Part shown: positions 1-62,483 of the stretch, piece by piece
Position numbering within the stretch: position 1 is the first letter of the stretch
How the letters are laid out: each line of letters begins with the position of its first letter
Source of the DNA: Limnochordia bacterium
GTDB taxonomy: Bacteria > Bacillota > Limnochordia > Darwinibacteriales > DTU012
Assembly: GCA_007116145.1 (NCBI GenBank)
Contig: SKJB01000060.1
Span: forward strand, 1 to 62,483
Direction: 5' to 3'
Length of the DNA stretch: 62,483 nt
The notes under the pieces: generated by a model
The model's database searches: none
The model's input: the letters and a program-made list of their open reading frames with translations, nothing else
Told to the model about the DNA's origin: nothing
Translations under genes and position numbers: made by a program

Positions 1-401
1 ATGTGAATGTATCTGCGGATGCCACCTTTACCTTGACCCTCAGCGCTCCGAAAATGGTCATTACGATCAGTGGAGAGGCCATTGAACCGACCCAGAGCGT
101 CCCCAATCCACCGACTCCTGAAGAGCTCGTCAAGCAAGAGCCTGGTGGACAGGTACGATTGACCGTGACAGCACAAAACATCGGCAGCCAAGAGGCTAAG
201 AATGTTGTTATTACGATTCCTATCCCCGAGTTTACCACCTATGTGGCTGGCAGCCTAACGGTATTGCCCAACCCCGTATCTGGTTTTACGACAGGGAATA
301 TGCAAGTTCTTGATGATCCCGATCGGATCGTGAGTCCGATCTCGAACTTCAACCTAAACGAGACGGTTACATTTAGATTTATTGTTGAGATTGATAATTA
401 A
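1..401 (+). CDS. C-terminal part of a DUF11/CARDB-like secreted protein (5' truncated)
   Basis: Open reading frame that runs in from outside the window and stops with TAA at 399-401. A GTG lies at position 3 but no start signal can be judged, so this is taken as the 3' end of a longer gene. The visible part of about 130 residues has a short linker rich in proline and glutamate (around residues 28-48). It is followed by one beta-sandwich of the DUF11/CARDB type: a run with 'VRLTVTAQNIGSQEAKNVVI', then a 'TTYVAGSL' strand that is typical where such repeats describe 'non-associated' strands. Such modules occur in cell-surface and envelope proteins as spacers. The next gene on the same strand encodes a very large protein with the same module type, so the two probably act together at the envelope. 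The function of the whole protein cannot be judged. Confidence 0.75.
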   Translation, partial: VNVSADATFTLTLSAPKMVITISGEAIEPTQSVPNPPTPEELVKQEPGGQVRLTVTAQNIGSQEAKNVVITIPIPEFTTYVAGSLTVLPNPVSGFTTGNMQVLDDPDRIVSPISNFNLNETVTFRFIVEIDN

Positions 402-406
402 GGTAA

Positions 407-438
407 TTGAGCTGCCTCGCCGTAGTGAGGCAGCTCAA
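407..438 (+). terminator. Perfect 12-bp hairpin between the first two genes
   Basis: The arms 407-418 and 427-438 are exact reverse complements with an 8-base loop. No clear T-run follows, so it may be a weak terminator, a processing site or an mRNA stabiliser between two co-oriented genes. Confidence 0.55.
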
Positions 439-451
439 CGCTTAAAGGAAA

Positions 452-3400
452 GTGAGGTGGCAACCGTTGTCGAGACATCAAATGAAGGTATGTTCCTATG
501 ATAACTGGTTCTGGGCCGGAATACTCACGCTTAGTATCCTAATTGCTTTTTCATGTCCTGTGCTAGCCCGGCCATCTGCCGGGCTAGAGATTAATACACA
601 AGCTAGTGTGCTCTACGAGCATGGAAGCACTAGTGTGTATCAGGATGTGAGCAACGTAGTCGCGCTAGAAGTTTTGCCGATCTACGAGCTAGAGTTAACA
701 GGTGGTGGGACTCTATCCAGCTCACCAGGAGAGACACTGTATCTACAGTTTGCGATGAAGAATTTGGGAAACACTGCGGATGTACTGCTGTTTTCTGTGG
801 ATGGAGAAGAGGGTCTACCCCCGATTGTCTGGTACTACGATGTAGATAGAAATAACCCTCTTGACACCATGGATGACTCGGGACGATTCGTGACGTCTTC
901 CTTGGCTCAAGGAGCCTCTCATCTTGTTGTCGGATTGATGGAGATACCGGTTGCTCAAAGAGCAGGGAGTTTTTTTGTGGATGTGTTATCCTACTCGGAT
1001 GGTGATAATCATATCGAGGAATCTATCCAGTATCAAGTGATTCTCAACGAGGTGTCGGTTGGTCTAACGGGTGATGATCAGGTCTATATGGGGTCCGAGT
1101 TTTCGTTAACGATTCACTACGAAAATCCAGGTTCTTTACCCATCAACGATGCTGTATTGGATCTAGTGCTTGATGCTTCGGTTGTCTTTGTTTCTGAGGA
1201 TCATGGAGGAGTCTATGACGTAAATACACATACGCTGAGATGGGATCTAGGTGTGATCCCGCCTGTGTCGCAATGGGTAATTCAGGTAACAGTGGAAGCT
1301 AAGCAAGCGGCAGCTTTTTACGGTGTGGAAGCTGTCAGTACGGTTCGATTGAGCGCGGAACACGGATTTTCCCGTTTAGCCGAACACCGCACCCTGCTTG
1401 GAAATCGTTTTGCTGCAAATCTATTGCTGTCGGTGAATCCCCAGACTATTCTAGGTGATGGAGAGTCTACAGCCGTTTTTACAGCAGTGATTTCCGACTT
1501 GTTTGGGAATACGGTAGAGGATGGGGACCAAGTGAGGTTCTTCGCTCCTCAAGGTACGTTTGTTGGGTCTGGAAGTCAAGAGACGGTGGTTTCCACATCC
1601 AATGGTATTGCCGAGGCGGTACTGACAGCGCCACTGATGGAGTCCTTGAAGTCCTTCGTGATTCCCGTGACAGTGTCAGCGTTTAACCCTGCTACTGGCG
1701 ATGTTCAGGAGCAGGTGGAGATTGTGTTTGCTCCTGGAGCCGTCCAAGGACGCTTGGTAGTCTCGGTGACAGATGAGCCGTTGGCAGGCGCTCAGGTTAC
1801 GCTCGTTCGTAACGGTAAAGTGATCGCTACAGTTACGACAGATGAGCGGGGCTACTATTTCCTTCCTGTTCCAGCCATTGGCGATGACTATGAGATAAAC
1901 GTGACTCGTCTACGTGACAATGGCGAGGTAGAGACGTTTACGATGCCTGTTTCGGTAGATGCTCTGTTTGGTGCAGTAACAGAAGGTCCCTCACTGATCC
2001 GAGGACGAGTGGTCTATGAGGGATCCCAACAAGGGGTGCCTGGTACTACGATCCACTTATACAATGAAGATGGAGGGTTGCTCGGCGTAGCCTTCACTGA
2101 TGGGCAGGGAGGGTTCGAGATTCGTGTCGAGGCGCAGGATCTAAAAGGCCTTGGGTTGGCTGGATTGGCTGTTAACTCGTGGATGATCCGTGCGTTTACA
2201 GCTGCTGGTGATGTGGTAGAAACGTCTCTCTCGCCTCTAAATCAAGGGGACATCATTGTGAATCTTAGTATTGTGGTTGAGGCTGACGGAGAAGTTACCG
2301 ATGGAGTGACAGGGAATGCTATTATGGGTGCATCTGTGTATCTGCTTGACGAGGAGTTAGCAGCCGATGGTGGTCTCGCTGACTTACCTTTGTTTGACGG
2401 GAGCGAGCAGCAGAATCCAAGAATTACCGAAGCGGTAGGGCGATATGTTTTCCATGTAGAGCCAGGACGCTACCAGCTAAGGGCCGCGGCTGAGAACTAC
2501 CACACGTATCTGTCGAATCCATTTTCTGTGGCTGCAAATAGAGTTGCCAATGATATCGTTTTGTATCCATTAGGGGATACAGACTTGTTGATCAATAAAT
2601 CAGTCAATAAAGCGATTGCTCATCCTGGCGCGATTGTGGAGTATGTCCTAGAGATAAATAATGCGACAAGTTGGGAAGTATCTGGTATTGTCATTGAAGA
2701 TACCTTACCCGATGATCTCTCGTATGTCGATGGTTCAGCAGCAAAGGGTGGAGTTTATGATGAAGAAACTCATATGCTGCGCTGGACTTTGGAACAATTT
2801 CCGCCAGGTGCAGAGGTTTTAACGTACCAGGCCAAGATGAACCAGTTCGTTCCAGGAACACAGGTTGAGAACAAAGCAGTGCTTCATGCATCAGGTTTTC
2901 GTGATTACGCTTCAAGCTCAGCCATGGTGATAGTAAGCCAGAGTTTAGATGTGGAACTACAATCGGAACCTGACGTGGTTCGTTTCGGTGAGTTTGTGCG
3001 CTATACAGTGACTGTGCGGAATCCAGGAAATGATGTGGCCACAGCCACCTCAGTGGATACAACGATCGTGGGGCAGCTTCCTCAGGGGTTTGCGTATGTT
3101 TCGGGGACTAGCACGATTGGCGGAAAGGCGGTTTCGAACCCGAAAACAAACGGGGCGGACCTGGAGTGGCTTGTAGGAGATATTCTACCTGGTGAAGAGC
3201 TCGTGTTGACCTATACGGCTCTTGTGACGATCGCAGCACAAGAAGGAGAGTCTTTTCATTCTGTCACGGTAAGTGGTTTGACTGAAGGAATCCATCCCTT
3301 TACAATCGGTCCGCTTCGAACGCGGACGCTAGTTCTTTCGGGCGTCTTTGGCCAAGCGGGAACCCTAGTGGGTCAAGTATTCCATGATCGTAATGGAAAC

Positions 3401-6400
3401 GGAGTGCGTGACAGTGGTGAGCTAGGCTTAAGTGACATTCATCTATACCTCGACAACGGACTGCGTATCATCACAGATAGCTATGGGCGATTCTCTCTGC
3501 AGGGAATGGAACCGGGTCTGCGGGTTGTAACCGTAGATGAAGGGTCGCTGCCACAAGGAATGGTGGTGGGGTCAGCTAGCGCTTCCCAATTCGTCAAAAT
3601 GTTACCTCGAGGGCTTTCCGAACTCCTAATCCCAATAAGGCCGGCAGAGACTCCAGCTAACCAAGTGGGTGTGACTACTCGCTTGCAAGAAATACCCGGC
3701 GAGCAGGTTCTTGTAGAGATTGTTATTGAAAATACTTCCGACGCGGTCTTGCAGGGCTTACTACAAGTCGATGCTGGGATCACAACTGGCAGGGCAGAGT
3801 TTCATTTTGATAATCCCCAAGAGGCCATTCTCGAACTCGGTGCTAAGGAGCGGGTAGTGGTTACGGGTTCGCTCGGGCTAGAGCTTGCTCAGAGTGCGGC
3901 CGCAGTATATCTGGTCTCGGTAGTGATAGGCCCCACTGAGCGTGTGTGGGCCTTGGACACAGTCACGAGCATTGTGACCAAACCGTCTGATGGTGCAGAC
4001 AAAACTATCGTCGCTCCTGTCTCTGGAGAGCTCCTTCCTATTCGCCGTGAATCCATCACGGTGAAGGCCGATTTTGAAGAGGAAGCGTACCTATATGTGA
4101 ACAACGAGTCCGTGGACGAATCGAGAGTTGGTCGCATCAAGACAGACTATGATCACAAGACCGTTGAAAAGACATACTACAGTGTGGAGTTTGAGGTAGG
4201 TAAGAACCAGATTCTTGTAGAGACCATAGGGCCTGAGGGAGTTACGTTTGAGCAACGAGAGGTCTTTGTGGTAGGACCACCTGTAGGTGTGCATCTGTTG
4301 TCCCAGGGTTGGTTGATGGATCAGGGTGAAACCTTGACTGTACGCATTCCAGGGTTGATTGTGGATGCATACGGCCTGCCTGTGCAGCATTCGGTGACCG
4401 CTAGGGTGGTAGCAAGTGGGGGTCGTGTACTCGGTCGTTCTGTTTCGGAGCAGAGAGCGGTTTATGTGACTTCAAACGAAGGTTACTTGCTAGTAGAGGT
4501 GGAACCTGACGATATCTCGAGTACACCAGTCGAGGTGAGTATCTCAGTGGCGGGTACCACCACTGACGTAGTAATTCCAGTGCGCAAGCCAGCAATCGTT
4601 CCGATTATTGCTGGTGGAGGCAGTGTGGTTGCGAAGCTAACGCCTCTCTTTGGAGTCAAGGCCTACGGATCTGGGTTTCTCGAGGTTGCTGGAGATCCTG
4701 CTGTACGGGTTCGCTTTGATTCCCGTCTGTTAGACAAGAAAGGGCAGGTGTCGGAAAATTTTGATCGGGAGAGATTGTTGATCGGAGACCGAAGTGTGGT
4801 AGAGGATCGGAGTCCATCCCAACAGGCTGGATACTTCTATGCTAGCAATGATAGCGGATCGATTCTCTATGGCGATTTTGGCACTAGATTACCTACAGCA
4901 TCTCGCTTTACAAATCTAGAACGAGCAGTGACTGGCCTTCGAGCTACGATGTTAGACGGTCGGCTGCATGCTTTTCATTTTGCTGAGCGTTGGACCGAAC
5001 AGAGGGACAAGATGCGTGGTACAGGTATCTCTGATTTCTACTATGCCACGAAATATCCAATAATTAGCGGAACAGAGAGTGTGTGGCTGATTGTGGAAGA
5101 GCCTGATGGGGATGGTGAAATCTCTAGAACGCTCTTGAAACCAAGGGTGGATTACCAGATCAACTATGCAACGGGTGCACTATCTTTCACCACACCCGTC
5201 CCTAGTGTGGACGAAGCATTTCATCCGATCTATATTGAATTGGCGTATGCAGTGGATGGAGGGGAGGCTCAAACCTCAGGATATGGATTCTGGGCTGAGT
5301 TAACCAACACGTCGGACCATCGCGCTTCACTTCGCTATTTGGCAGGCACATCGATTACAGAAGGCTTACCAGGATATATGGGTGTTGAGGGGCAGACGGT
5401 AAACGAGGAGTGGCCTATTGCACTCAACTATGAGGTTAGTTATCTTTTCCCGACATCAGGGATAGCGACTTACGCTAATCTTACGGCTAACCCGTCTGAT
5501 CGTCTGCATATCGGTCTTGTTGGCCAGCGAGTACATGGTGAGTTTGCTCCTCCCATGCAGCCCCGACCCTTACCAGAAGGCTATCGAGTCACAGGGAGTA
5601 TAGACTACGACTTTGATGAAAACTGGTCTCTGGGCTATAGTAAGTCTGTAGACAAAACCGTACCAATTCGAGAACCGTACACAGACTCTCTCCACCTGCG
5701 AGGCACGCTTTCTGAGCAGATACAAGGGAGTATCGGAGTTCGTTCTGTTTCAGAGACGTTGGGTCTATTGAGTCCTAGGACGAGCACTACAGGCATCATG
5801 ACGAGTGAATGGACTCCCTCAGCGAGTACGAAGCTTTCCTTGACCAATGAGTACTCGCTAAGTGGCGGTCTAGAACGAGAGCTAACTGAGATTCGCTATG
5901 CCCAGACATTCTGGTCTGTGGTACAGGCGTCAGCAATCTATCGAGACCGTCTCACCCAAACAGGTACGAACACAACCTGGAATGTGGGATTGCAAGCGAC
6001 GCCGTTAGAAGGATCGGTGCTCTACGGCCAGTACCAACCTGCCTTACGTCCGTCCGATGCAGGAAGAACGATTGTAGGAGGAAGGCAGGATTTGCAGGTG
6101 ACACGAAATCTGGCGGCCTTTGCTTCGAGGGAGTATCGAAGAACGTTTAATTTAGCAGGTGCATCGAAGAGCTCAGATGCTATGGCGGTAGGTTTGCGCT
6201 ATCGGATGACCCAGCACATTCTAACATCGTTAGGCTACGAATGGTTGGCCGAAGATGATCGCTTGGTAACAAGAACAGATCTGTCACTGACGAGTGTGGA
6301 GCGCGGTTCTGGTTTCACATATCTGTTCAACTCTTCTTGGCGGTCTAACTCGAAACCTCCGTTAGATAGACGAGATCTGATGCAGGAAGTGAATGCGGCC

Positions 6401-6889
6401 ATTGCCTATCGCAATACAGATGTGACTCGGCACACCGTGTTGGCTGAGTACCGCTATCGTGATTACCGTACCAAGTTTGAGGGAAACCCCCATGACTATC
6501 ACACAGAGGTTTCAGCTGTGAGTGTGGATTGGCTCTATCGGTTGTCCAATGGGATTGCTATTTCTAGCCAGTTTGCAGCCAAGCTAGTCTCTGAGCAAGA
6601 GAAAGCTCACAACGCCGTCGTCTCCCTCAATCGATCCAGTATCTATCTGGGTCAAGCTGGGTTCGAGGCAAAACTGTACCAGGATTATCAGTTTGAAGTG
6701 TTCTGGAGACGAATGTGGGACAACGATGGTCAGCAACATGCTGGATGGGCTGTAGAGCTCACCCGTGATCTTACAGAGTATGTAGGATTAGGTTTAGGGT
6801 ATAGTACGCTCAGCGTTGACGATCCAGACCTGCAAGGCCTAATTGATTGGCCAAGAGGGTTATACCTTCGATTTCGTGCGAAGTTCTAA
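452..6889 (+). CDS. Giant secreted Ig-repeat/DUF11 protein with a C-terminal outer-membrane barrel-like region
   Basis: A protein of about 2145 residues. A hydrophobic segment near residues 20-40 ending in 'CPVLA' is a signal peptide. Approximate domains: two DUF11/NEW3-like sandwiches (75-290), an invasin-like Big_1 domain (320-427), three carboxypeptidase-regulatory-like repeats (430-700), two DUF11 domains (708-960), an SdrD B-like module with 'DRNGNGVRDSGELG' (965-1045), further Ig folds (1050-1380), and then about 760 residues of alternating hydrophobic strands ending in 'LRFRAKF'. A C-terminal phenylalanine on an amphipathic strand is the usual outer-membrane barrel signature. The region around residues 1455-1600 resembles the barrel gene at 23452-26064, with a shared 'DYQINYATGALSF' type motif. 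Start is uncertain: GTG 452 gives the longest frame, TTG 467 is 6 bases after a GAGGTGG, and ATG 482 is also possible. Function is unknown; a surface or envelope scaffold, or a translocation role, is inferred. Confidence 0.8.
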   Translation: MRWQPLSRHQMKVCSYDNWFWAGILTLSILIAFSCPVLARPSAGLEINTQASVLYEHGSTSVYQDVSNVVALEVLPIYELELTGGGTLSSSPGETLYLQFAMKNLGNTADVLLFSVDGEEGLPPIVWYYDVDRNNPLDTMDDSGRFVTSSLAQGASHLVVGLMEIPVAQRAGSFFVDVLSYSDGDNHIEESIQYQVILNEVSVGLTGDDQVYMGSEFSLTIHYENPGSLPINDAVLDLVLDASVVFVSEDHGGVYDVNTHTLRWDLGVIPPVSQWVIQVTVEAKQAAAFYGVEAVSTVRLSAEHGFSRLAEHRTLLGNRFAANLLLSVNPQTILGDGESTAVFTAVISDLFGNTVEDGDQVRFFAPQGTFVGSGSQETVVSTSNGIAEAVLTAPLMESLKSFVIPVTVSAFNPATGDVQEQVEIVFAPGAVQGRLVVSVTDEPLAGAQVTLVRNGKVIATVTTDERGYYFLPVPAIGDDYEINVTRLRDNGEVETFTMPVSVDALFGAVTEGPSLIRGRVVYEGSQQGVPGTTIHLYNEDGGLLGVAFTDGQGGFEIRVEAQDLKGLGLAGLAVNSWMIRAFTAAGDVVETSLSPLNQGDIIVNLSIVVEADGEVTDGVTGNAIMGASVYLLDEELAADGGLADLPLFDGSEQQNPRITEAVGRYVFHVEPGRYQLRAAAENYHTYLSNPFSVAANRVANDIVLYPLGDTDLLINKSVNKAIAHPGAIVEYVLEINNATSWEVSGIVIEDTLPDDLSYVDGSAAKGGVYDEETHMLRWTLEQFPPGAEVLTYQAKMNQFVPGTQVENKAVLHASGFRDYASSSAMVIVSQSLDVELQSEPDVVRFGEFVRYTVTVRNPGNDVATATSVDTTIVGQLPQGFAYVSGTSTIGGKAVSNPKTNGADLEWLVGDILPGEELVLTYTALVTIAAQEGESFHSVTVSGLTEGIHPFTIGPLRTRTLVLSGVFGQAGTLVGQVFHDRNGNGVRDSGELGLSDIHLYLDNGLRIITDSYGRFSLQGMEPGLRVVTVDEGSLPQGMVVGSASASQFVKMLPRGLSELLIPIRPAETPANQVGVTTRLQEIPGEQVLVEIVIENTSDAVLQGLLQVDAGITTGRAEFHFDNPQEAILELGAKERVVVTGSLGLELAQSAAAVYLVSVVIGPTERVWALDTVTSIVTKPSDGADKTIVAPVSGELLPIRRESITVKADFEEEAYLYVNNESVDESRVGRIKTDYDHKTVEKTYYSVEFEVGKNQILVETIGPEGVTFEQREVFVVGPPVGVHLLSQGWLMDQGETLTVRIPGLIVDAYGLPVQHSVTARVVASGGRVLGRSVSEQRAVYVTSNEGYLLVEVEPDDISSTPVEVSISVAGTTTDVVIPVRKPAIVPIIAGGGSVVAKLTPLFGVKAYGSGFLEVAGDPAVRVRFDSRLLDKKGQVSENFDRERLLIGDRSVVEDRSPSQQAGYFYASNDSGSILYGDFGTRLPTASRFTNLERAVTGLRATMLDGRLHAFHFAERWTEQRDKMRGTGISDFYYATKYPIISGTESVWLIVEEPDGDGEISRTLLKPRVDYQINYATGALSFTTPVPSVDEAFHPIYIELAYAVDGGEAQTSGYGFWAELTNTSDHRASLRYLAGTSITEGLPGYMGVEGQTVNEEWPIALNYEVSYLFPTSGIATYANLTANPSDRLHIGLVGQRVHGEFAPPMQPRPLPEGYRVTGSIDYDFDENWSLGYSKSVDKTVPIREPYTDSLHLRGTLSEQIQGSIGVRSVSETLGLLSPRTSTTGIMTSEWTPSASTKLSLTNEYSLSGGLERELTEIRYAQTFWSVVQASAIYRDRLTQTGTNTTWNVGLQATPLEGSVLYGQYQPALRPSDAGRTIVGGRQDLQVTRNLAAFASREYRRTFNLAGASKSSDAMAVGLRYRMTQHILTSLGYEWLAEDDRLVTRTDLSLTSVERGSGFTYLFNSSWRSNSKPPLDRRDLMQEVNAAIAYRNTDVTRHTVLAEYRYRDYRTKFEGNPHDYHTEVSAVSVDWLYRLSNGIAISSQFAAKLVSEQEKAHNAVVSLNRSSIYLGQAGFEAKLYQDYQFEVFWRRMWDNDGQQHAGWAVELTRDLTEYVGLGLGYSTLSVDDPDLQGLIDWPRGLYLRFRAKF

Positions 6890-6960
6890 GAGCTAGCTGC
6901 CAATATGAGCACTAAACGCAAGAGCCGTTTCGATGTGCTGATTCTGAGATTCCAAATAAG

Positions 6961-7004
6961 AGCTAAGCCCTAAGCGTCATACTTAGGGCTTGGCTTTGTT
7001 TTTA
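6961..7004 (+). terminator. Rho-independent terminator after the giant barrel gene
   Basis: A 14-bp stem with one G-U pair (6961-6974 with 6982-6995) and a 7-base loop, followed by a T-rich tail. It ends transcription of the 452-6889 gene. The rest of 6890-7323 contains no convincing gene; it must hold the promoter of the next gene. Confidence 0.85.
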
Positions 7005-7323
7005 TAATCATCGTAGCAGTATTTTCCACAGGCAGCCTTGGATACAAAGGGATGTATGTTAACGCCATAATTAACACGAAGTAAATTTTAAAATTAAGAA
7101 GGAAATGTTTACTAATTGTAGAATATTACCATGTAACCTGTCACGCATGCTTAGATGTTCTAGCTTTTATGTTGTTTTACCATTTTTTTCGGTAAATTTT
7201 CTACAAGGAGTGATGCCTGGGCTAATTACAAGTTATGTAGGTAACATACGGGAGAGAGACAAGGCACAATCTAGACTGAGGCAGGTTCTATCAAAAAAAA
7301 AAGAGATTGTAGGAGGAAAAATT

Positions 7324-8670
7324 ATGAAGCGTACATTGGTTCTGTCCATTTTGCTAATAGCTATATTTTCCATCAGCCTTTTGGCTCATGCATCGTCTGA
7401 ACCTTGGAAAGAGTTTGATTTTGAAGGTCGGACAGTTCGCATTGACTTTCGATTTTGGGATATTTCGCCGTTTGGCGAACGGGGAGATTACGATTGGCGC
7501 AATCCTGATCCACGGATGCAGGCTCACATTGAAGAAGTAGAAGAAATGTTTAATGTAAAACTAGAGTTTCCTGCTTATACAGGTCATGCTAATCTAATGA
7601 ATGTCTATGGACCCGATATTATTGCAGGGGATCTTACGGCTAGTGCTTTTTCTGCAGACGTTGCGCGCTCAACACGCAGTCTGTTGCCCCTTGCCATGGG
7701 AGGATATCTTCATCCCTTAGACGATATACTTGATGAAGACTATTACAACAGTTTGCCCATATCCTATCGGAGTAAATCAGGACTTGATGTTAAAGGTCGC
7801 ATGTATGGATTTGATGACACTACTGCATTGATCGAACCGGTTGGTATCCTCTGGAACAAAGACTTCTTTGAGGAGGAAGGGTTACCCGATTTGTATGAGT
7901 TATATCTAAACAATGAGTGGACTTGGGATGTCTTTGAAGAATTAGTTACAGGTATAACTCGCGATACCACTGGTGATGGCGAGAACGACTATTTCGGTCT
8001 AAACATTTTTTGGCCCCGGTCTCAGATGCTAGCTATCCTTATGTACACTAACAACGCCACGTTGACGAACTTAGTGGATGGTAGATATGAAGTAGCTTTT
8101 GATTCTCCTGAAGCTATCGAAACTTATGAGTTATGGCAACGACTATGGAATAGCAATAGTGTTATCGCACGGAGTCGTGATGGGGTCAGTATTGCAGCTA
8201 TGCAATATGCACCTCCGCCTGTCCTGCAATTTGAACAGTTTCAAGCGCTAGATGACTTATTTGGATGGGTTCCGTTACCCTTAGGACCGAGTGGGACAGA
8301 ATACGTCTTTCCTTATTGGAATCGGCATATGCAAGTGATTCCCATAACTGAGCCCAATCCACGAGGTATTATTGAAATCGTAAGTGCCTTGCGTCAGCTA
8401 ACTGCGCCTTATAAACCAATGTCTTTGGAAGAGTGGGAACAGGAGAACTGGATGCATTGGGGTGGTTTTATGGCTGATCGTGATTCGTTACGACTCTGGC
8501 AACTAGCAGCTGAAAACCGCACTCACGTTGATAATCGTGCATTTATACTAGATAACGGATTGGGAAGTGCAATTGACCAGATTATTACAGAAGATGTTAG
8601 TGTTGCAAGTACGATTGCAGCTGTGGTGCCCGAATTGCAGAGTCAATTAGATGAACTGTTTAACGATTAA
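7324..8670 (+). CDS. Orphan ABC solute-binding protein, family 1 (sugar type)
   Basis: A 448-residue extracellular binding protein. The ATG at 7324 is chosen because AGGAGG (7311-7316) lies 7 bases upstream and the encoded N-terminus is a standard signal peptide (MKRT, hydrophobic core, then 'LLAHASSEP'). The frame continues upstream to 7105 but that part does not look coding. There is no lipobox cysteine, so the protein is probably soluble in a periplasm. The mature part begins with 'FDFEGRTVRI', and the middle has a calcium-loop-like 'DTTGDGENDYFG' after a W-D/W-x-W motif common in family 1 binding proteins. No permease or ATPase gene is adjacent. It is a close relative of the products of 59570-60940 (-) and, more distantly, 30260-31624 (-). 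The ligand is probably a carbohydrate, inferred from the family only; a role as a chemoreceptor ligand carrier is an alternative. Confidence 0.85.
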   Translation: MKRTLVLSILLIAIFSISLLAHASSEPWKEFDFEGRTVRIDFRFWDISPFGERGDYDWRNPDPRMQAHIEEVEEMFNVKLEFPAYTGHANLMNVYGPDIIAGDLTASAFSADVARSTRSLLPLAMGGYLHPLDDILDEDYYNSLPISYRSKSGLDVKGRMYGFDDTTALIEPVGILWNKDFFEEEGLPDLYELYLNNEWTWDVFEELVTGITRDTTGDGENDYFGLNIFWPRSQMLAILMYTNNATLTNLVDGRYEVAFDSPEAIETYELWQRLWNSNSVIARSRDGVSIAAMQYAPPPVLQFEQFQALDDLFGWVPLPLGPSGTEYVFPYWNRHMQVIPITEPNPRGIIEIVSALRQLTAPYKPMSLEEWEQENWMHWGGFMADRDSLRLWQLAAENRTHVDNRAFILDNGLGSAIDQIITEDVSVASTIAAVVPELQSQLDELFND

Positions 8671-8720
8671 AAAGTATTAAAGCTTAGTTACAGGCTACAA
8701 TATCTAAAATACGTTTGCTC

Positions 8721-8759
8721 GGAATAAAGAGATCAAAGTACGTTTGATCTCTTTATTCC
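8721..8759. terminator. Bidirectional terminator between convergent genes
   Basis: A perfect 17-bp inverted repeat (8721-8737 with 8743-8759) and a 5-base loop. A/T-rich ends give a T-run on both strands. It separates the rightward binding-protein gene from the leftward EAL gene. Confidence 0.85.
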
Positions 8760-8789
8760 ATATCTGCATCAACGGAACAACGAATCGTT

Positions 8790-9998
8790 TCAGCATACGA
8801 CAACATCAACACACAAAATCCATGGAGTATTGTCCTTATCGGCAATCCATTTAGAGAGTGTTACACACAAATTGCCTGTTGCCATTGATATATAAGGTTG
8901 TGTCTGGTGTTGCATTGATAAGCCATCTTGGAGGAGGTAATAGTACTGCTTAAGTGTGTGATTGTGTCCGACCGCAGCGGGTCGGAAAACGTGATGATTG
9001 TGCCAGACGGCATCGGCGTGGGTTAGAATTGTGCCAGTAACTTGAATACCATCTGCATTGAGAACATAGATGCACTCGATAGAGGTGTATTGTGCGACTA
9101 AGAACTGCAGTCTCTGATTATAGTCGGAAACATGGTATGAGCATAGATGCATAGCGAGTTCGCTTAGCATCTCATTCCACAGTTGCTGTTTTTGTGCCTT
9201 TGCTCTATGGTTATCAATAACGTGTCTTTGAAAATCTTTTGATAGTTTTTTCATCCTTGCCTCGAGAGCCGCTATATTATCTTGTGCTACCTGGATAGAT
9301 TTAGGATGTGAGAAGTAGTAACCTTGGTAGAGTTTCACTCCGCGATCCATGGCACAATAAAGCTGCTCCTTAGTTTCAACACCTTCAGCAACGACCAAAG
9401 CTCCTAGTCTGTCCGCCATAGTGACTAGCGATTCAAGCACAACTTGCTTATGGAAGTCGGTGTGAATTCCTTGAATTAGCTGTTTATCAATTTTGAGAAA
9501 ATCTGGTTTGGTAAGAGCAATTCGATCAAGATTTGAACAACCTGATCCAATGTCATCGAGTGCGATCAGGAATCCGTGTTCTTGATAAAACTGCGTAAAT
9601 CGTTCTAGCCGAACCGCATCCTGGAGCGACGATTCGTTTATCTCAAGAACCACTCTTTCAGGAGATAGTCCATATTCTTTGGCTAGTTGAAAAATGTGCT
9701 TCGAGCCAATCGATTGGTCAAGTATCGAGGTATCTACATTAATAAATAACAGTCGGTCATCAGTTTTGTCCTCTACGGATGCGAAGTCAGACAAGGTGTG
9801 AATTTGGCACAACCTATCAAGTTGTAACGTTAGTCCCAGATCTCGTGCGGTCCCAAACATTTCCAGGGGAGCAATTATGGTTTCTCTGTGTCGGCCGCGG
9901 GCCAAACCTTCAACACCGAGTACAGAGAAGTCGACGATTGAAACGATAGGCTGAAATTCGATGAAAATATTATCTGCTGCGATTATGTTTGCGATCAT
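8790..9998 (-). CDS. YkuI-like EAL-domain protein (cyclic-di-GMP phosphodiesterase or receptor)
   Basis: A 402-residue cytoplasmic protein without membrane segments. The EAL domain fills about residues 10-245. Its signature reads E-G-L (E30) instead of EAL. The other metal and catalytic positions appear present: N87, E119, D148-D149, K169, E205 and Q225. It may therefore hydrolyse c-di-GMP, although the 'DDIGSG' loop deviates from DDFGTG. The C-terminal 150 residues look like the PAS/PDC-type sensor of Bacillus YkuI, and total length and layout match YkuI (about 407 residues). The start has an AAGGTGGT about 9 bases upstream on the minus strand. It is transcribed away from the tandem GGDEF-EAL genes, suggesting a shared c-di-GMP locus. 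It could be a binding protein rather than an enzyme. Confidence 0.85.
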   Translation of the reverse strand: MIANIIAADNIFIEFQPIVSIVDFSVLGVEGLARGRHRETIIAPLEMFGTARDLGLTLQLDRLCQIHTLSDFASVEDKTDDRLLFINVDTSILDQSIGSKHIFQLAKEYGLSPERVVLEINESSLQDAVRLERFTQFYQEHGFLIALDDIGSGCSNLDRIALTKPDFLKIDKQLIQGIHTDFHKQVVLESLVTMADRLGALVVAEGVETKEQLYCAMDRGVKLYQGYYFSHPKSIQVAQDNIAALEARMKKLSKDFQRHVIDNHRAKAQKQQLWNEMLSELAMHLCSYHVSDYNQRLQFLVAQYTSIECIYVLNADGIQVTGTILTHADAVWHNHHVFRPAAVGHNHTLKQYYYLLQDGLSMQHQTQPYISMATGNLCVTLSKWIADKDNTPWILCVDVVVC

Positions 9999-10065
9999 GT
10001 GTTGCTTACCACCTTCCTATACCACCTTTCTTGTTATGGTCGGAAAAGTCCTTCAGGGTCTACCT

Positions 10066-10083
10066 ATACATACCTGTATGCAT
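10066..10083. promoter_or_regulatory. Near-perfect inverted repeat between divergent c-di-GMP genes
   Basis: The core CATAC-CT-GTATG (10069-10080) is a perfect 5+5 inverted repeat, and one mismatch allows extension to 18 bases. It lies in the roughly 350-base region between the leftward EAL gene and the rightward receptor genes, so it could be an operator. No GEMM c-di-GMP riboswitch core was recognised in this region. Confidence 0.3.
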
Positions 10084-10355
10084 TCCGCGTATTCTAGCTT
10101 CTCGATATGGGCCTGTCGTAGTATGTTTAAGAGTGAGGCTAGGGTAAGGGATGGCTTGCATCCATGGGCAGATCAACCGCAGATGTACTTGTTTCTCTAT
10201 AACAGCAGGATAAAGTTTGAGCTACATAGAATATATTAACTACGAATAAAGATACCGTAGCGACTCACAACATGGAGTTTCCCCAAGCCAATTTTTATGC
10301 ATTTTCACTGACAGTTATGGAGATGAACCGAAAATTCGAAAGGGGACGGGAGTTT

Positions 10356-13300
10356 ATGTTGAGAAATATTCCATTATATGAGATATATTCACTTGTATTT
10401 GTTGCTGTTGCTGCAATATACACAATAATTGGCACCTGCGTATTCTCCCTTAATACGAAAAGTGTTTTGCATAAGACTTTCTTTTTTGTTAATCTATCAT
10501 TGGGAATTTGGGCTTTTTCCTATAGTATATTAAATTCTGCTGCTACTTATGAAGAAGCTCTTCTATGGAGCAGGGTTAGTGTTTTGGGATGGGGGATAGT
10601 GTATAGTTTTTTATTGCATTATTGCTTAGTGTTAACAGACAAAAAAGAATTTTTGAAGAAAAAATGGGCGTTTGTACTTATTTACTTTCCAGCATGTATT
10701 AATGTTTTTGTTTTTGGATTCAATGCTTCTACTGCGCACTCAGCATTTGAATTACTAAAAACGAATGCAGGATGGGTCAATATATCTGAAAATGGATTTT
10801 TTGATTATTACTTTTATGTTTATTATCTTGTGTATTCATTTGCAGGGTTACTATGTTTATGGACTTGGAAAAAGGCTTTTCAAGACAAAAAAGCTAGAAG
10901 GACAGCAATAGTAGTCAGCCTTTCTTTTTCTATTGGAATTCTTTTGGGTGGTCTTAGAGATGTTCTTTTTAGATTGTCAATGCAAGATGCAATACCTCAA
11001 TTGGGTGTTGTATTTGTGTTAATCCCTATCTTGTCAGTCATGTATTCCATAATGAAGCATGGCATAATGGAAGAAAGAATTCAAGAAGTCGAGTTTTCGT
11101 CAGGAAGGGTGCTTTCACAGGAAAAACGGCTAGCATTTTATAAATTGCTATTCATTATTGCTATTATTGGCAGTATATCGCATTTGACTATTAATTACTT
11201 CATTTTTGAGAGCGAAATCACAGGGTTGTTAAAAAGTTGTGGATTTATTCATTTTCTCGGTCTTATTGTATGGATTTTACCACATTTGAAAATGAAACAA
11301 GATACTCAAGATACATTTTTGGGACTAATACTAGCCTCGATAATGCCAGCGCTTTACGTATATTATGTTCAATATGGCTATAATAGTGTCATTTGGTCTA
11401 TTCCATTATTCTTAATGATCTTAACGGTTATATTTAAGAGCAAAAAACTGTTACTTTCAGTGTTTATGTCAGCCATGATTGTTGAGTTCTTAAGTGCGGT
11501 AGGGAACCGATCTTTTTTAGCAACAATAGAAGAAGTCGATTATCAGCAACGTTTAGCGATGTACATTCTGCTCGCTGCGATCATATACTATATCAGTCAT
11601 CTTTATCGACAAAGACTCGATGATTATGAAAAGCAAACAGCACTACAGAAAAAAATATCAGAAATATCATCAGAGTTTGTTAGTGTGACGATTAATAATT
11701 TAGACGATATCATTAATGACATGCTCAAAAATAGTGGGGAATACTTTGAGGTGGATAGAGCATACATGTTTCGCTATTCTGAGGATATGGCTATGGCAGA
11801 GTATACAAATGAGTGGTGTGGTCAGGGTATTTCTCCAGCAATTGATATTGTCGGTTCGCAACCATTATCATTATTCCCTTGGTGGATGAAAGAGCTTAAG
11901 CAAGAGAGTAAGGTTTATATAGAGGACGTGAACAGTCTTCCTGGTGAAGCATCAGCAGAACGTGAATTCTTGATGCTACAGAAAGTGCAGTCTTTACTCG
12001 CAGTACCAGTATTTAATCATAATAAATTACTTGGTTTTTTAGGGTATGATGCTGTTTCGCATAAAAGAACTTGGTCTCTTGAACATATAGATGCACTACA
12101 AATTATGGCAAATATAGTATCGGATGCCATGGTAAAGGTAGAGTCTGAGAAGAAAATTGAGTATTTAGCATACTATGATGCATTAACAGGTCTTGCAAAT
12201 CGTACTTATTTTAATCTGCAATTAGATGCAATGATAGAGCTTGCCAAAGACAAAGAAGAATATATTGGCATTTTATTTTTAGATCTGGATGAATTTAAGT
12301 CCATCAATGATACCATGGGACATGATTCAGGAGATAAGCTGCTTATTGAAGTGGCAAAAAGACTTTCTCAAAGTGTTAGACATTCCGATGAAGTATGCAG
12401 ATTTGGGGGAGATGAGTTTCTTGTGATGATACCTCAAATCGATGACCTTGCTCAAATTAAACGAACAACAGAAAGAATAATGGAGGCCTTTGAGAAACCA
12501 ATTATAATTAAAGAGCAAGATTTTTATGTGACAGCTAGCTGCGGAGTAGCAGTTTATCCGTTGGATGGCCTTGATTCAGAAACCCTGATTAAAAGTGCCG
12601 ATTTAGCCATGTATGAATCGAAAGAAAGTGGTAAGAACAGATTTACATTTTGTACGCCAGTCATGAAAGATGCAGTTAATGAAAAGATGCAACTTTCCAA
12701 TGATTTATATACGGCCTTAGAACGTGAAGAATTAGTGTTATATTATCAACCACAAGTTAATATTAAGTCTGGTAAAATCATCGGACTAGAAGCCTTGATT
12801 CGCTGGAATCATCCAGATCGAGGGATTATTTCACCAGGTATATTTATTCCATTAGCAGAGCAAACCGGTTTAATCCACAAAATAGGGGAATGGGTTGTGA
12901 AGACAGCTTGTACCCAAAACAAGGCTTGGCAATTCAAAGGATTCTCACCTGTGGTTATGGCTGTTAATCTCTCTGTTGAACAATTCAGAGGTAATAGATT
13001 AGTGGAAGTTGTATCAAAAGCGCTAATAGAGAGCAAGTTAGAGTCAAAATACTTAGAACTAGAAATAACAGAAAGTATAGCTATTAAAGAACCGACATAC
13101 ATCATTGGGGTATTACACAAGCTCAAGGCGCTTGGGGTCTCAATCTCAATTGATGACTTCGGTACAGAATACTCTTCACTAAGTCGGTTAAAGGATCTCC
13201 CTATAGATAGGTTGAAGATGGCAATGGAATTTGTCCAAGGAATCGAAAAAGGAGCAAAGGATGAAGCAATTGCAGTAGTAATCATTAATCTTGCCAAAAG

Positions 13301-13469
13301 CCTCGGCTTGAAGGTTATAGCCGAGGGTGTGGAGGATGAAGGACAGTTAACATTCCTAAAAGAACGAGTTTGTGACGAAGTCCAGGGGTTCTATTTTTTC
13401 CGCCCAATGCCAGCTAAAGACATCGAGCAAATACTGCAAGTAGGTGAGAATTATGGCTATACAAGCTGA
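10356..13469 (+). CDS. Membrane 7TM-GAF-GGDEF-EAL receptor, copy 1
   Basis: About 1037 residues from ATG 10356, which follows a GGGAG; longer starts at 10272 and 10317 are possible. The N-terminal 230 residues form about seven membrane helices resembling the histidine-kinase 7TM sensor, then four or five more helices (250-410), a short coiled coil and a GAF domain (440-590). The GGDEF domain is intact ('FGGDEF') and carries an RxxD inhibitory site (R-H-S-D) five residues before it. The EAL domain has all key positions: EAL, 'NLSVEQF', 'EITES', 'DDFG', LK, 'AEGVE' and 'VQGFYF'. It is therefore potentially bifunctional in cyclic-di-GMP synthesis and breakdown under control of an external or membrane signal. 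The stop overlaps the start of the next, closely related gene by 17 bases, giving one transcript. Confidence 0.92.
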   Translation: MLRNIPLYEIYSLVFVAVAAIYTIIGTCVFSLNTKSVLHKTFFFVNLSLGIWAFSYSILNSAATYEEALLWSRVSVLGWGIVYSFLLHYCLVLTDKKEFLKKKWAFVLIYFPACINVFVFGFNASTAHSAFELLKTNAGWVNISENGFFDYYFYVYYLVYSFAGLLCLWTWKKAFQDKKARRTAIVVSLSFSIGILLGGLRDVLFRLSMQDAIPQLGVVFVLIPILSVMYSIMKHGIMEERIQEVEFSSGRVLSQEKRLAFYKLLFIIAIIGSISHLTINYFIFESEITGLLKSCGFIHFLGLIVWILPHLKMKQDTQDTFLGLILASIMPALYVYYVQYGYNSVIWSIPLFLMILTVIFKSKKLLLSVFMSAMIVEFLSAVGNRSFLATIEEVDYQQRLAMYILLAAIIYYISHLYRQRLDDYEKQTALQKKISEISSEFVSVTINNLDDIINDMLKNSGEYFEVDRAYMFRYSEDMAMAEYTNEWCGQGISPAIDIVGSQPLSLFPWWMKELKQESKVYIEDVNSLPGEASAEREFLMLQKVQSLLAVPVFNHNKLLGFLGYDAVSHKRTWSLEHIDALQIMANIVSDAMVKVESEKKIEYLAYYDALTGLANRTYFNLQLDAMIELAKDKEEYIGILFLDLDEFKSINDTMGHDSGDKLLIEVAKRLSQSVRHSDEVCRFGGDEFLVMIPQIDDLAQIKRTTERIMEAFEKPIIIKEQDFYVTASCGVAVYPLDGLDSETLIKSADLAMYESKESGKNRFTFCTPVMKDAVNEKMQLSNDLYTALEREELVLYYQPQVNIKSGKIIGLEALIRWNHPDRGIISPGIFIPLAEQTGLIHKIGEWVVKTACTQNKAWQFKGFSPVVMAVNLSVEQFRGNRLVEVVSKALIESKLESKYLELEITESIAIKEPTYIIGVLHKLKALGVSISIDDFGTEYSSLSRLKDLPIDRLKMAMEFVQGIEKGAKDEAIAVVIINLAKSLGLKVIAEGVEDEGQLTFLKERVCDEVQGFYFFRPMPAKDIEQILQVGENYGYTS

Positions 13470-16400
13470 TCTATTTTCCATACTCTACTTTCTGGTGTTA
13501 ACTGTATATGGGATGATTGGAACGTATGCGCTTTCATTGAATCCAAAAGCTAGCTTAAATCGTGTTTTCTTTTTGATATGCCTCTCTCTCTGTATATGGG
13601 CCTTTTCTTTTTCGATAGGGAATGTAGCCATTTATTATGAAACAGCTCTTCTTTGGCGACGTATCGCTTCTTTTGGATGGGGAATTCTATATAGCTTGTT
13701 AGTACATTTTTTCTTGTTGCTAACAGATGCAACTACTTTTCTCAAGCTTAGGGTAACATTTATACTTATCTATTTGCCAGCAGTGTTGAATCTGATATTT
13801 TATGGGATTTATGGTCCTGTTGCAATTTTGCAGTATAGTTTAATGCAGATAGAAAGTGGCTGGATTAATACTTCTGTCGGTGGTTTCGGCGATTTATTCT
13901 TCAATACCTATTATACACTATTTTCGTTTGTGGGATTAATCGTACTATGGAGTTGGAAAGGCTTATCCAAGGATGCAACCAAAAAAAAGACAGCGATTAT
14001 TGTCAGCACAACGTTTTTTATAGGATTTATTTCGGGTACATCAACGGATATGTTCATTAATCAGTATTTAGATTTTTACACACCGCAATTAGGAGTTGTT
14101 TTTGCCATAATACCAATATTAGGGATTTTTTATTCAATACAGAGACATGGTCTAATGCTCAATCGTGAAATAAGCAATGTCAATGAAAAGGAAATCCTTA
14201 GCCTTAATCATAGAATGAAAATCTATGATTATTTAACAATTGCAATTATTTGCGGTAGTGTCTTGAATATCGGTCATTACTTTTACTATACTGTAGACAT
14301 TGCGTCGGTTTTGTTAACGAGTACAATTTTTATGTTCATGGGGCTCATTACGAAAATGATTAGCCTAACTTCGTTTTCGAAATATAAACAAGATATGATG
14401 CTGTTTGTAACATTATCTATTTTGACGTTTATGCTTTTATGGCGATTTTTATTTGAAGATGGTAGTAATATTGTATGGACTATTCCAATTATTTTTTTGT
14501 TAGTAACAGCAGTTTTTCGAGACAGAAAGTTCTTTTTCTATATGTTATTCGTTACTTTACTATTTCATTTATGGTCATGGATAAAAGTCCCCGTAGTCGA
14601 AGTGACTGTTAACAACATCAACTATCTATCACATATGACACTTTACATGCTAGTCGCAGTGTTAGTATTTTACATCAACCAGACATATTTTCAAAGGCTA
14701 GATGATCATGAAAAACAAACCGAATTACAAAAAAAAATATCAGAAATCTCGTCGGCTTTTGTCAGTGTCACTATTGATAATTTAGACGACAAAATTAGTG
14801 ATATGCTCAAAAAAAGTGGCGAATACTTTGAGGTGGATAGAGCATACATGTTTCGGTTTTCTGAGGATATGTCTATGGCTGAGTGTACAAATGAATGGTG
14901 GAATGAAAGTAGTTGTCTAACGATTAATACGATTGGGTCTCAGCCTACAGCATCTTTCCCCTGGTGGATGAAAGAGCTTGAACAAAATAGAAAGGTTTAT
15001 ATAGAATGTGTAGAGCATCTTCCTAATGAAGCATCAGCTGATCGTGAATTTTTGATGCGACAGGGAGTAAAGTCTTTGATCTCAGCACCAGTATTTAAGC
15101 AGAGCAGATTAATCGGTTTTTTAGGTTATGATGCTGTTAGAGATAAAACTTGGTCTTTTGAACAGCAAGAAGCACTTCAAATCATGATAAATATTGTATC
15201 GGATGCCCTGGTAAAGGTAGAGACAGAGAAAGAAATAAACTTTATGGCATACTACGATGCATTAACAGGTCTTTTGAATCGTACCTATTTCAATTTGCAG
15301 TTAAACAAGAAAATTGAACGGGCAAGGCGCAAAAAGAAGTTTATTGGCATTCTATTTTTAGACTTAGATGAGTTTAAGTCCATCAATGATACCATGGGCC
15401 ATGATTCAGGTGATAAACTGCTTATTGAAGTGGCCAAAAGACTTTCTCAAAGTGTAAGAAAAGCAGATAAAGTGTGCAGATTTGGGGGAGATGAGTTTCT
15501 TGTGATGCTCTCCTCGATGGACGACCCTGCTCATATACAAATAGCAACGAGAAAAATAATGGAAGCATTTGACAAACCAATAAAGATCAAAGAGCAAGAC
15601 TTTTATGTGACAGCTAGCTGTGGGGTGGCCATATATCCGTTAGACGGCCTTGACGCAGAAACTCTGATTAAAAGCGCCGATTTAGCTATGTATGAATCAA
15701 AAGAAAGTGGTAAAAACAGATATGCATTTTGCACACCACTTATGAAAGAAGCAGTTAACGAAAAAATGCAGCTTTCCAATGATCTGTATACGGCCTTAGA
15801 ACGCGAAGAATTAGTGTTATATTATCAACCACAAGTTCATATTGAGACTGGTAACATCATCGGACTAGAAGCCTTGATTCGCTGGAATCATCCAGATAGA
15901 GGGATAATTTCTCCAGGCATATTTATTCCATTAGCAGAGCAAACTGGTTTAATCCACAAAATAGGGGAATGGGTTGTGAAGACAGCTTGTATCCAAAATA
16001 AGGTTTGGCAATCCAAAGGATTCTCACCTGTGGTTATGGCTGTTAACCTTTCTGTTGAACAATTTAGAGGCAATAAATTAGTGGAAGTTGTATCAAATGC
16101 ATTAACAGAAAGCAAGCTAGAGTCAAAATACTTAGAACTAGAAATAACAGAAAGTATAGCTATTAAAGAACCGACGTACATCATTGGGATATTGCACAAG
16201 CTCAAGGCGCTCGGGGTATCAATCTCAATCGATGACTTCGGTATAGAATACTCATCACTAAGTCGATTAAAGGAGCTGCCTATAGATAGGTTAAAGATGG
16301 CAATGGAATTTGTCCAAGGAATTGAAAACGGAGCAAAGGATGAAGCAATTGCAGTAGTAATCATTAATCTTGCGAAAAGCCTAGGCTTGAAGGTTATAGC

Positions 16401-16530
16401 CGAGGGCGTGGAGGACGAAGGACAGGTAGCATTTTTAAAGGCTAGAGTTTGTGACGAAGTCCAAGGGTTCTATTTTTATTACCCAATGCCAGCGAAAGAA
16501 ATCGAGCAAATACTACCTAGAATAACGTAA
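13453..16530 (+). CDS. Membrane 7TM-GAF-GGDEF-EAL receptor, copy 2
   Basis: 1025 residues. ATG 13453 follows AGGTGA by 5 bases and overlaps the previous gene, implying translational coupling. Domain order is identical to copy 1: about seven helices, a second helix group, GAF, GGDEF with an RxxD site (R-K-A-D) and an intact 'FGGDEF', then a complete EAL set. From the GGDEF domain to the stop the two genes are almost the same at DNA level, whereas the membrane sensors are only moderately similar. This fits a tandem duplication in which the sensor diverged and the catalytic half was kept or homogenised. Two receptors with different inputs and the same output are inferred. A/T-rich codons dominate in both copies. 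Confidence 0.92.
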   Translation: MAIQADLFSILYFLVLTVYGMIGTYALSLNPKASLNRVFFLICLSLCIWAFSFSIGNVAIYYETALLWRRIASFGWGILYSLLVHFFLLLTDATTFLKLRVTFILIYLPAVLNLIFYGIYGPVAILQYSLMQIESGWINTSVGGFGDLFFNTYYTLFSFVGLIVLWSWKGLSKDATKKKTAIIVSTTFFIGFISGTSTDMFINQYLDFYTPQLGVVFAIIPILGIFYSIQRHGLMLNREISNVNEKEILSLNHRMKIYDYLTIAIICGSVLNIGHYFYYTVDIASVLLTSTIFMFMGLITKMISLTSFSKYKQDMMLFVTLSILTFMLLWRFLFEDGSNIVWTIPIIFLLVTAVFRDRKFFFYMLFVTLLFHLWSWIKVPVVEVTVNNINYLSHMTLYMLVAVLVFYINQTYFQRLDDHEKQTELQKKISEISSAFVSVTIDNLDDKISDMLKKSGEYFEVDRAYMFRFSEDMSMAECTNEWWNESSCLTINTIGSQPTASFPWWMKELEQNRKVYIECVEHLPNEASADREFLMRQGVKSLISAPVFKQSRLIGFLGYDAVRDKTWSFEQQEALQIMINIVSDALVKVETEKEINFMAYYDALTGLLNRTYFNLQLNKKIERARRKKKFIGILFLDLDEFKSINDTMGHDSGDKLLIEVAKRLSQSVRKADKVCRFGGDEFLVMLSSMDDPAHIQIATRKIMEAFDKPIKIKEQDFYVTASCGVAIYPLDGLDAETLIKSADLAMYESKESGKNRYAFCTPLMKEAVNEKMQLSNDLYTALEREELVLYYQPQVHIETGNIIGLEALIRWNHPDRGIISPGIFIPLAEQTGLIHKIGEWVVKTACIQNKVWQSKGFSPVVMAVNLSVEQFRGNKLVEVVSNALTESKLESKYLELEITESIAIKEPTYIIGILHKLKALGVSISIDDFGIEYSSLSRLKELPIDRLKMAMEFVQGIENGAKDEAIAVVIINLAKSLGLKVIAEGVEDEGQVAFLKARVCDEVQGFYFYYPMPAKEIEQILPRIT

Positions 16531-16714
16531 AACGTCATCTTAGGTAAACAAAGAGTCGTCTGGGGTTTAATCACTTTCGAGAGGAGACATGAACAGGGAT
16601 CCAATCGCTGAGATATTTTTACACAAATAAAGGTATTGGAGTAACTTTCATCGAATAGTATGTTAAGAAAATTACGGTAGAGACTATGTTTAGTGATATG
16701 TTAGGAGGAGAATA

Positions 16715-18229
16715 ATGGATACAACTAAGAAAAAGTTAATTAGTCGGCGAGCATTTTGTAAGAACCTCACTATAGGGACAGTTGGATTTGCAACCTTAGC
16801 AGGTACAGGGTATACACGACTTTCTTCAGGTGCATCTCTTTCAGATGGTACGACCAAAAAAATACCATTTAATCTACCCCGCAGAGCGATTGGTAATACA
16901 GGAATGTACGTGTCTGTTTTAGGTCTTGGCGCTGGAAGTCGCTTCTGGAATAACAGTCATCTTCCTCGGGAACTCTGGGAAGATTATGTGCATCGCGCAT
17001 TAGCAGTAGAAGGTATTAATTATATAGATACTGCAATTAATTATGGTTCTAATCAAGAGAGTGAAAAAATGCTAGGAACCATCGTGCAGTGCTATCGTAA
17101 TGATTTAATTCTTTCATCAAAAACCCCACAAAGGCACTATGATGGAGTTATGCGCGACATAGAAACAAGCCTGACTAACCTGAAAACGGATTATTTAGAT
17201 GTGTACTTGATGCACAATTTAGGTCAAAATGGAAGTGAAACAAGCCTGCGCCAATTGGAGAACGGGTATAATGCTATTTTAAAGCTAAAAGAACAAGGTG
17301 TAGTTAAAGCCATCGGTTTTTCAAGCCATTCAGCCGTTCCACAGCTTGTTTCCCAAGCAGTGGATCATTTAGATATTGACTTATTATTACTCTCTACAAA
17401 TAATATGTTCAACTATAAACCCCATATCGAATCTATTGCTGACCGCGGTGTTGCTGTGTCAACGATCAAGGTAATGATGCCCATCGAAGGGCAAAATCCA
17501 TCCCAAACAGGTAAAACTCTGCTCCGTGGTGTATTAGATTTACCAGTATGTTCGGCAGTTATCACCCATCGTACGCAAGATGTCTTTGATTCGAATTTAA
17601 CAACCATTCGAGAATATGCAGCCGAACAAGGTATTGACATGTATTATGCAGATTTTTCTGCTCAAAGCCAAATTAATGATTTTACCTTTATACCCAGCCA
17701 AACGAACTTTCAATTGCAGCAGGATAAACAACGTTCTGTATTATCACTAAAGACGGTTGGTCCACTATATAGCAACCCTCGTCGACCACGAACTTATGCT
17801 TTGGTTAATAACAAGATTTGGAAGGAAGCTGAAGTAACTATCAACGTTAGATATACGGATACACTTGGAACTCCAGATATCATTATTCCATTTGCGTATC
17901 AAGATGAACATCATTGGTGCTATGCACATATATCAAACCGTGCAGACAACTTTCATAATGTCATCATGAAAGTGGACGGCTCTAACCGATACACCATTCA
18001 TACAGAACGTACCCGTTCGCCGCTTCAAACAAAGGAATATTATCGGATTAAACTGGTGTTTAATGCAGATAAAGGAAGCGTATGTGTATATTGTGACGAT
18101 GATGGCATGCAGGAACCATTTTTAGTTGCTTCAAACGCAACCTTTGCTCCTGGTCTTGTTGGTCTTGGAAGCTTTGATACTTTAGCCCTTTTTGATAATC
18201 TAGAAATTCATGGAAAAGTAACAACCTGA
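16715..18229 (+). CDS. Tat-exported aldo/keto reductase with a C-terminal DUF1080-like domain
   Basis: 504 residues. The N-terminus has a textbook twin-arginine motif S-R-R-A-F-C-K (10-16) followed by a hydrophobic stretch. Residues 52-300 are an aldo/keto reductase barrel; the catalytic tetrad can be placed at D105, Y110, K136 and H167 ('LMHNLG'). Residues 310-504 resemble a concanavalin-like jelly-roll of the DUF1080/3-keto-disaccharide hydrolase type. AGGAGG stands 6 bases before ATG 16715. tatA begins 17 bases after the stop and tatC follows, so substrate and exporter are co-transcribed. A folded NADP-carrying enzyme is a typical reason for Tat export. A role in oxidising or reducing sugars outside the cytoplasm is inferred from the fused domain; the substrate is unknown. 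Confidence 0.85.
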   Translation: MDTTKKKLISRRAFCKNLTIGTVGFATLAGTGYTRLSSGASLSDGTTKKIPFNLPRRAIGNTGMYVSVLGLGAGSRFWNNSHLPRELWEDYVHRALAVEGINYIDTAINYGSNQESEKMLGTIVQCYRNDLILSSKTPQRHYDGVMRDIETSLTNLKTDYLDVYLMHNLGQNGSETSLRQLENGYNAILKLKEQGVVKAIGFSSHSAVPQLVSQAVDHLDIDLLLLSTNNMFNYKPHIESIADRGVAVSTIKVMMPIEGQNPSQTGKTLLRGVLDLPVCSAVITHRTQDVFDSNLTTIREYAAEQGIDMYYADFSAQSQINDFTFIPSQTNFQLQQDKQRSVLSLKTVGPLYSNPRRPRTYALVNNKIWKEAEVTINVRYTDTLGTPDIIIPFAYQDEHHWCYAHISNRADNFHNVIMKVDGSNRYTIHTERTRSPLQTKEYYRIKLVFNADKGSVCVYCDDDGMQEPFLVASNATFAPGLVGLGSFDTLALFDNLEIHGKVTT

Positions 18230-18246
18230 AAACAGGAGGTCAGATC

Positions 18247-18444
18247 ATGTTCGGTTTAGGTCCAACGGAACTCATTGTAGTGTTGGTTATTGCTTTAGTA
18301 ATTTTTGGTCCCAGCAAACTACCAGAAGTAGGCAAAGCAATTGGAAAGGGAATTAGCGAGTTTAAGCGAGCTAGCAAGGAAATAACGGATTCAATTACTG
18401 ATACAGAAGACGAAGATAAGGAAACAAAGAATACTAATGAATGA
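18247..18444 (+). CDS. tatA: Twin-arginine translocase subunit TatA
   Basis: 65 residues with the classic TatA/E layout: 'MFGLGPTELIVVLVIALVIF', then 'GPSKLPEVGKAIGKG', an amphipathic helix and a charged, acidic tail. It forms the pore-lining oligomer for folded Tat substrates. AGGAGGT (18234-18240) precedes ATG 18247. It overlaps tatC by 8 bases. Confidence 0.95.
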   Translation: MFGLGPTELIVVLVIALVIFGPSKLPEVGKAIGKGISEFKRASKEITDSITDTEDEDKETKNTNE

Positions 18445-19138
18445 TAAACAGATGACATTTATTGAGCATTTAACAGAATTACGTACCCGATTACTAATCT
18501 CTATTGTTTCAGTGCTCATGTTCTCCATTATTGGATTTGTGTTTGCCAATCAAATTATTCGGTTTTTAACCCAGCCCCTTGACAACCTTGTGTTCCTCAG
18601 CCCAGCGGAGGCGTTTTACACGAATATCAAGGTGGCAGTAATTGGTGGATTCTTTTTATCTCTGCCAATAGTGCTTTATCAAGTATGGGCATTTATCTTG
18701 TCAGCACTCAAAGAAACAGAGAAACGTTTTCTTTTGATTTTTCTGCCTTGCTCATGGATTCTTTTTATTGTTGGCACATCATTTGCTCTGTTTTTAGTTA
18801 TGCCCCTTGCTTTACGTTTCTTTATTGGTTTCGCTACTCCTGATGTACAACCAATGATATCGTTAAACTATTATATTTCTTTTGTTTTAAGTCTATTAAT
18901 TCCGTTTGGTCTTATGTTTGAGTTACCATTAGTAATGGCGTTATTGGTTCGGCTTCGTCTGGTACATCCACGTCAGATAGGCAAAGCTCGCCGATTTATT
19001 TTCCTGGCAATTTTTGTTATTGGCTCTCTCTTTACTCCGCCAGATGTTTTATCTCAAATGTTATTAGCACTTCCTTTGCTTCTTTTGTTTGAGATAAGTT
19101 TGTTAATTTCTCGCATTATCGCTCCAAAGGATCTATAA
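18437..19138 (+). CDS. tatC: Twin-arginine translocase subunit TatC
   Basis: 233 residues, six predicted membrane helices, and the family signature 'FIEHLTELRTRLL' at the N-terminus, which contributes to the twin-arginine signal-binding site. The 'FELPLVMALL' and 'SLFTPPDVLSQ' motifs are also typical. Its start lies inside tatA, so translation is coupled. With tatA it makes a minimal TatAC pair apparently dedicated to the reductase upstream. No tatB-like gene is present, as is usual for Gram-positive-type systems. Confidence 0.95.
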   Translation: MNDKQMTFIEHLTELRTRLLISIVSVLMFSIIGFVFANQIIRFLTQPLDNLVFLSPAEAFYTNIKVAVIGGFFLSLPIVLYQVWAFILSALKETEKRFLLIFLPCSWILFIVGTSFALFLVMPLALRFFIGFATPDVQPMISLNYYISFVLSLLIPFGLMFELPLVMALLVRLRLVHPRQIGKARRFIFLAIFVIGSLFTPPDVLSQMLLALPLLLLFEISLLISRIIAPKDL

Positions 19139-19148
19139 GTAATCTTGT

Positions 19149-19187
19149 AACGAGGAACTAGGTGATCAAACCTAATTCCTCGTTTTT
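19149..19187 (+). terminator. Rho-independent terminator after tatC
   Basis: A 14-base stem with one mismatch (19149-19162 with 19171-19184) and an 8-base loop, running into TTTTT at 19183-19187. Confidence 0.85.
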
Positions 19188-19279
19188 AAGAATTAGTAGC
19201 TAAGAAATCGGGTTTTGATACGGGACGTACGTTAAGAGGTTGGTGGAAAACGTTTTGATTTCATCGGAGGGATAAGAAA

Positions 19280-19309
19280 ATGTGCCATGTGATGGGGGGA
19301 ACTGTGTGA
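19280..19309 (+). other. Possible 9-codon leader peptide coupled to the next gene
   Basis: ATG 19280 sits 9 bases after GGAGG (19266-19270) and encodes M-C-H-V-M-G-G-T-V, then TGA. The TGA overlaps the candidate GTG start of the hydrolase gene as GTGA. It may be a coupling leader, or a chance frame next to an ill-defined start. Confidence 0.3.
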
Positions 19310-20163
19310 GTAACAACGAGACAATGCACATAAAATTTTGGGGTGTTCGAGGTTCTATACCTGTCCCTGGGCCAAGAACCGTAGAATATGGAGGAAATAC
19401 ATCCTGTATACAAATAACAATGGGGAAACGCCAGGTGGTACTCGATGCTGGGAGCGGTCTTGTCGGCCTTGGGGAAGCACTTGCAGAAGTCCCATGTGAG
19501 GTGGATCTATTTCTAAGCCACCTGCATTGGGATCATATTCTAGGATTCCCATTTTTTCGACCAGTGTTTCAGAAGTCCAATCGCTTACGAATATATGGAC
19601 CAAGTCTAGAGCCGAACTCGTCGTTTAATCCACTCAGTGCGGCTATTGCACCCCCTTGGTTTCCAGTATCTATGGAATCCATGCAAGCAGACATTACATA
19701 TTCGGTGATTGATGGCGAGCAGACGCTTAATTTAAGGGATGGCATTATTGTGCGGACAATGTTCACGAACCATCCAGGTAGCTGCCTTGCCTTTCGTGTG
19801 GAATACAAGGGGTGTTCTTGTTGTTATGTTTCGGATCATGAGCACAAGGAGAACGTGCACGAACAGCTAGTGGCTTTTGCCCAAGGATCTGATGTGTTGA
19901 TTCATGATGCGCAATATACCGATCAGGAATATTATGGCAATGGTACGCATAAGCCAAAGATTGATTGGGGGCATTCAACATGGCAATCTGTGGTTAAAGT
20001 GGCTCGTGAGGCAAAAGTGAAGCGCTTGTTCTTGTTCCATCATGATCCAAGCCGAACGGACGATGCGCTGTCGGCAATAGAAGTCTTAGCCAAACAGAAG
20101 TTCCCTTCTTGCCAGGCTGCCAAAGAAGGAGTGGTGATCCAAGTATGCCAGAATCGAAGTTGA
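19306..20163 (+). CDS. Metallo-beta-lactamase-fold hydrolase (PhnP/RNase Z-like)
   Basis: About 285 residues. The core begins 'FWGVRGSIPVPG'. The zinc motif 'HLHWDH' lies about 70 residues in, and later ligand candidates are the 'TNHPGS' histidine, 'YVSDHEH', 'LIHDAQYT' and 'FLFHHDPSRTDD'. This is a binuclear phosphodiesterase-type member of the fold, not a beta-lactamase. GTG 19306 is preferred: it overlaps the stop of a short leader and follows a G-run. GTG 19282 and ATG 19324 are alternatives. The gene heads a run of five genes and overlaps the next by 19 bases. Beside an adenylate cyclase and an HD-GYP gene, cleavage of a cyclic nucleotide is an attractive but unproven role. Confidence 0.85.
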   Translation: MSNNETMHIKFWGVRGSIPVPGPRTVEYGGNTSCIQITMGKRQVVLDAGSGLVGLGEALAEVPCEVDLFLSHLHWDHILGFPFFRPVFQKSNRLRIYGPSLEPNSSFNPLSAAIAPPWFPVSMESMQADITYSVIDGEQTLNLRDGIIVRTMFTNHPGSCLAFRVEYKGCSCCYVSDHEHKENVHEQLVAFAQGSDVLIHDAQYTDQEYYGNGTHKPKIDWGHSTWQSVVKVAREAKVKRLFLFHHDPSRTDDALSAIEVLAKQKFPSCQAAKEGVVIQVCQNRS

Positions 20164-21623
20164 CGAGTGCAGTCCAGATTGAACGATTACTGAGCATTGG
20201 TATTGCTTTGTCGTCGGAAAAGGATCACTTTCGATTATTGGAAATGATTGTTAGCGAAGCACGGCAAGTGACTAACTGCGATGCTGGCACGTTGTTTTTA
20301 TCTGGAGACAACCAGCTTCATTTCAAAATTGTTCAAAACGAGACACTGGGTATTTTTCTAGGAGGTAATCGAGAAGAGATTGCCTTGCCACCAGTACAAT
20401 TAACCAGAACTAGTGTTTCGGCGATCGCAGCTCTTGACCGTAAGGTTATCAATATTCCTAATGTTTACGATAATCAGGAGTACGACCTAACGGGGCCGCA
20501 AAAATATGATGCGTTGACTGGATATCACACCCAATCCATGCTAGTCGTCCCTCTTGAAAACCACCAAGGAGAAATAATCGGTGTGCTCCAGTTGATTAAT
20601 GCTCGAGATGAGCAGAATGTGGTGGTGCCGTTTGCCCATGATCTAGAAAGGGTTGTTGCTTCGCTAGCGTCACAAGCAGCGGTGTCTTTAACGAATATGC
20701 AATACTTAGCAGATATTGATCTGCTGTTTCAGTCCTTTGTGCAGGTCTTATCAACTGCGATCGATGCTCGCACTCCGTATAACGCTAACCACTCTGGTAA
20801 CATAGCATCCTTAGTGGAGAAGTTTGCCGCCTATCTTGACTCGATCGATACAGGACCGTTTCGGGAATGTCATTTTAGCAAGAGTCACATAGCGCAGCTC
20901 ACAATGGCCGCCTGGTTGCACGATATTGGCAAATTGGCGATTCCTTTGACCGTAATGGATAAGGAGACTCGCCTCGGTAACCAGCTCCCATTAGTGTTGT
21001 CTCGCTTAGATGTGATTTTGTTGCAGACAAAACTGCGCCATTATGAAGAGGGTGTGAGTGTCACTACAGAGATTCAAAAGATCGCAAAAGCTCGTGAGAT
21101 AATCTTAAAGGCAAACAATCCAGCGACGTTTGTTGATGATTCGTTAATCGCTGATTTGCAGCAAATTGCCGGGCTGCACTACCAAGATGGCAACGGGCAA
21201 GAAATTGCTTGGCTATCCGAGGACGAGCTTGTTGCCTTGAGTGTCCGTAAGGGAACACTTACAGAGGTAGAACGCAAGATTATGGAGAGTCACGTTGCGA
21301 TCACCGAGCGGATGTTAGAGAAGATTTCTTTCAACACACAGTACAAGGATGTTCCAAAATGGGCTGTTGAACACCACGAATTTCTTGATGGGAGCGGTTA
21401 CCTAAAAGGGCTAAAGGACCGAGAATTATCACTTGAATCGCGCATGTTGACAATGCTTGACATCTTTGATGCTCTAACAGCAGCGGATCGACCGTACAAA
21501 AAGGCAATGCCCAAAGAGCGAGCGTTCCAGATTCTGCAAAGTATGGTTTCTGAGGGTAAGTTGGATGAGGATCTAGTGAATGCGTTTCAAGATAGCCAAG
21601 TCTGGGATGTTGAAAGGGGCTAG
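20145..21623 (+). CDS. GAF-HD-GYP domain protein with a non-canonical GYL motif
   Basis: 492 residues from ATG 20145, inside the end of the previous gene. Residues 10-185 form a GAF domain. The HD-GYP region starts about residue 200, with 'HDIGKLAIP' near 258 and 'HHEFLDGSGYLKGL' near 410; the proline of GYP is leucine. Between the HDxGK part and the later 'GTLTEVERKIMESH' segment there are about 95 extra residues with a predicted helical character, absent from the standard domain. The 'DIFDALTAADRPYK' motif is intact. HD-GYP proteins hydrolyse cyclic-di-GMP (some act on cGAMP). Metal ligands appear preserved, so activity is likely. The next gene (cyclase) starts 4 bases after the stop. Confidence 0.88.
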   Translation: MPESKLTSAVQIERLLSIGIALSSEKDHFRLLEMIVSEARQVTNCDAGTLFLSGDNQLHFKIVQNETLGIFLGGNREEIALPPVQLTRTSVSAIAALDRKVINIPNVYDNQEYDLTGPQKYDALTGYHTQSMLVVPLENHQGEIIGVLQLINARDEQNVVVPFAHDLERVVASLASQAAVSLTNMQYLADIDLLFQSFVQVLSTAIDARTPYNANHSGNIASLVEKFAAYLDSIDTGPFRECHFSKSHIAQLTMAAWLHDIGKLAIPLTVMDKETRLGNQLPLVLSRLDVILLQTKLRHYEEGVSVTTEIQKIAKAREIILKANNPATFVDDSLIADLQQIAGLHYQDGNGQEIAWLSEDELVALSVRKGTLTEVERKIMESHVAITERMLEKISFNTQYKDVPKWAVEHHEFLDGSGYLKGLKDRELSLESRMLTMLDIFDALTAADRPYKKAMPKERAFQILQSMVSEGKLDEDLVNAFQDSQVWDVERG

Positions 21624-21627
21624 GAAC

Positions 21628-23370
21628 ATGCAAAAAAGTAGAATTGGTTTTGCTATCTTGGTTTCTTCTATTTGGTTGCTGCTTTTAGGAGCTGCTGTTC
21701 TACAAGGTATGGACGCGCGGATGTATGATTTATACTTTCGTGCTAGCGGAGGACGACCGATCTCAGGAGATATTGTCGTGGTAGGCATTGATGATATATC
21801 GTTAACAGAGCTCGGGCGATGGCCTTGGCCACGAAATATCCACGGAGAGCTTATTCAGAGCTTAAACGAGATGGGGGCTGCTTGGATTGGAATCGATATC
21901 CTGTTTGCCGAAGAACACGATTCGGATGGATTATTCCTAGAGGCCATGACCCAAGGGGGAAATGTGGTATTAGCCACGAAATTTGAAGCTGTGCTTGAAC
22001 AAAGTAAGCGCATGGTGTACCATGTACGGCCAACCTCCCTGTTGCGAGAAGGTTCGAAGACCGATGGGTTTATCAATCTTCCTAGCGATACTGATGCTTT
22101 TGTTCGGCGGTTTCACACAACGGCTCTGCATCATGATCAACAGGTCTTGTCGTTAGCAGCGGCTTTGGCCAAGCTAAACGGTGCCGCACTTCCAGGGCCA
22201 GAAAAAGCACTGCGTGATGGTAGCTACCTGATTAACTATGGAGGTGGGCCCCGTAGTTTTCCTACATATTCTTACTACCAAATTGTGCACAAGATGATCC
22301 CAGAGGAGTGGATCAAGGATCGTATTGTCCTTGTGGGTGCCACTGCACCTGATCTGCGGGATACCTTTGCAACCCCTTTTTTTAACGCAGGACTAACGCC
22401 TGGAGTGGAGATTCATGCGAACGTGCTAGCGACAATCCTCGAGGAGGCGTATATATTGCCCGTCTCTCCCTTGCTAGTAGGAGGACTTACTGTGAGTAGT
22501 GGTCTGTTAGCTGGAGTTGTGATCGGAGGACTGTCCCCGCTAGTCGCAGGATTCATTCTTTTGATCAGTGTTATTGGGCTCGTAGGCGGAAGTTATACCT
22601 TGTTCTCATTGGGCTTGTGGCTTCCGATCGTGGCTCCCCTCGGTGCGATGCTATCGGTAGTAGTGATTAGCGCTATTATGCAGTATGTTACGGAGGAACG
22701 AGAAAAACGAAGAATTCGTGCTATCTTTGGGCGTTTTGTCTCTGAGGATGTGGTGAAGGGAATTCTAGAGACGCAAGGTGATTTGGCTTTAGGGGGACAG
22801 CGAAGAACGCTCACGATTCTATTTGCGGATATTCGCGGATTTACACCGCTCTCTGAAATTCTACCACCTGAAGAGGTGGTGGGTCTGTTAAATGAATACT
22901 TCGGAGCGATGACAACGATTATTTTTAATAACGGTGGCACGGTGGATAAATTTATGGGCGACTGCATCATGGCCCTCTTCGGAGCACCTCTAGACCTTCC
23001 CGATCATGCTAACCAAGCTGTAAAAGCGGCGGTCGAAATGCGCAATGAACTGATGGAATTGCAGAAAAAATGGTCTGCACTAGGACAAGTTTCCCTGCAG
23101 GCGGGAATTGGTATCAATACTGGTGAAGTGGTGGTCGGAAATCTTGGTTCAAGTGAACGTATGGAGTATACCGCAATCGGTGATGCAGTAAACCTAGCAG
23201 CTCGCTTCGAGAGCTTAACGAGACAGTATCCATGTGAAATCCTAATTGGAGAAGAAACATATAGATTCGTTGCAGAGCAAAGCGAGACGATAGAGTTTTC
23301 TGGAGTCGAGGTTAAGGGTAAGTCTAAGCCTATGACTGTGTATGGAGTTACTAGTTGGAGAAGCAGGTAA
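21628..23370 (+). CDS. CHASE2 sensor adenylate cyclase (class III)
   Basis: 580 residues. An N-terminal membrane helix is followed by an extracytoplasmic CHASE2 domain (about 25-285; 'DIVVVGIDDISLTELGRWPW'), three membrane helices (290-365) and a class III cyclase domain (400-570). Metal-binding aspartates are in 'FADIRGFT' and 'FMGDCIMALFG'. The lysine in 'TVDKFMGD' and the aspartate in 'TAIGDAVNLAAR' are the pair that selects ATP, so the product should be cAMP. ATG 21628 is chosen over the longer frame from 21580 because it lies just past the previous stop with AGGA ahead of it. CHASE2 cyclases next to FecR-domain genes are a known neighbourhood, and one is found here three genes along. Confidence 0.92.
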   Translation: MQKSRIGFAILVSSIWLLLLGAAVLQGMDARMYDLYFRASGGRPISGDIVVVGIDDISLTELGRWPWPRNIHGELIQSLNEMGAAWIGIDILFAEEHDSDGLFLEAMTQGGNVVLATKFEAVLEQSKRMVYHVRPTSLLREGSKTDGFINLPSDTDAFVRRFHTTALHHDQQVLSLAAALAKLNGAALPGPEKALRDGSYLINYGGGPRSFPTYSYYQIVHKMIPEEWIKDRIVLVGATAPDLRDTFATPFFNAGLTPGVEIHANVLATILEEAYILPVSPLLVGGLTVSSGLLAGVVIGGLSPLVAGFILLISVIGLVGGSYTLFSLGLWLPIVAPLGAMLSVVVISAIMQYVTEEREKRRIRAIFGRFVSEDVVKGILETQGDLALGGQRRTLTILFADIRGFTPLSEILPPEEVVGLLNEYFGAMTTIIFNNGGTVDKFMGDCIMALFGAPLDLPDHANQAVKAAVEMRNELMELQKKWSALGQVSLQAGIGINTGEVVVGNLGSSERMEYTAIGDAVNLAARFESLTRQYPCEILIGEETYRFVAEQSETIEFSGVEVKGKSKPMTVYGVTSWRSR

Positions 23371-23451
23371 GAATTGACCGGTCAGGGTCGATCCAGTGCT
23401 TTTGAGGGTTTACACGCGAATAATAGGCATAAATGGGGTAGGTGGATCGGT

Positions 23452-26064
23452 ATGTGGAAACGTATCTGGTTGTGTGTATTCATTGTTTTTTGGGCAATAA
23501 CCACAGTTGTAGGTGCAGCTGCACTTGAGTTGGAGATATCAGCTTACGATTTGGAGGATGTGGATAGCGCTTTTGTGCAAGGAGTAACGAGAGCTCGTGC
23601 TGTAGTGACTATTCTAGCAGAAGATGGTTATAAACAGGAGCAGTTTGCTAATGAGCAAGGCCAGTTTAGTTTCTTTGACATTCCTCTAATCTATGGAGAT
23701 AATCGACTACAAGTTACGGTGGACTCGAAAGATAGCCAGGTCACTGAAGTGTTGTGGGTTCGATTCTTGCCGCCAACAGAGTTTTTGGGGACTGGATTTG
23801 CCAGCCTTGAGTTAGGAAAACGATATTCTAGCGGAGATGCGAGCTTCTCACAACAGGATAGCGGTTTCTATACTGACACTTTGGTGCAGTTTTTTGTGGA
23901 AGGGAAATCTTCAGGCGGGTACCGCTTGACGGGTGCTTTAGACACGGTTCCTCACGAAAAACCAGAATCTGGATTTGTCTATCACTTACTAGGTGATGCA
24001 AGTACTAAGGAAAAAAAAGCAATGTCTTCGTTACCGATCTATGCGAAAGTTGAAAAAGAGCAGAGTTCTTTTGTGTGGGGAGATTATCGTACAGACTTTC
24101 TGCAAAATGGAGAGTTCATGGCTTATAATCGAATGGTAACTGGAGCACATGTTCAGATAGTCGAAGGGTTGTGGCGGCTTACGATGGGGCATGCTCCCAC
24201 GAATAGTCAGTTCCAAAAGGATTTTCTGCGCGGGAAAGGTATTTCAGGGTTATATTATCTAAGCCATGTTCCTGTGGTCGAATATAGTGAACAAATCACT
24301 CTTATTACTATAGATCGTGACGATCCCGAGAGTTCGATCGAAGCGCAGATGTTGATTCGTGATGCTGATTATACAATCGATTACCGTTTGGGGTCGCTGG
24401 AATTTCGCGAGCCCGTTCCGATGCAGGATGCTGCTGGTAATCCGATGTTTCTATCGGTGGTCTATGAATGGGCCCACGGGAGTGAGTACGCTGCTAATGT
24501 TACTAGCGGCTCTCTAGTTTGGGACAATACTAGAACGCGCGCACAGGTAGCTGGTGTCCAAGACGGAAATGAATACCTCGTTGGTGGTAACCTGGCAGTC
24601 TCTCTTGGACAACATCAGATAGCCCGCGGGGAAATCGCCCGATCATACACTAGTGCAGATAGTGGTATGGCTTGGCGTTTAGGTTGGGAAGGAACATTTG
24701 GTGCAGCGGAACTAAAGGTGAGTCATAGTCAGAAAGAGGCGAAGTTTTCACCGGATCTACAAAAAGCTTCAGATGTTGCCCACCGCAAGACAGAGGGAAC
24801 GTTAGACTGGGAAACCGAAGAGTATCGTTTGGGAGTTTTAGTGTTTTCTCGCCAAGAAACAGGAGGGGTAGTTACTCGCCAGACAGATCGTTGGAGTGTG
24901 GAATTTGCACGAAATTACGCACGCTTTCGCATGTTGGGCCAGATTGGACAAACCAAAGTACAGTCGGATCAAGATCCGATTACTTCTAAGACAGTGTTGT
25001 GGGGTGGTGCTACGTACCAAGTTCTCGAAAATACCACTGCATCGCTCGGTCGCGAAGAAGTGTTTGACCAACCTGGCGTTCGAGGAATCGGACGATGGGA
25101 TCTTTCATTTCGTCATCAAATCGTTCCCCATGTGCATGGTCGTTTGGGGTATTGGTTTAGCGATGATGGACGGCATTCAGCTAATGCTTCCTTAGAAAGT
25201 GAGATTTCCTCTGCGGAAGGAACCACTACGAGCGTAGCAACTAGCGGAACGCTGAGTCGGTTAGGGGACGGCTGGGAGCTGCAAACATCACAAGGGATTA
25301 CTTCTACTCTCGCACTTAGTCCGAACTTCGGAGTGGATGCCAGGTTGGAGCGAATCTCCCCGCTAGGAGTTTCGCAGATAACTGCTGGTGCTTTGGGCTT
25401 TCAATATGCATTTGGAGAGTCCAATCATCGAGTGACAGGTAATCTGCAGCGCCGTATTGGCAAGGAACTTGAAGATCAGGTGGTGCAATTTGCAGTGGAA
25501 GGACAATTTCCTACTGGGATTTCTTATCAAGCACAGTATCGTTTGGTGGATAATCAGGTAGCAGTGCAGGATGTTCGGAGGCTAGAGACAGCCAAGCTAT
25601 CATTAGCCTATCGACCCATCGTTAAGCATCGCAGTAGTGTGCTGGGTCTCTGGCGAATGGATCGTTCACAGGAACACATAACCACCCTATCGCTGAAAGC
25701 CGCGACTTGGATTAACCCTCGTCTAGAAGTGGGGGGAAAAGTAGCGATTCGTTCGGTGGAAGAAAGTGGTGATTTGTTGCCTAGCGCAAACACCAAAACT
25801 GTTCTTCGACAGATGCGAGGATCCTATCAGCTCGCTCCTCGGTGGGACTTAGTTGGTAGCGTTCGCTACCTCAGTCAAAAAAGTAGTGAAAGCGTTCACC
25901 GCTCGTTTGCTCAGGGGGTACGTTATCATTTGACTGCGGATGGTGGATATCGACTAGAGTTGGGGTATAAGAGCGAAGGGTATGATGCCTGGGCTGATGA
26001 TCCGAGCCGTGAGAGACACGGATCTCTTGGGGGTCCTTATGTGCGGTTGCTTGTAGTTTTTTAG
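23452..26064 (+). CDS. Putative outer-membrane beta-barrel protein with an N-terminal Ig-like domain
   Basis: 870 residues from ATG 23452, placed 6 bases after AGGTGG (23440-23445); an upstream TTG frame from 23374 lacks such a site. A signal peptide ends near 'TTVVGAAA'. Residues 30-110 form an Ig-like domain. The remainder is built of alternating strands rich in aromatic, serine and glycine residues, and the chain ends 'YVRLLVVF' with a C-terminal phenylalanine. A module in the first half, with 'DYTIDYRLGSLEFREPVP', matches the corresponding part of the 452-6889 protein, so the two are paralogous. Cotranscribed with the cyclase upstream and the FecR protein downstream. A porin, translocation channel or surface anchor are possible roles. 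Confidence 0.78.
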   Translation: MWKRIWLCVFIVFWAITTVVGAAALELEISAYDLEDVDSAFVQGVTRARAVVTILAEDGYKQEQFANEQGQFSFFDIPLIYGDNRLQVTVDSKDSQVTEVLWVRFLPPTEFLGTGFASLELGKRYSSGDASFSQQDSGFYTDTLVQFFVEGKSSGGYRLTGALDTVPHEKPESGFVYHLLGDASTKEKKAMSSLPIYAKVEKEQSSFVWGDYRTDFLQNGEFMAYNRMVTGAHVQIVEGLWRLTMGHAPTNSQFQKDFLRGKGISGLYYLSHVPVVEYSEQITLITIDRDDPESSIEAQMLIRDADYTIDYRLGSLEFREPVPMQDAAGNPMFLSVVYEWAHGSEYAANVTSGSLVWDNTRTRAQVAGVQDGNEYLVGGNLAVSLGQHQIARGEIARSYTSADSGMAWRLGWEGTFGAAELKVSHSQKEAKFSPDLQKASDVAHRKTEGTLDWETEEYRLGVLVFSRQETGGVVTRQTDRWSVEFARNYARFRMLGQIGQTKVQSDQDPITSKTVLWGGATYQVLENTTASLGREEVFDQPGVRGIGRWDLSFRHQIVPHVHGRLGYWFSDDGRHSANASLESEISSAEGTTTSVATSGTLSRLGDGWELQTSQGITSTLALSPNFGVDARLERISPLGVSQITAGALGFQYAFGESNHRVTGNLQRRIGKELEDQVVQFAVEGQFPTGISYQAQYRLVDNQVAVQDVRRLETAKLSLAYRPIVKHRSSVLGLWRMDRSQEHITTLSLKAATWINPRLEVGGKVAIRSVEESGDLLPSANTKTVLRQMRGSYQLAPRWDLVGSVRYLSQKSSESVHRSFAQGVRYHLTADGGYRLELGYKSEGYDAWADDPSRERHGSLGGPYVRLLVVF

Positions 26065-26098
26065 GAAAAGCTTGGGATATGGAAGGAAGGGATATATT

Positions 26099-29000
26099 AT
26101 GCGACCGATAACACTTGGCAGTATGTTTCTGGTTCTTATACTATGTATGGGGGGGATCATCCAGGCCGCTGATTCAGCTGCTACTGTAGTTGTGACCACC
26201 AACTATGTTGAGGTCCTTACTAGCATAGACGATGTGTGGGAAAGAATCAGTGCGCCGTATTCTCTACAAGAGGGGACCCGTTTGCGTACAGGATCTGAGT
26301 CTCGCGCTATCCTTCACTTTGCAGATGGAAGCCAGATTATCTTAAACGAAGAGACCACTCTAGAGGTAACTAGGAAACCCTCACGAGAAGAGGACGAACC
26401 ACGTGGGTTGTTACGGTTAATTATGGGGGCGTTATTCGCTCGTGGGGACAAAGATCAATCAGGAATGGATTTTGAGTCTCCAAATGCAGTAGCTACAATT
26501 CGTGGAACCACTTTAGCGATGCGTGTAACTTATATTGACCCAATCGACCGCGCAACGCTTGATCGCCTGAGTTTTCAAGCCCTTCAAGCTTTACCGAGTC
26601 GTACTCGCTTGACGGTCGGTACTGGTCAAGTCTTCTTTAGCAACCCCTTGGGTAGTGTAATGGTAGGAGCTTCCCAAAGCTCGGAGGTTGTGACTGGTAA
26701 TCCCCCGCGGGAACCTGTTGACGTTCCCATTGAAGACGATGAGGATCTTGGAATGGAAGGTGAATTTGACAATTTCGATGACGAAGATCAACAAGGCTTA
26801 ACGGATGTTAATGAGCAGCTTAGCAGCTCTGATACCCCTTTAGAAACTGTCTTTGGAACAGCGCGAGTATTACGAGCTAGCGCTAGTCCACCCAGTGGAG
26901 GCGTCGTCAGTGGCGGTGGTCTATACCGCCGAGATGATAACGTGAAGTTGGTTGCGGAGGCCGCTTCTGGCTATGAATTCGTGAATTGGACTCGCGATGG
27001 TATGGAAGTTAGTAGGGAAGCGAATTTTACGTATGTGATGCCAAGCCATGCTGTTGAGTTAGTGGCAACATTTGCTAAGACTTCAGGCCCCCAGCTTGGC
27101 ATAGTGAGTCAGGCGCTGAGTAACGAGGAATCCCCTGATCGCTATGTGATGCACTTGATTCTCAGCATTACGGGAGATTTCTTTGAACCTGGAAGGTCTG
27201 AGGAAGCAAGCTCTTGGCTATTCATGGAAGACGGTGTTGCTAATGCTGGAATTGATACCATAGAGATTCAAACATTTAGTGAAAGCGAAGTGCAGAATGT
27301 AGATCATGATAGGGTTTACATTCGTCTTGTTTATACCGAAGAGCACACCCCAACAACATCCATGTTAGTTCAGGCGAAAGCCGATGCTCTCCAAGGGCAC
27401 GTGGACAGTATGTCTTTACTAACTGAGGTTCCCATCTTAGGTAGTGATGCTTTGTACCAGGGTATTGATGCAATGGAGTTCTGGTGGGATGGTTATAATC
27501 TCGAAGTGATCGTTCACTATACAAAGGAGCTAGCGGGTACACACTGGATCGATCCAAAGCAATTCGTGCTAGTATCTGAATCAGGCGGGTTATCCCCTAA
27601 TCGTATTGGGTATCACCCAGCAGATGCGGCAGCGGTGATTCTATGGTTTGACGGCTATCCCGATTTAATGCTGCCTGGATCCATGAGAACATTAGCATAC
27701 AGTGAAGCGGCGGGAATTCCCTTAATGACAACTGATGGGGTCCCAGTGCTTGCAGTGGATTTCGCTCAAGTGACCATACCACCAGAGCTTAGAGTGGTCC
27801 ACAAGGAAATTGTCTTTAGAGGATCAGAGGACTACCAGTTTTTGATGTACCTTTCTTTAGATGTCGTTGGAGATGCGTTTATCGGTGAAGGAGTGTTCGA
27901 ACCTAGCTCGTGGGTATTCGTCCCAAACGGTCTATTTTTAGGAGAGATTTATGTACTAGAGACTGCTAGTGGCGATGAAAATCAGGATGGGAATCAGAAT
28001 CTAATAGTTATTGAGATCCCTTTCAACTACGATCTCAAGTTTGAACAAACAGAATCACAGGTTCGTTCCCTCGTTGTCCAAGCCTTAGCTTCTGCATTGC
28101 AGGCAGACACGAACACTGCATCTCTAGAGATTACGGTTCCAATGGTTGCTCAGATGAGCGAGGCTTTTGCCGAGTGGGATGGGACTGATCTTCTTGTAAC
28201 AGTTAGCTATTCAGAAAACCTTTTCACTGTGGATGATGTGGATCCAGAGCAATTTGGGTTAACTTCGTGGTCTGATGATTTGCGGCTTCCGAATGGTGTG
28301 ATAAATCATGGGACGATGGAAAATGCTTTGGTATTACGCTTTGTTGACTATTGGGAAGGCTCATTTTCTCAAACATTGTCGTATCAAAGCAATTACGAGA
28401 TGCCTTTATTGACGAGTGATGGCAACCCAGTACAATCAAAAGACGCCATCGGTGTGATCATACCAAATCGGCCCTCACAGGCACAACGAAGTTCATATAC
28501 AGTAGCAGGTGTAGATTTCCACATGCGATTAGCATGGGCGAATGAATTTCCTATAGGAACTACCGACAGTAGATGGACTTGGGTTGAGAGAGATTTCTGG
28601 ATCGCTGAGACGCCAGTTACCTACGAACTCTGGCATAAGGTAAAGGAATGGGCTTCCTCTCCCGAGCGGGGCGAAAAGCAATACTTTTTTATTGATGAGG
28701 CGGAGGAAGGCAGTGCTGGACAGAGCGGAGAACCGACCGAGCGGAAGCGGGAACCAGTGACTAGGGTTCATGCGCTTAGTGCTATTTTGTGGCTGAATGC
28801 GTTGACCGAGTACTATAATGAACAATATGACACTTACTACCAACCGGTATATGTGTTGCTAGACTCCGAGAATGAGATTGTTCGAGAATCAAAGTCATTA
28901 AGTGAAATTAAGCAGAGGCCATATGCAGACGGATTTCGTCTGCCTACGAGCGATGAGTGGGAGTTAGCCGCTCGCTATAACCGATATGACAATATGGAAG

Positions 29001-30157
29001 TCCACCCACATGACTACTATATGAGTTGGTGGACTCCAGGAAACCATGCTAGTGGGGCTAGTGCCCCTCACACCGATGAGCAAGCGACCAACGCTGTTGC
29101 TTGGTATGTAGCGAACACTAGTATTGATGGAAAGGCAAGCACGCAGGACGTGGGTCAAAAGCAGCCAAACGGATTAGGTCTATTTGACATGAGTGGGAAT
29201 GTGTGGGAATGGACGTTTACTGTTAGGAACGCCAGGGAACAAATGATGATCCGTGGCGGTGATTGGAAGTCGCCATCAAAGGAACTACAAGTAGGCTACG
29301 GGAGGTATGTAGCAAAGGATGATCCGAGCCAAGGATTCCGGATTGTCCGGTCGTCCATCGAACAATGGACGATGGCAATGTCCGTAATTCCAGCGAGTGA
29401 AACCAAGCTTCGCTTAACTAAAGAAGCCAATAAGACTTTGGTGGAGATAGGAGACGTTGTTACCTACACTATAACCTTTGATAATACCGTTGCTTCCAAT
29501 CCACAAGCTCCTGTGAACGAATATAATGTGGTGGTGCAAGATACTATGCCAATGGGGCTAAGCTATTTGCCAGAGAGCCTCTATTTCATAGATGGTGACA
29601 CTGTGCAACCAGTCAGTCCAGAGTTTGCCGAGGGTGTTTTGTATATCCGTTTGTCAGATAACAGCAATCCCATTGCTGCCGATAGTACCCGAGTGGTAAA
29701 GTACCAGGCGGTGGTGACGCCATTCGCCAAAGAAGGGCGAGAATACACCAATCGGGCCATCGCATTTCGCGACCTTAGCGGGAATGGCCTATGGGAACCA
29801 GGGGAAAGCCAACTAACCAATGAGTCCACGGCTTCCGTCGAGGTGATCCAGGGAGTGTTCTCTCCAGGAGGTACGATTGTGGGGATGGTATTTCTGGATA
29901 GTGATCACAATGGATGGCCCTCAAATGGTGAACTAGGATTTTCTGGAGCGCGGATCATTAGCTCAGATGGCACAGTGATCACAACCGATAGTGTGGGAGC
30001 GTATAGTCTTTCAGGGCTTAGAGCCATACCAATCACACTCAAGCTCGATCCCCATTCATTGCCTGCAGGCTATGTTGTGCCAGTTTCTCGAAGACTTGTG
30101 GAGATACAACACGGAGGACTGTTTATCGTGAATTTTCCCGTGGTAAAACGCGAGTGA
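26099..30157 (+). CDS. FecR-domain secreted protein with FGE-like, DUF11 and SdrD B-like modules
   Basis: 1352 residues; ATG 26099 follows GGAAGGAAGG by 8 bases and starts a signal peptide ending 'IIQAA'. Order: FecR domain (18-200, 'LRTGSESRAILHFADGSQI' and 'AVATIRGTT'), acidic linker (213-248), InlB-type repeat (255-327), two copies of an unrecognised 230-residue unit (about 331-560 and 562-790), FGE/sulfatase-modifying-like domain (806-1085; 'FRLPTSDEWELAAR', 'GLFDMSGNVWEW', 'RGGDW'), DUF11 (1100-1235) and an SdrD B-like end (1258-1352). The FGE-like part has no cysteine, so it cannot be a formylglycine-generating enzyme and is probably a binding or scaffold module. Last gene of the operon. 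A periplasmic or surface partner of the preceding barrel is inferred. Confidence 0.85.
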   Translation: MRPITLGSMFLVLILCMGGIIQAADSAATVVVTTNYVEVLTSIDDVWERISAPYSLQEGTRLRTGSESRAILHFADGSQIILNEETTLEVTRKPSREEDEPRGLLRLIMGALFARGDKDQSGMDFESPNAVATIRGTTLAMRVTYIDPIDRATLDRLSFQALQALPSRTRLTVGTGQVFFSNPLGSVMVGASQSSEVVTGNPPREPVDVPIEDDEDLGMEGEFDNFDDEDQQGLTDVNEQLSSSDTPLETVFGTARVLRASASPPSGGVVSGGGLYRRDDNVKLVAEAASGYEFVNWTRDGMEVSREANFTYVMPSHAVELVATFAKTSGPQLGIVSQALSNEESPDRYVMHLILSITGDFFEPGRSEEASSWLFMEDGVANAGIDTIEIQTFSESEVQNVDHDRVYIRLVYTEEHTPTTSMLVQAKADALQGHVDSMSLLTEVPILGSDALYQGIDAMEFWWDGYNLEVIVHYTKELAGTHWIDPKQFVLVSESGGLSPNRIGYHPADAAAVILWFDGYPDLMLPGSMRTLAYSEAAGIPLMTTDGVPVLAVDFAQVTIPPELRVVHKEIVFRGSEDYQFLMYLSLDVVGDAFIGEGVFEPSSWVFVPNGLFLGEIYVLETASGDENQDGNQNLIVIEIPFNYDLKFEQTESQVRSLVVQALASALQADTNTASLEITVPMVAQMSEAFAEWDGTDLLVTVSYSENLFTVDDVDPEQFGLTSWSDDLRLPNGVINHGTMENALVLRFVDYWEGSFSQTLSYQSNYEMPLLTSDGNPVQSKDAIGVIIPNRPSQAQRSSYTVAGVDFHMRLAWANEFPIGTTDSRWTWVERDFWIAETPVTYELWHKVKEWASSPERGEKQYFFIDEAEEGSAGQSGEPTERKREPVTRVHALSAILWLNALTEYYNEQYDTYYQPVYVLLDSENEIVRESKSLSEIKQRPYADGFRLPTSDEWELAARYNRYDNMEVHPHDYYMSWWTPGNHASGASAPHTDEQATNAVAWYVANTSIDGKASTQDVGQKQPNGLGLFDMSGNVWEWTFTVRNAREQMMIRGGDWKSPSKELQVGYGRYVAKDDPSQGFRIVRSSIEQWTMAMSVIPASETKLRLTKEANKTLVEIGDVVTYTITFDNTVASNPQAPVNEYNVVVQDTMPMGLSYLPESLYFIDGDTVQPVSPEFAEGVLYIRLSDNSNPIAADSTRVVKYQAVVTPFAKEGREYTNRAIAFRDLSGNGLWEPGESQLTNESTASVEVIQGVFSPGGTIVGMVFLDSDHNGWPSNGELGFSGARIISSDGTVITTDSVGAYSLSGLRAIPITLKLDPHSLPAGYVVPVSRRLVEIQHGGLFIVNFPVVKRE

Positions 30158-30218
30158 TGGGCTAATCCCATAACGGGATTACACCACCAGGTTAACTGCT
30201 ATGTATGGCACATCGCTA

Positions 30219-30248
30219 AAAAAGAGGAGGCTTCAGCCTCCTCTTTTT
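30219..30248. terminator. Bidirectional terminator closing the cyclase/barrel/FecR operon
   Basis: A perfect 13-bp stem (30219-30231 with 30236-30248) with a TTCA loop, an A-run before and a T-run after. It serves the rightward operon and the leftward binding-protein gene. Confidence 0.9.
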
Positions 30249-30259
30249 AATCTCTCAAA

Positions 30260-31624
30260 TTACTGGCCTAAGTACTCATCGAGTGCTGCCTGCATAGCGG
30301 GTTGAAGTTCAGCCATAGCTGCTGCTGGAAAGACTGTTCCATTACGTATACCTAGAACTGCTTCTCCGATTCCATCCTGGAGTACAAAGAATTCACGGAA
30401 GAACGGTAGTGTTCCCATGCTTCTATACATCCTTCGGAAAGTTTCCATGGACTCTCGATCTGTTATATGACCATCTAAAGCAAGTTTCTCTAGGCCACGA
30501 TCTAAGAATTCGTCCTTAGGGTGTAACATGTATGGGTCTGACGAGCGGAACAGAGCACTCGCTAGTTCGACTAAGGCTTCAGGATTCTCCACGTGATGCC
30601 CTAAAGACGCTACGTGGAACATATGGGCATAAGCTACATAGTCCTTAGCATTAGGTCCTTTAGGGAAGTACACCCAACCCCAATCCTGCACCAAATCAGA
30701 ATTTTGAGCAGTTTGCAGAGCGGCCATATCTCCGAATAGCATAGCCAACCGACCTTCTCCAAATACTGTACGACCTTCCATACTTGGTACCACGCCATGG
30801 ACATTTACGAGATCCTGCCAGAGCTGGAGGGCATCGATAAACTCTGGATCTGTAATGCTCACTGTGGCTTTGCCATCTATAATGCGAACCCAGTTAGCGT
30901 CATTGGATACCATGGTCATTAATAGTTGGTGCCAGTGTATGCCACCTGAATACCCTGCAATTCCCCACTGATCAATATCGCCATCACCGGTTGTATCTCG
31001 GGTAGCTTGAATAGCAATGTCAATAAGCGCTTCGTAAGTCCAGTCACCAGACTCCTGGAGTTCATAGAGATCTGGAAGGTCTAGCTCGGTAAAGATCTCT
31101 TTGTTCCAAGCAATTCCAGTGGGGGTATTGAACGGAACACCCTCCCTGGTCCACCTATCGTTGGAAGAAAATGCATAGGGTGTGCCTAGTAACTCGTAGA
31201 ATTCTTTGTTCTGATAAACTTCAGGTATCCGCTGGTAGTACTCATCATTGATGATCCCATCGAGAGGGTAGAGCACCCCTTGGGCTGCTAGCCGCAATGT
31301 AAAGTCATGGCGGACCCAGAAGATATCACCTGGAGGTTCGCCAGCAATCATAGCCGTCATAACCTCTGGTATATAACGATTTCGGGGTGCACTAGCAAAC
31401 GCAATTTTTACATTAAACATGTCTTCAACTTCCTGTAACCAAGCTCGGTTAGGACCTTCTTCATAGTAACTTTCCACTGACCCCATAGTGAAAAACGTTA
31501 CCGTTTCACCGTTAAAATCATAGTGAGAAGCGGCTAAGCCAATTTGAACCATACCAAATATCAAGCAGACTGCAAGCAACGCACTGGCGACCATCTTACC
31601 GTTTCCTGTCGTTTGGTATTTCAT
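30260..31624 (-). CDS. Orphan ABC solute-binding protein, family 1
   Basis: 454 residues with a signal peptide ('LAVCLIFGMVQIGLAASHYD'). The only cysteine lies in the hydrophobic core, not in a lipobox, so a soluble periplasmic protein is likely. Mature part: 'YDFNGETVTFF', 'VEDMFNVKIAF', then 'NTPTGIAWNKEIF' and the calcium-loop-like 'DTTGDGDIDQWG'. It is a relative of the proteins at 7324-8670 and 59570-60940, but more diverged. An AGGGGG precedes the ATG. No transport permease or ATPase of the matching MalF/MalG type is nearby. It is flanked by the FecR operon on one side and the B12/phosphatase operon on the other. Confidence 0.85.
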   Translation of the reverse strand: MKYQTTGNGKMVASALLAVCLIFGMVQIGLAASHYDFNGETVTFFTMGSVESYYEEGPNRAWLQEVEDMFNVKIAFASAPRNRYIPEVMTAMIAGEPPGDIFWVRHDFTLRLAAQGVLYPLDGIINDEYYQRIPEVYQNKEFYELLGTPYAFSSNDRWTREGVPFNTPTGIAWNKEIFTELDLPDLYELQESGDWTYEALIDIAIQATRDTTGDGDIDQWGIAGYSGGIHWHQLLMTMVSNDANWVRIIDGKATVSITDPEFIDALQLWQDLVNVHGVVPSMEGRTVFGEGRLAMLFGDMAALQTAQNSDLVQDWGWVYFPKGPNAKDYVAYAHMFHVASLGHHVENPEALVELASALFRSSDPYMLHPKDEFLDRGLEKLALDGHITDRESMETFRRMYRSMGTLPFFREFFVLQDGIGEAVLGIRNGTVFPAAAMAELQPAMQAALDEYLGQ

Positions 31625-31697
31625 TCGATTTCCCCCTACGTTTTATACTTCTCTTCTAGATCCATAGCGTAGAAACTACTGGAATCGCTGTTCTCTT

Positions 31698-31724
31698 ATT
31701 ATAGGTTTTTCGTCACCTCCTCAA
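31698..31724 (-). promoter_or_regulatory. SigA-type promoter of the 31624 binding-protein gene
   Basis: On the minus strand a perfect TATAAT (31698-31703) stands 15 bases after TTGAGG (31719-31724), about 75 bases upstream of the start codon. The spacer is short, so the -35 is less certain. The remaining 31725-32086 region holds no credible gene; a small stem (32046-32060) lies before the next start. Confidence 0.45.
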
Positions 31725-32089
31725 GTAATGTTAAGTATGTTTTAAGGTTACCACCATATGTTATGTAAGTCAATAATTAATATTAATTTCCAAATAATTT
31801 AATGTGGTAGCAGAGTGATACAGTTCTGTACCACAATCATTTAAACCTGATAACATGAATTCTCTGCCTACTCTGCGGTAAAGTCCTGAGCAATAATTGT
31901 TATTATTGACAGTGGAGAATATTGCTGTTGCTATTCCTGATTTATTAGCAGGAAATTGGGGAAGGGAGTAGAAAACTACAAAGCAAAGCATATAAATCAT
32001 AGAGAATGAGTTTATCATTCGATACATTTTTAGTGTTGAATACTGCGCTCTCTCAGAGCGAAATATTCAGTAACGAAGGAAAGTGATTG

Positions 32090-33154
32090 ATGATGAGTTT
32101 GCTCAACCAAGAGTACACGTCAAGACAGAGAGATTTAGCGCAAACTATTTTTGAACGTTATATGAGCGCCGATCCGCTGCTTTCTTCAGAATATAGCCAA
32201 TATCGCCAGCGCACTATGTTGCGCGATATTCTTTATAATCTAGAGTGTTTGGATGTGGCAGTTCGGCATGATACTGAAGAGATTTTTCTTGATTATGTCC
32301 TATGGATGTATAATCTTCTTGTCACTAGAATGACGGATACCTCCCCCGAGCGTATCAAACAACAGTTGATCCAACATTATCAGACCATGATTGAGGTTCT
32401 GGCGGAGGATGTTTCCGAGAGTGCTAACCAGAGACGTATTATTTTAGAAAAGGCAATATCGCTCACGAAACAAGGGCAAGTGCCAGGAACACCTTCTAGA
32501 AGGTTTGAGAAGGGCAAATATGCACCACTTCGACAGGCTTATCTCCAAAATTTGCTAGCTGGTGATCGTAAGAGTGCAAGCAAGGAGATTATGGACGCTA
32601 TCGAAGCGGGAGTGCCGCTTAAGGATATTTACATAGAGGTATTTCAAGAAGTGATGTGGGAAGTGGGCAATCTCTGGCATCGAAACAAACTGACTGTAGA
32701 TAAGGAGCACCTTTGTACAGCGATCACCCAAGGGGTGATGGCTCAGCTGTATTCCCGGATATTTTCGACGCCACGGAATGGTCGGAGGATTGTCGCTTGT
32801 TGTGTAGGCAGTGAATTACATGAAATGGGAGTGCGTACAGTCTGTGACCTGTTTGAACTAAATGGTTGGGATAGTGTTTATTTAGGAGCTGCTGTTCCAA
32901 CTGATGGTGTACTACACGCTGTAGAAGAACACAAACCAGATGTGGTAGCGCTCTCTGTGACCATGATTTCCTATATTGACAACTGTGCAGAGATCATCGA
33001 GACCATTCGCAGGCACAGCAATCTTCAAGCTACGCGAATTGCAGTGGGGGGGCGAGCTTTTCAGATTGCCTCAAGCTTACCGAAGAAATGGGGTGTGATC
33101 ACAGCGACCAATGGAGCTGATTTTGTGGACTGGGCTGTGAGGTTCTTTGGATGA
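32090..33154 (+). CDS. Cobalamin-binding protein with a W-x9-EH photoreceptor-type motif
   Basis: 354 residues. About 140 N-terminal residues are all-helical and unrecognised, with no helix-turn-helix. Then comes a B12-binding helical bundle (145-225) and a Rossmann-type B12 domain (232-354). The bundle carries W196, E206 and H207 in exact W-x9-EH spacing, the hallmark of CarH/AerR/LitR-type B12 light sensors. The lower cobalt ligand would be H244 in 'ELHEMG' (E-x-H-x-x-G). Corrinoid methyltransferase partners share the second motif but usually not the first. ATG 32090 lies 9 bases after AAGGA; TTG 32087 is possible. The phosphatase gene starts 34 bases later. A light or B12 sensor acting through protein partners, like AerR, is inferred. 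Confidence 0.88.
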   Translation: MMSLLNQEYTSRQRDLAQTIFERYMSADPLLSSEYSQYRQRTMLRDILYNLECLDVAVRHDTEEIFLDYVLWMYNLLVTRMTDTSPERIKQQLIQHYQTMIEVLAEDVSESANQRRIILEKAISLTKQGQVPGTPSRRFEKGKYAPLRQAYLQNLLAGDRKSASKEIMDAIEAGVPLKDIYIEVFQEVMWEVGNLWHRNKLTVDKEHLCTAITQGVMAQLYSRIFSTPRNGRRIVACCVGSELHEMGVRTVCDLFELNGWDSVYLGAAVPTDGVLHAVEEHKPDVVALSVTMISYIDNCAEIIETIRRHSNLQATRIAVGGRAFQIASSLPKKWGVITATNGADFVDWAVRFFG

Positions 33155-33188
33155 TTGCGATAGAACAAGGTGTTGAGGAGGTGGAGAA

Positions 33189-34937
33189 TTGGAGTTTATT
33201 ACAGCGGTAGATTCAAATGGTATGATCACTGAAGTAAAGTGGTGTAACCCTCCAGACAGGCTTTATAGTGGACAATCAGTGCTGGATATCTTTTCGCGGG
33301 AGAGCGCGGTCTACATTATGGCAATGCTGCGCAATGCGAGCGGCGAAGTGGACTATGCCAATAAGCAACTTCAACTTGCGGTGGACAATCATCCCGTAAC
33401 TGTACACGCATTGACGGTAGGGTGTCAACTGGTTCTATTTGGCTTCGCTAACGAAGATAGTGTGGAGGAACTAGTAAGAATCTATAACGAGTTCATGAAT
33501 GAGTTGCGGGTAGAGTTTAAACGGGTTATTCAAGAACGTGAACATTCTGTTCAAGCGCAGTTTGAACAGATTCAAGGACTAAACAATGAACTAACCAATA
33601 GTCAACGGGCTCTTGAGAAGGCGAATAGCAAGCTTAACCAGATGAACACGGAGCTTCGACGCCAATTTGCTTTGGAGAAACGATTGTCGGAGATTTCTGC
33701 AGATTTCGCCCGTTGTGAGTATAGTACTCGTGAAGGCGCTATTCAGCGGGCATTAGCGAGCTGGGGACAGTTTCTGGATGTAGATCGCGTGTATATCTAC
33801 CAGTTTCACGATACCCAAGACGAGCTACACAATAAGTATCTTTGGTGTGCAAAAAAAAGCACACCATTACCGGATAAACGACGGACTATTTCCTGTGATC
33901 ATACCTGGTGGTTGCCGAAAATTCAAGAAGGCAAGCCAATATCTCTCTCTGGTTTAGACAGTTGCGGAGTCGAATCGATGCTCATCCAACCTCTAGTAGA
34001 AGATAATGTCTCCGTAGGCTTTATCGGAATGGATTGCACGGAAACGAAGCGCGATTGGACGGCTAGCGAGATCTCGTATTCAAAGATTCTTGCAGACGTG
34101 ATCGGAAATGCAATGGGCAAACAAAAAGTGGAAGAGCAGCTTATAGAGAATGTAGAAGCCCTAAATTCTGTCTATGAAAAACTAGACGAGGAGTTTCATA
34201 GGGCAAGAAAAGTGCATGAAAGAACCATGCCGCACTCATATCCTGATGTAGGGAATATCTGTATGTATCCATATTATGCGCCAGCTGCTAAGATAGGTGG
34301 CGATTTCTATAACGTAGTCCAAGTAGGAAATCGTCTTTTGATATACCTATCTGATGTGACAGGGCATGGACTTGAAGGAGCACTTTTTAGTGTGTTTGTA
34401 AAAGAAGCCATTGCGAGCTATGTGTCCCTACGGCCTGATGCCCTCAGTCCCCGAGAAATTCTTACACACTTAGATACGCAGTATCGCCAAGAGAACTATC
34501 CAGCGGATTATTTCGTTTCTATTTTTCTAGGAGTACTTGAGTTAGATACCCTAGAATTTACGTATTCGGGGGCAGGATTTCAGGACACCCCTTTTGTTGC
34601 CTATCCTGATGGAAAACGCAAGAAACTTCAAGTAGAAGGACTACCAATCACTTCGGTGGTGTCTCCTGCATTGATGAATTTTTCCGAACAGAGAATAACG
34701 CTAAAGGAAGGGACGACAGTATTATTCAACACGGATGGCCTTACAGAACAGACAATTCAAGGGGTTGCTTACTATTCGAGGCTAGACCAAGTATTTTATA
34801 AGCATAGCCACCTTCCCTGTGAAACCATTGGATTACTTATAAGCCAAGACTTTCAAGAGTTTAACGGCGGAAATTTACAGGGAGCGGACGATGTAACCTT
34901 CTTGGTGATGAAAATTCAAACTGGCTTCAACAAGTAA
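33189..34937 (+). CDS. PAS/GAF-containing PP2C (SpoIIE/RsbU-type) serine phosphatase
   Basis: 582 residues. TTG 33189 is the start: a long AGGAGGTGG (33177-33185) sits directly before it. Residues 1-95 resemble a PAS fold, 100-165 are a coiled coil, 170-310 a GAF domain, 310-345 a second helix, and 350-578 the phosphatase. Metal ligands are the aspartates in 'GGDFYNVV', 'LSDVTGHGLEG', 'NTDGLTEQ' and 'GADDVTFLV'. Such enzymes dephosphorylate STAS anti-anti-sigma proteins in partner-switching circuits; no STAS gene is in the window. The GAF domain resembles those of the two GGDEF-EAL receptors (shared V-D-R-x-Y, W-W and G-F-x-G-x-D positions). It follows the B12 protein and precedes another phosphatase on one transcript. 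Confidence 0.9.
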   Translation: MEFITAVDSNGMITEVKWCNPPDRLYSGQSVLDIFSRESAVYIMAMLRNASGEVDYANKQLQLAVDNHPVTVHALTVGCQLVLFGFANEDSVEELVRIYNEFMNELRVEFKRVIQEREHSVQAQFEQIQGLNNELTNSQRALEKANSKLNQMNTELRRQFALEKRLSEISADFARCEYSTREGAIQRALASWGQFLDVDRVYIYQFHDTQDELHNKYLWCAKKSTPLPDKRRTISCDHTWWLPKIQEGKPISLSGLDSCGVESMLIQPLVEDNVSVGFIGMDCTETKRDWTASEISYSKILADVIGNAMGKQKVEEQLIENVEALNSVYEKLDEEFHRARKVHERTMPHSYPDVGNICMYPYYAPAAKIGGDFYNVVQVGNRLLIYLSDVTGHGLEGALFSVFVKEAIASYVSLRPDALSPREILTHLDTQYRQENYPADYFVSIFLGVLELDTLEFTYSGAGFQDTPFVAYPDGKRKKLQVEGLPITSVVSPALMNFSEQRITLKEGTTVLFNTDGLTEQTIQGVAYYSRLDQVFYKHSHLPCETIGLLISQDFQEFNGGNLQGADDVTFLVMKIQTGFNK

Positions 34938-34960
34938 TAGTTAGAAGAAGGAGGGGAATT

Positions 34961-37609
34961 GTGGGTGTGGATACATATCGTTCTGTCCTTGAAAAACTAC
35001 CCGATGGATTTGCCCGCTACCAAGCTATAGATGGGGATTACATTTATCTTGCTATGAATCCAGCATACGAAGAAATGACAGGTCTTGCTAGAGAGAGGGT
35101 TATCGGCAGGAAAGTTAGCGAGCTTGCTGATGTCATTGATCATTCGGGTTTTGACTGGACAGCTATTTTGGAGCAGGCCACTCTTGCCGAAAACGGAGCT
35201 TTCTTTGGGCAGTATTGTGAACACGTGGATCGCTACTGCGAGATCACGGCATATAGTGATGAGCCTGGGTTTGTGAACGTACTTATTCGCACGAAGAATA
35301 CCTATGCATCGCTATTTGAAACAGCACCTTATATCATTCTACTGCTAAACAGCGATGCCTGTATTCAAGACATAAATCAAGCGGGTTTGGAATTCTTGCG
35401 TACTAGCAAGGAGAAGGTATTGGGTCAGACTTGTGGTCAGCTTTTTTCCTGCGTTCATGCAGAAACAGGGTTGGGATGTGGTAAAACATCGTTTTGTCCC
35501 CGCTGCCCCATTCGCAGTAGTATTACACAGACGGTACAAACTGGTCAGTCTGTTAGAAACAAAGAAGGAAGCTTGACTTTTCGTATTAGTGGTACATGCC
35601 ATTCTCGTTATTTGCTGATTTCTACCGCTTTGGAACAGGTACGCGGTGAGGAACTGGTCTTTCTAACCCTTGTCGATATCACTGATCGTAAACACGCAGA
35701 AAGAAAATTGCAAGAGAGTGAAGCTAGATATCGTTCGATTGTAGAACATACTAACGATGCGCTCTACATCCATGATTTCCAAGGGAAAATACTCGATGTC
35801 AACGATAATGCTTGCGAAGTATCTGGTTATGCACGCCATGAGTTACTAGCCATGAATCTGTCTGGGTTAAACAGTGCAGCAGAACAACAGGACATGCCTG
35901 AACGGATGCACACACTTATTACAAGGGGAAGTGTTCGTTTCGAAGGAGAGTTTCTGCGTAAAGATGGAAGCATGATCCGAGGCGATGTTAGTGTCAGAGT
36001 GGTTTCACACGAAGGAAATGGGATTGTTCAGAGTTTTGTTCGGGATTTAACGGAGCGCAGAAAGGACGAAGAGTCGCTGCAGCGTTTTCGTATTGCACTA
36101 GATAGTAGTCCAGACTGTGTATTTATTATCAACCGTGAGACAATGCAGTTTGTTGACTCCAATTCCACTGCGTGCCGGGAGCTAGGATATGACCTTTCTG
36201 AGCTACTCTCCATGGGTCCCCACGACATCAAGCCAGACTACACCCGAGATCAACTGGTCGCTCTATTTGACAGTGTTCTAGAGGAACCAGTTAACTGTGG
36301 GCGGATTGAAACCATTCACAGGCGCAAAAACGGGAGTACCTTCCCCGTCGAGATTTTCTTACAAGGCTTTCGATCAAACGAAGGTCCGATGCTAATCGCT
36401 AGTGCACGAGATATCTCAAAACGCAAGCAAGCAGATGAGAAGCTGCTAGAATACACTAAGGAGCTTGAACTACGCAACAGAGCGATAGATGTTCTCTACC
36501 AGACACTGAATGCAGAAATGGAAGGGGCTCGCAAAGCGCATCGTCGCCTCTTACAAGAAAACCTACCTGTAGTAGAGGGTATGGAACTTGCAGTGCATAA
36601 CGCACCCGCTACATTCATAGGTGGAGACTTCTCGCAGGTGGTGAGAAAAGGCGATACACTGATCGTCTATCTATCCGATGTTACCGGTCATGGATTAGCG
36701 GGAACCATCTTTAGTCTTTTTGTGAAAAATACCATTGAGTCCTATGTAGAATTGATGCCAGAATCAGCACTACAACCCGACAGAATATTAACATATTTAG
36801 AGAGACAAGTTCGTAAAGGAGGTTACCCTAGCGAGTACGCAGTGGCGATCTTCTTGATGCGTGTGGATCTTGGAACCGAACGGGCTACTTTCTCAGCCGC
36901 TGGATTTCAGAACCCCCCAGTATTGGTAAAGGAAGATGGTAGCGTCGAGTTGCTCATCAGCCAAGGATTACCGATTTCCCCAGACATACCATCAGAGCTG
37001 ATGGTATTTACCAACCACACGCTCTCTTTACCTAAGAATGCGTATCTGTTTATGGCCACAGATGGACTCTACGAACAAAGTGCCGGCACAGGGATCTATG
37101 AACGGCGACTTCTATCGCTATTACAGCAACACAGTTGCTTTCCTGCGGATACAGTCTTAGACTTGGTGCTCAGTGATTTCCATGAGTTCTTAGGTGATAA
37201 AGGACAATCGGATGATGTCACTGCGATCGTCTTGTCCACTGGAGACCAAGCAGAATATAACTTACCCTCAACGGCAGCTTTATTGCATAGGGTGAACGAG
37301 CTGGTTCTAACGTACTTCATAGACAACAAAGACGTCGAGATCATCGCCATGGCTGTCCACGAATTAGTGTCTAATGCTCTTGAACACGGGAATCGATTTG
37401 ATGCGAACAAGTCTGTAAGAGTATGTCTAGCGCCGCAGGCTGTTATTGTCGAAGATGAGGGTAAGGGGTTTAACTGGCGAGCAACTCGCTGTGCGACACT
37501 TGATCTTGATGGCGACTCTGACCGGGGGCGCGGTTTGCCAATGATCCGAGAGCTAGTCGGCGAGCTTGTATACAACCAAAAGGGCAATCGAGTGAGTCTG
37601 CTTCTATAG
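34961..37609 (+). CDS. Multi-PAS PP2C phosphatase fused to an RsbW-like ATPase domain
   Basis: 882 residues; GTG 34961 follows AGGAGGGG. Four PAS-type domains occupy about 1-500. The second holds a cysteine cluster C-x8-C-x5-C-x2-C (about residues 163-185) that could bind a metal or Fe-S centre. A helix leads into the PP2C domain (520-755; 'GGDFSQVV', 'LSDVTGHGLAG', 'ATDGLYEQ', 'QSDDVTAIV'). The last 115 residues are a HATPase_c domain of the RsbW/SpoIIAB class: N-box 'HELVSNALEHGN', then 'EDEGKGF' and 'DRGRGLPMI'. Having phosphatase and kinase-type halves in one chain suggests both directions of STAS phosphorylation are controlled here, or that the ATPase end binds a sigma factor. Last gene of the B12 operon. 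Confidence 0.9.
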   Translation: MGVDTYRSVLEKLPDGFARYQAIDGDYIYLAMNPAYEEMTGLARERVIGRKVSELADVIDHSGFDWTAILEQATLAENGAFFGQYCEHVDRYCEITAYSDEPGFVNVLIRTKNTYASLFETAPYIILLLNSDACIQDINQAGLEFLRTSKEKVLGQTCGQLFSCVHAETGLGCGKTSFCPRCPIRSSITQTVQTGQSVRNKEGSLTFRISGTCHSRYLLISTALEQVRGEELVFLTLVDITDRKHAERKLQESEARYRSIVEHTNDALYIHDFQGKILDVNDNACEVSGYARHELLAMNLSGLNSAAEQQDMPERMHTLITRGSVRFEGEFLRKDGSMIRGDVSVRVVSHEGNGIVQSFVRDLTERRKDEESLQRFRIALDSSPDCVFIINRETMQFVDSNSTACRELGYDLSELLSMGPHDIKPDYTRDQLVALFDSVLEEPVNCGRIETIHRRKNGSTFPVEIFLQGFRSNEGPMLIASARDISKRKQADEKLLEYTKELELRNRAIDVLYQTLNAEMEGARKAHRRLLQENLPVVEGMELAVHNAPATFIGGDFSQVVRKGDTLIVYLSDVTGHGLAGTIFSLFVKNTIESYVELMPESALQPDRILTYLERQVRKGGYPSEYAVAIFLMRVDLGTERATFSAAGFQNPPVLVKEDGSVELLISQGLPISPDIPSELMVFTNHTLSLPKNAYLFMATDGLYEQSAGTGIYERRLLSLLQQHSCFPADTVLDLVLSDFHEFLGDKGQSDDVTAIVLSTGDQAEYNLPSTAALLHRVNELVLTYFIDNKDVEIIAMAVHELVSNALEHGNRFDANKSVRVCLAPQAVIVEDEGKGFNWRATRCATLDLDGDSDRGRGLPMIRELVGELVYNQKGNRVSLLL

Positions 37610-37714
37610 CCCTGAACCTGCTCTCGTGCTGTAAGGCAAGTTTATTTTGCTCAAATACTACCATTTTCTCTAAAGGAAGCAGGATTAACAGCAAACTGAA
37701 TCGAATACTCACAC

Positions 37715-37766
37715 AAAGAACGATATAAGCCAGCGATCCGATGCTAGGATCGCTTCCGTTCTTTTA
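37715..37766 (+). terminator. Two-stem terminator after the phosphatase operon
   Basis: An inner 8-bp stem (37732-37739 with 37747-37754) and an outer 8-bp stem (37715-37722 with 37757-37764) enclosing an asymmetric bulge. The 3' side is CTTTT-rich. Confidence 0.6.
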
Positions 37767-37772
37767 CGAGTG

Positions 37773-37799
37773 TGTCGAATTTTCTCGGTTTATGTCGAA
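37773..37799 (+). promoter_or_regulatory. Pair of Spo0A-box-like heptamers
   Basis: TGTCGAA occurs at 37773-37779 and again at 37793-37799, 20 bases apart, which is two helical turns on the same face. The sequence matches the Bacillus 0A box. They stand about 150 bases before the first lipoprotein gene. Binding by Spo0A is inferred only; no spo0A gene is in the window. Confidence 0.4.
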
Positions 37800-37941
37800 A
37801 AATTTGGTTAGATTCCAAAAAGAACGCTGGAGGTGTTCAACATGGTTTGTTACGGGACAAGCTACCTAGATTCTTCCTAACAGACTTTCGATACAGCTTG
37901 GTTTTGGTTAGAATTCTATGGATAGCAAGGAGGTTGGTACC

Positions 37942-38757
37942 ATGAAGCAGTATAGATTCGTTCTTATTAGTTGTCTAATGCTACTGGCTACTATTGTAAG
38001 TGGGTGTGAGTTGATAGAGGTAGTAGGCACTGGCGGTAAAACATATACTATCACAGGCCAGGTGATTGATGCGTCAGGAAATCCTTTAGCTGGAATCGGG
38101 ATTGGAGTAACGGATCCACCGAATACGTTTTCCTCTAGTACAGGTGCGTGGGAGATTACAGGGATTTCGGGCACTGTGACTGTCACTCCAACTCAGTCAG
38201 GGTGGGTTTTTCATCCCTCGTCACAGCAAGTCATGGTGAATAGTGATTTGCAGTTACTCTTTCGCGGATCTCCTGCGGAGTATTACCTAGCAGGCGTTAT
38301 AGCTGACAGCGAGGGTCTACCTTTACCAAATGTGGTGGTTGATCTTGGTTCCTTTGGGACAACGACTACGAACTCAGATGGTCAGTGGTCTTATTCTTCT
38401 GCGAGCGGAACTGTTACTATTACACCGGAGTTACCTGGATTGGTCTTTACACCTTCTAAACGTATCGTCACATCTGAAGATGACCAGTTACACTTTAGCG
38501 CTCAAACCAGTCGTTACAGAGCCGAAGGCTTAGTGATGAGTGGTAAGGGAGAGCCCATCACTGGTGTGATACTCGAATTTCGTCAGGCTGGTGCGCTCGT
38601 ATACATAACAAGCACAGATGCAACTGGACGATGGTATATGGATGACCTTATCGGTGAGACGATAATTACCGCTAGAAAAGCGGGATATAGCTTCGATCCT
38701 GCGTCACAGAAGGTAGGGAAGCAACGGTTAAACGCTAATTTCGTTGGTACACCGTAG
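37942..38757 (+). CDS. Lipoprotein with three carboxypeptidase-regulatory-like repeats
   Basis: 271 residues. ATG 37942 follows AAGGAGG; the in-frame ATG at 37918 lacks such a site. The signal peptide ends in a lipobox V-S-G-C. The mature protein consists of three Ig-like repeats of about 75 residues, each opening with a Y-x-x-x-G-x-V/I strand ('YTITGQVIDASGNPLAG', 'YYLAGVIADSEGLPLPN', 'YRAEGLVMSGKGEPITG') and closing with 'G-x-x-F-x-P' type motifs. Repeats of this family serve as structural or binding modules. First of four lipoprotein genes; the same repeat is found in the next protein. Function unknown. Confidence 0.82.
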   Translation: MKQYRFVLISCLMLLATIVSGCELIEVVGTGGKTYTITGQVIDASGNPLAGIGIGVTDPPNTFSSSTGAWEITGISGTVTVTPTQSGWVFHPSSQQVMVNSDLQLLFRGSPAEYYLAGVIADSEGLPLPNVVVDLGSFGTTTTNSDGQWSYSSASGTVTITPELPGLVFTPSKRIVTSEDDQLHFSAQTSRYRAEGLVMSGKGEPITGVILEFRQAGALVYITSTDATGRWYMDDLIGETIITARKAGYSFDPASQKVGKQRLNANFVGTP

Positions 38758-38840
38758 ATTGCTTTGAGCATGTTATGAGTGTCCCATGGAAGGGATAAGT
38801 GGATGGTAATGAAGTTATAACAGACATTGGAGGTTATTGT

Positions 38841-40808
38841 ATGAAGAGACGAACGTTAGGAACATTGTTGAAATGGAGTATGTTAGTAGTACTAGTAGTT
38901 GCCTTTGTCACGGGGTGTAATCTAAACCGTAGCGATAGCATTGGCACGTATACAATATCGGGTTTGGTCACTGACGGGGAGGGTATTGGTCTAGATGGAG
39001 TGGAAATAATCGTATCTGGTTCTACAAATAGCAGTGTCAAAACCAATGAGGATGGGAAGTGGACGGCTGCTGTGCATGGAACGGTATTGGTTAGTCCTGC
39101 CAAGGAAGGCTTTTTCTTCGCTCCTTTGGAGACCAAGGTGGACAAACCTGCAAACGATCTAATGTTTTCTTTGCAGACCAGACTATCATTTGATGATGGT
39201 GATCCGACCATCACTATAGAGTCTGAAGGTCTGACCATTGGGGATGCCTATGTCTATCGAGTAAGAGTGCGTGAAGTTACCGGTATTGAGGGAGCTATGG
39301 GATATGTACTTCTATTCCAGGAAGACTATAGCGGAGTATTCGCTAGTTGGATTGATGAGGCCTATGGTGTTAGTCTCAAGCCTGAATTGGTGTTAGGAGT
39401 TCTCGATGCATCCCAACGGATCGTTGCTACGGCTGTAATACCATTTGGTACATACACCAAAGCTTTGCCTGTTACTGCTAGCACTGAAGTAGCCCAATTA
39501 CAAGCTCTTAGCAGTCAGGAGCTTAGTTTGGAACCGCTAGCAGCGACGCGCTATTTTGCTTCTGGAGAAATCGAGGATAAAATCTATAATCAGGAAGATA
39601 TTCCTTTGTCCTTAGAAGCGGATACCTCTGCAGTATTTCCAGCAGGGTATATCATAATAGATGATGCGGCTGTGGAATTCTTCCATGCTTTTGCCAACAA
39701 GGCGGATTTCGCCGATCTTCTCTGGCAACAAGGGCAGAAACGAGTGGCCAATGGGGGTACACAGAATGATATTGATTTATTTATCAGTCTTCCAGACTCG
39801 GATAGATTATTTAATGTGCGTAACGGCGAGCTTGTGGCTGAGGGAGAGGAGCTTGACGTACAATCAACTGTAACGTATCTCTATGATGCCAATCGTCCAG
39901 CTGGAAGTTGGCTACGACGCGCTACCGTATCGGTCGATCTGCTCAAAATCGACGAACAGTATATCTATCGAGTCTGGGTTCAAGAAGTTAGCGGTGTTGC
40001 AGGATCCGAGAGTTATGCTGTAGCCGATCCATACAGTAAAGCAGTCGCTTTAGGAGAGGAGATAACTATGATATCGGATGCAGCGAGTCTGAAGATCTAT
40101 ATTCTCAATGCGCAACCTGATGATCCGGACGAACCAGATCCGATAGCGACTCTCTATACGATTTCTGGGAGCGTAGTCGACGAAGATGCAAATGGTATTG
40201 GCGATGTTACTCTCTCGTTCACTAAAGAGGGTTTTCATGCAACGACCAAGTCTAGTGGTGGAGGTACATGGGAACAAGGTCGCTTACAAGGTACAATTCG
40301 TGTAACCCCGACAAAAGCTGGGTATAACTTTGAACCGACATACATGGACATAACTGCAGCTGCAACTGGCTTAGAGTTTATTGCTTATCAAGGGTTCGTT
40401 GAAGATTTCGCAGCTGATCTATCAGCAGAATGGGATACGGATTGGACTTTTGATACCACGTCTTTCACGACTGCAGGACGGTCTATGCGTAGTAAGGAGA
40501 TTGGTGATAATGAGAGTACTAGTTTGAGTATTGAGTTAGAGGCGAACGCTGATTCTATCACCATAGCGTTTGATCGGCGTGTTAGTAGCGAAAGACCTTG
40601 GGATCAACTTGAGTTTTATGTCGATGAGACTCTTAAGGGTTCTTGGAGTGGTGAGCTAGATTGGGAACGGATCACCTATACTATTAATGCGGAGGAAGAT
40701 GAATCCTACAAGTTTGAATGGAGATATAGCAAGGATCGATCGCAAAGTGCAGGTGAAGACGGAGCTTGGATTGATAATATTGTTATTACTGGAGTGAAAA
40801 AGCCTTAA
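38841..40808 (+). CDS. Large lipoprotein with carboxypeptidase-like repeats and a C-terminal jelly-roll domain
   Basis: 655 residues; ATG 38841 follows GGAGG (38829-38833). The lipobox is V-T-G-C. One repeat of the kind in the preceding lipoprotein lies after the signal ('YTISGLVTDGEGIGLDG') and a second near residue 440 ('YTISGSVVDEDANGIGD'). Between them are two stretches that share an 'Y-x-Y-R-V-x-V-x-E-V-x-G' motif (about residues 130-220 and 370-420), apparently an unrecognised duplicated domain. The last 130 residues ('FVEDFAADLSAEWDTDWTF' to 'WIDNIVITG') look like a MAM/LamG-type jelly roll that could bind carbohydrate or protein. Surface or periplasmic location is inferred from the lipid anchor. 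Confidence 0.8.
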   Translation: MKRRTLGTLLKWSMLVVLVVAFVTGCNLNRSDSIGTYTISGLVTDGEGIGLDGVEIIVSGSTNSSVKTNEDGKWTAAVHGTVLVSPAKEGFFFAPLETKVDKPANDLMFSLQTRLSFDDGDPTITIESEGLTIGDAYVYRVRVREVTGIEGAMGYVLLFQEDYSGVFASWIDEAYGVSLKPELVLGVLDASQRIVATAVIPFGTYTKALPVTASTEVAQLQALSSQELSLEPLAATRYFASGEIEDKIYNQEDIPLSLEADTSAVFPAGYIIIDDAAVEFFHAFANKADFADLLWQQGQKRVANGGTQNDIDLFISLPDSDRLFNVRNGELVAEGEELDVQSTVTYLYDANRPAGSWLRRATVSVDLLKIDEQYIYRVWVQEVSGVAGSESYAVADPYSKAVALGEEITMISDAASLKIYILNAQPDDPDEPDPIATLYTISGSVVDEDANGIGDVTLSFTKEGFHATTKSSGGGTWEQGRLQGTIRVTPTKAGYNFEPTYMDITAAATGLEFIAYQGFVEDFAADLSAEWDTDWTFDTTSFTTAGRSMRSKEIGDNESTSLSIELEANADSITIAFDRRVSSERPWDQLEFYVDETLKGSWSGELDWERITYTINAEEDESYKFEWRYSKDRSQSAGEDGAWIDNIVITGVKKP

Positions 40809-40813
40809 CGTTC

Positions 40814-40856
40814 GTAGCGGAAGCAGGGAGGGCTAGTAGCTCTTTGTTTCCGCTAC
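40814..40856 (+). terminator. Hairpin after the large lipoprotein gene
   Basis: Perfect 9-bp arms (40814-40822 with 40848-40856) around a structured 25-base loop. No strong T-run follows, so termination may be partial. Confidence 0.4.
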
Positions 40857-40990
40857 AGACTGCTTGGCCTATTCCGATTGCAAGTAACGTTTTTCTCGAT
40901 ACTAAAACGATCAGGTTCTTAAGGGTGTGACTTCCTACATTACCTGGTAAGAGGTTAAAGGATCGGAGATGATACTAAGGAGTGGTGCTG

Positions 40991-42526
40991 ATGGTTGGTT
41001 TGAGTAGCAAGAAAGTGTATTTTCTATTGGTCATTATGATAGCTCTTATAGGTAGTGGATGTCTGAGGAATTCTCGTATCACACCCACAGATACGAGCAC
41101 GCTTTTGGTCCATGCTATAGTGCCGCCTATTCTACAGCAGGATCAGGTAACAACCCAAAGTATTCTAGAGGAGCTTGTCTTACAGAGTGTGGTATTTACA
41201 ATCACGGATGGAACGACACTCTTAACCGAGACCATCGATGTAAGTGTGAAGCAGACTAAGGTGGAAGCGAGCTTTCGTAAACTAGCTGTTGGGACCTGGG
41301 ATATTCAAGTTACAGCTATTGACAGCGACGGATATACTATCGCAACGGGTGCAACGAGCACACAGATCAAGATCGGTGCGCAGACCACATCTGAGGTATT
41401 GCTAAGTATTCTACCCGGTGAGTTAGAGCTAATTCTCAGTTTTTTAGATGAGGATCCCGCAGAATCGGGGAAACTGATGGTTCTCGATCCCACCACAGCC
41501 TCCTATTCTTCTTGGCTCTTTGATGTGATGCCGGGGACGGATTTGCGGATGGAGCTTGGAGAGCAGATTGCCCGAGTTTGTACAATTCGTGTGGAACTCT
41601 ATGATTATAGGGGTGATATCCTAAACATTGCCGAAGTTCATATACCCGTATTGCCAGGACGACTAACATCCGGTGAGGTAGTATTTGACGAATACCCATC
41701 AGAGAATCTACAGATAGAAGTAGGTTGGAAATTACCACCAAAAAAACCTGTAAATGTGACGGCGTTTTACTCTAATGGTACGGTTGTGATTAATTGGGTC
41801 GGCTCTCAAGATGCTATCGGCTATCGGGTACTAAGGAGCACGACCGAAACCGAATATGGACGTCTCATTCAAGACGACCTATTCCAGACAACAACGATTG
41901 TTGACACCTACTCATTTGATGCTGATCAGGTCTATTGGTATCGGGTAGTTGCAATTGGTGATGATGGTTTGTCAAGTCAGTTTAGCGATCCTATTTCGGT
42001 TGTTGCAAATGACGAAGCGGAAACTGTGGTGATCACCTTAGATGTGGAAGGCAACGGTACAGTTGAACCTACCGTTGGCACCTATACATTCGAAAAGGAT
42101 ATGGAAATTCTTATTACCGCCTACCCAGCACCTGGCTCTATATTCAGTCACTGGGTCGGTATTGTAGTCGATGCTGATAAAGAAGCGACGTTTATGCAAA
42201 CCGAAGCAGATCAAATAGTAAAAGCGGTATTTATAGACCAATTGACAGCGACAGTTACTGTTGAACACCTGCAAGTTGGTCCCGCTCACATGCTAACGGT
42301 ATGGGTCACAGCATCGAATGTACCTCATTCTGTAGGATTCTGGATCGAACGTCCAGAGGAGGGTGGATCTAATCTGTTTGGTGAGGTTCAATATAGTGTT
42401 ACTAGTGAGGAATTCCTACCTTTGCATATTGTGGATGCATCCGATAATATTCTCGCAAGTGTGAATCTTCCTATGGATAGCATAGAGGATAGGGTTGTGT
42501 TTATAACAGCGTGTAGAGGGAAATAG
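40991..42526 (+). CDS. Lipoprotein with fibronectin type III and InlB-type repeats
   Basis: 511 residues; ATG 40991 is 8 bases past AAGGAG. The signal peptide ends G-S-G-C with a good hydrophobic core. Residues about 20-240 form beta-rich, unassigned domains. Residues 250-340 are a fibronectin type III domain ('VNVTAFYSNGTVVINWVG', 'YRVLRS', 'WYRVVAIGDDG'). Residues 345-420 resemble an InlB B-repeat ('VEGNGTVEPTVGTYTFEKD' and 'FSHWVG'). This is a typical composition for cell-surface binding lipoproteins. The InlB-type repeat is also found in the FecR protein of the 19-30 kb operon, linking the two envelope sets. Confidence 0.8.
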   Translation: MVGLSSKKVYFLLVIMIALIGSGCLRNSRITPTDTSTLLVHAIVPPILQQDQVTTQSILEELVLQSVVFTITDGTTLLTETIDVSVKQTKVEASFRKLAVGTWDIQVTAIDSDGYTIATGATSTQIKIGAQTTSEVLLSILPGELELILSFLDEDPAESGKLMVLDPTTASYSSWLFDVMPGTDLRMELGEQIARVCTIRVELYDYRGDILNIAEVHIPVLPGRLTSGEVVFDEYPSENLQIEVGWKLPPKKPVNVTAFYSNGTVVINWVGSQDAIGYRVLRSTTETEYGRLIQDDLFQTTTIVDTYSFDADQVYWYRVVAIGDDGLSSQFSDPISVVANDEAETVVITLDVEGNGTVEPTVGTYTFEKDMEILITAYPAPGSIFSHWVGIVVDADKEATFMQTEADQIVKAVFIDQLTATVTVEHLQVGPAHMLTVWVTASNVPHSVGFWIERPEEGGSNLFGEVQYSVTSEEFLPLHIVDASDNILASVNLPMDSIEDRVVFITACRGK

Positions 42527-42594
42527 GCTAAGGATTTAAGCGAAGTTACACCCCTAACGTAGCATTGCAAGTGGATTGTATATGATCGAATAGA

Positions 42595-42634
42595 AACAAA
42601 GAGCCTGAGGAGTCCCCCTGGCTCTTTGTTTTGT
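42595..42634. terminator. Bidirectional terminator between converging lipoprotein genes
   Basis: Perfect 11-bp arms (42595-42605 with 42620-42630) with a 14-base loop. The rightward reading continues into a T-rich tail. It separates 40991-42526 (+) from 42642-43828 (-). Confidence 0.75.
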
Positions 42635-42641
42635 TCATGAA

Positions 42642-43828
42642 TTAATCTCGTTCCACTTCAAAGTTAATTGTAATTTCTTCAAACGGTAATTCTGTCCATT
42701 GATTTCGGAATTGGGTTGCTAGAGATGGGCGCAAGTAATACTGGGGATCTGCATATGACCACCAAACAGAGCGGGGAAACGGTGAGTCCTCTTGTTCTAG
42801 CATAAGGCCTCTATTTCGATACACAATTTCGTTAAAATTCAGTACCAGAAACTTTGGTTCGCTTGTTAATTCAAATGCAATACTATTTGAAAGCGGTTGG
42901 GACACTTGCTGTCCGTCTACTGTTATTACAGTGATTTGCTCAAGAACAGGTGGTTCCATATCAATTTCGTCAGTAAACTGGTATACAAAATCAACAGCAG
43001 GCCGATCACTGTGGTTGAAATGTCCACGAGTATCTATGATGAAATCTTTCACAAATCGTCCTTCTGAGGTTTGTATTAGCAAGGTATCGTTCTTCTCTAA
43101 CCGTCCCATATCCATCGGATTATCCTCTTGCCAATCGGATACACCTACTGTGCGATAGTAATCATAGGCTGCTTCTGGGTTCTCCCCAATTTCCGTGCTG
43201 TCAGGGCGGAACCAAGTGCCCTTAAAATCTCGAAAACTTAGAGAAAAAAACTCTCCTCCAGATGCTACTGCTGTGAATCTAACATCAGTAGCATCAATAC
43301 CATAATAAAACTGTACTGTTTTACTAGGTCTGTGATTAGCAGTTAGGTTAATAGCGTTCATGATTAGACCATCTTGACCAAGGATGGGACGGTTAAGTCC
43401 ATTGTAGATTTCGCTATCCCTATTCGGTTCACTACCATCGGTGGTAAAATAAATACTATCACCTACCAACGAGACAGCCCTCCCTGGATAATAACTACCA
43501 GGTGCAGGTTGTGCTGTAGGAACACTAGCCCGAAGAGCGGAAAACACACCGTAGATGGAGAAATTTGGCAGTTCAGCATAGATATAGCCATCAGCATATG
43601 ATGCACCCACCACTGTATTCCAAAGCTCATGAACTTCGTCGTATCGAAACAACGCACTATTGGCAGAATCACTCGTAGCAAGTTGCAAAACAGCTGTTCC
43701 GCTAAAGTCGGAAGAAAGCTCAATCTCACTGGTTGTGGACTAGGGCTAATACCACCCCCACCTGTACACGCAGTAACGAGCATTGAAAGTAGGCTTACTA
43801 AAATAAAGTTTATAGTACACTTATACAT
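42642..43828 (-). pseudogene. Lipoprotein gene interrupted by an apparent single-base frameshift
   Basis: Two overlapping minus-strand frames make one protein. The first starts at ATG 43828 after GGAGGG and gives a signal peptide with lipobox V-T-A-C and 'TGGGGISPSP'. The second continues from about 43739 with 'TTSEIELSSDFSGTAVLQ' and runs to 42642. The shift falls near 43731-43744; adding one base would restore a reading of about 395 residues. Domains: a beta-sandwich, a chitobiase/hexosaminidase C-terminal-like domain ('IYFTTDGSEP', about 85 residues) and a Big_5-like Ig domain near the end. The coding quality of both parts is good, so the lesion is recent, a sequencing error, or a phase-variable or slippage site. 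The 348-residue part alone would lack a signal peptide. Confidence 0.7.
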
Positions 43829-44110
43829 TATTAACCCTCCAAAGTCTATCTTTCTTTATCCGTTCTGATGAAGCCGTCTACGATTCGGAATTTATCTCTA
43901 CTATTCGTCCTCCTTCTTAGTAGGTCCTATATGGAGTTGCTAACCAAAGTGCTGCGTGAAAGAGCGCATGTGTAAACGTCTACATAGTGATTTAAGCTCG
44001 TATATTTGCAGTTTTCTTCTATATTTTGTATCTCTTCTGTGCTTCCTTACTCGATACTGAAAGATTAGTTTTCGGTCTCTAAACTATTTTTCATAGGAAT
44101 TGTAACATAT

Positions 44111-44117
44111 TTCGACA
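44111..44117 (-). promoter_or_regulatory. Single Spo0A-box-like heptamer before the CheX-receiver gene
   Basis: TTCGACA here is the reverse of TGTCGAA seen at 37773 and 37793. It lies about 85 bases before ATG 44201 in the 370-base divergent region 43829-44200, in which no gene is seen. Heptamers occur by chance every few kilobases, so this is weak alone. Confidence 0.25.
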
Positions 44118-44200
44118 AAAAGTGCTAAAACGTAGAGGGGGTTTTCAAGTATGTGTGGAATACATTCATAAACTAACTCTGTACAGAAAGGATGTTTGCG

Positions 44201-45016
44201 ATGGACGTACAATTAGCTAATCCCTTCATTAGTTCGTTAAATGCAGCAGTTTCTATGTTTTGCGGTGTTCAGATACATAAGGAAAGCACACGATTGACAG
44301 AAAAGCTTGACCTAGCAAAGAATGTACACATTTTTATTGGGGTTACTGGGGATGTTTTTGGCACAGTGATTTTAAGTGCTGACAAAAAGAATGCGATGAG
44401 TATAGCCTCAAAGATGGCTGGTATGGAGTTCACAGAATTTGATGAAATATCCATTAGTGCCCTACAGGAGCTTCTGAATATAACCTCTGGTGGTGCTGTA
44501 ACTAAGCTTTCCGAACTGGGAGTATCGGCAGATATTACGCCACCTACATTTATGACGGCTAGTGACTTAAGTATGAACATGTCTTTCCCTTTGTTTACTA
44601 TAGGAATTTCTATCGGTGACATTGTCTGTGATCTCAATCTCTCTTTAAAGAAAAAGCTTGTCCAATCAATCTTAATTGTTGATGATAGTTCATTTATGCG
44701 TAAAGTGAACAAGGAAATTGTTAGTAGCTATGGTTTTAAGGTCGTTGGTGAGTGTGGTAATGGTAAGGAATGTATGACATTTCTCAAAGACCAAATTCCA
44801 AATATTATTCTCATGGATATTACCATGCCCGAGATGGATGGTCTCGTTACTCTAGAAGCAGTAAAAAAGAATTGGCCACAGATCAAAGTGATTATGGTTA
44901 CCGCTCTAAGTCAGACAGAAAGTGTTCAGCGAGCAATGCGACTCGGTGCTGACGGTTATGTGATAAAGCCCGTTAGCGAAAAAAGCCTCCTATCTTCGCT
45001 GAAAAAACTAAAGTAG
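44201..45016 (+). CDS. CheX-like phosphatase domain fused to a receiver domain
   Basis: 271 residues from ATG 44201, 9 bases after AAAGG; ATG 44192 is possible. Residues 1-150 are CheX-like with the catalytic E-x-x-N helix in 'ALQELLNITSGG'. Residues 155-271 are a receiver domain: the acidic pair in 'LIVDDSSFMR', the phospho-aspartate in 'ILMDITMPEMDG', the threonine in 'IMVTAL' and the lysine in 'YVIKPVSE'. CheX dephosphorylates CheY~P in chemotaxis; fusion to its substrate type suggests a self-resetting or phosphate-sink regulator. No kinase, flagellar or other chemotaxis gene lies nearby, so the partner is elsewhere. Confidence 0.88.
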   Translation: MDVQLANPFISSLNAAVSMFCGVQIHKESTRLTEKLDLAKNVHIFIGVTGDVFGTVILSADKKNAMSIASKMAGMEFTEFDEISISALQELLNITSGGAVTKLSELGVSADITPPTFMTASDLSMNMSFPLFTIGISIGDIVCDLNLSLKKKLVQSILIVDDSSFMRKVNKEIVSSYGFKVVGECGNGKECMTFLKDQIPNIILMDITMPEMDGLVTLEAVKKNWPQIKVIMVTALSQTESVQRAMRLGADGYVIKPVSEKSLLSSLKKLK

Positions 45017-45020
45017 TGCA

Positions 45021-45062
45021 AATAGGATGCTTTGCCCACAGTATGAAGCATCCTATTTTCTT
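45021..45062 (+). terminator. Terminator after the CheX-receiver gene
   Basis: Perfect 12-bp arms (45021-45032 with 45046-45057) with a 13-base loop, followed by TTTTC-TTT. Confidence 0.85.
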
Positions 45063-45743
45063 TAAGTAAAAGAGCAGCATTTTGGCAAAGGTAAGTGAAC
45101 AGTCCGTAGAAACGAATACTATGTTAAGATATCTTCTTCAAGTAAAAAAAGTATTTATGTATAGAGGTATTTATGATTTTATGGTGAATTATTTATTGAG
45201 TAAAATGCTATATGGATGAAGAGTGCCTGGATTGCTGCTGCTTAAACCCTATAGGGTATGTCTCTGTACAGTTAGACAGACAGAGTCTTGCTAACAAAAG
45301 CCTTCTTTAAGCTCAGGTTGATTTATTACAAGATAATGAATTCAATTTTCAAAATCCAAACGCTAGGACTGAAGGTATAGCAATTTGCGGTGGGTCAAAA
45401 ATTGAGAGAACGGAGTGGAGCTAGTGTGGTAGTTGTAGGAGGAAAATTGTGCTTAGTCAACAGAAACCTAACCTACAATAACATCACAGAGAGTCCATAA
45501 ATCGCGCATGAGCGGTACGAAGTTCGCACCAGATTTTCATTCGGGTTTGCGTGTTTTGCAGTACTTCAAAAAGGTGGTGGTTTGTATTTCACAATAGTTA
45601 ACAATACGATTAGGCACAATCCGCGTGATCAAGCTGGCAATTTCCGCAGCAAAATAAGGAGTGATCTTCAAGTGCGGACTATTCCAACTTCTAGATTTAC
45701 ACTTATATTTTGAGTTAAGACTATCATAATAGGAGGTATTATC
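45063..45743 (+). other. Long non-coding interval before the first ABC importer operon
   Basis: No convincing gene was found in about 680 bases. It holds a perfect 12-bp palindrome ACCCTATAGGGT (45246-45257), a CTCTGT/ACAGAG hairpin just after it (about 45262-45284), and an isolated AGGAGG at 45438-45443 followed by a TTG and only 16 further codons. Regulatory sequence for the importer, or a decayed gene, are both possible. Confidence 0.35.
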
Positions 45744-46727
45744 TTGCTAAGATTTATTATTGAACGCTTATTGACAATGATTCCTATACTAATAGTAATT
45801 TCTATCATATCGTTTGCGATTATTCAATTACCTCCCGGAGATTATCTAACAACGTATATCATACAGTTAGAAGCGTCTGGTGATTCGGTTAGCCAGTCCG
45901 AGATCGAAGGGCTCAAACAGCGATATGGTCTAGGACAACCTATGCATGTGCAATACTTCAAATGGATTAGTGGAGTGGTTGTCGGTGACTTCGGGTATTC
46001 GTTCGAGTGGAACCAACCAGTGAACACCTTAATTTGGGAACGGTTGGGTTTAACTCTGGTGGTGTCCATTTCATCGTTATTACTTACTTGGATAGTTGCG
46101 TTTCCGATTGGTGTATATTCAGCGGTGCGGCAACATAGTCCAGGTGATTATATTGCCACGTTTGTTGGGTTCTTGGGGTTATCGATCCCCAACTTTATGT
46201 TAGCTCTCATCTTAATGTATGGCGGATATCGGCTTTTTGGTATGAGTATTGGTGGTTTGTTTTCGCCGGAGTTTGTGGATGCGTCATGGAGTTGGGCTAA
46301 GTTCGTCAACATGTTGTCACATTTATGGATTCCTATGGTAGTGGTAGGGACAGCTGGTACGGCTGGTATGATCCGTATTATGCGTAATAACTTGCTAGAT
46401 GAATTAGGAAAACAATATGTTGTAACAGCTCGTGCAAAAGGACTGTCGACTGTTAAGCTCATTTTTAAGTATCCTTTGCGCTTGGCGCTTATTCCTTTCG
46501 TTAGTACAGTTGGTTGGTTGTTACCCCAGTTAATCTCTGGATCAGCTGTAGTATCGGTAGTACTGAATCTGCCGACAGCAGGTCCCTTATTACTACGAGC
46601 GCTGCTCGGTCAGGATATGTATCTGGCTGGATCGTTCACGTTCTTGTTGGCGACACTAACAGTCATCGGTACATTTATCTCTGATTTACTGCTAGCTGCA
46701 GTAGATCCGCGAATAACGTATGATTGA
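45744..46727 (+). CDS. Oligopeptide-type ABC importer permease (OppB/DppB family), system 1
   Basis: 327 residues with six membrane helices. TTG 45744 is the start; AGGAGG (45732-45737) is ideally placed. The family N-terminus 'LRFIIERLLTMIPILIVIS' and the coupling (EAA) loop 'YVVTARAKGLSTVKLIFKY' are clear. It forms the channel with the OppC-type protein encoded next. First gene of a set ordered permease, permease, ATPase, ATPase, binding protein (45744-52045). Confidence 0.92.
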   Translation: MLRFIIERLLTMIPILIVISIISFAIIQLPPGDYLTTYIIQLEASGDSVSQSEIEGLKQRYGLGQPMHVQYFKWISGVVVGDFGYSFEWNQPVNTLIWERLGLTLVVSISSLLLTWIVAFPIGVYSAVRQHSPGDYIATFVGFLGLSIPNFMLALILMYGGYRLFGMSIGGLFSPEFVDASWSWAKFVNMLSHLWIPMVVVGTAGTAGMIRIMRNNLLDELGKQYVVTARAKGLSTVKLIFKYPLRLALIPFVSTVGWLLPQLISGSAVVSVVLNLPTAGPLLLRALLGQDMYLAGSFTFLLATLTVIGTFISDLLLAAVDPRITYD

Positions 46728-46785
46728 GGAGCAAGGGTAAGACATGATCATTGACAAGCTCTAACCACAAGCAAGGAGGGACCTT

Positions 46786-47961
46786 ATGTTTTTCACACAA
46801 AACCCAGAAGATAATCTCGCAATTAATGATAGACAAAAAGAGCTTCTTGAGGAAGAAGTAGATGAAACAGAAGAACAGTTTTACTATGCGACCCAATGGC
46901 AACTTATGTGGTGGAATTTCCGCAAGCATCGATTGGCTGTAGGTTGTGGAATATTAATTCTTTTCATGTATTTAATGGTATTAGTCCCCGAGTTCATTGC
47001 ACCCTATGAACCTTCGACCCGCAATCGCCGCTATGCGAATGCACCACCTCAAAGGGTACGTCTCGTCAGCGATCAAGGATTTCATTTTCGTCCATTTGTC
47101 TATGATTTGACCCAAGAAATTGATCCAGAGACACTGCAGCGCAACTATGTACTGGATAAGTCGACAATAAAACCGATCCGCTTTTTTGTTCGAGGGGTTG
47201 ACTATAAGCTGTGGGGCCTCATTCCAAGCAATATCCATTTGTTTGGCGTAGACGACGGAATGCTCTTTCTATTTGGTACAGATAGGCTCGGACGAGATAT
47301 GTTCACGCGAGTGATTTATGCGGCCAGGATTTCTATGTCTATTGGTTTGATCGGGGTGTTCCTAAGCTTTGTTCTCGGTCTAACACTCGGTGGGATTTCC
47401 GGGTATCTAGGGGGCAGAGTCGATAACATTATCCAACGGATTATGGAAATCATTCGATCCTTTCCACAGATACCTCTATGGATGGCACTTAGTGCTGCAA
47501 TTCCACCCCATTGGTCTCCGGTGCGTACGTATTTTGCCATTACTGTGATTCTTTCGGTGATCGGATGGACTAATTTAGCACGCCAGGTGCGTAGCAAGAT
47601 TATTTCACTGAAAAACGAGGATTTTGTTGTTGCAGCACAATTATCGGGAACGAGTGAGACGCGGATTGTGACTCGCCATTTAATTCCATCTTTCATGAGT
47701 CATATTATCGCTGTTATCACATTAGCTATTCCCACAATGATTCTAGCGGAAACTTCACTTAGTTTCTTAGGCATTGGTTTACGTCCACCAGTTGTCAGTT
47801 GGGGTGTTTTATTACAACAATCACAGAATTTGTATGCGTTGACCCAAGCTCCCTGGTTAATGATCCCAGGTCTGTTCGTTGTGGTATATGTACTTGCGTT
47901 TAGTTTCTTGGGTGATGGACTACGAGATGCTGCAGATCCGTATGGTGGAATGAAGCGCTAG
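46786..47961 (+). CDS. Oligopeptide-type ABC importer permease (OppC/DppC family), system 1
   Basis: 391 residues; ATG 46786 follows AAGGAGGG. A 40-residue acidic N-terminal tail precedes the first helix. About 110 residues lie outside the membrane before 'FGTDRLGRDMFTRV', which marks the start of the conserved permease domain. The coupling loop is 'EDFVVAAQLSGTSETRIVTRH' (alanine-alanine present). The C-terminus 'GDGLRDAADPYG' is typical of the family. Confidence 0.92.
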   Translation: MFFTQNPEDNLAINDRQKELLEEEVDETEEQFYYATQWQLMWWNFRKHRLAVGCGILILFMYLMVLVPEFIAPYEPSTRNRRYANAPPQRVRLVSDQGFHFRPFVYDLTQEIDPETLQRNYVLDKSTIKPIRFFVRGVDYKLWGLIPSNIHLFGVDDGMLFLFGTDRLGRDMFTRVIYAARISMSIGLIGVFLSFVLGLTLGGISGYLGGRVDNIIQRIMEIIRSFPQIPLWMALSAAIPPHWSPVRTYFAITVILSVIGWTNLARQVRSKIISLKNEDFVVAAQLSGTSETRIVTRHLIPSFMSHIIAVITLAIPTMILAETSLSFLGIGLRPPVVSWGVLLQQSQNLYALTQAPWLMIPGLFVVVYVLAFSFLGDGLRDAADPYGGMKR

Positions 47962-48000
47962 TATGCCTGTATTAAGAAGGATTAAAAAGGTGGTGGCCTG

Positions 48001-49041
48001 GTGAATAAACCAGTAGAAAATAATATTTTAGAGGTTCGGGATTTGGAAGTGAAGTTTTTCTCGGATGAGGGAACTGTGAATGCTGCTAATGGCGTCAATT
48101 TTAAGGTTCCTGCAGGAAAATCCATAGGGATCGTTGGGGAAAGTGGCTGCGGAAAAACGGTTACAGCCTATTCGGTATTGCAGTTATTGCCCTCGACGGG
48201 GAAAATAACCAACGGAACGATAAAGTACCAAGCGAATGATGGCAATGTGATCGATTTAACCAACCTGAAATCGGAGAGTCGGGCAATGCGGCGGATACGC
48301 GGTGGCGAAATCTCTATGATTTTTCAAGAACCGATGACGTCGTTTAGCCCTGTGCATACGATCTGTAACCAGATATCAGAAGCTATTATGCTGCACCAAC
48401 ACTTGTCGAAACAGAAAGCACGCCTACGTGCTATCGAGATGCTAGAACTTGTGGGCATTCCTAATGCCAAAAGAAGGGTAGATGAGTATCCTTTTCAGTT
48501 TAGTGGAGGAATGCGTCAACGTGCTATGATTGCTATGGCTCTTGCTTGTAATCCAAAAATTCTTATTGCTGATGAGCCAACGACTGCGTTGGACGTAACC
48601 ACGCAAGCGCAAGTACTCAAACTTATCCAAGGGATCCAAGACGAGTTAAACCTATCTATGATACTAATTACCCATGATTTAGGTGTGATTGCGCAAATGG
48701 TGGATCATGTGTACATTATGTACCTTGGAAAAGTGGTGGAAAGTGGCAGTGTATATGATATATTTGACAGAGCAAAGCACCCTTACACGCGGGATCTAAT
48801 TCAATCTATCCCCAAGTTACACGGTGCGCGCGGAGAAAGGGTAACTTCCATAGCAGGTACGGTACCTAGCACTTACAAACTACCCAAGGGTTGTGCCTTC
48901 CATGCTCGGTGTAGCGATATGTTCGGTAATATTTGCCGAACAGAGACTCCGCTACCCATTGAGGTGGGCAGCGATCATTATGTTAGTTGCTTTCTACACT
49001 CGAGAGAGGAGGGGAAGAATAATGCCAGAGATGCCAGATAA
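48001..49041 (+). CDS. Oligopeptide-type ABC importer ATPase (OppD/DppD family), system 1
   Basis: 346 residues, GTG start after AAGGTGG. Walker A 'GESGCGKT', ABC signature 'FSGGMRQR' and Walker B '[12 protein letters not shown]' are intact. The C-terminal oligopeptide domain contains the usual cysteine set ('[11 protein letters not shown]' and later cysteines). It overlaps the next ATPase gene by 20 bases. Confidence 0.93.
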
Positions 49042-50047
49042 TGTAATTCTTTCAGTGAAAAATTTAAAAAAGCACTTTCCTATACGAAAAGGCTTTTTAC
49101 GCCGCTCAAGTGGAGCGGTGAAAGCAGTTAATGGTGTAGACTTTTTTATTCCTTCGGGAGAAACCCTTGGTCTTGTGGGTGAAAGCGGTTGTGGAAAAAC
49201 AACGCTAGGCCGAGTGATTGTGCGGGCTCTCGAACCAACCGCTGGTCAGATTTTGTTTCGCACAAGTCAGGGTGTGATCGACTTAGCGGGATTAGGGAAG
49301 TCAGAACTAAAGAATGTTCGTTCGCATATTCAGATGATTTTTCAAGATCCTTACTCTTCGTTAAATCAGCGTATGACTATTCTCGACATTATCTCCGAAC
49401 CTTTGATAAACTTTGGGCATACCCGTAAAGAGTGTGAAGAGCGAGTAAGTGAACTATTGGACATGGTTGGTCTCAACCCTCGCTATATGCAGCGCTATCC
49501 GCATAGTTTTAGTGGCGGTCAACGGCAACGAATTGGAATTGCCAGAGCGCTAGCGTTAAATCCTTCTTTAGTTGTGGCTGACGAACCGGTATCTGCTTTG
49601 GATGTATCTGTACAAGCACAGGTGCTCAATCTATTAATGGATCTACAGAAACAAATGCAACTGACATATCTATTTATCTCCCATGATCTAAGTGTTGTAC
49701 GCTATATCTGTGATCGAGTGGCGGTGATGTATGTCGGTTATATAGTTGAAATGGCGGGAACTGATCAGTTGTATAGTAAACCTAGGCATCCCTATACAAG
49801 CACTCTGCTATCAGCAGTGCCAGAAGCTAGCCCGCACATTCCCTGGAATTATTCGGTCTTATCTGGTGAAGTGGCGGATCCAGCGGCAGATCGCCAAGGG
49901 TGTGCTTTCGCTCCGCGGTGTCAGTATGCGAGCGACATCTGTAGTCAGGAGATACCGTCATTACACGATGTAAGCTTACCTGGAGAAGACGGCCATTATG
50001 TAGCTTGTCACTTTGCCGACAAGATTGAACTTGAGGGTGTTAGCTGA
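49022..50047 (+). CDS. Oligopeptide-type ABC importer ATPase (OppF/DppF family), system 1
   Basis: 341 residues. ATG 49022 is chosen because AGGAGGGG (49006-49013) precedes it and the domain begins right after ('[16 protein letters not shown]'); the frame extends upstream but that part is inside the previous gene. Walker A 'GESGCGKT', signature 'FSGGQRQR', Walker B '[12 protein letters not shown]'. Cysteine-containing C-terminal domain ('[15 protein letters not shown]'). Confidence 0.93.
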
Positions 50048-50152
50048 GGGAGATGGGTTACAGATAAGGAGGTGGTGCACCGGATTATTTAAAGAATCAT
50101 AATTGGAAAGGTCGTTTGCCGCACGGAAAAAAATGAATTGGGAGGACTAAAT

Positions 50153-52045
50153 ATGAAGACACGACGTGTAGTTTCTGTACTAGCGCTTTCTGTCTTGTTA
50201 ATTGCATCAATGAGTCTAGTAGCGTTTGGGGAGTACAATGAGTCACCGGTACTACAAGAGCTTGTTAAGAGTGGTCAGTTGCCACCTGTTGCTGAGCGCT
50301 TGCCGAAAGAACCTGCAGTAATAGAACCAATCGATGAAATTGGACAGTACGGAGGGACTTGGGAAAGAGCTTGGACGGGTCCTTCTGACCGAAGTGGGCT
50401 AGATAGATTAACATCAAGCACCATAATTGAGTGCACCCTTGATGGACAAGATGTACAACCGTCCTTAGCAAAGGGATGGGATATTTGTGACGAGGCTAAA
50501 GTATTTACCTACTATTTGCGAGAAGGATTGCGCTGGTCCGATGGCGCACCCTTTACAGCAGACGACATTATGTTCTGGTATTATGATGTTGCGCTTAATG
50601 ATCAGTTATCACCAGGACGACTGGGTTGGGCAGCAGTTCAAGGCGAACAGGGTACGTTAGAGAAAATTGATGATTACACCGTACGTTTCGTCTTTGCGCA
50701 TCCGAATCCGATTTTCCCTCAGAGATTAGCTTGGGGTAACGAGCAATACATGCCAAAACACTATCTCAAACAGTTCCATATGGATTACGGGGATGCTGCC
50801 CAGATAGAAGAAATGGCCCGCTTAGCAGGCTTTGATAATTGGCAAAATGCATTCCATGCAAAGGCGGATTGGTTAGTGAACTTAGAACTGCCGTCAATGC
50901 GACCTTGGATCCCTGTTACCTCAGCTACAGAGAGTAGACACCGTATGGTGCGTAACCCATATTTCTGGAAAGTGGATCCAGAGGGCAATCAACTTCCCTA
51001 CATTGATGAAGTTGTGCATACCTTGGCTGAGAGTGCCGAAGTCATTAACTTGATGGGTCTCGCCGGTGATTTGGATATGCAAGTGCGCCATATGTCCTTG
51101 GTTAACTACCCATCATTTATGGCTAATCGAGAACGGGGCGGTTATCGAGTAGTTACCTGGAGGCCTGCTTTGGCTGCTGATCCAGGTATCACCTTGAATT
51201 TAACCCATCGTGACGAAGGTTTAAGAGAGATAATTAACAATGTAATGTTCCGCAGAGCATTATCAGTAGCGATAGACCGAGAAGAAATCAATGAGTTAAT
51301 GTTTTACGGATTAGGAGTGCCTCGTGCGGCTACCGTTCCTTCTTCGTCTCCGCATTTTGTACCCGAGTTTGAGCAAATGTATGCCCAGTTTGATCGGGAT
51401 CAAGCGAACGCGTGGTTAGACGAGGCTGGTCTCGCTAAGCGAGATAGCGAAGGTTTCCGCTTGCGTCCAGATGGTAAACGTCTAGAGATCACCATCGATA
51501 CCATCTCCTACGTTGGTCCTTGGATTGAAGTAGGCGAACTCGTTGCTGAGTATTGGAACGAAGTTGGAGTGAGAACCCAGTTACGAGTTCTCGAAAGATC
51601 ACTATTTTTTGCTCGTGTAAATGCCAATGAAATCGATGCAAGCGCTTGGTCGATTGACTGGAGCCTACATCTGTTGGTTACACCTCGCCGTTATGTGCCT
51701 CAAAGTCCGAATGGTTCCCGTTTTGCTCCTGCAATAGGAACTTGGTTAGCGACTGGTGGCACTAGTGGTGAACCACCTTGGGGTGATTTAGAGAAAGTGC
51801 TTGATCTCTACGAAGAGGCCATTGTAACCGCCGATGCAATCAAACGAGAGAGTTTGGTGCGCGAAATTCTGCGTATTAACGCTGAGAACGTGTGGACTAT
51901 TGGTACGGTCGGTGAAACGCCGTCTACGCTCGGAATTGGAATTGTCAAGGATTACTTTAAAAATGTACCCAATGATGCAGTTAGCGAGGGGATCCTGAGC
52001 ACCCCTGCAAATACCCAACCCGCTCAATACTATATGATACCGTAG
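50153..52045 (+). CDS. ABC solute-binding protein, family 5 (peptide/oligosaccharide type), system 1
   Basis: 630 residues; ATG 50153 follows GGGAGG by 8 bases. The signal peptide 'SVLLIASMSLVAFGEYN' has no lipobox cysteine. Family 5 features include 'YGGTWERAWTG', 'REGLRWSDGAPFTADDIMFW' and 'RRALSVAIDREEINELMF'. The length is above that of most peptide binders and matches members that carry plant-type oligosaccharides, so the ligand may be a sugar oligomer. It lies 105 bases after the last ATPase gene of the set. Confidence 0.9.
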   Translation: MKTRRVVSVLALSVLLIASMSLVAFGEYNESPVLQELVKSGQLPPVAERLPKEPAVIEPIDEIGQYGGTWERAWTGPSDRSGLDRLTSSTIIECTLDGQDVQPSLAKGWDICDEAKVFTYYLREGLRWSDGAPFTADDIMFWYYDVALNDQLSPGRLGWAAVQGEQGTLEKIDDYTVRFVFAHPNPIFPQRLAWGNEQYMPKHYLKQFHMDYGDAAQIEEMARLAGFDNWQNAFHAKADWLVNLELPSMRPWIPVTSATESRHRMVRNPYFWKVDPEGNQLPYIDEVVHTLAESAEVINLMGLAGDLDMQVRHMSLVNYPSFMANRERGGYRVVTWRPALAADPGITLNLTHRDEGLREIINNVMFRRALSVAIDREEINELMFYGLGVPRAATVPSSSPHFVPEFEQMYAQFDRDQANAWLDEAGLAKRDSEGFRLRPDGKRLEITIDTISYVGPWIEVGELVAEYWNEVGVRTQLRVLERSLFFARVNANEIDASAWSIDWSLHLLVTPRRYVPQSPNGSRFAPAIGTWLATGGTSGEPPWGDLEKVLDLYEEAIVTADAIKRESLVREILRINAENVWTIGTVGETPSTLGIGIVKDYFKNVPNDAVSEGILSTPANTQPAQYYMIP

Positions 52046-52052
52046 TACGCAT

Positions 52053-52085
52053 AAAGAACTTGGGGTTATACCCCAGGTTCTTTTT
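52053..52085 (+). terminator. Terminator closing ABC importer operon 1
   Basis: A 13-base stem (52053-52065 with 52071-52083) with one U-G pair and a TTATA loop, continuing into a T-run. The remaining 52086-52424 has no gene; it should contain the promoter of the second importer set. Confidence 0.9.
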
Positions 52086-52424
52086 AATTAGCAGATCATC
52101 TAAAAGGATAAATATTTTCAAGGTCAGAATATTGACTAACCACGGTACTTTGTTGCGCTGAGAGCGGGCTTTCGCTGATTTTTTATGGGGATGCAAAGTG
52201 AAGCGATTCATTTTTTGCAATTTATTGCGATTTCTGTCTGATAATAAAGAGGAAATCCGCGAGAAGTGGCGAAATTTATATACCAAACCAGATCGTTTGT
52301 ACACATAATACCAGACTTGGGGGTGAGAGTGGATACGATACGTTAAGGAGTATATCTTTACATTTTTACTGTTGAATGTGCTGTGAGGGTGATAAGGATG
52401 AAAATCTTATAAGGTGGTGCAACT

Positions 52425-54887
52425 ATGTTAAAAAGTAAAACTTTACTTGTGTTTTTAGCTGTAGTGCTAGTTGTTGCTGTGCCGTTAACAAGCTTTGCGC
52501 AAGAACGTATGGGTGCTTGGGTTGACGATGTTGTCTTAGTCCAAGAAAGTGATCCATCTACTGTGATCATGAAGCTATTAGCAGGGGAAATTGATTCTCA
52601 TGCAACAAGTATGGCAGATCCAGCTGCGTGGGAACAAATTCAACAATCACCGATTTTAGATTACTCCATAGTTTACGGTGGTTCACGGGAACTCACATTT
52701 AACCCAGTGGGTCCAGTGTTTCCGACTACTGATAAGCTAAATCCGTTTAATGTTCCACGGATTCGCGAAGCGATGAATTGGATGATAGACCGTCAGTATA
52801 TTGTTGATGAAATCATGAACGGATTTGCTATTCCTGGTGTCGTACCAGTGCCCGCAAATCACATAGATTATTCTAGACATGCTAGTGTAATTCGAGAGCT
52901 TGAGCTCGAGTATGCATACAACCCAGAACAGGGTAGTGCTGTGGTGCAGGAAGAGATGGTAAAGCTCGGTGCCACTTTGGTTAATGGAAAATGGCATTAT
53001 AACAATGAACCAGTTGTCCTAATCGGAGTTATCCGTAATGATGACGAGCGTTTAGAGATGGGAGATTATTTCTCGAACATTCTTGAGGATTTAGGCTTTA
53101 CAGTTGATCGTCAATACAAGAACATGAGTGAAGCAAATCCTATTTGGATCTTTGGTGATCCTGCAGATGGAGCTTGGCATTTCTATACAGGCGGTTGGGG
53201 TTCTAGTGTAATTAACCGTGATTCTAGTGTGCGACCAGAGCAAATGTATACCACAAGATTGATGTCGTTCTCGCCACTATGGTTAGCATACACTCCAGAT
53301 CCACGGTTAGATGAATTAGCACAACGACTCTATAATAATGATTACCAAGATATGGCAGAGCGTGCTCAACTATGGGAAGAACTACTGCCATTGACATTAC
53401 AGGATTCTGTGAGAATTTGGGTTACTGATAGTTTAGAGTATATACCAAGAAGGACAGAGATGCAGGTAGTATCAGACTTAGCTGCTGGTATTGGCGGTTC
53501 ACAGCTATGGCCATATACCCTCCGTAGAATCGGTGAAGTAGGTGGTTCGGTCACACTTGGTTTACAACAACTTCTTGATGGTCCTTGGAATCCAGTCGGT
53601 GGAAGTAATTCCGTATATGACCAAGCTGCTATACGCGGAACTGCTGACCGAGGAATTATGTATGATCCATATACTGGGCTAGTACACCCACAGCGCATTG
53701 AACGAGCAGAACTGTATGCAACAAAAGGATTACCAATTTCTAAGAGTCATGATTGGATAACTTTGGAGTTTGTAGATTCAATTAACGTTCCAGGTGATGC
53801 TTGGGCAGAATGGGATGCAGCAGAACAGAGATTCATTACAGTTGCTGAAAAGTATCCTGAAGGAGTCACATCTTGGACAAAATCTGTTGTTTATTATCCA
53901 GAAGAATTGTTTGAAACAACTTGGCACGACGGTAGTCAATTTTCTATCGCAGACATTCTTTTGTTTATGATTCTTGGTAGTTTCGATAGAGCGCAAGAAG
54001 CGAGTAGTATCTACGATGCAAGTGCAATTTCTGCTTATAACTCACTTATGAGTTATTTTAAAGGAGTGAGAATTGTATCGGAGAATCCATTAGTTATAGA
54101 GACGTATGTAGATTCCTATGCATTAGATGCTGAATTAGCAGTAAATTCCTGGTATCCGGTAGGTAACCTTGGAACAGGTCCTTGGCATACACTTGGATTA
54201 GGTATTCGAGCTGAGGCCGCTAAAGAGGTTGCTTTTAGTAGAGCCAAGGCTACGGAAATTGACTCTGAATATCTTGGTATGGCGTATGGACCAACCGTAT
54301 CCATCCTCGCGAAGCATCTTGGCGAAGCAGCTGCTACAGGTTTTATCCCGTATGAGAAGTTTTTAAGTCAATACATCAGTGCAGAGGAAATTGCTTCAAG
54401 ATGGAGTAATTTGCAGGCTTGGTATGGTAGTAAGGGTCACTTCTGGGTAGCTTCAGGGCCGCTGTATCTAGAAAGAGCATATCCTGTTGAGAAGCAGATT
54501 CACTTACGCCGTTACGAGAACTATATTGATCCTGCAGCGAAATGGGATAGATTTGGTGTTCCTATGTTTGCTGAGGCTGAGATTGAAGGTTCTACACGTG
54601 TTTCCATAGGTGCTGCGGCTGAATATGATGTAGTGATTACATTTAACGATCAGCCCTATCTAGTTAGTGATATGGACGTGGTTCGTTACCTTGTTATTAG
54701 TAGTACAGGTGAAATTGTTGTTGGTGGTGAAGCAACACCTGAAGAAGATGGGTTATGGACGATCACATTGTCTGCAGACGATACAAGTAAGTTAAATGTG
54801 GGTGCTAGTACCATTGAAGTTATTGTAACTCCAAAAGCAATAGCCATACCGACATTCGTGTCTATGCAGGTGATTGCAACTAGATAG
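52425..54887 (+). CDS. Large ABC solute-binding protein, family 5, with an Ig-like C-terminal extension, system 2
   Basis: 820 residues, some 200 more than usual for the family. ATG 52425 follows AAGGTGGTG. The signal peptide ends 'VPLTSFAQER' with no cysteine. The binding-protein core includes 'VPRIREAMNWMIDRQYIVDE', and a second lobe region ends with 'ASGPLYLERAYPVEKQIHLR'. The canonical N-terminal 'YGG...' part looks shortened: the chain opens with 'DVVLVQESDPSTVIMKLLAG'. Residues about 715-820 form an extra beta-rich, Ig-like domain. It starts the second importer set, and a hairpin separates it from the permeases. Confidence 0.85.
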   Translation: MLKSKTLLVFLAVVLVVAVPLTSFAQERMGAWVDDVVLVQESDPSTVIMKLLAGEIDSHATSMADPAAWEQIQQSPILDYSIVYGGSRELTFNPVGPVFPTTDKLNPFNVPRIREAMNWMIDRQYIVDEIMNGFAIPGVVPVPANHIDYSRHASVIRELELEYAYNPEQGSAVVQEEMVKLGATLVNGKWHYNNEPVVLIGVIRNDDERLEMGDYFSNILEDLGFTVDRQYKNMSEANPIWIFGDPADGAWHFYTGGWGSSVINRDSSVRPEQMYTTRLMSFSPLWLAYTPDPRLDELAQRLYNNDYQDMAERAQLWEELLPLTLQDSVRIWVTDSLEYIPRRTEMQVVSDLAAGIGGSQLWPYTLRRIGEVGGSVTLGLQQLLDGPWNPVGGSNSVYDQAAIRGTADRGIMYDPYTGLVHPQRIERAELYATKGLPISKSHDWITLEFVDSINVPGDAWAEWDAAEQRFITVAEKYPEGVTSWTKSVVYYPEELFETTWHDGSQFSIADILLFMILGSFDRAQEASSIYDASAISAYNSLMSYFKGVRIVSENPLVIETYVDSYALDAELAVNSWYPVGNLGTGPWHTLGLGIRAEAAKEVAFSRAKATEIDSEYLGMAYGPTVSILAKHLGEAAATGFIPYEKFLSQYISAEEIASRWSNLQAWYGSKGHFWVASGPLYLERAYPVEKQIHLRRYENYIDPAAKWDRFGVPMFAEAEIEGSTRVSIGAAAEYDVVITFNDQPYLVSDMDVVRYLVISSTGEIVVGGEATPEEDGLWTITLSADDTSKLNVGASTIEVIVTPKAIAIPTFVSMQVIATR

Positions 54888-54921
54888 TATTTCATATACT
54901 ACTAATCGCTAATCAAGCTTG

Positions 54922-54962
54922 AGGCGTATTGGGGAGAGCCCTGGCTTAGTCCCAATACGCCT
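54922..54962 (+). terminator. Strong hairpin between binding-protein and permease genes of system 2
   Basis: Perfect 12-bp arms (54922-54933 with 54951-54962) with a loop that holds a small AGCC/GGCT stem. The T-run is weak. Likely an attenuator or mRNA stabiliser that raises binding protein over permease. Confidence 0.6.
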
Positions 54963-55001
54963 TTACGATTTCTAATTATATTCCAATGTGAGGGATGAAT
55001 T

Positions 55002-56138
55002 ATGGCAAATGAACTTCAGCCAGTACATCGAACTCCTAATCCATTACAAAGTAAGCAATGGAGCGATACTTTTCGTAGAATAGCCAAGTACAGTGTTCAA
55101 CGTTTAGTGGTATTGTTTATCACGGTAGTGATTGGATTGTATATCACTGTTCTTATCGCTAATCAAGGAGGGTATGTAGACCAAATTCGTAAAGCACAGA
55201 TTCGTGAATCTGTGGGACAGATGATGGCAGTTAATCCTGAAGTGCAGAGATTGACACAATCACAGATTATTGATATACAGCAACGTGAAATCGCTCTTGA
55301 AGAGGAACGACTAGGGTTGCACCTTCCTTTTGCACTTCGGAGTGTTATGTATTTACAGCAAGCAATCACACTCAATCTAGGAAATGCGGAGTACATGACC
55401 AGTGATAGTGGCTCTAGGAGAGTGAGGAATATTATCCTAGAACGATTAGCACCTACTCTTGTTCTGTTTCTTACTGCAAATCTTATACTATTTGGGTCGG
55501 CCATTTTGATAGCTCTTTTTTTATCGCGCAGATATGGATCGTTCTTAGATCGTGCTGTTGTTGCCCTTACTCCCACTTCCGCAGCACCGAGTTGGTTTTA
55601 TGGAATGTTTCTTATTCTTCTATTCTCAGCATTGTGGAGAATGATGCCTTTTGGAGGTATGGTAGCAGCGCCTCCACCTAGTGGAATACACTATTACTTC
55701 AGTGTAGCGAAGCATCTCGTACTACCGATTGCAGCTATCTTTTTAGGTGCCATTTTCCAGTCTGTGTACTCCTGGCGGACGTTCTTCCTTATTTATTCTA
55801 GTGAAGATTATGTAGAGATGGCTAAGGCCAAGGGGATGACCTCATCCATGATAGAGCGGCGCTATGTTCTCAAACCCACTCTGCCAACGATCATCACCAG
55901 CTTTGCTTTAACATTGATCTATGCATGGCAAGGACAAATTATCTTGGAAACTGTTTTTAATTGGCCTGGATTAGGTCGATTATTATACCAAGCCATAGGG
56001 TTTAATGATATTCCAATTGTAGTTGGTTCTACGGTAATTTTTGCCTATTTATTGGCGATTACTGTTTTTTTACTAGATATTATCTATGCTTTAGTTGATC
56101 CTAGGGTTAAGGTTGGTAATGGGGGGGCTAGAGCATGA
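55002..56138 (+). CDS. Oligopeptide-type ABC importer permease (OppB-like), system 2
   Basis: 378 residues. After the first helix (about 30-55) there is an extracytoplasmic segment of about 100 residues with a glutamate/arginine-rich helix. Five more helices follow, with coupling loop 'EDYVEMAKAKGMTSSMIERRY'. The end 'DIIYALVDPRVKVG' is typical. The stop overlaps the next start as ATGA. Confidence 0.9.
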   Translation: MANELQPVHRTPNPLQSKQWSDTFRRIAKYSVQRLVVLFITVVIGLYITVLIANQGGYVDQIRKAQIRESVGQMMAVNPEVQRLTQSQIIDIQQREIALEEERLGLHLPFALRSVMYLQQAITLNLGNAEYMTSDSGSRRVRNIILERLAPTLVLFLTANLILFGSAILIALFLSRRYGSFLDRAVVALTPTSAAPSWFYGMFLILLFSALWRMMPFGGMVAAPPPSGIHYYFSVAKHLVLPIAAIFLGAIFQSVYSWRTFFLIYSSEDYVEMAKAKGMTSSMIERRYVLKPTLPTIITSFALTLIYAWQGQIILETVFNWPGLGRLLYQAIGFNDIPIVVGSTVIFAYLLAITVFLLDIIYALVDPRVKVGNGGARA

Positions 56139-57475
56139 ATTATTTTAGAGCAAGATTTAATGCAATTTCGCAATATCCTTCGGCCATTTTTGGTACTTCA
56201 ATCATCTTGTTTCTGATAATTGTAGCCATCTATGCATTGGTTACTATTCCTCGCTCAGAAGCGATACGATTATGGCGTGGTGGTGACGAAATCTGGGCAG
56301 AGTCTCCTCGATATGCCGTCCCTAAGTGGGTAAATATCCTGCCTGGAGTTAACTTACCTGTTACCCAAGTACTAAGTACAGTCACTACTCCTGAGTACAA
56401 AACTGTCAGTGATTTTACTAGTGGTATCGCTGAATCTCGAGTTGAAATTCCCTTTGATTTTACAGCTAACGCTTTCCCTAAAGAGGTTAGTATATTTGCC
56501 CAAGGAGTATCGGATAGGAGCAGACCGTACGTTTCCATTACGTGGATTACTCCTGATGGTCGGGAGATCTTTCTTCTTGATGGAACAGTTGGGTCTAATG
56601 AATCGTATCGACTAAGAACGAACAGAACACTTATCCGTCGGTTAGGTAATGTGAATCCAGAAGTTGGTCTGCTTGCTAAACCTGGAAGTGTTGACATACC
56701 ACTTAAAGGAACCTATACTTTGGTTGTTGACGGGTTACTTTTTGAGGAAGAATCTAGTTTTGATGTGAAATTAGTCGTATATGGTCAAGCTCATGGACTA
56801 GCTGGAACCGATCATCGTAGAAGAGATCTATCAGTGGCACTACTGTATGGGACGCCTATTGCTTTGGCCTTTGGTTTTCTTGCAGCAGTAGGTACGACCA
56901 TAACAACCATGATGATTGCTGCTATCGGTGTCTGGTTTGGTGGCTGGATCGATGGACTTATTCAAAGAGTGACCGAGGTTAATCTAATCTTACCTGTACT
57001 TCCCCTTCTGATTATGGTGGGAACCTTCTACTCAAGGAATATCTGGGTAATGCTTGGGATTCTCATACTTCTAGGTATCTTTAGTGCGGGAATAAAGACC
57101 TATAGGGCTATGTTTTTGCCGATTAAGGAATCTCCCTATATTGAAGCAGCAAGGGGATATGGAGCAAGTAGTTATCGGATTGTGTTCTTGTATATGATTC
57201 CCAGAGTTATCCCTGTATTAGTACCATCTTTTGTGCTCCTTATACCTTCCTATGTATTTTTGGAGGCTACGTTAGCACTGCTTGGTTTAGGTGATCCTGT
57301 ACTTCCCACATGGGGTAAAGTGTTGAGTGATGCTTATTCCGATGGAGCACTTTTTAAGGGCTATTATTATTGGGTCTTACAACCGGCTGGTCTTCTGATG
57401 TTAACAGGATTAGGATTCGCCATGTTAGGATTTGCTCTGGATAGAATCTTTAATCCTAGACTGAGGGGGCTATAG
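56135..57475 (+). CDS. Oligopeptide-type ABC importer permease (OppC-like) with a large periplasmic insert, system 2
   Basis: 446 residues, against about 300 for ordinary OppC. Between helix 1 (about 20-40) and the permease domain (from about 230) lies a beta-rich insert of about 170 residues ('VSITWITPDGREIFLLDG', 'GTYTLVVDGLLFEE') that looks like a jelly-roll. The expected 'GTDHRRRDL' start of the permease domain follows. The coupling loop is 'SPYIEAARGYGASSYRIVFL'. Start by ATGA overlap with the upstream gene. Confidence 0.9.
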   Translation: MNYFRARFNAISQYPSAIFGTSIILFLIIVAIYALVTIPRSEAIRLWRGGDEIWAESPRYAVPKWVNILPGVNLPVTQVLSTVTTPEYKTVSDFTSGIAESRVEIPFDFTANAFPKEVSIFAQGVSDRSRPYVSITWITPDGREIFLLDGTVGSNESYRLRTNRTLIRRLGNVNPEVGLLAKPGSVDIPLKGTYTLVVDGLLFEEESSFDVKLVVYGQAHGLAGTDHRRRDLSVALLYGTPIALAFGFLAAVGTTITTMMIAAIGVWFGGWIDGLIQRVTEVNLILPVLPLLIMVGTFYSRNIWVMLGILILLGIFSAGIKTYRAMFLPIKESPYIEAARGYGASSYRIVFLYMIPRVIPVLVPSFVLLIPSYVFLEATLALLGLGDPVLPTWGKVLSDAYSDGALFKGYYYWVLQPAGLLMLTGLGFAMLGFALDRIFNPRLRGL

Positions 57476-57478
57476 CAC

Positions 57479-58441
57479 ATGGAGAGTAAAGCGTTTTTTC
57501 GCGTTGAAGACTTAAAACTTCACTTTCGTACGCAACGAGGGATTGTACAAGCTGTAGACGGAATTACCTTCGGCTTAGTTAAAGGTAGAACACTGGTTAT
57601 TGTTGGTGAATCTGGTTGTGGAAAGAGTTCGTTAACTCGAGCAATTCTACGTCTTTTGCCTCGAAATGTGCATAGTTATCAAGGACAAGTATGTATTGAT
57701 AATGTGGATATTATGAAGTATGGCAATGAAGAGTTTCGCCGGAAAGTACGTTGGTTGCAACTAGCACTTGTTCCACAGGCAGCTATGAATGCTTTGAACC
57801 CCGTACTTCGGGTTGAGGATCAAGTGTCAGAACCATTGCTAATCCATAAGCGGGCAGCATCAAAGAAGGAAGCACTGAGTGGAACGAGAGATATTTTTAA
57901 GCTAGTAGGAGTACCTATTGATTTTCTCAAACGCTATCCTTTTGAATTAAGCGGTGGAATGCGTCAACGTGTAGCGATCGCAATGGCGTTAGTAACCCAG
58001 TCGCCTATTGTTGTGTTAGATGAACCGACATCTGCATTGGATGTACTTACCCAAGCAAATATCATGAATGTCCTCAAGAAAATAAAGGAAGAGTTCCAGA
58101 CAACATTTATTCTCATTACGCATGATATCGCTACATCGAGTGAGATAGCCGATGATGCGGCTGTGATGTATGCAGGACAAATCGTGGAGTTTTGTGATGC
58201 AGGCAGGTTCTATAAGAATCCTTCACACCCATATTCCCAAAAACTAATGGCTAGCGTACCGTCGCTTCGAGAGGATAAGGAACTAGCATACATTCCAGGT
58301 CAGCCGCCTAGTCTTCTTGATCCTCCAGTGGGGTGTCGCTTTACCGATAGATGTCCTCGTAGATTTGATTCTTGTAAAAAAGAGCCGCCTTTAACAGAGC
58401 TTGAGCCAGGACATTTTGTTAAATGTTGGCTTTACCAGTGA
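57479..58441 (+). CDS. Oligopeptide-type ABC importer ATPase (OppD-like), system 2
   Basis: 320 residues, 3 bases after the permease stop. Walker A 'GESGCGKSS', signature 'LSGGMRQR', Walker B 'IVVLDEPTSALD'. C-terminal cysteine motif 'GCRFTDRCPRRFDSC'. Forms the ATPase pair with the next gene product. Confidence 0.93.
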   Translation: MESKAFFRVEDLKLHFRTQRGIVQAVDGITFGLVKGRTLVIVGESGCGKSSLTRAILRLLPRNVHSYQGQVCIDNVDIMKYGNEEFRRKVRWLQLALVPQAAMNALNPVLRVEDQVSEPLLIHKRAASKKEALSGTRDIFKLVGVPIDFLKRYPFELSGGMRQRVAIAMALVTQSPIVVLDEPTSALDVLTQANIMNVLKKIKEEFQTTFILITHDIATSSEIADDAAVMYAGQIVEFCDAGRFYKNPSHPYSQKLMASVPSLREDKELAYIPGQPPSLLDPPVGCRFTDRCPRRFDSCKKEPPLTELEPGHFVKCWLYQ

Positions 58442-58450
58442 GGTGAAAAC

Positions 58451-59473
58451 ATGGAAAATAAGACATTGCTTTCTGTAAAAAATCTACGAACATGGTTTGA
58501 ACTTCGGCGTCTAGGTTTTATTAAGGTAGGAAACGTAAAGGCAGTTGATGGTGTAAGTTTTGAACTTAGCGAAGGTGAAGCGATTGCGGTCGTCGGTGAG
58601 AGTGGATGTGGTAAAAGTACCTTGGCTAGAACGATCATGGGACTATATCCGCCGACAGATGGTGAAATTTCCTTCAACGGTTTTACTGTTGATGCAAAGA
58701 GCAAAATAGACTTTAAGGCTTATAGAAGAAATGTTGGTTTCGTACAACAAGACCCGTATGGAGCACTACCGCCTTTCATGACTCTTAGAAGAATTCTTGA
58801 AGAGCCAATGCTCATAAATGGCATCACTGACAAAGAGGAAATGCGAAAGAGAATAGCTCAAGCTTTAACAGAATTAAAATTATCACCGGTTGATGACTAT
58901 CTACAAAAATTTCCCCATATGTTAAGTGGGGGACAACAGCAACGGGTGGTTATTGCTCGAGCGAAAATCCTTGAGCCAAGATTAATTGTTGCAGATGAAC
59001 CAGTTTCAATGTTAGACGCATCTGTACGAGTTGAGATTTTACAGCTGCTAAAACGTCTGCAAGAAACGTACAATATTGGGGTTATTTATATTACGCATGA
59101 TTTATCAACTGTCAGGTATTTTGCAGAACGAATATTTGTGATGTATGCAGCCAATCTAGTTGAGCAAGCACCTGTGAAAACACTGATTCATAACCCTTTG
59201 CATCCGTATACACAAGCACTTCTAGAAGCAATTTCTGATCCTGATAGTAAGAATGCTCAAACCTATCGAAAGGTACCACCTGGTGAACCACCTAGTTTGC
59301 TAAACCCTCCAACGGGATGTAGATTTCACCCACGTTGTACTCACAGGATCGATGGATTATGCAATATAGAAGAACCGCCTAATTTTGAAGTTGAGTCCAA
59401 GCATCGTGTTATGTGTTGGTTGTATAAAGATAGCAAAGTGTCAAAGACTGTCACTGAAGCTAATGTAAGCTAG
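58451..59473 (+). CDS. Oligopeptide-type ABC importer ATPase (OppF-like), system 2
   Basis: 340 residues; GAGGTG precedes the ATG. Walker A 'GESGCGKST', signature 'LSGGQQQR', Walker B 'LIVADEPVSMLD'. C-terminal 'GCRFHPRCTHRIDGLC'. Last gene of the 52425-59473 operon. Confidence 0.93.
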   Translation: MENKTLLSVKNLRTWFELRRLGFIKVGNVKAVDGVSFELSEGEAIAVVGESGCGKSTLARTIMGLYPPTDGEISFNGFTVDAKSKIDFKAYRRNVGFVQQDPYGALPPFMTLRRILEEPMLINGITDKEEMRKRIAQALTELKLSPVDDYLQKFPHMLSGGQQQRVVIARAKILEPRLIVADEPVSMLDASVRVEILQLLKRLQETYNIGVIYITHDLSTVRYFAERIFVMYAANLVEQAPVKTLIHNPLHPYTQALLEAISDPDSKNAQTYRKVPPGEPPSLLNPPTGCRFHPRCTHRIDGLCNIEEPPNFEVESKHRVMCWLYKDSKVSKTVTEANVS

Positions 59474-59509
59474 AATTTATTGCACGCATTGGTGGTGATG
59501 AATGCTGGA

Positions 59510-59556
59510 TATATTAAGAAGCCTACCTCATAAACTGTGGTAGGCTTCTTAATATA
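59510..59556. terminator. Bidirectional terminator between importer operon 2 and the leftward binding-protein gene
   Basis: Perfect 18-bp inverted repeat (59510-59527 with 59539-59556) with an 11-base loop. Confidence 0.88.
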
Positions 59557-59569
59557 CTTCATGTTTCTA

Positions 59570-60940
59570 TTACTTGTTTACAACTTCATCCAAAAAGCTC
59601 TGTATGACGGGCTTAATGGCAGCTAATTCACCTGTTATATTTGCATCTTGTTCGATAATACGATCTAAAACTTCGCCTAATCCCTGCTGAAGTGCGATTT
59701 CTCTATTATCTACTGTGATCGCATTCATTGCATACCGTTGAAAAACTTCCAAGGCTTCGCGGTCATACAAGTACATGACCCAAGAATCCCAGAAATCTTC
59801 CTCGAATTCTTCTAAAGTTTTATCCATGTATGGCTCAGTTAATTGTCTTAAAGCATTAACAACCTCAATCACAGCTCGAGGATTCTCGACACCAATGGGA
59901 ATGATCCCCATCCATCGATTCCACAATGGAGCAACATGCTCTGTGGCTCTTGGACCTCTTGGTAATGGAACCATACTATATGCAATGTCGGTTCGATCTA
60001 CACCCATTAGCGAATGAGGAATACTGACGGAATTGGCAAATACTACATGCATTGCATAGTCAGTATATCCACCTCTGGGATTTGCATATCCCGCATCAAT
60101 TCGGGCCACATCCAGATTCCACAATTCCTGGAGATACTCAAGTACTTCAACAGCTTCAGGTTCATCGAAGACCGCTACTGTACGTCCATCAACTTCTCTA
60201 GTTACAGATGCATTATTCGTAGCAAATAAAGATAGTGCATGAAAGCCTAATGGACGAAGGTTGAACTTAATTCCTAGTTGATTAATCTCTCCATCACCTG
60301 TAGTATCCTTCGTTGCTTGGATAGCTATATCTTTAAACGCATCCCAGTCCCATTTTCCCTCTTTATATAGATCATAGGGATTTGGTAAACCTTCTTCGTC
60401 AAATAAATCTTTATTCCAAATAATAACCATGGGCTCAACCAATAGGTTCAGCGCCTCGACACCATAAGTATGTCCGCCTACCTGCATTCCGTATTTATGG
60501 CGGAATGTGGACGGTAACGATTCATAATATTCATCATCGAGATAGTCATCTAATCTGTGAATGAAACCTTGCATCGCTAAGGGGAAGAGCACATGTTCTG
60601 TTCGTCTAGCTCCAGCTTCATGATAATGGTAGATAATATCTCCAGTTATACCAGCTGTAATATGTGGTTCAGGGTTTGTATCTCCAGTTGCTGGAACAAA
60701 TTCAATCTTAACATTAAACATTTCTTCTACTGCATCAATGTGTGCTTGTAATCGAGCATCAGGGTCTAACCAGCTTACCTCTCCCCTTGGTGCGAAGGGT
60801 GTAACATCATGAAAACGAAAACCAAGCTTAACGGTCTCTCCTTCGAAATCAAATAAAGGTGCTGCCATTATACTTCCAACAGAAAGTAAAACTAGCATTA
60901 TCATGGTTATGACACTGAACATAAATAAACTCTTTTTCAT
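59570..60940 (-). CDS. Orphan ABC solute-binding protein, family 1 (sugar type)
   Basis: 456 residues with signal peptide 'LLSVGSIMAAPLF' and no lipobox. AGGAGGT on the minus strand (60948-60954) precedes the ATG. It shares many identical positions with the 7324-8670 product: 'FDFEGETVKLGFRF', 'PFAPRG', 'VEEMFNVKIEF', 'IIWNKDLFDEEGLPNPYDLY' and 'DTTGDGEINQLG'. No sugar-type permease genes are adjacent; the neighbours are a different importer family and a divergent dehydrogenase. Binding of a carbohydrate is inferred from the family. Confidence 0.87.
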   Translation of the reverse strand: MKKSLFMFSVITMIMLVLLSVGSIMAAPLFDFEGETVKLGFRFHDVTPFAPRGEVSWLDPDARLQAHIDAVEEMFNVKIEFVPATGDTNPEPHITAGITGDIIYHYHEAGARRTEHVLFPLAMQGFIHRLDDYLDDEYYESLPSTFRHKYGMQVGGHTYGVEALNLLVEPMVIIWNKDLFDEEGLPNPYDLYKEGKWDWDAFKDIAIQATKDTTGDGEINQLGIKFNLRPLGFHALSLFATNNASVTREVDGRTVAVFDEPEAVEVLEYLQELWNLDVARIDAGYANPRGGYTDYAMHVVFANSVSIPHSLMGVDRTDIAYSMVPLPRGPRATEHVAPLWNRWMGIIPIGVENPRAVIEVVNALRQLTEPYMDKTLEEFEEDFWDSWVMYLYDREALEVFQRYAMNAITVDNREIALQQGLGEVLDRIIEQDANITGELAAIKPVIQSFLDEVVNK

Positions 60941-60969
60941 AAGTATGACCTCCTAATAGTTTTTGTAAC

Positions 60970-60999
60970 CTTATACTGAATAGCTCAACAAGCTATCAA
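60970..60999 (-). promoter_or_regulatory. SigA-type promoter with an inverted repeat in its spacer
   Basis: On the minus strand TTGATA (60994-60999) and TATAAG (60970-60975) are separated by 18 bases. An ATAGCT/AGCTAT inverted repeat (60980-60996) covers the spacer and the -35 edge, suggesting a repressor site for the 60940 gene. Confidence 0.45.
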
Positions 61000-61036
61000 A
61001 GATTCCGTTTCCGGCCCCCTTTCTTCAAACATATCT

Positions 61037-61048
61037 TGCTTGCAAGCA
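61037..61048. promoter_or_regulatory. Perfect 12-bp palindrome TGCTTGCAAGCA
   Basis: It lies in the 490-base divergent region 60941-61432, about 100 bases upstream of the leftward binding-protein start. It could be an operator for a sugar-responsive regulator. The rest of this region shows no gene. Confidence 0.3.
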
Positions 61049-61432
61049 TTTTCACCCCTTTCAGGTCAGGTATAGGTGGTCTATGTCTCAGTAACACTTT
61101 ACTTTGTGAACTTTGTAAAGAGTTCTATATTAACCCGCCTATTACTGCCCCTAGTACTAATGTTAATTATATATAGAACGCTGAATTCCTTCTTATTTAG
61201 ATTAATTAATTTTACAAATACACAAGTAGTTATAATGAAAACTGTTTGATAATTGTGTGAGAGCAAAAACAGCTAACCGTAGCAGCATCGTTGATTTGCT
61301 TTGTTTAAGTCGCAGCTGTTACGTAAAGTGTTATATTGGTGCAACATGCAAGTTTTTTTCTGAAAATCGTTAGAAATGAAGGTTTTTTTGGGTTGAGGTG
61401 GAATATATAGTTAGCAAGATCGAGTTGAAAGG

Positions 61433-62470
61433 ATGAAAAATGTGGCTACCAAGATGACAATGCCGAGTTTTGATTACATGGAGAAAGGAGCGGATAATTC
61501 TCAAAAGGTCGCAGTCTTAAATAGTTCTTATGATATTTCCATTCGCTACGCTAGAATTCCTCAAGCTAAGGATGGTGAAGTGAGAGTAAAGATTAAATGG
61601 GTTGGAATCTGTGGTTCTGACTTAGAAGCGTATAGAGGGACTCGTTCGCCAGAGTTTATTTCGACTCCGGCTCGATTAGGGCACGAGGTGGCAGGTGTGA
61701 TTGACCAAGTAGGTCCTAATGTAAGAGGGTTGAAAGTAGGAGATCAAGTAACTTGTCGCTATGTCTGGGGGGCATTTGCTGAATACATTGTCTGTAGACC
61801 ATTTAACATTAAGGTCTTACCACCGGAATTTCCTCTGGAAGCGATAAGTCTAATAGAAATTTTGCCTGGAATTATTCATGCAGCTGAATTAGGAGAAATT
61901 GATCAAACCAAAAATGTATTGATTATGGGGCAAGGTGTAAGCGGACTTATTTTAACGCAGGTTGTGAGTCTTTATAGTCCAAGGAACCTAGTTGTGACGG
62001 ATCTGTTTGATAAAAACTTACGCTTGGCTAAAAAGTATGGTGCTACACATACCTATAAGATATCATCGGAAGATACATCGACATTGGATATCTTGGGGAA
62101 GGATTTTCCTGACGGGTTTGATGTAGTCATTCCGTGTCTCCTCGAGGGTGATGGTATGGTGGATGCTCTCGACTGCTGTTCCTCTGGAGCTAAGATTGTG
62201 ATGTATGGTTGTATTGGAGTGTGTAACACACCCTTTGATTTCTTTAAGTTACACCGGAAAAGGGCAGAGATATACTCAACGGAGCCGAGAAGAGATATAG
62301 ATATGCGCAGGTTTTTTCAGGAAGGTCTACAGTTAGTGGTAGATGGCATAGTAGATACCAATGAGATTATCGATCAGCGAATACCTTTGAGCGAGATAGA
62401 CAAAGCATTTGCTATTCGTAACAGGGCTAATTCTGACGTGATCCATGTTTTAGTGGACTGTGAAAGATAA
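61433..62470 (+). CDS. Zinc-type medium-chain dehydrogenase (threonine/sorbitol dehydrogenase-like)
   Basis: 345 residues from ATG 61433; GTG 61442 is better spaced from AAAGGATG and may be the true start. The catalytic zinc site is visible as the cysteine in 'GICGSDLEAY' and the histidine-glutamate in 'LGHEVAGVI'. The cofactor domain has 'VLIMGQGVSGLILTQV' with a G-x-G-x-x-G type loop and an acidic residue in 'VVTDLFDKN', which favours NAD. The four-cysteine structural zinc loop of classical alcohol dehydrogenases is missing. It probably oxidises a sugar, polyol or amino alcohol; divergent orientation to a sugar-type binding protein fits this. Substrate unknown. Confidence 0.85.
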   Translation: MKNVATKMTMPSFDYMEKGADNSQKVAVLNSSYDISIRYARIPQAKDGEVRVKIKWVGICGSDLEAYRGTRSPEFISTPARLGHEVAGVIDQVGPNVRGLKVGDQVTCRYVWGAFAEYIVCRPFNIKVLPPEFPLEAISLIEILPGIIHAAELGEIDQTKNVLIMGQGVSGLILTQVVSLYSPRNLVVTDLFDKNLRLAKKYGATHTYKISSEDTSTLDILGKDFPDGFDVVIPCLLEGDGMVDALDCCSSGAKIVMYGCIGVCNTPFDFFKLHRKRAEIYSTEPRRDIDMRRFFQEGLQLVVDGIVDTNEIIDQRIPLSEIDKAFAIRNRANSDVIHVLVDCER

Positions 62471-62483
62471 TGGGTTCATATCG

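Follow-up and report, generated by a model that had tools for sequence, protein, structure and literature searches.

Within the window, the 62,483-nucleotide stretch of DNA analysed here, we find a locus that we read, with a probability of roughly 0.6, as a signalling pair of photocobilin type whose output is unusual, in which a B12-dependent sensor would dock in trans on a PAS-helix module of its neighbour and switch the enzyme attached to that module. All features described here lie on the + strand. According to the open reading frame listing and Pfam, gene 1 (32093..33154) encodes the sensor, with photoglobin and B12 domains; gene 2 (33189..34937), which follows after 34 bp, encodes the partner, made up of a PAS-like fold, a long helix, a GAF domain and a SpoIIE-type PP2C phosphatase; and gene 3 (34961..37609) encodes PAS repeats, a SpoIIE PP2C domain and an RsbW-like HATPase_c_2 domain. 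The frame of gene 1 is open from TTG 32087, from which its residues are numbered here, and since its homologues start with MSLL the likely start is ATG 32093; a ribosome-binding-site-like sequence, GAAGGAAAG, lies 5' of the start. A weak candidate for a terminator, a hairpin with an 8-bp stem and a T-rich tail, is found after gene 3 (37732..37754), in a region where the number of hairpins is no higher than chance.

The cobalamin-binding part of gene 1 consists of a B12-binding_2 four-helix cap (32531..32749; PF02607, E 7.2e-14, residues 149-221) and a B12-binding Rossmann domain (32786..33076; PF02310, E 6.5e-18, residues 234-330). A sequence-only reading of this DNA had noted the W-x9-EH and E-x-H-x-x-G motifs, and both are present: the first, at W197, E207 and H208 (196/206/207 when counted from 32090, as in that reading), is the signature by which B12 photoreceptors clamp the adenosyl group (PMC11796333; PMC10979010, where it is written W-(10)x-EH), and the second, E243-L-H245-E-M-G248, contains the residue that, judged from the motif, should be the cobalt ligand, His245. 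W197, E207, H208, E243, H245 and G248 are invariant among 34 aligned homologues. Of 58 B12-sensor ORFs, 55 contain W-x9-EH, versus 3 of the 2658 remaining ORFs at these loci (two of the three being truncated sensors), which is more than chance would give; two further B12-domain proteins encoded in this genome lack it. The nearest solved structures of the B12 part are photocobilins (8j2w, E 1.5e-24, versus 8.6e-5 for CarH), and the top PDB relatives of the Rossmann domain are 8j2w, 8j2x and 8jbs. CarH and CarH-like MerR regulators (5C8D, 8JBS) share the cobalamin domain and its motif, but assignment of gene 1 as a CarH transcription regulator was rejected, as it lacks the N-terminal MerR-type HTH and reaches only 47 bits against the cut-off of 400 for the CarH model. 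Neither Pfam nor NCBIfam finds an HTH domain in gene 1, in agreement with the earlier view that no DNA-binding domain is present, and the protein would act on a signalling enzyme rather than on DNA.

The sole mistake of observation in the sequence-only reading concerned the N-terminus, which it took for an unknown 140-residue helical domain. Pfam and NCBIfam name no domain there when given the single sequence, but profile searches identify residues 12-129 (32120..32473) as a photoglobin, a phycobiliprotein-like globin domain of six helices. With a profile of the N-terminus from the close family (A6), the photocobilins 8j2y, 8j2w and 8j2x rank as the top three in the whole PDB, all in one register, and a wider profile (A5) finds allophycocyanin 8ddy (E 3.8e-7) together with many phycobiliproteins. 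Residue D47 (32225..32227) aligns with Asp270 of SasPcob, the key biliverdin ligand, and with the D of the phycobiliprotein CxRD motif, which reads MLRD in gene 1, where the bilin-binding Cys is missing; the position is D in 29 of the 34 homologue rows, and AbPcob has His where SasPcob has Asp270. Residue W73 (32303..32305), invariant in all 34 rows, aligns with SasPcob Trp296, which lies beside the bilin D ring. The structure model of the sensor, built from two sequences and of middling confidence (pLDDT 71.8), is all-helical at the N-terminus; Foldseek aligned chiefly its B12 part, so the photoglobin call is based on the sequence profiles together with the register of the residues. With a photoglobin beside its B12 domains, gene 1 is built like a photocobilin, and on these sequence grounds we classify it as a photocobilin-type protein with an N-terminal globin, a member of a class described before (PMC10979010). 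The characterized photocobilins SasPcob and AbPcob/AbDPcob (8J2W, 8J2X, 8J2Y; PMC10979010) likewise have a B12 domain with W-x9-EH and E/D-x-H and a photoglobin carrying the key Asp and Trp of the bilin site. Their photoglobin is C-terminal in the solved structures, in contrast to gene 1, and both orders exist among photocobilins (PMC10979010).

At the N-terminus of the gene 2 product lies a PAS-like fold (residues 2-86; 33192..33446), seen in an AlphaFold2 model (pLDDT 92.4) and by Foldseek, followed by a long helix (residues 92-174; 33462..33710) that bears LNNELTNSQRALEKAN and that we propose, from the model and the motif, as the docking helix. A GAF domain (33732..34115; PF01590, E 6.8e-5) and the SpoIIE-type PP2C domain (34329..34916; Pfam) complete the protein. 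A structure model was needed for the PAS-helix module because sequence profiles gave no believable match in the PDB, those obtained (DcrB, coiled coils) being rejected. With the model, Foldseek ranks PpsR N-Q-PAS1 (4l9g) and the AppA-PpsR complex (4hh3) first, although the PpsR match is moderate (E 4.6e-4, TM 0.41, 12% identity). The gene 2 model thus has an N-terminal PAS-like fold and then a long helix, as in PpsR/CrtJ, and three members of the module give a weak Pfam PAS match; sequence homology to PpsR/CrtJ was not detected, the partner-module profile finding no PpsR among PDB sequences, and the resemblance of the models may reflect nothing beyond PAS-plus-helix geometry. The module does have a sequence signature of its own, N-x4-N-x2-R-x5-[NS]-x2-L in the helix, which is found in 42 of 49 partner ORFs versus 9 of 2662 others, all nine of the latter being kinases that adjoin the same B12 genes.

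A scan of genome contigs with a four-sequence alignment found 57 loci, while a single-sequence scan of genome contigs gave no match and a scan of viral contigs found no relative. When, independently, the partner module alone was used to search 398 genomes of the phylum, nine proteins were recovered, and the sensor gene lay directly upstream in 9/9. The pair occurs in several phyla; it is present in clostridia, spirochaetes, fusobacteria, Izimaplasma, Synergistaceae and others, and in Desulfotignum-type genomes the photoglobin and the B12 protein are separate adjoining genes, with the partner still downstream of them. Neighbourhood analysis shows signalling enzymes beside all homologues. The output differs from locus to locus, with a diguanylate cyclase (GGDEF) in 33, GGDEF-EAL in 7 and a histidine kinase in about 10, and SpoIIE is seen only at the window locus among the loci found, so that this version is represented once, in one draft genome. 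The sequence-only reading was right in pairing a CarH-type B12 sensor with a neighbouring gene, but the partner is defined by its PAS-helix module, to which the SpoIIE output is the exception. The photocobilin class was already described, and a link of photocobilins to STAS/SpoIIE/PP2C proteins in Saccharothrix had been predicted (PMC10979010). What is new here is the partner, a conserved PAS-helix receiver, here with a SpoIIE output and commonly with a diguanylate cyclase. The function of stand-alone photocobilins has been called unclear (PMC10979010), and the conserved pairing now supplies a specific partner for them and a contact that can be tested. As outputs, SpoIIE among them, are naturally swapped, the sensing module appears portable, which would also be useful for optogenetics. 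We tentatively suggest a transferable two-protein B12-photosensory system, in which a fused or split photocobilin docks on a dedicated PAS-helix receiver that can freely take up different output enzymes (a PP2C phosphatase here, and in other loci diguanylate cyclase, GGDEF-EAL or histidine kinase), and which might feed light or cobalamin state into the partner switching of an anaerobic, spore-gene-bearing bacterium; in our estimate this broader scheme falls a little short of even odds.

Both genes downstream of the sensor are SpoIIE-type by Pfam, as had been claimed, and their PP2C domains retain the Asp motifs GGD, SDVTGHG, TDG and DDVT. The PP2C domain of gene 3 (36650..37237) follows PAS repeats with a four-Cys insert and precedes the kinase-like ATPase end recognized earlier, an HATPase_c_2 domain with N, G1 and G2 boxes (37271..37600; Pfam and motif check). 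These features resemble RsbU/RsbP/SpoIIE partner switching, with its PP2C motifs and RsbW-like ATPase, but the operon has neither a STAS gene nor a sigma factor gene; STAS genes lie elsewhere in the genome, in a spoIIAA operon and a chemotaxis-type cluster, and additional SpoIIE/HATPase proteins are encoded as well. To our knowledge, the known RsbU/RsbP/SpoIIE systems do not take input from a cobalamin protein. The unit may consist of genes 1 and 2 only. Gene 3 would then be a neighbour without relation to it, or a gene recently added in this lineage, with PAS inputs of its own and no share in a joint partner-switching cascade; we give this alternative a substantial though minority weight. The search for the gene trio in other genomes, suggested earlier, recovered the pair but no counterpart of gene 3 at about 50 other sensor loci, and a chemotaxis-type cluster in another part of the genome carries close paralogues of its PP2C-HATPase end. 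The case for placing gene 3 in the circuit comes down to the gap of just 23 bp to gene 2; a ribosome-binding-site-like sequence precedes gene 3, and genes 2 and 3 share the PP2C type, which also speak against this alternative.

Sequence and modelling establish what the domains are, that the cobalamin and bilin sites are conserved, that the genes stay paired and that outputs are swapped, and from this we infer the following scheme. Adenosylcobalamin should be bound in gene 1 by His245, Trp197 and Glu207-His208, and the region of Asp47/Trp73 may in addition bind a bilin; the genome also encodes a corrinoid adenosyltransferase. Once the adenosyl group is lost, with green light as the most likely cause, gene 1 would change shape, and it would then dock in trans on the N-terminal PAS-like domain and long helix of gene 2, twisting or releasing the coiled coil and so switching the attached enzyme. 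In relatives the signal would enter c-di-GMP, as the attached enzyme is mostly a diguanylate cyclase; in this genome, where the receiver is fused to GAF-SpoIIE, it would alter dephosphorylation of a STAS protein, and gene 3 (PAS-SpoIIE-HATPase), probably co-transcribed, may add phosphatase or kinase activity on the same target. Docking in trans is the most likely mode by analogy with AppA and AerR, which are thought to act on PpsR/CrtJ: in the AppA-PpsR complex of purple bacteria (4HH3; PMC9144470) the long helix that follows the N-terminal PAS is the binding site of the AerR-like SCHIC domain, and in both AerR-CrtJ and AppA-PpsR a B12-fold protein acts in trans on a partner of this layout, although AppA uses a flavin BLUF domain, the partners there are DNA-binding repressors rather than an enzyme, and the module has no detectable sequence homology to PpsR. 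Among photocobilins, control of a diguanylate cyclase is likewise seen in AbDPcob, and stand-alone members supplied in trans alter the activity of a separate cyclase (PMC10979010), whereas here the effector is encoded by its own gene and has a dedicated PAS-helix receiver and a SpoIIE output, and cofactor binding by gene 1 is predicted.

Light is a plausible signal, but the same pair might instead respond to adenosylcobalamin level or to redox or oxygen through the state of the Co-C bond, with holo and apo forms or base-on/off changes setting the state of the partner. We consider this unlikely, yet well worth weighing, given that W-x9-EH and the His ligand are retained in anaerobic and gut members, that light is improbable for the gut relatives (Blautia, Clostridium sp., Anaerovorax), in which the B12 site and the partner persist and D47 is lost, and that adenosylcobalamin-bound protein is less cyclase-active than apo-protein even in the dark (PMC10979010). 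A search of the genome, which is 96.6% complete, gave no heme oxygenase of family PF01126, so that a source of biliverdin is not evident. On the other hand, W-x9-EH is a mark of B12 photoreceptors, the conserved D47 and W73 of the bilin site suggest photosensory use in most members, and many matches are, by their record titles, sediment or water MAGs that light may reach. The conserved pairing raises the question of what role cobalamin-based sensors play in anaerobes and gut bacteria. It is very improbable that gene 1 instead serves a methyltransferase system as its corrinoid protein (MtaC/MtbC/MtgC) and precedes signalling genes by accident. The neighbourhood data already contradict this reading, and so the pairing with methyltransferases that the sequence-only reading had named as a refuting result: the best-scoring NCBIfam models of gene 1 are indeed corrinoid methyltransferase proteins, though far under cut-off (best 50 bits versus 215), and elsewhere in the genome a corrinoid protein and a UroD/MtaA-like methyltransferase precede a SpoIIE-HATPase gene, but the operon has no methyltransferase, gene 1 has a photoglobin domain, and that other corrinoid protein lacks W-x9-EH.

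The three genes of the locus are ORFs on the forward strand encoding a B12 sensor (gene 1, 32087-33154, read from a TTG at 32087), a partner protein with a SpoIIE PP2C domain (gene 2, 33189-34937) and a protein in which SpoIIE PP2C is joined to HATPase_c_2 (gene 3, 34961-37609). Pfam gives only B12-binding_2 and B12-binding domains in gene 1, with no DNA-binding domain found, and SpoIIE in both following genes with HATPase_c_2 in the last, bearing out the sequence-only reading of a sensor without a DNA-binding domain and two SpoIIE-type phosphatases, one with a kinase-like ATPase end. Both cobalamin motifs reported in that reading, W-x9-EH (W197, E207, H208) and E-x-H-x-x-G (E243, H245, G248; numbered from the same TTG), are exact, and their residues are unchanged across 34 homologues. 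Among the loci studied, W-x9-EH is present in 55 of 58 sensor ORFs as compared with 3 of 2658 others, two of these three being truncated sensors.

The helical domain of gene 1, previously described as unknown, is identified as a photoglobin by profile matches to photocobilins and phycobiliproteins. The structures nearest to the B12 part are those of the photocobilin SasPcob (8j2w/8j2x, E 1.5e-24; CarH, 8.6e-5), and in the same search residues 36-85 of gene 1 align, weakly, to chain positions 253-302 of 8j2w, which fall within its bilin-binding globin. A profile built solely from the N-terminal domain of the close family (A6), searched against 177,635 PDB sequences, gave the three photocobilins as its best three matches in identical register (E 0.003-0.15), and a wider profile including split homologues (A5) matched allophycocyanin beta (E 3.8e-7) and about 25 more phycobiliproteins. 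Three members of the sensor family also reach Pfam Phycobilisome (best 2.1e-7). Asp270 and Trp296 of SasPcob (numbered as published, chain + 6), which are described as important for bilin contact (PMC10979010), align with D47 and W73 of gene 1; W73 is invariant and D47 is retained in 29 of 34 rows of the homologue alignment. Because the phycobiliprotein CxRD motif reads MLRD in gene 1, the bilin-attaching cysteine is missing, a trait shared with photocobilins. The profile matches and the D47/W73 register together identify gene 1, at the level of sequence, as having photocobilin architecture with the globin N-terminal to the B12 part; both domain orders exist among photocobilins (PMC10979010).

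Sensing of cobalamin or redox state instead of light is a real rival as the cue. Three gut members (L046 from Blautia, L047 and L052), which form one clade in the sensor tree, have kept the B12 site and the partner and lost D47, and PF01126 heme oxygenase was not found in the window's genome; against this, the adenosyl-clamping motif and the retained bilin residues count for light. As to cofactor supply, the genome encodes a BtuR/CobA-type adenosyltransferase, and the PduO type was not found in it.

An alignment-based scan recovered 57 loci. Where a locus is intact enough for assessment, the gene after the sensor, frequently overlapping it by 4 bp, almost always opens as gene 2 does, with a PAS-like fold leading into a long helix that bears LNNELxNxxRxLxKxN. 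When this partner module was used alone, without the sensor, as a query on 398 genomes of the phylum, it was found in nine, a count that includes the window itself and one decayed copy, and the sensor lay directly upstream in 9/9. Of the gene trio proposed for comparison with other genomes, the sensor-partner pair is conserved; the SpoIIE output is, among the loci found, seen in the window alone. Of the 49 partner ORFs, 42 carry the helix motif, as do 9 of 2662 others; the first count is partly circular, the motif lying inside the profile, while the nine extra ORFs, free of this circularity, are kinases adjoining the same B12 genes that the profile had overlooked. In Desulfotignum-like genomes the photoglobin and the B12 protein are separate adjoining genes followed by the partner. 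Split photocobilins at L060-L067 and L053, in which adjacent genes encode a photoglobin of about 160 aa and, separately, the B12 protein, carry Asn at the position of the bilin Asp.

Several further features were seen at these loci. L011:9212-10474 (= L071) holds a decayed pair with several stops, on a contig to which two collections give different bin names, so that mis-binning is possible. A group-II-intron-like reverse transcriptase ORF (L110:1-1413) lies directly upstream of a truncated sensor gene, into which the intron may be inserted. Downstream of many sensor-cyclase pairs lies a third gene, some 170-180 residues long (L031:10182-10712, L041:4426-4977, L023:10071-10607, L012:2317-2823; also L038, L051, L054 and L019), hydrophobic, carrying LLLFRGxTSI and without a Pfam match, which is probably a multi-pass membrane protein; it is absent from the window operon.

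The partner module at the N-terminus of gene 2 is modelled confidently (pLDDT 92.4), and its top Foldseek matches are PpsR N-Q-PAS1 and the AppA-PpsR complex (E 4.6e-4 to 1e-3). In that complex an AerR-like SCHIC domain contacts the long helix beyond the N-terminal PAS (PMC9144470), and a photocobilin is known to act in trans on a diguanylate cyclase (PMC10979010). On these grounds we propose that gene 2 would receive the B12 sensor at its PAS-helix, and that this docking would control its phosphatase. The proposal is made by analogy, and cofactor binding and a light response of the sensor, like the target of the phosphatase, are likewise predicted. Earlier work has described photocobilins in their two domain orders and predicted links to SpoIIE/STAS proteins for one of them (PMC10979010); light-responsive B12 domains joined to many outputs are also published (PMC11796333). 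In the photocobilin and B12-photoreceptor literature examined we found no account of a conserved pair acting in trans through a dedicated PAS-helix receiver, of the signature in its helix, of the split form or of an output through SpoIIE; the founding photoglobin paper may cover part of this.

Partner outputs are GGDEF alone at 33 loci, GGDEF-EAL at 7 and histidine kinase at about 10 (one a hybrid), with cyclase and kinase partners in tandem at some, and among the loci found GAF-SpoIIE is confined to the window. Searched whole against the same 398 genomes, gene 2 gave, outside its own genome, matches to the SpoIIE part only. In the sensor tree the window clusters with two GGDEF-EAL members, L010 (same order) and L034, at a branch support of 93/90, which is under the stringent mark; two genomes of the window's order (G012 and G016) likewise have GGDEF-EAL partners. 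The SpoIIE part of gene 2 shares 41% identity with a GAF-SpoIIE-HATPase protein encoded in its own genome, and the simplest reading is a recent swap of output domains within the window's lineage. The genome holds 21 GGDEF matches, and c-di-GMP signalling is therefore not missing here; two large GGDEF proteins lie in the window at 12168-15720, away from the operon.

The sole tie of gene 3 to genes 1 and 2 is a 23-bp gap. One of its PAS domains carries a four-cysteine insert (residues 164-182, window 35450-35506, CVHAETGLGCGKTSFCPRC), possibly a metal or redox site. No STAS gene adjoins the operon; the STAS proteins of the genome belong to a dacF-spoIIAA-spoIIAB-sigF-like operon and a chemotaxis-type cluster. 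Contigs C159, C111 and C15 look like pieces of one such cluster, containing CheR, CheB, CheA, CheY, MCP and two STAS proteins, and on C159 (L097:583-3882) a corrinoid protein, a UroD/MtaA-like methyltransferase and a SpoIIE-HATPase protein form a second link between B12 proteins and SpoIIE.
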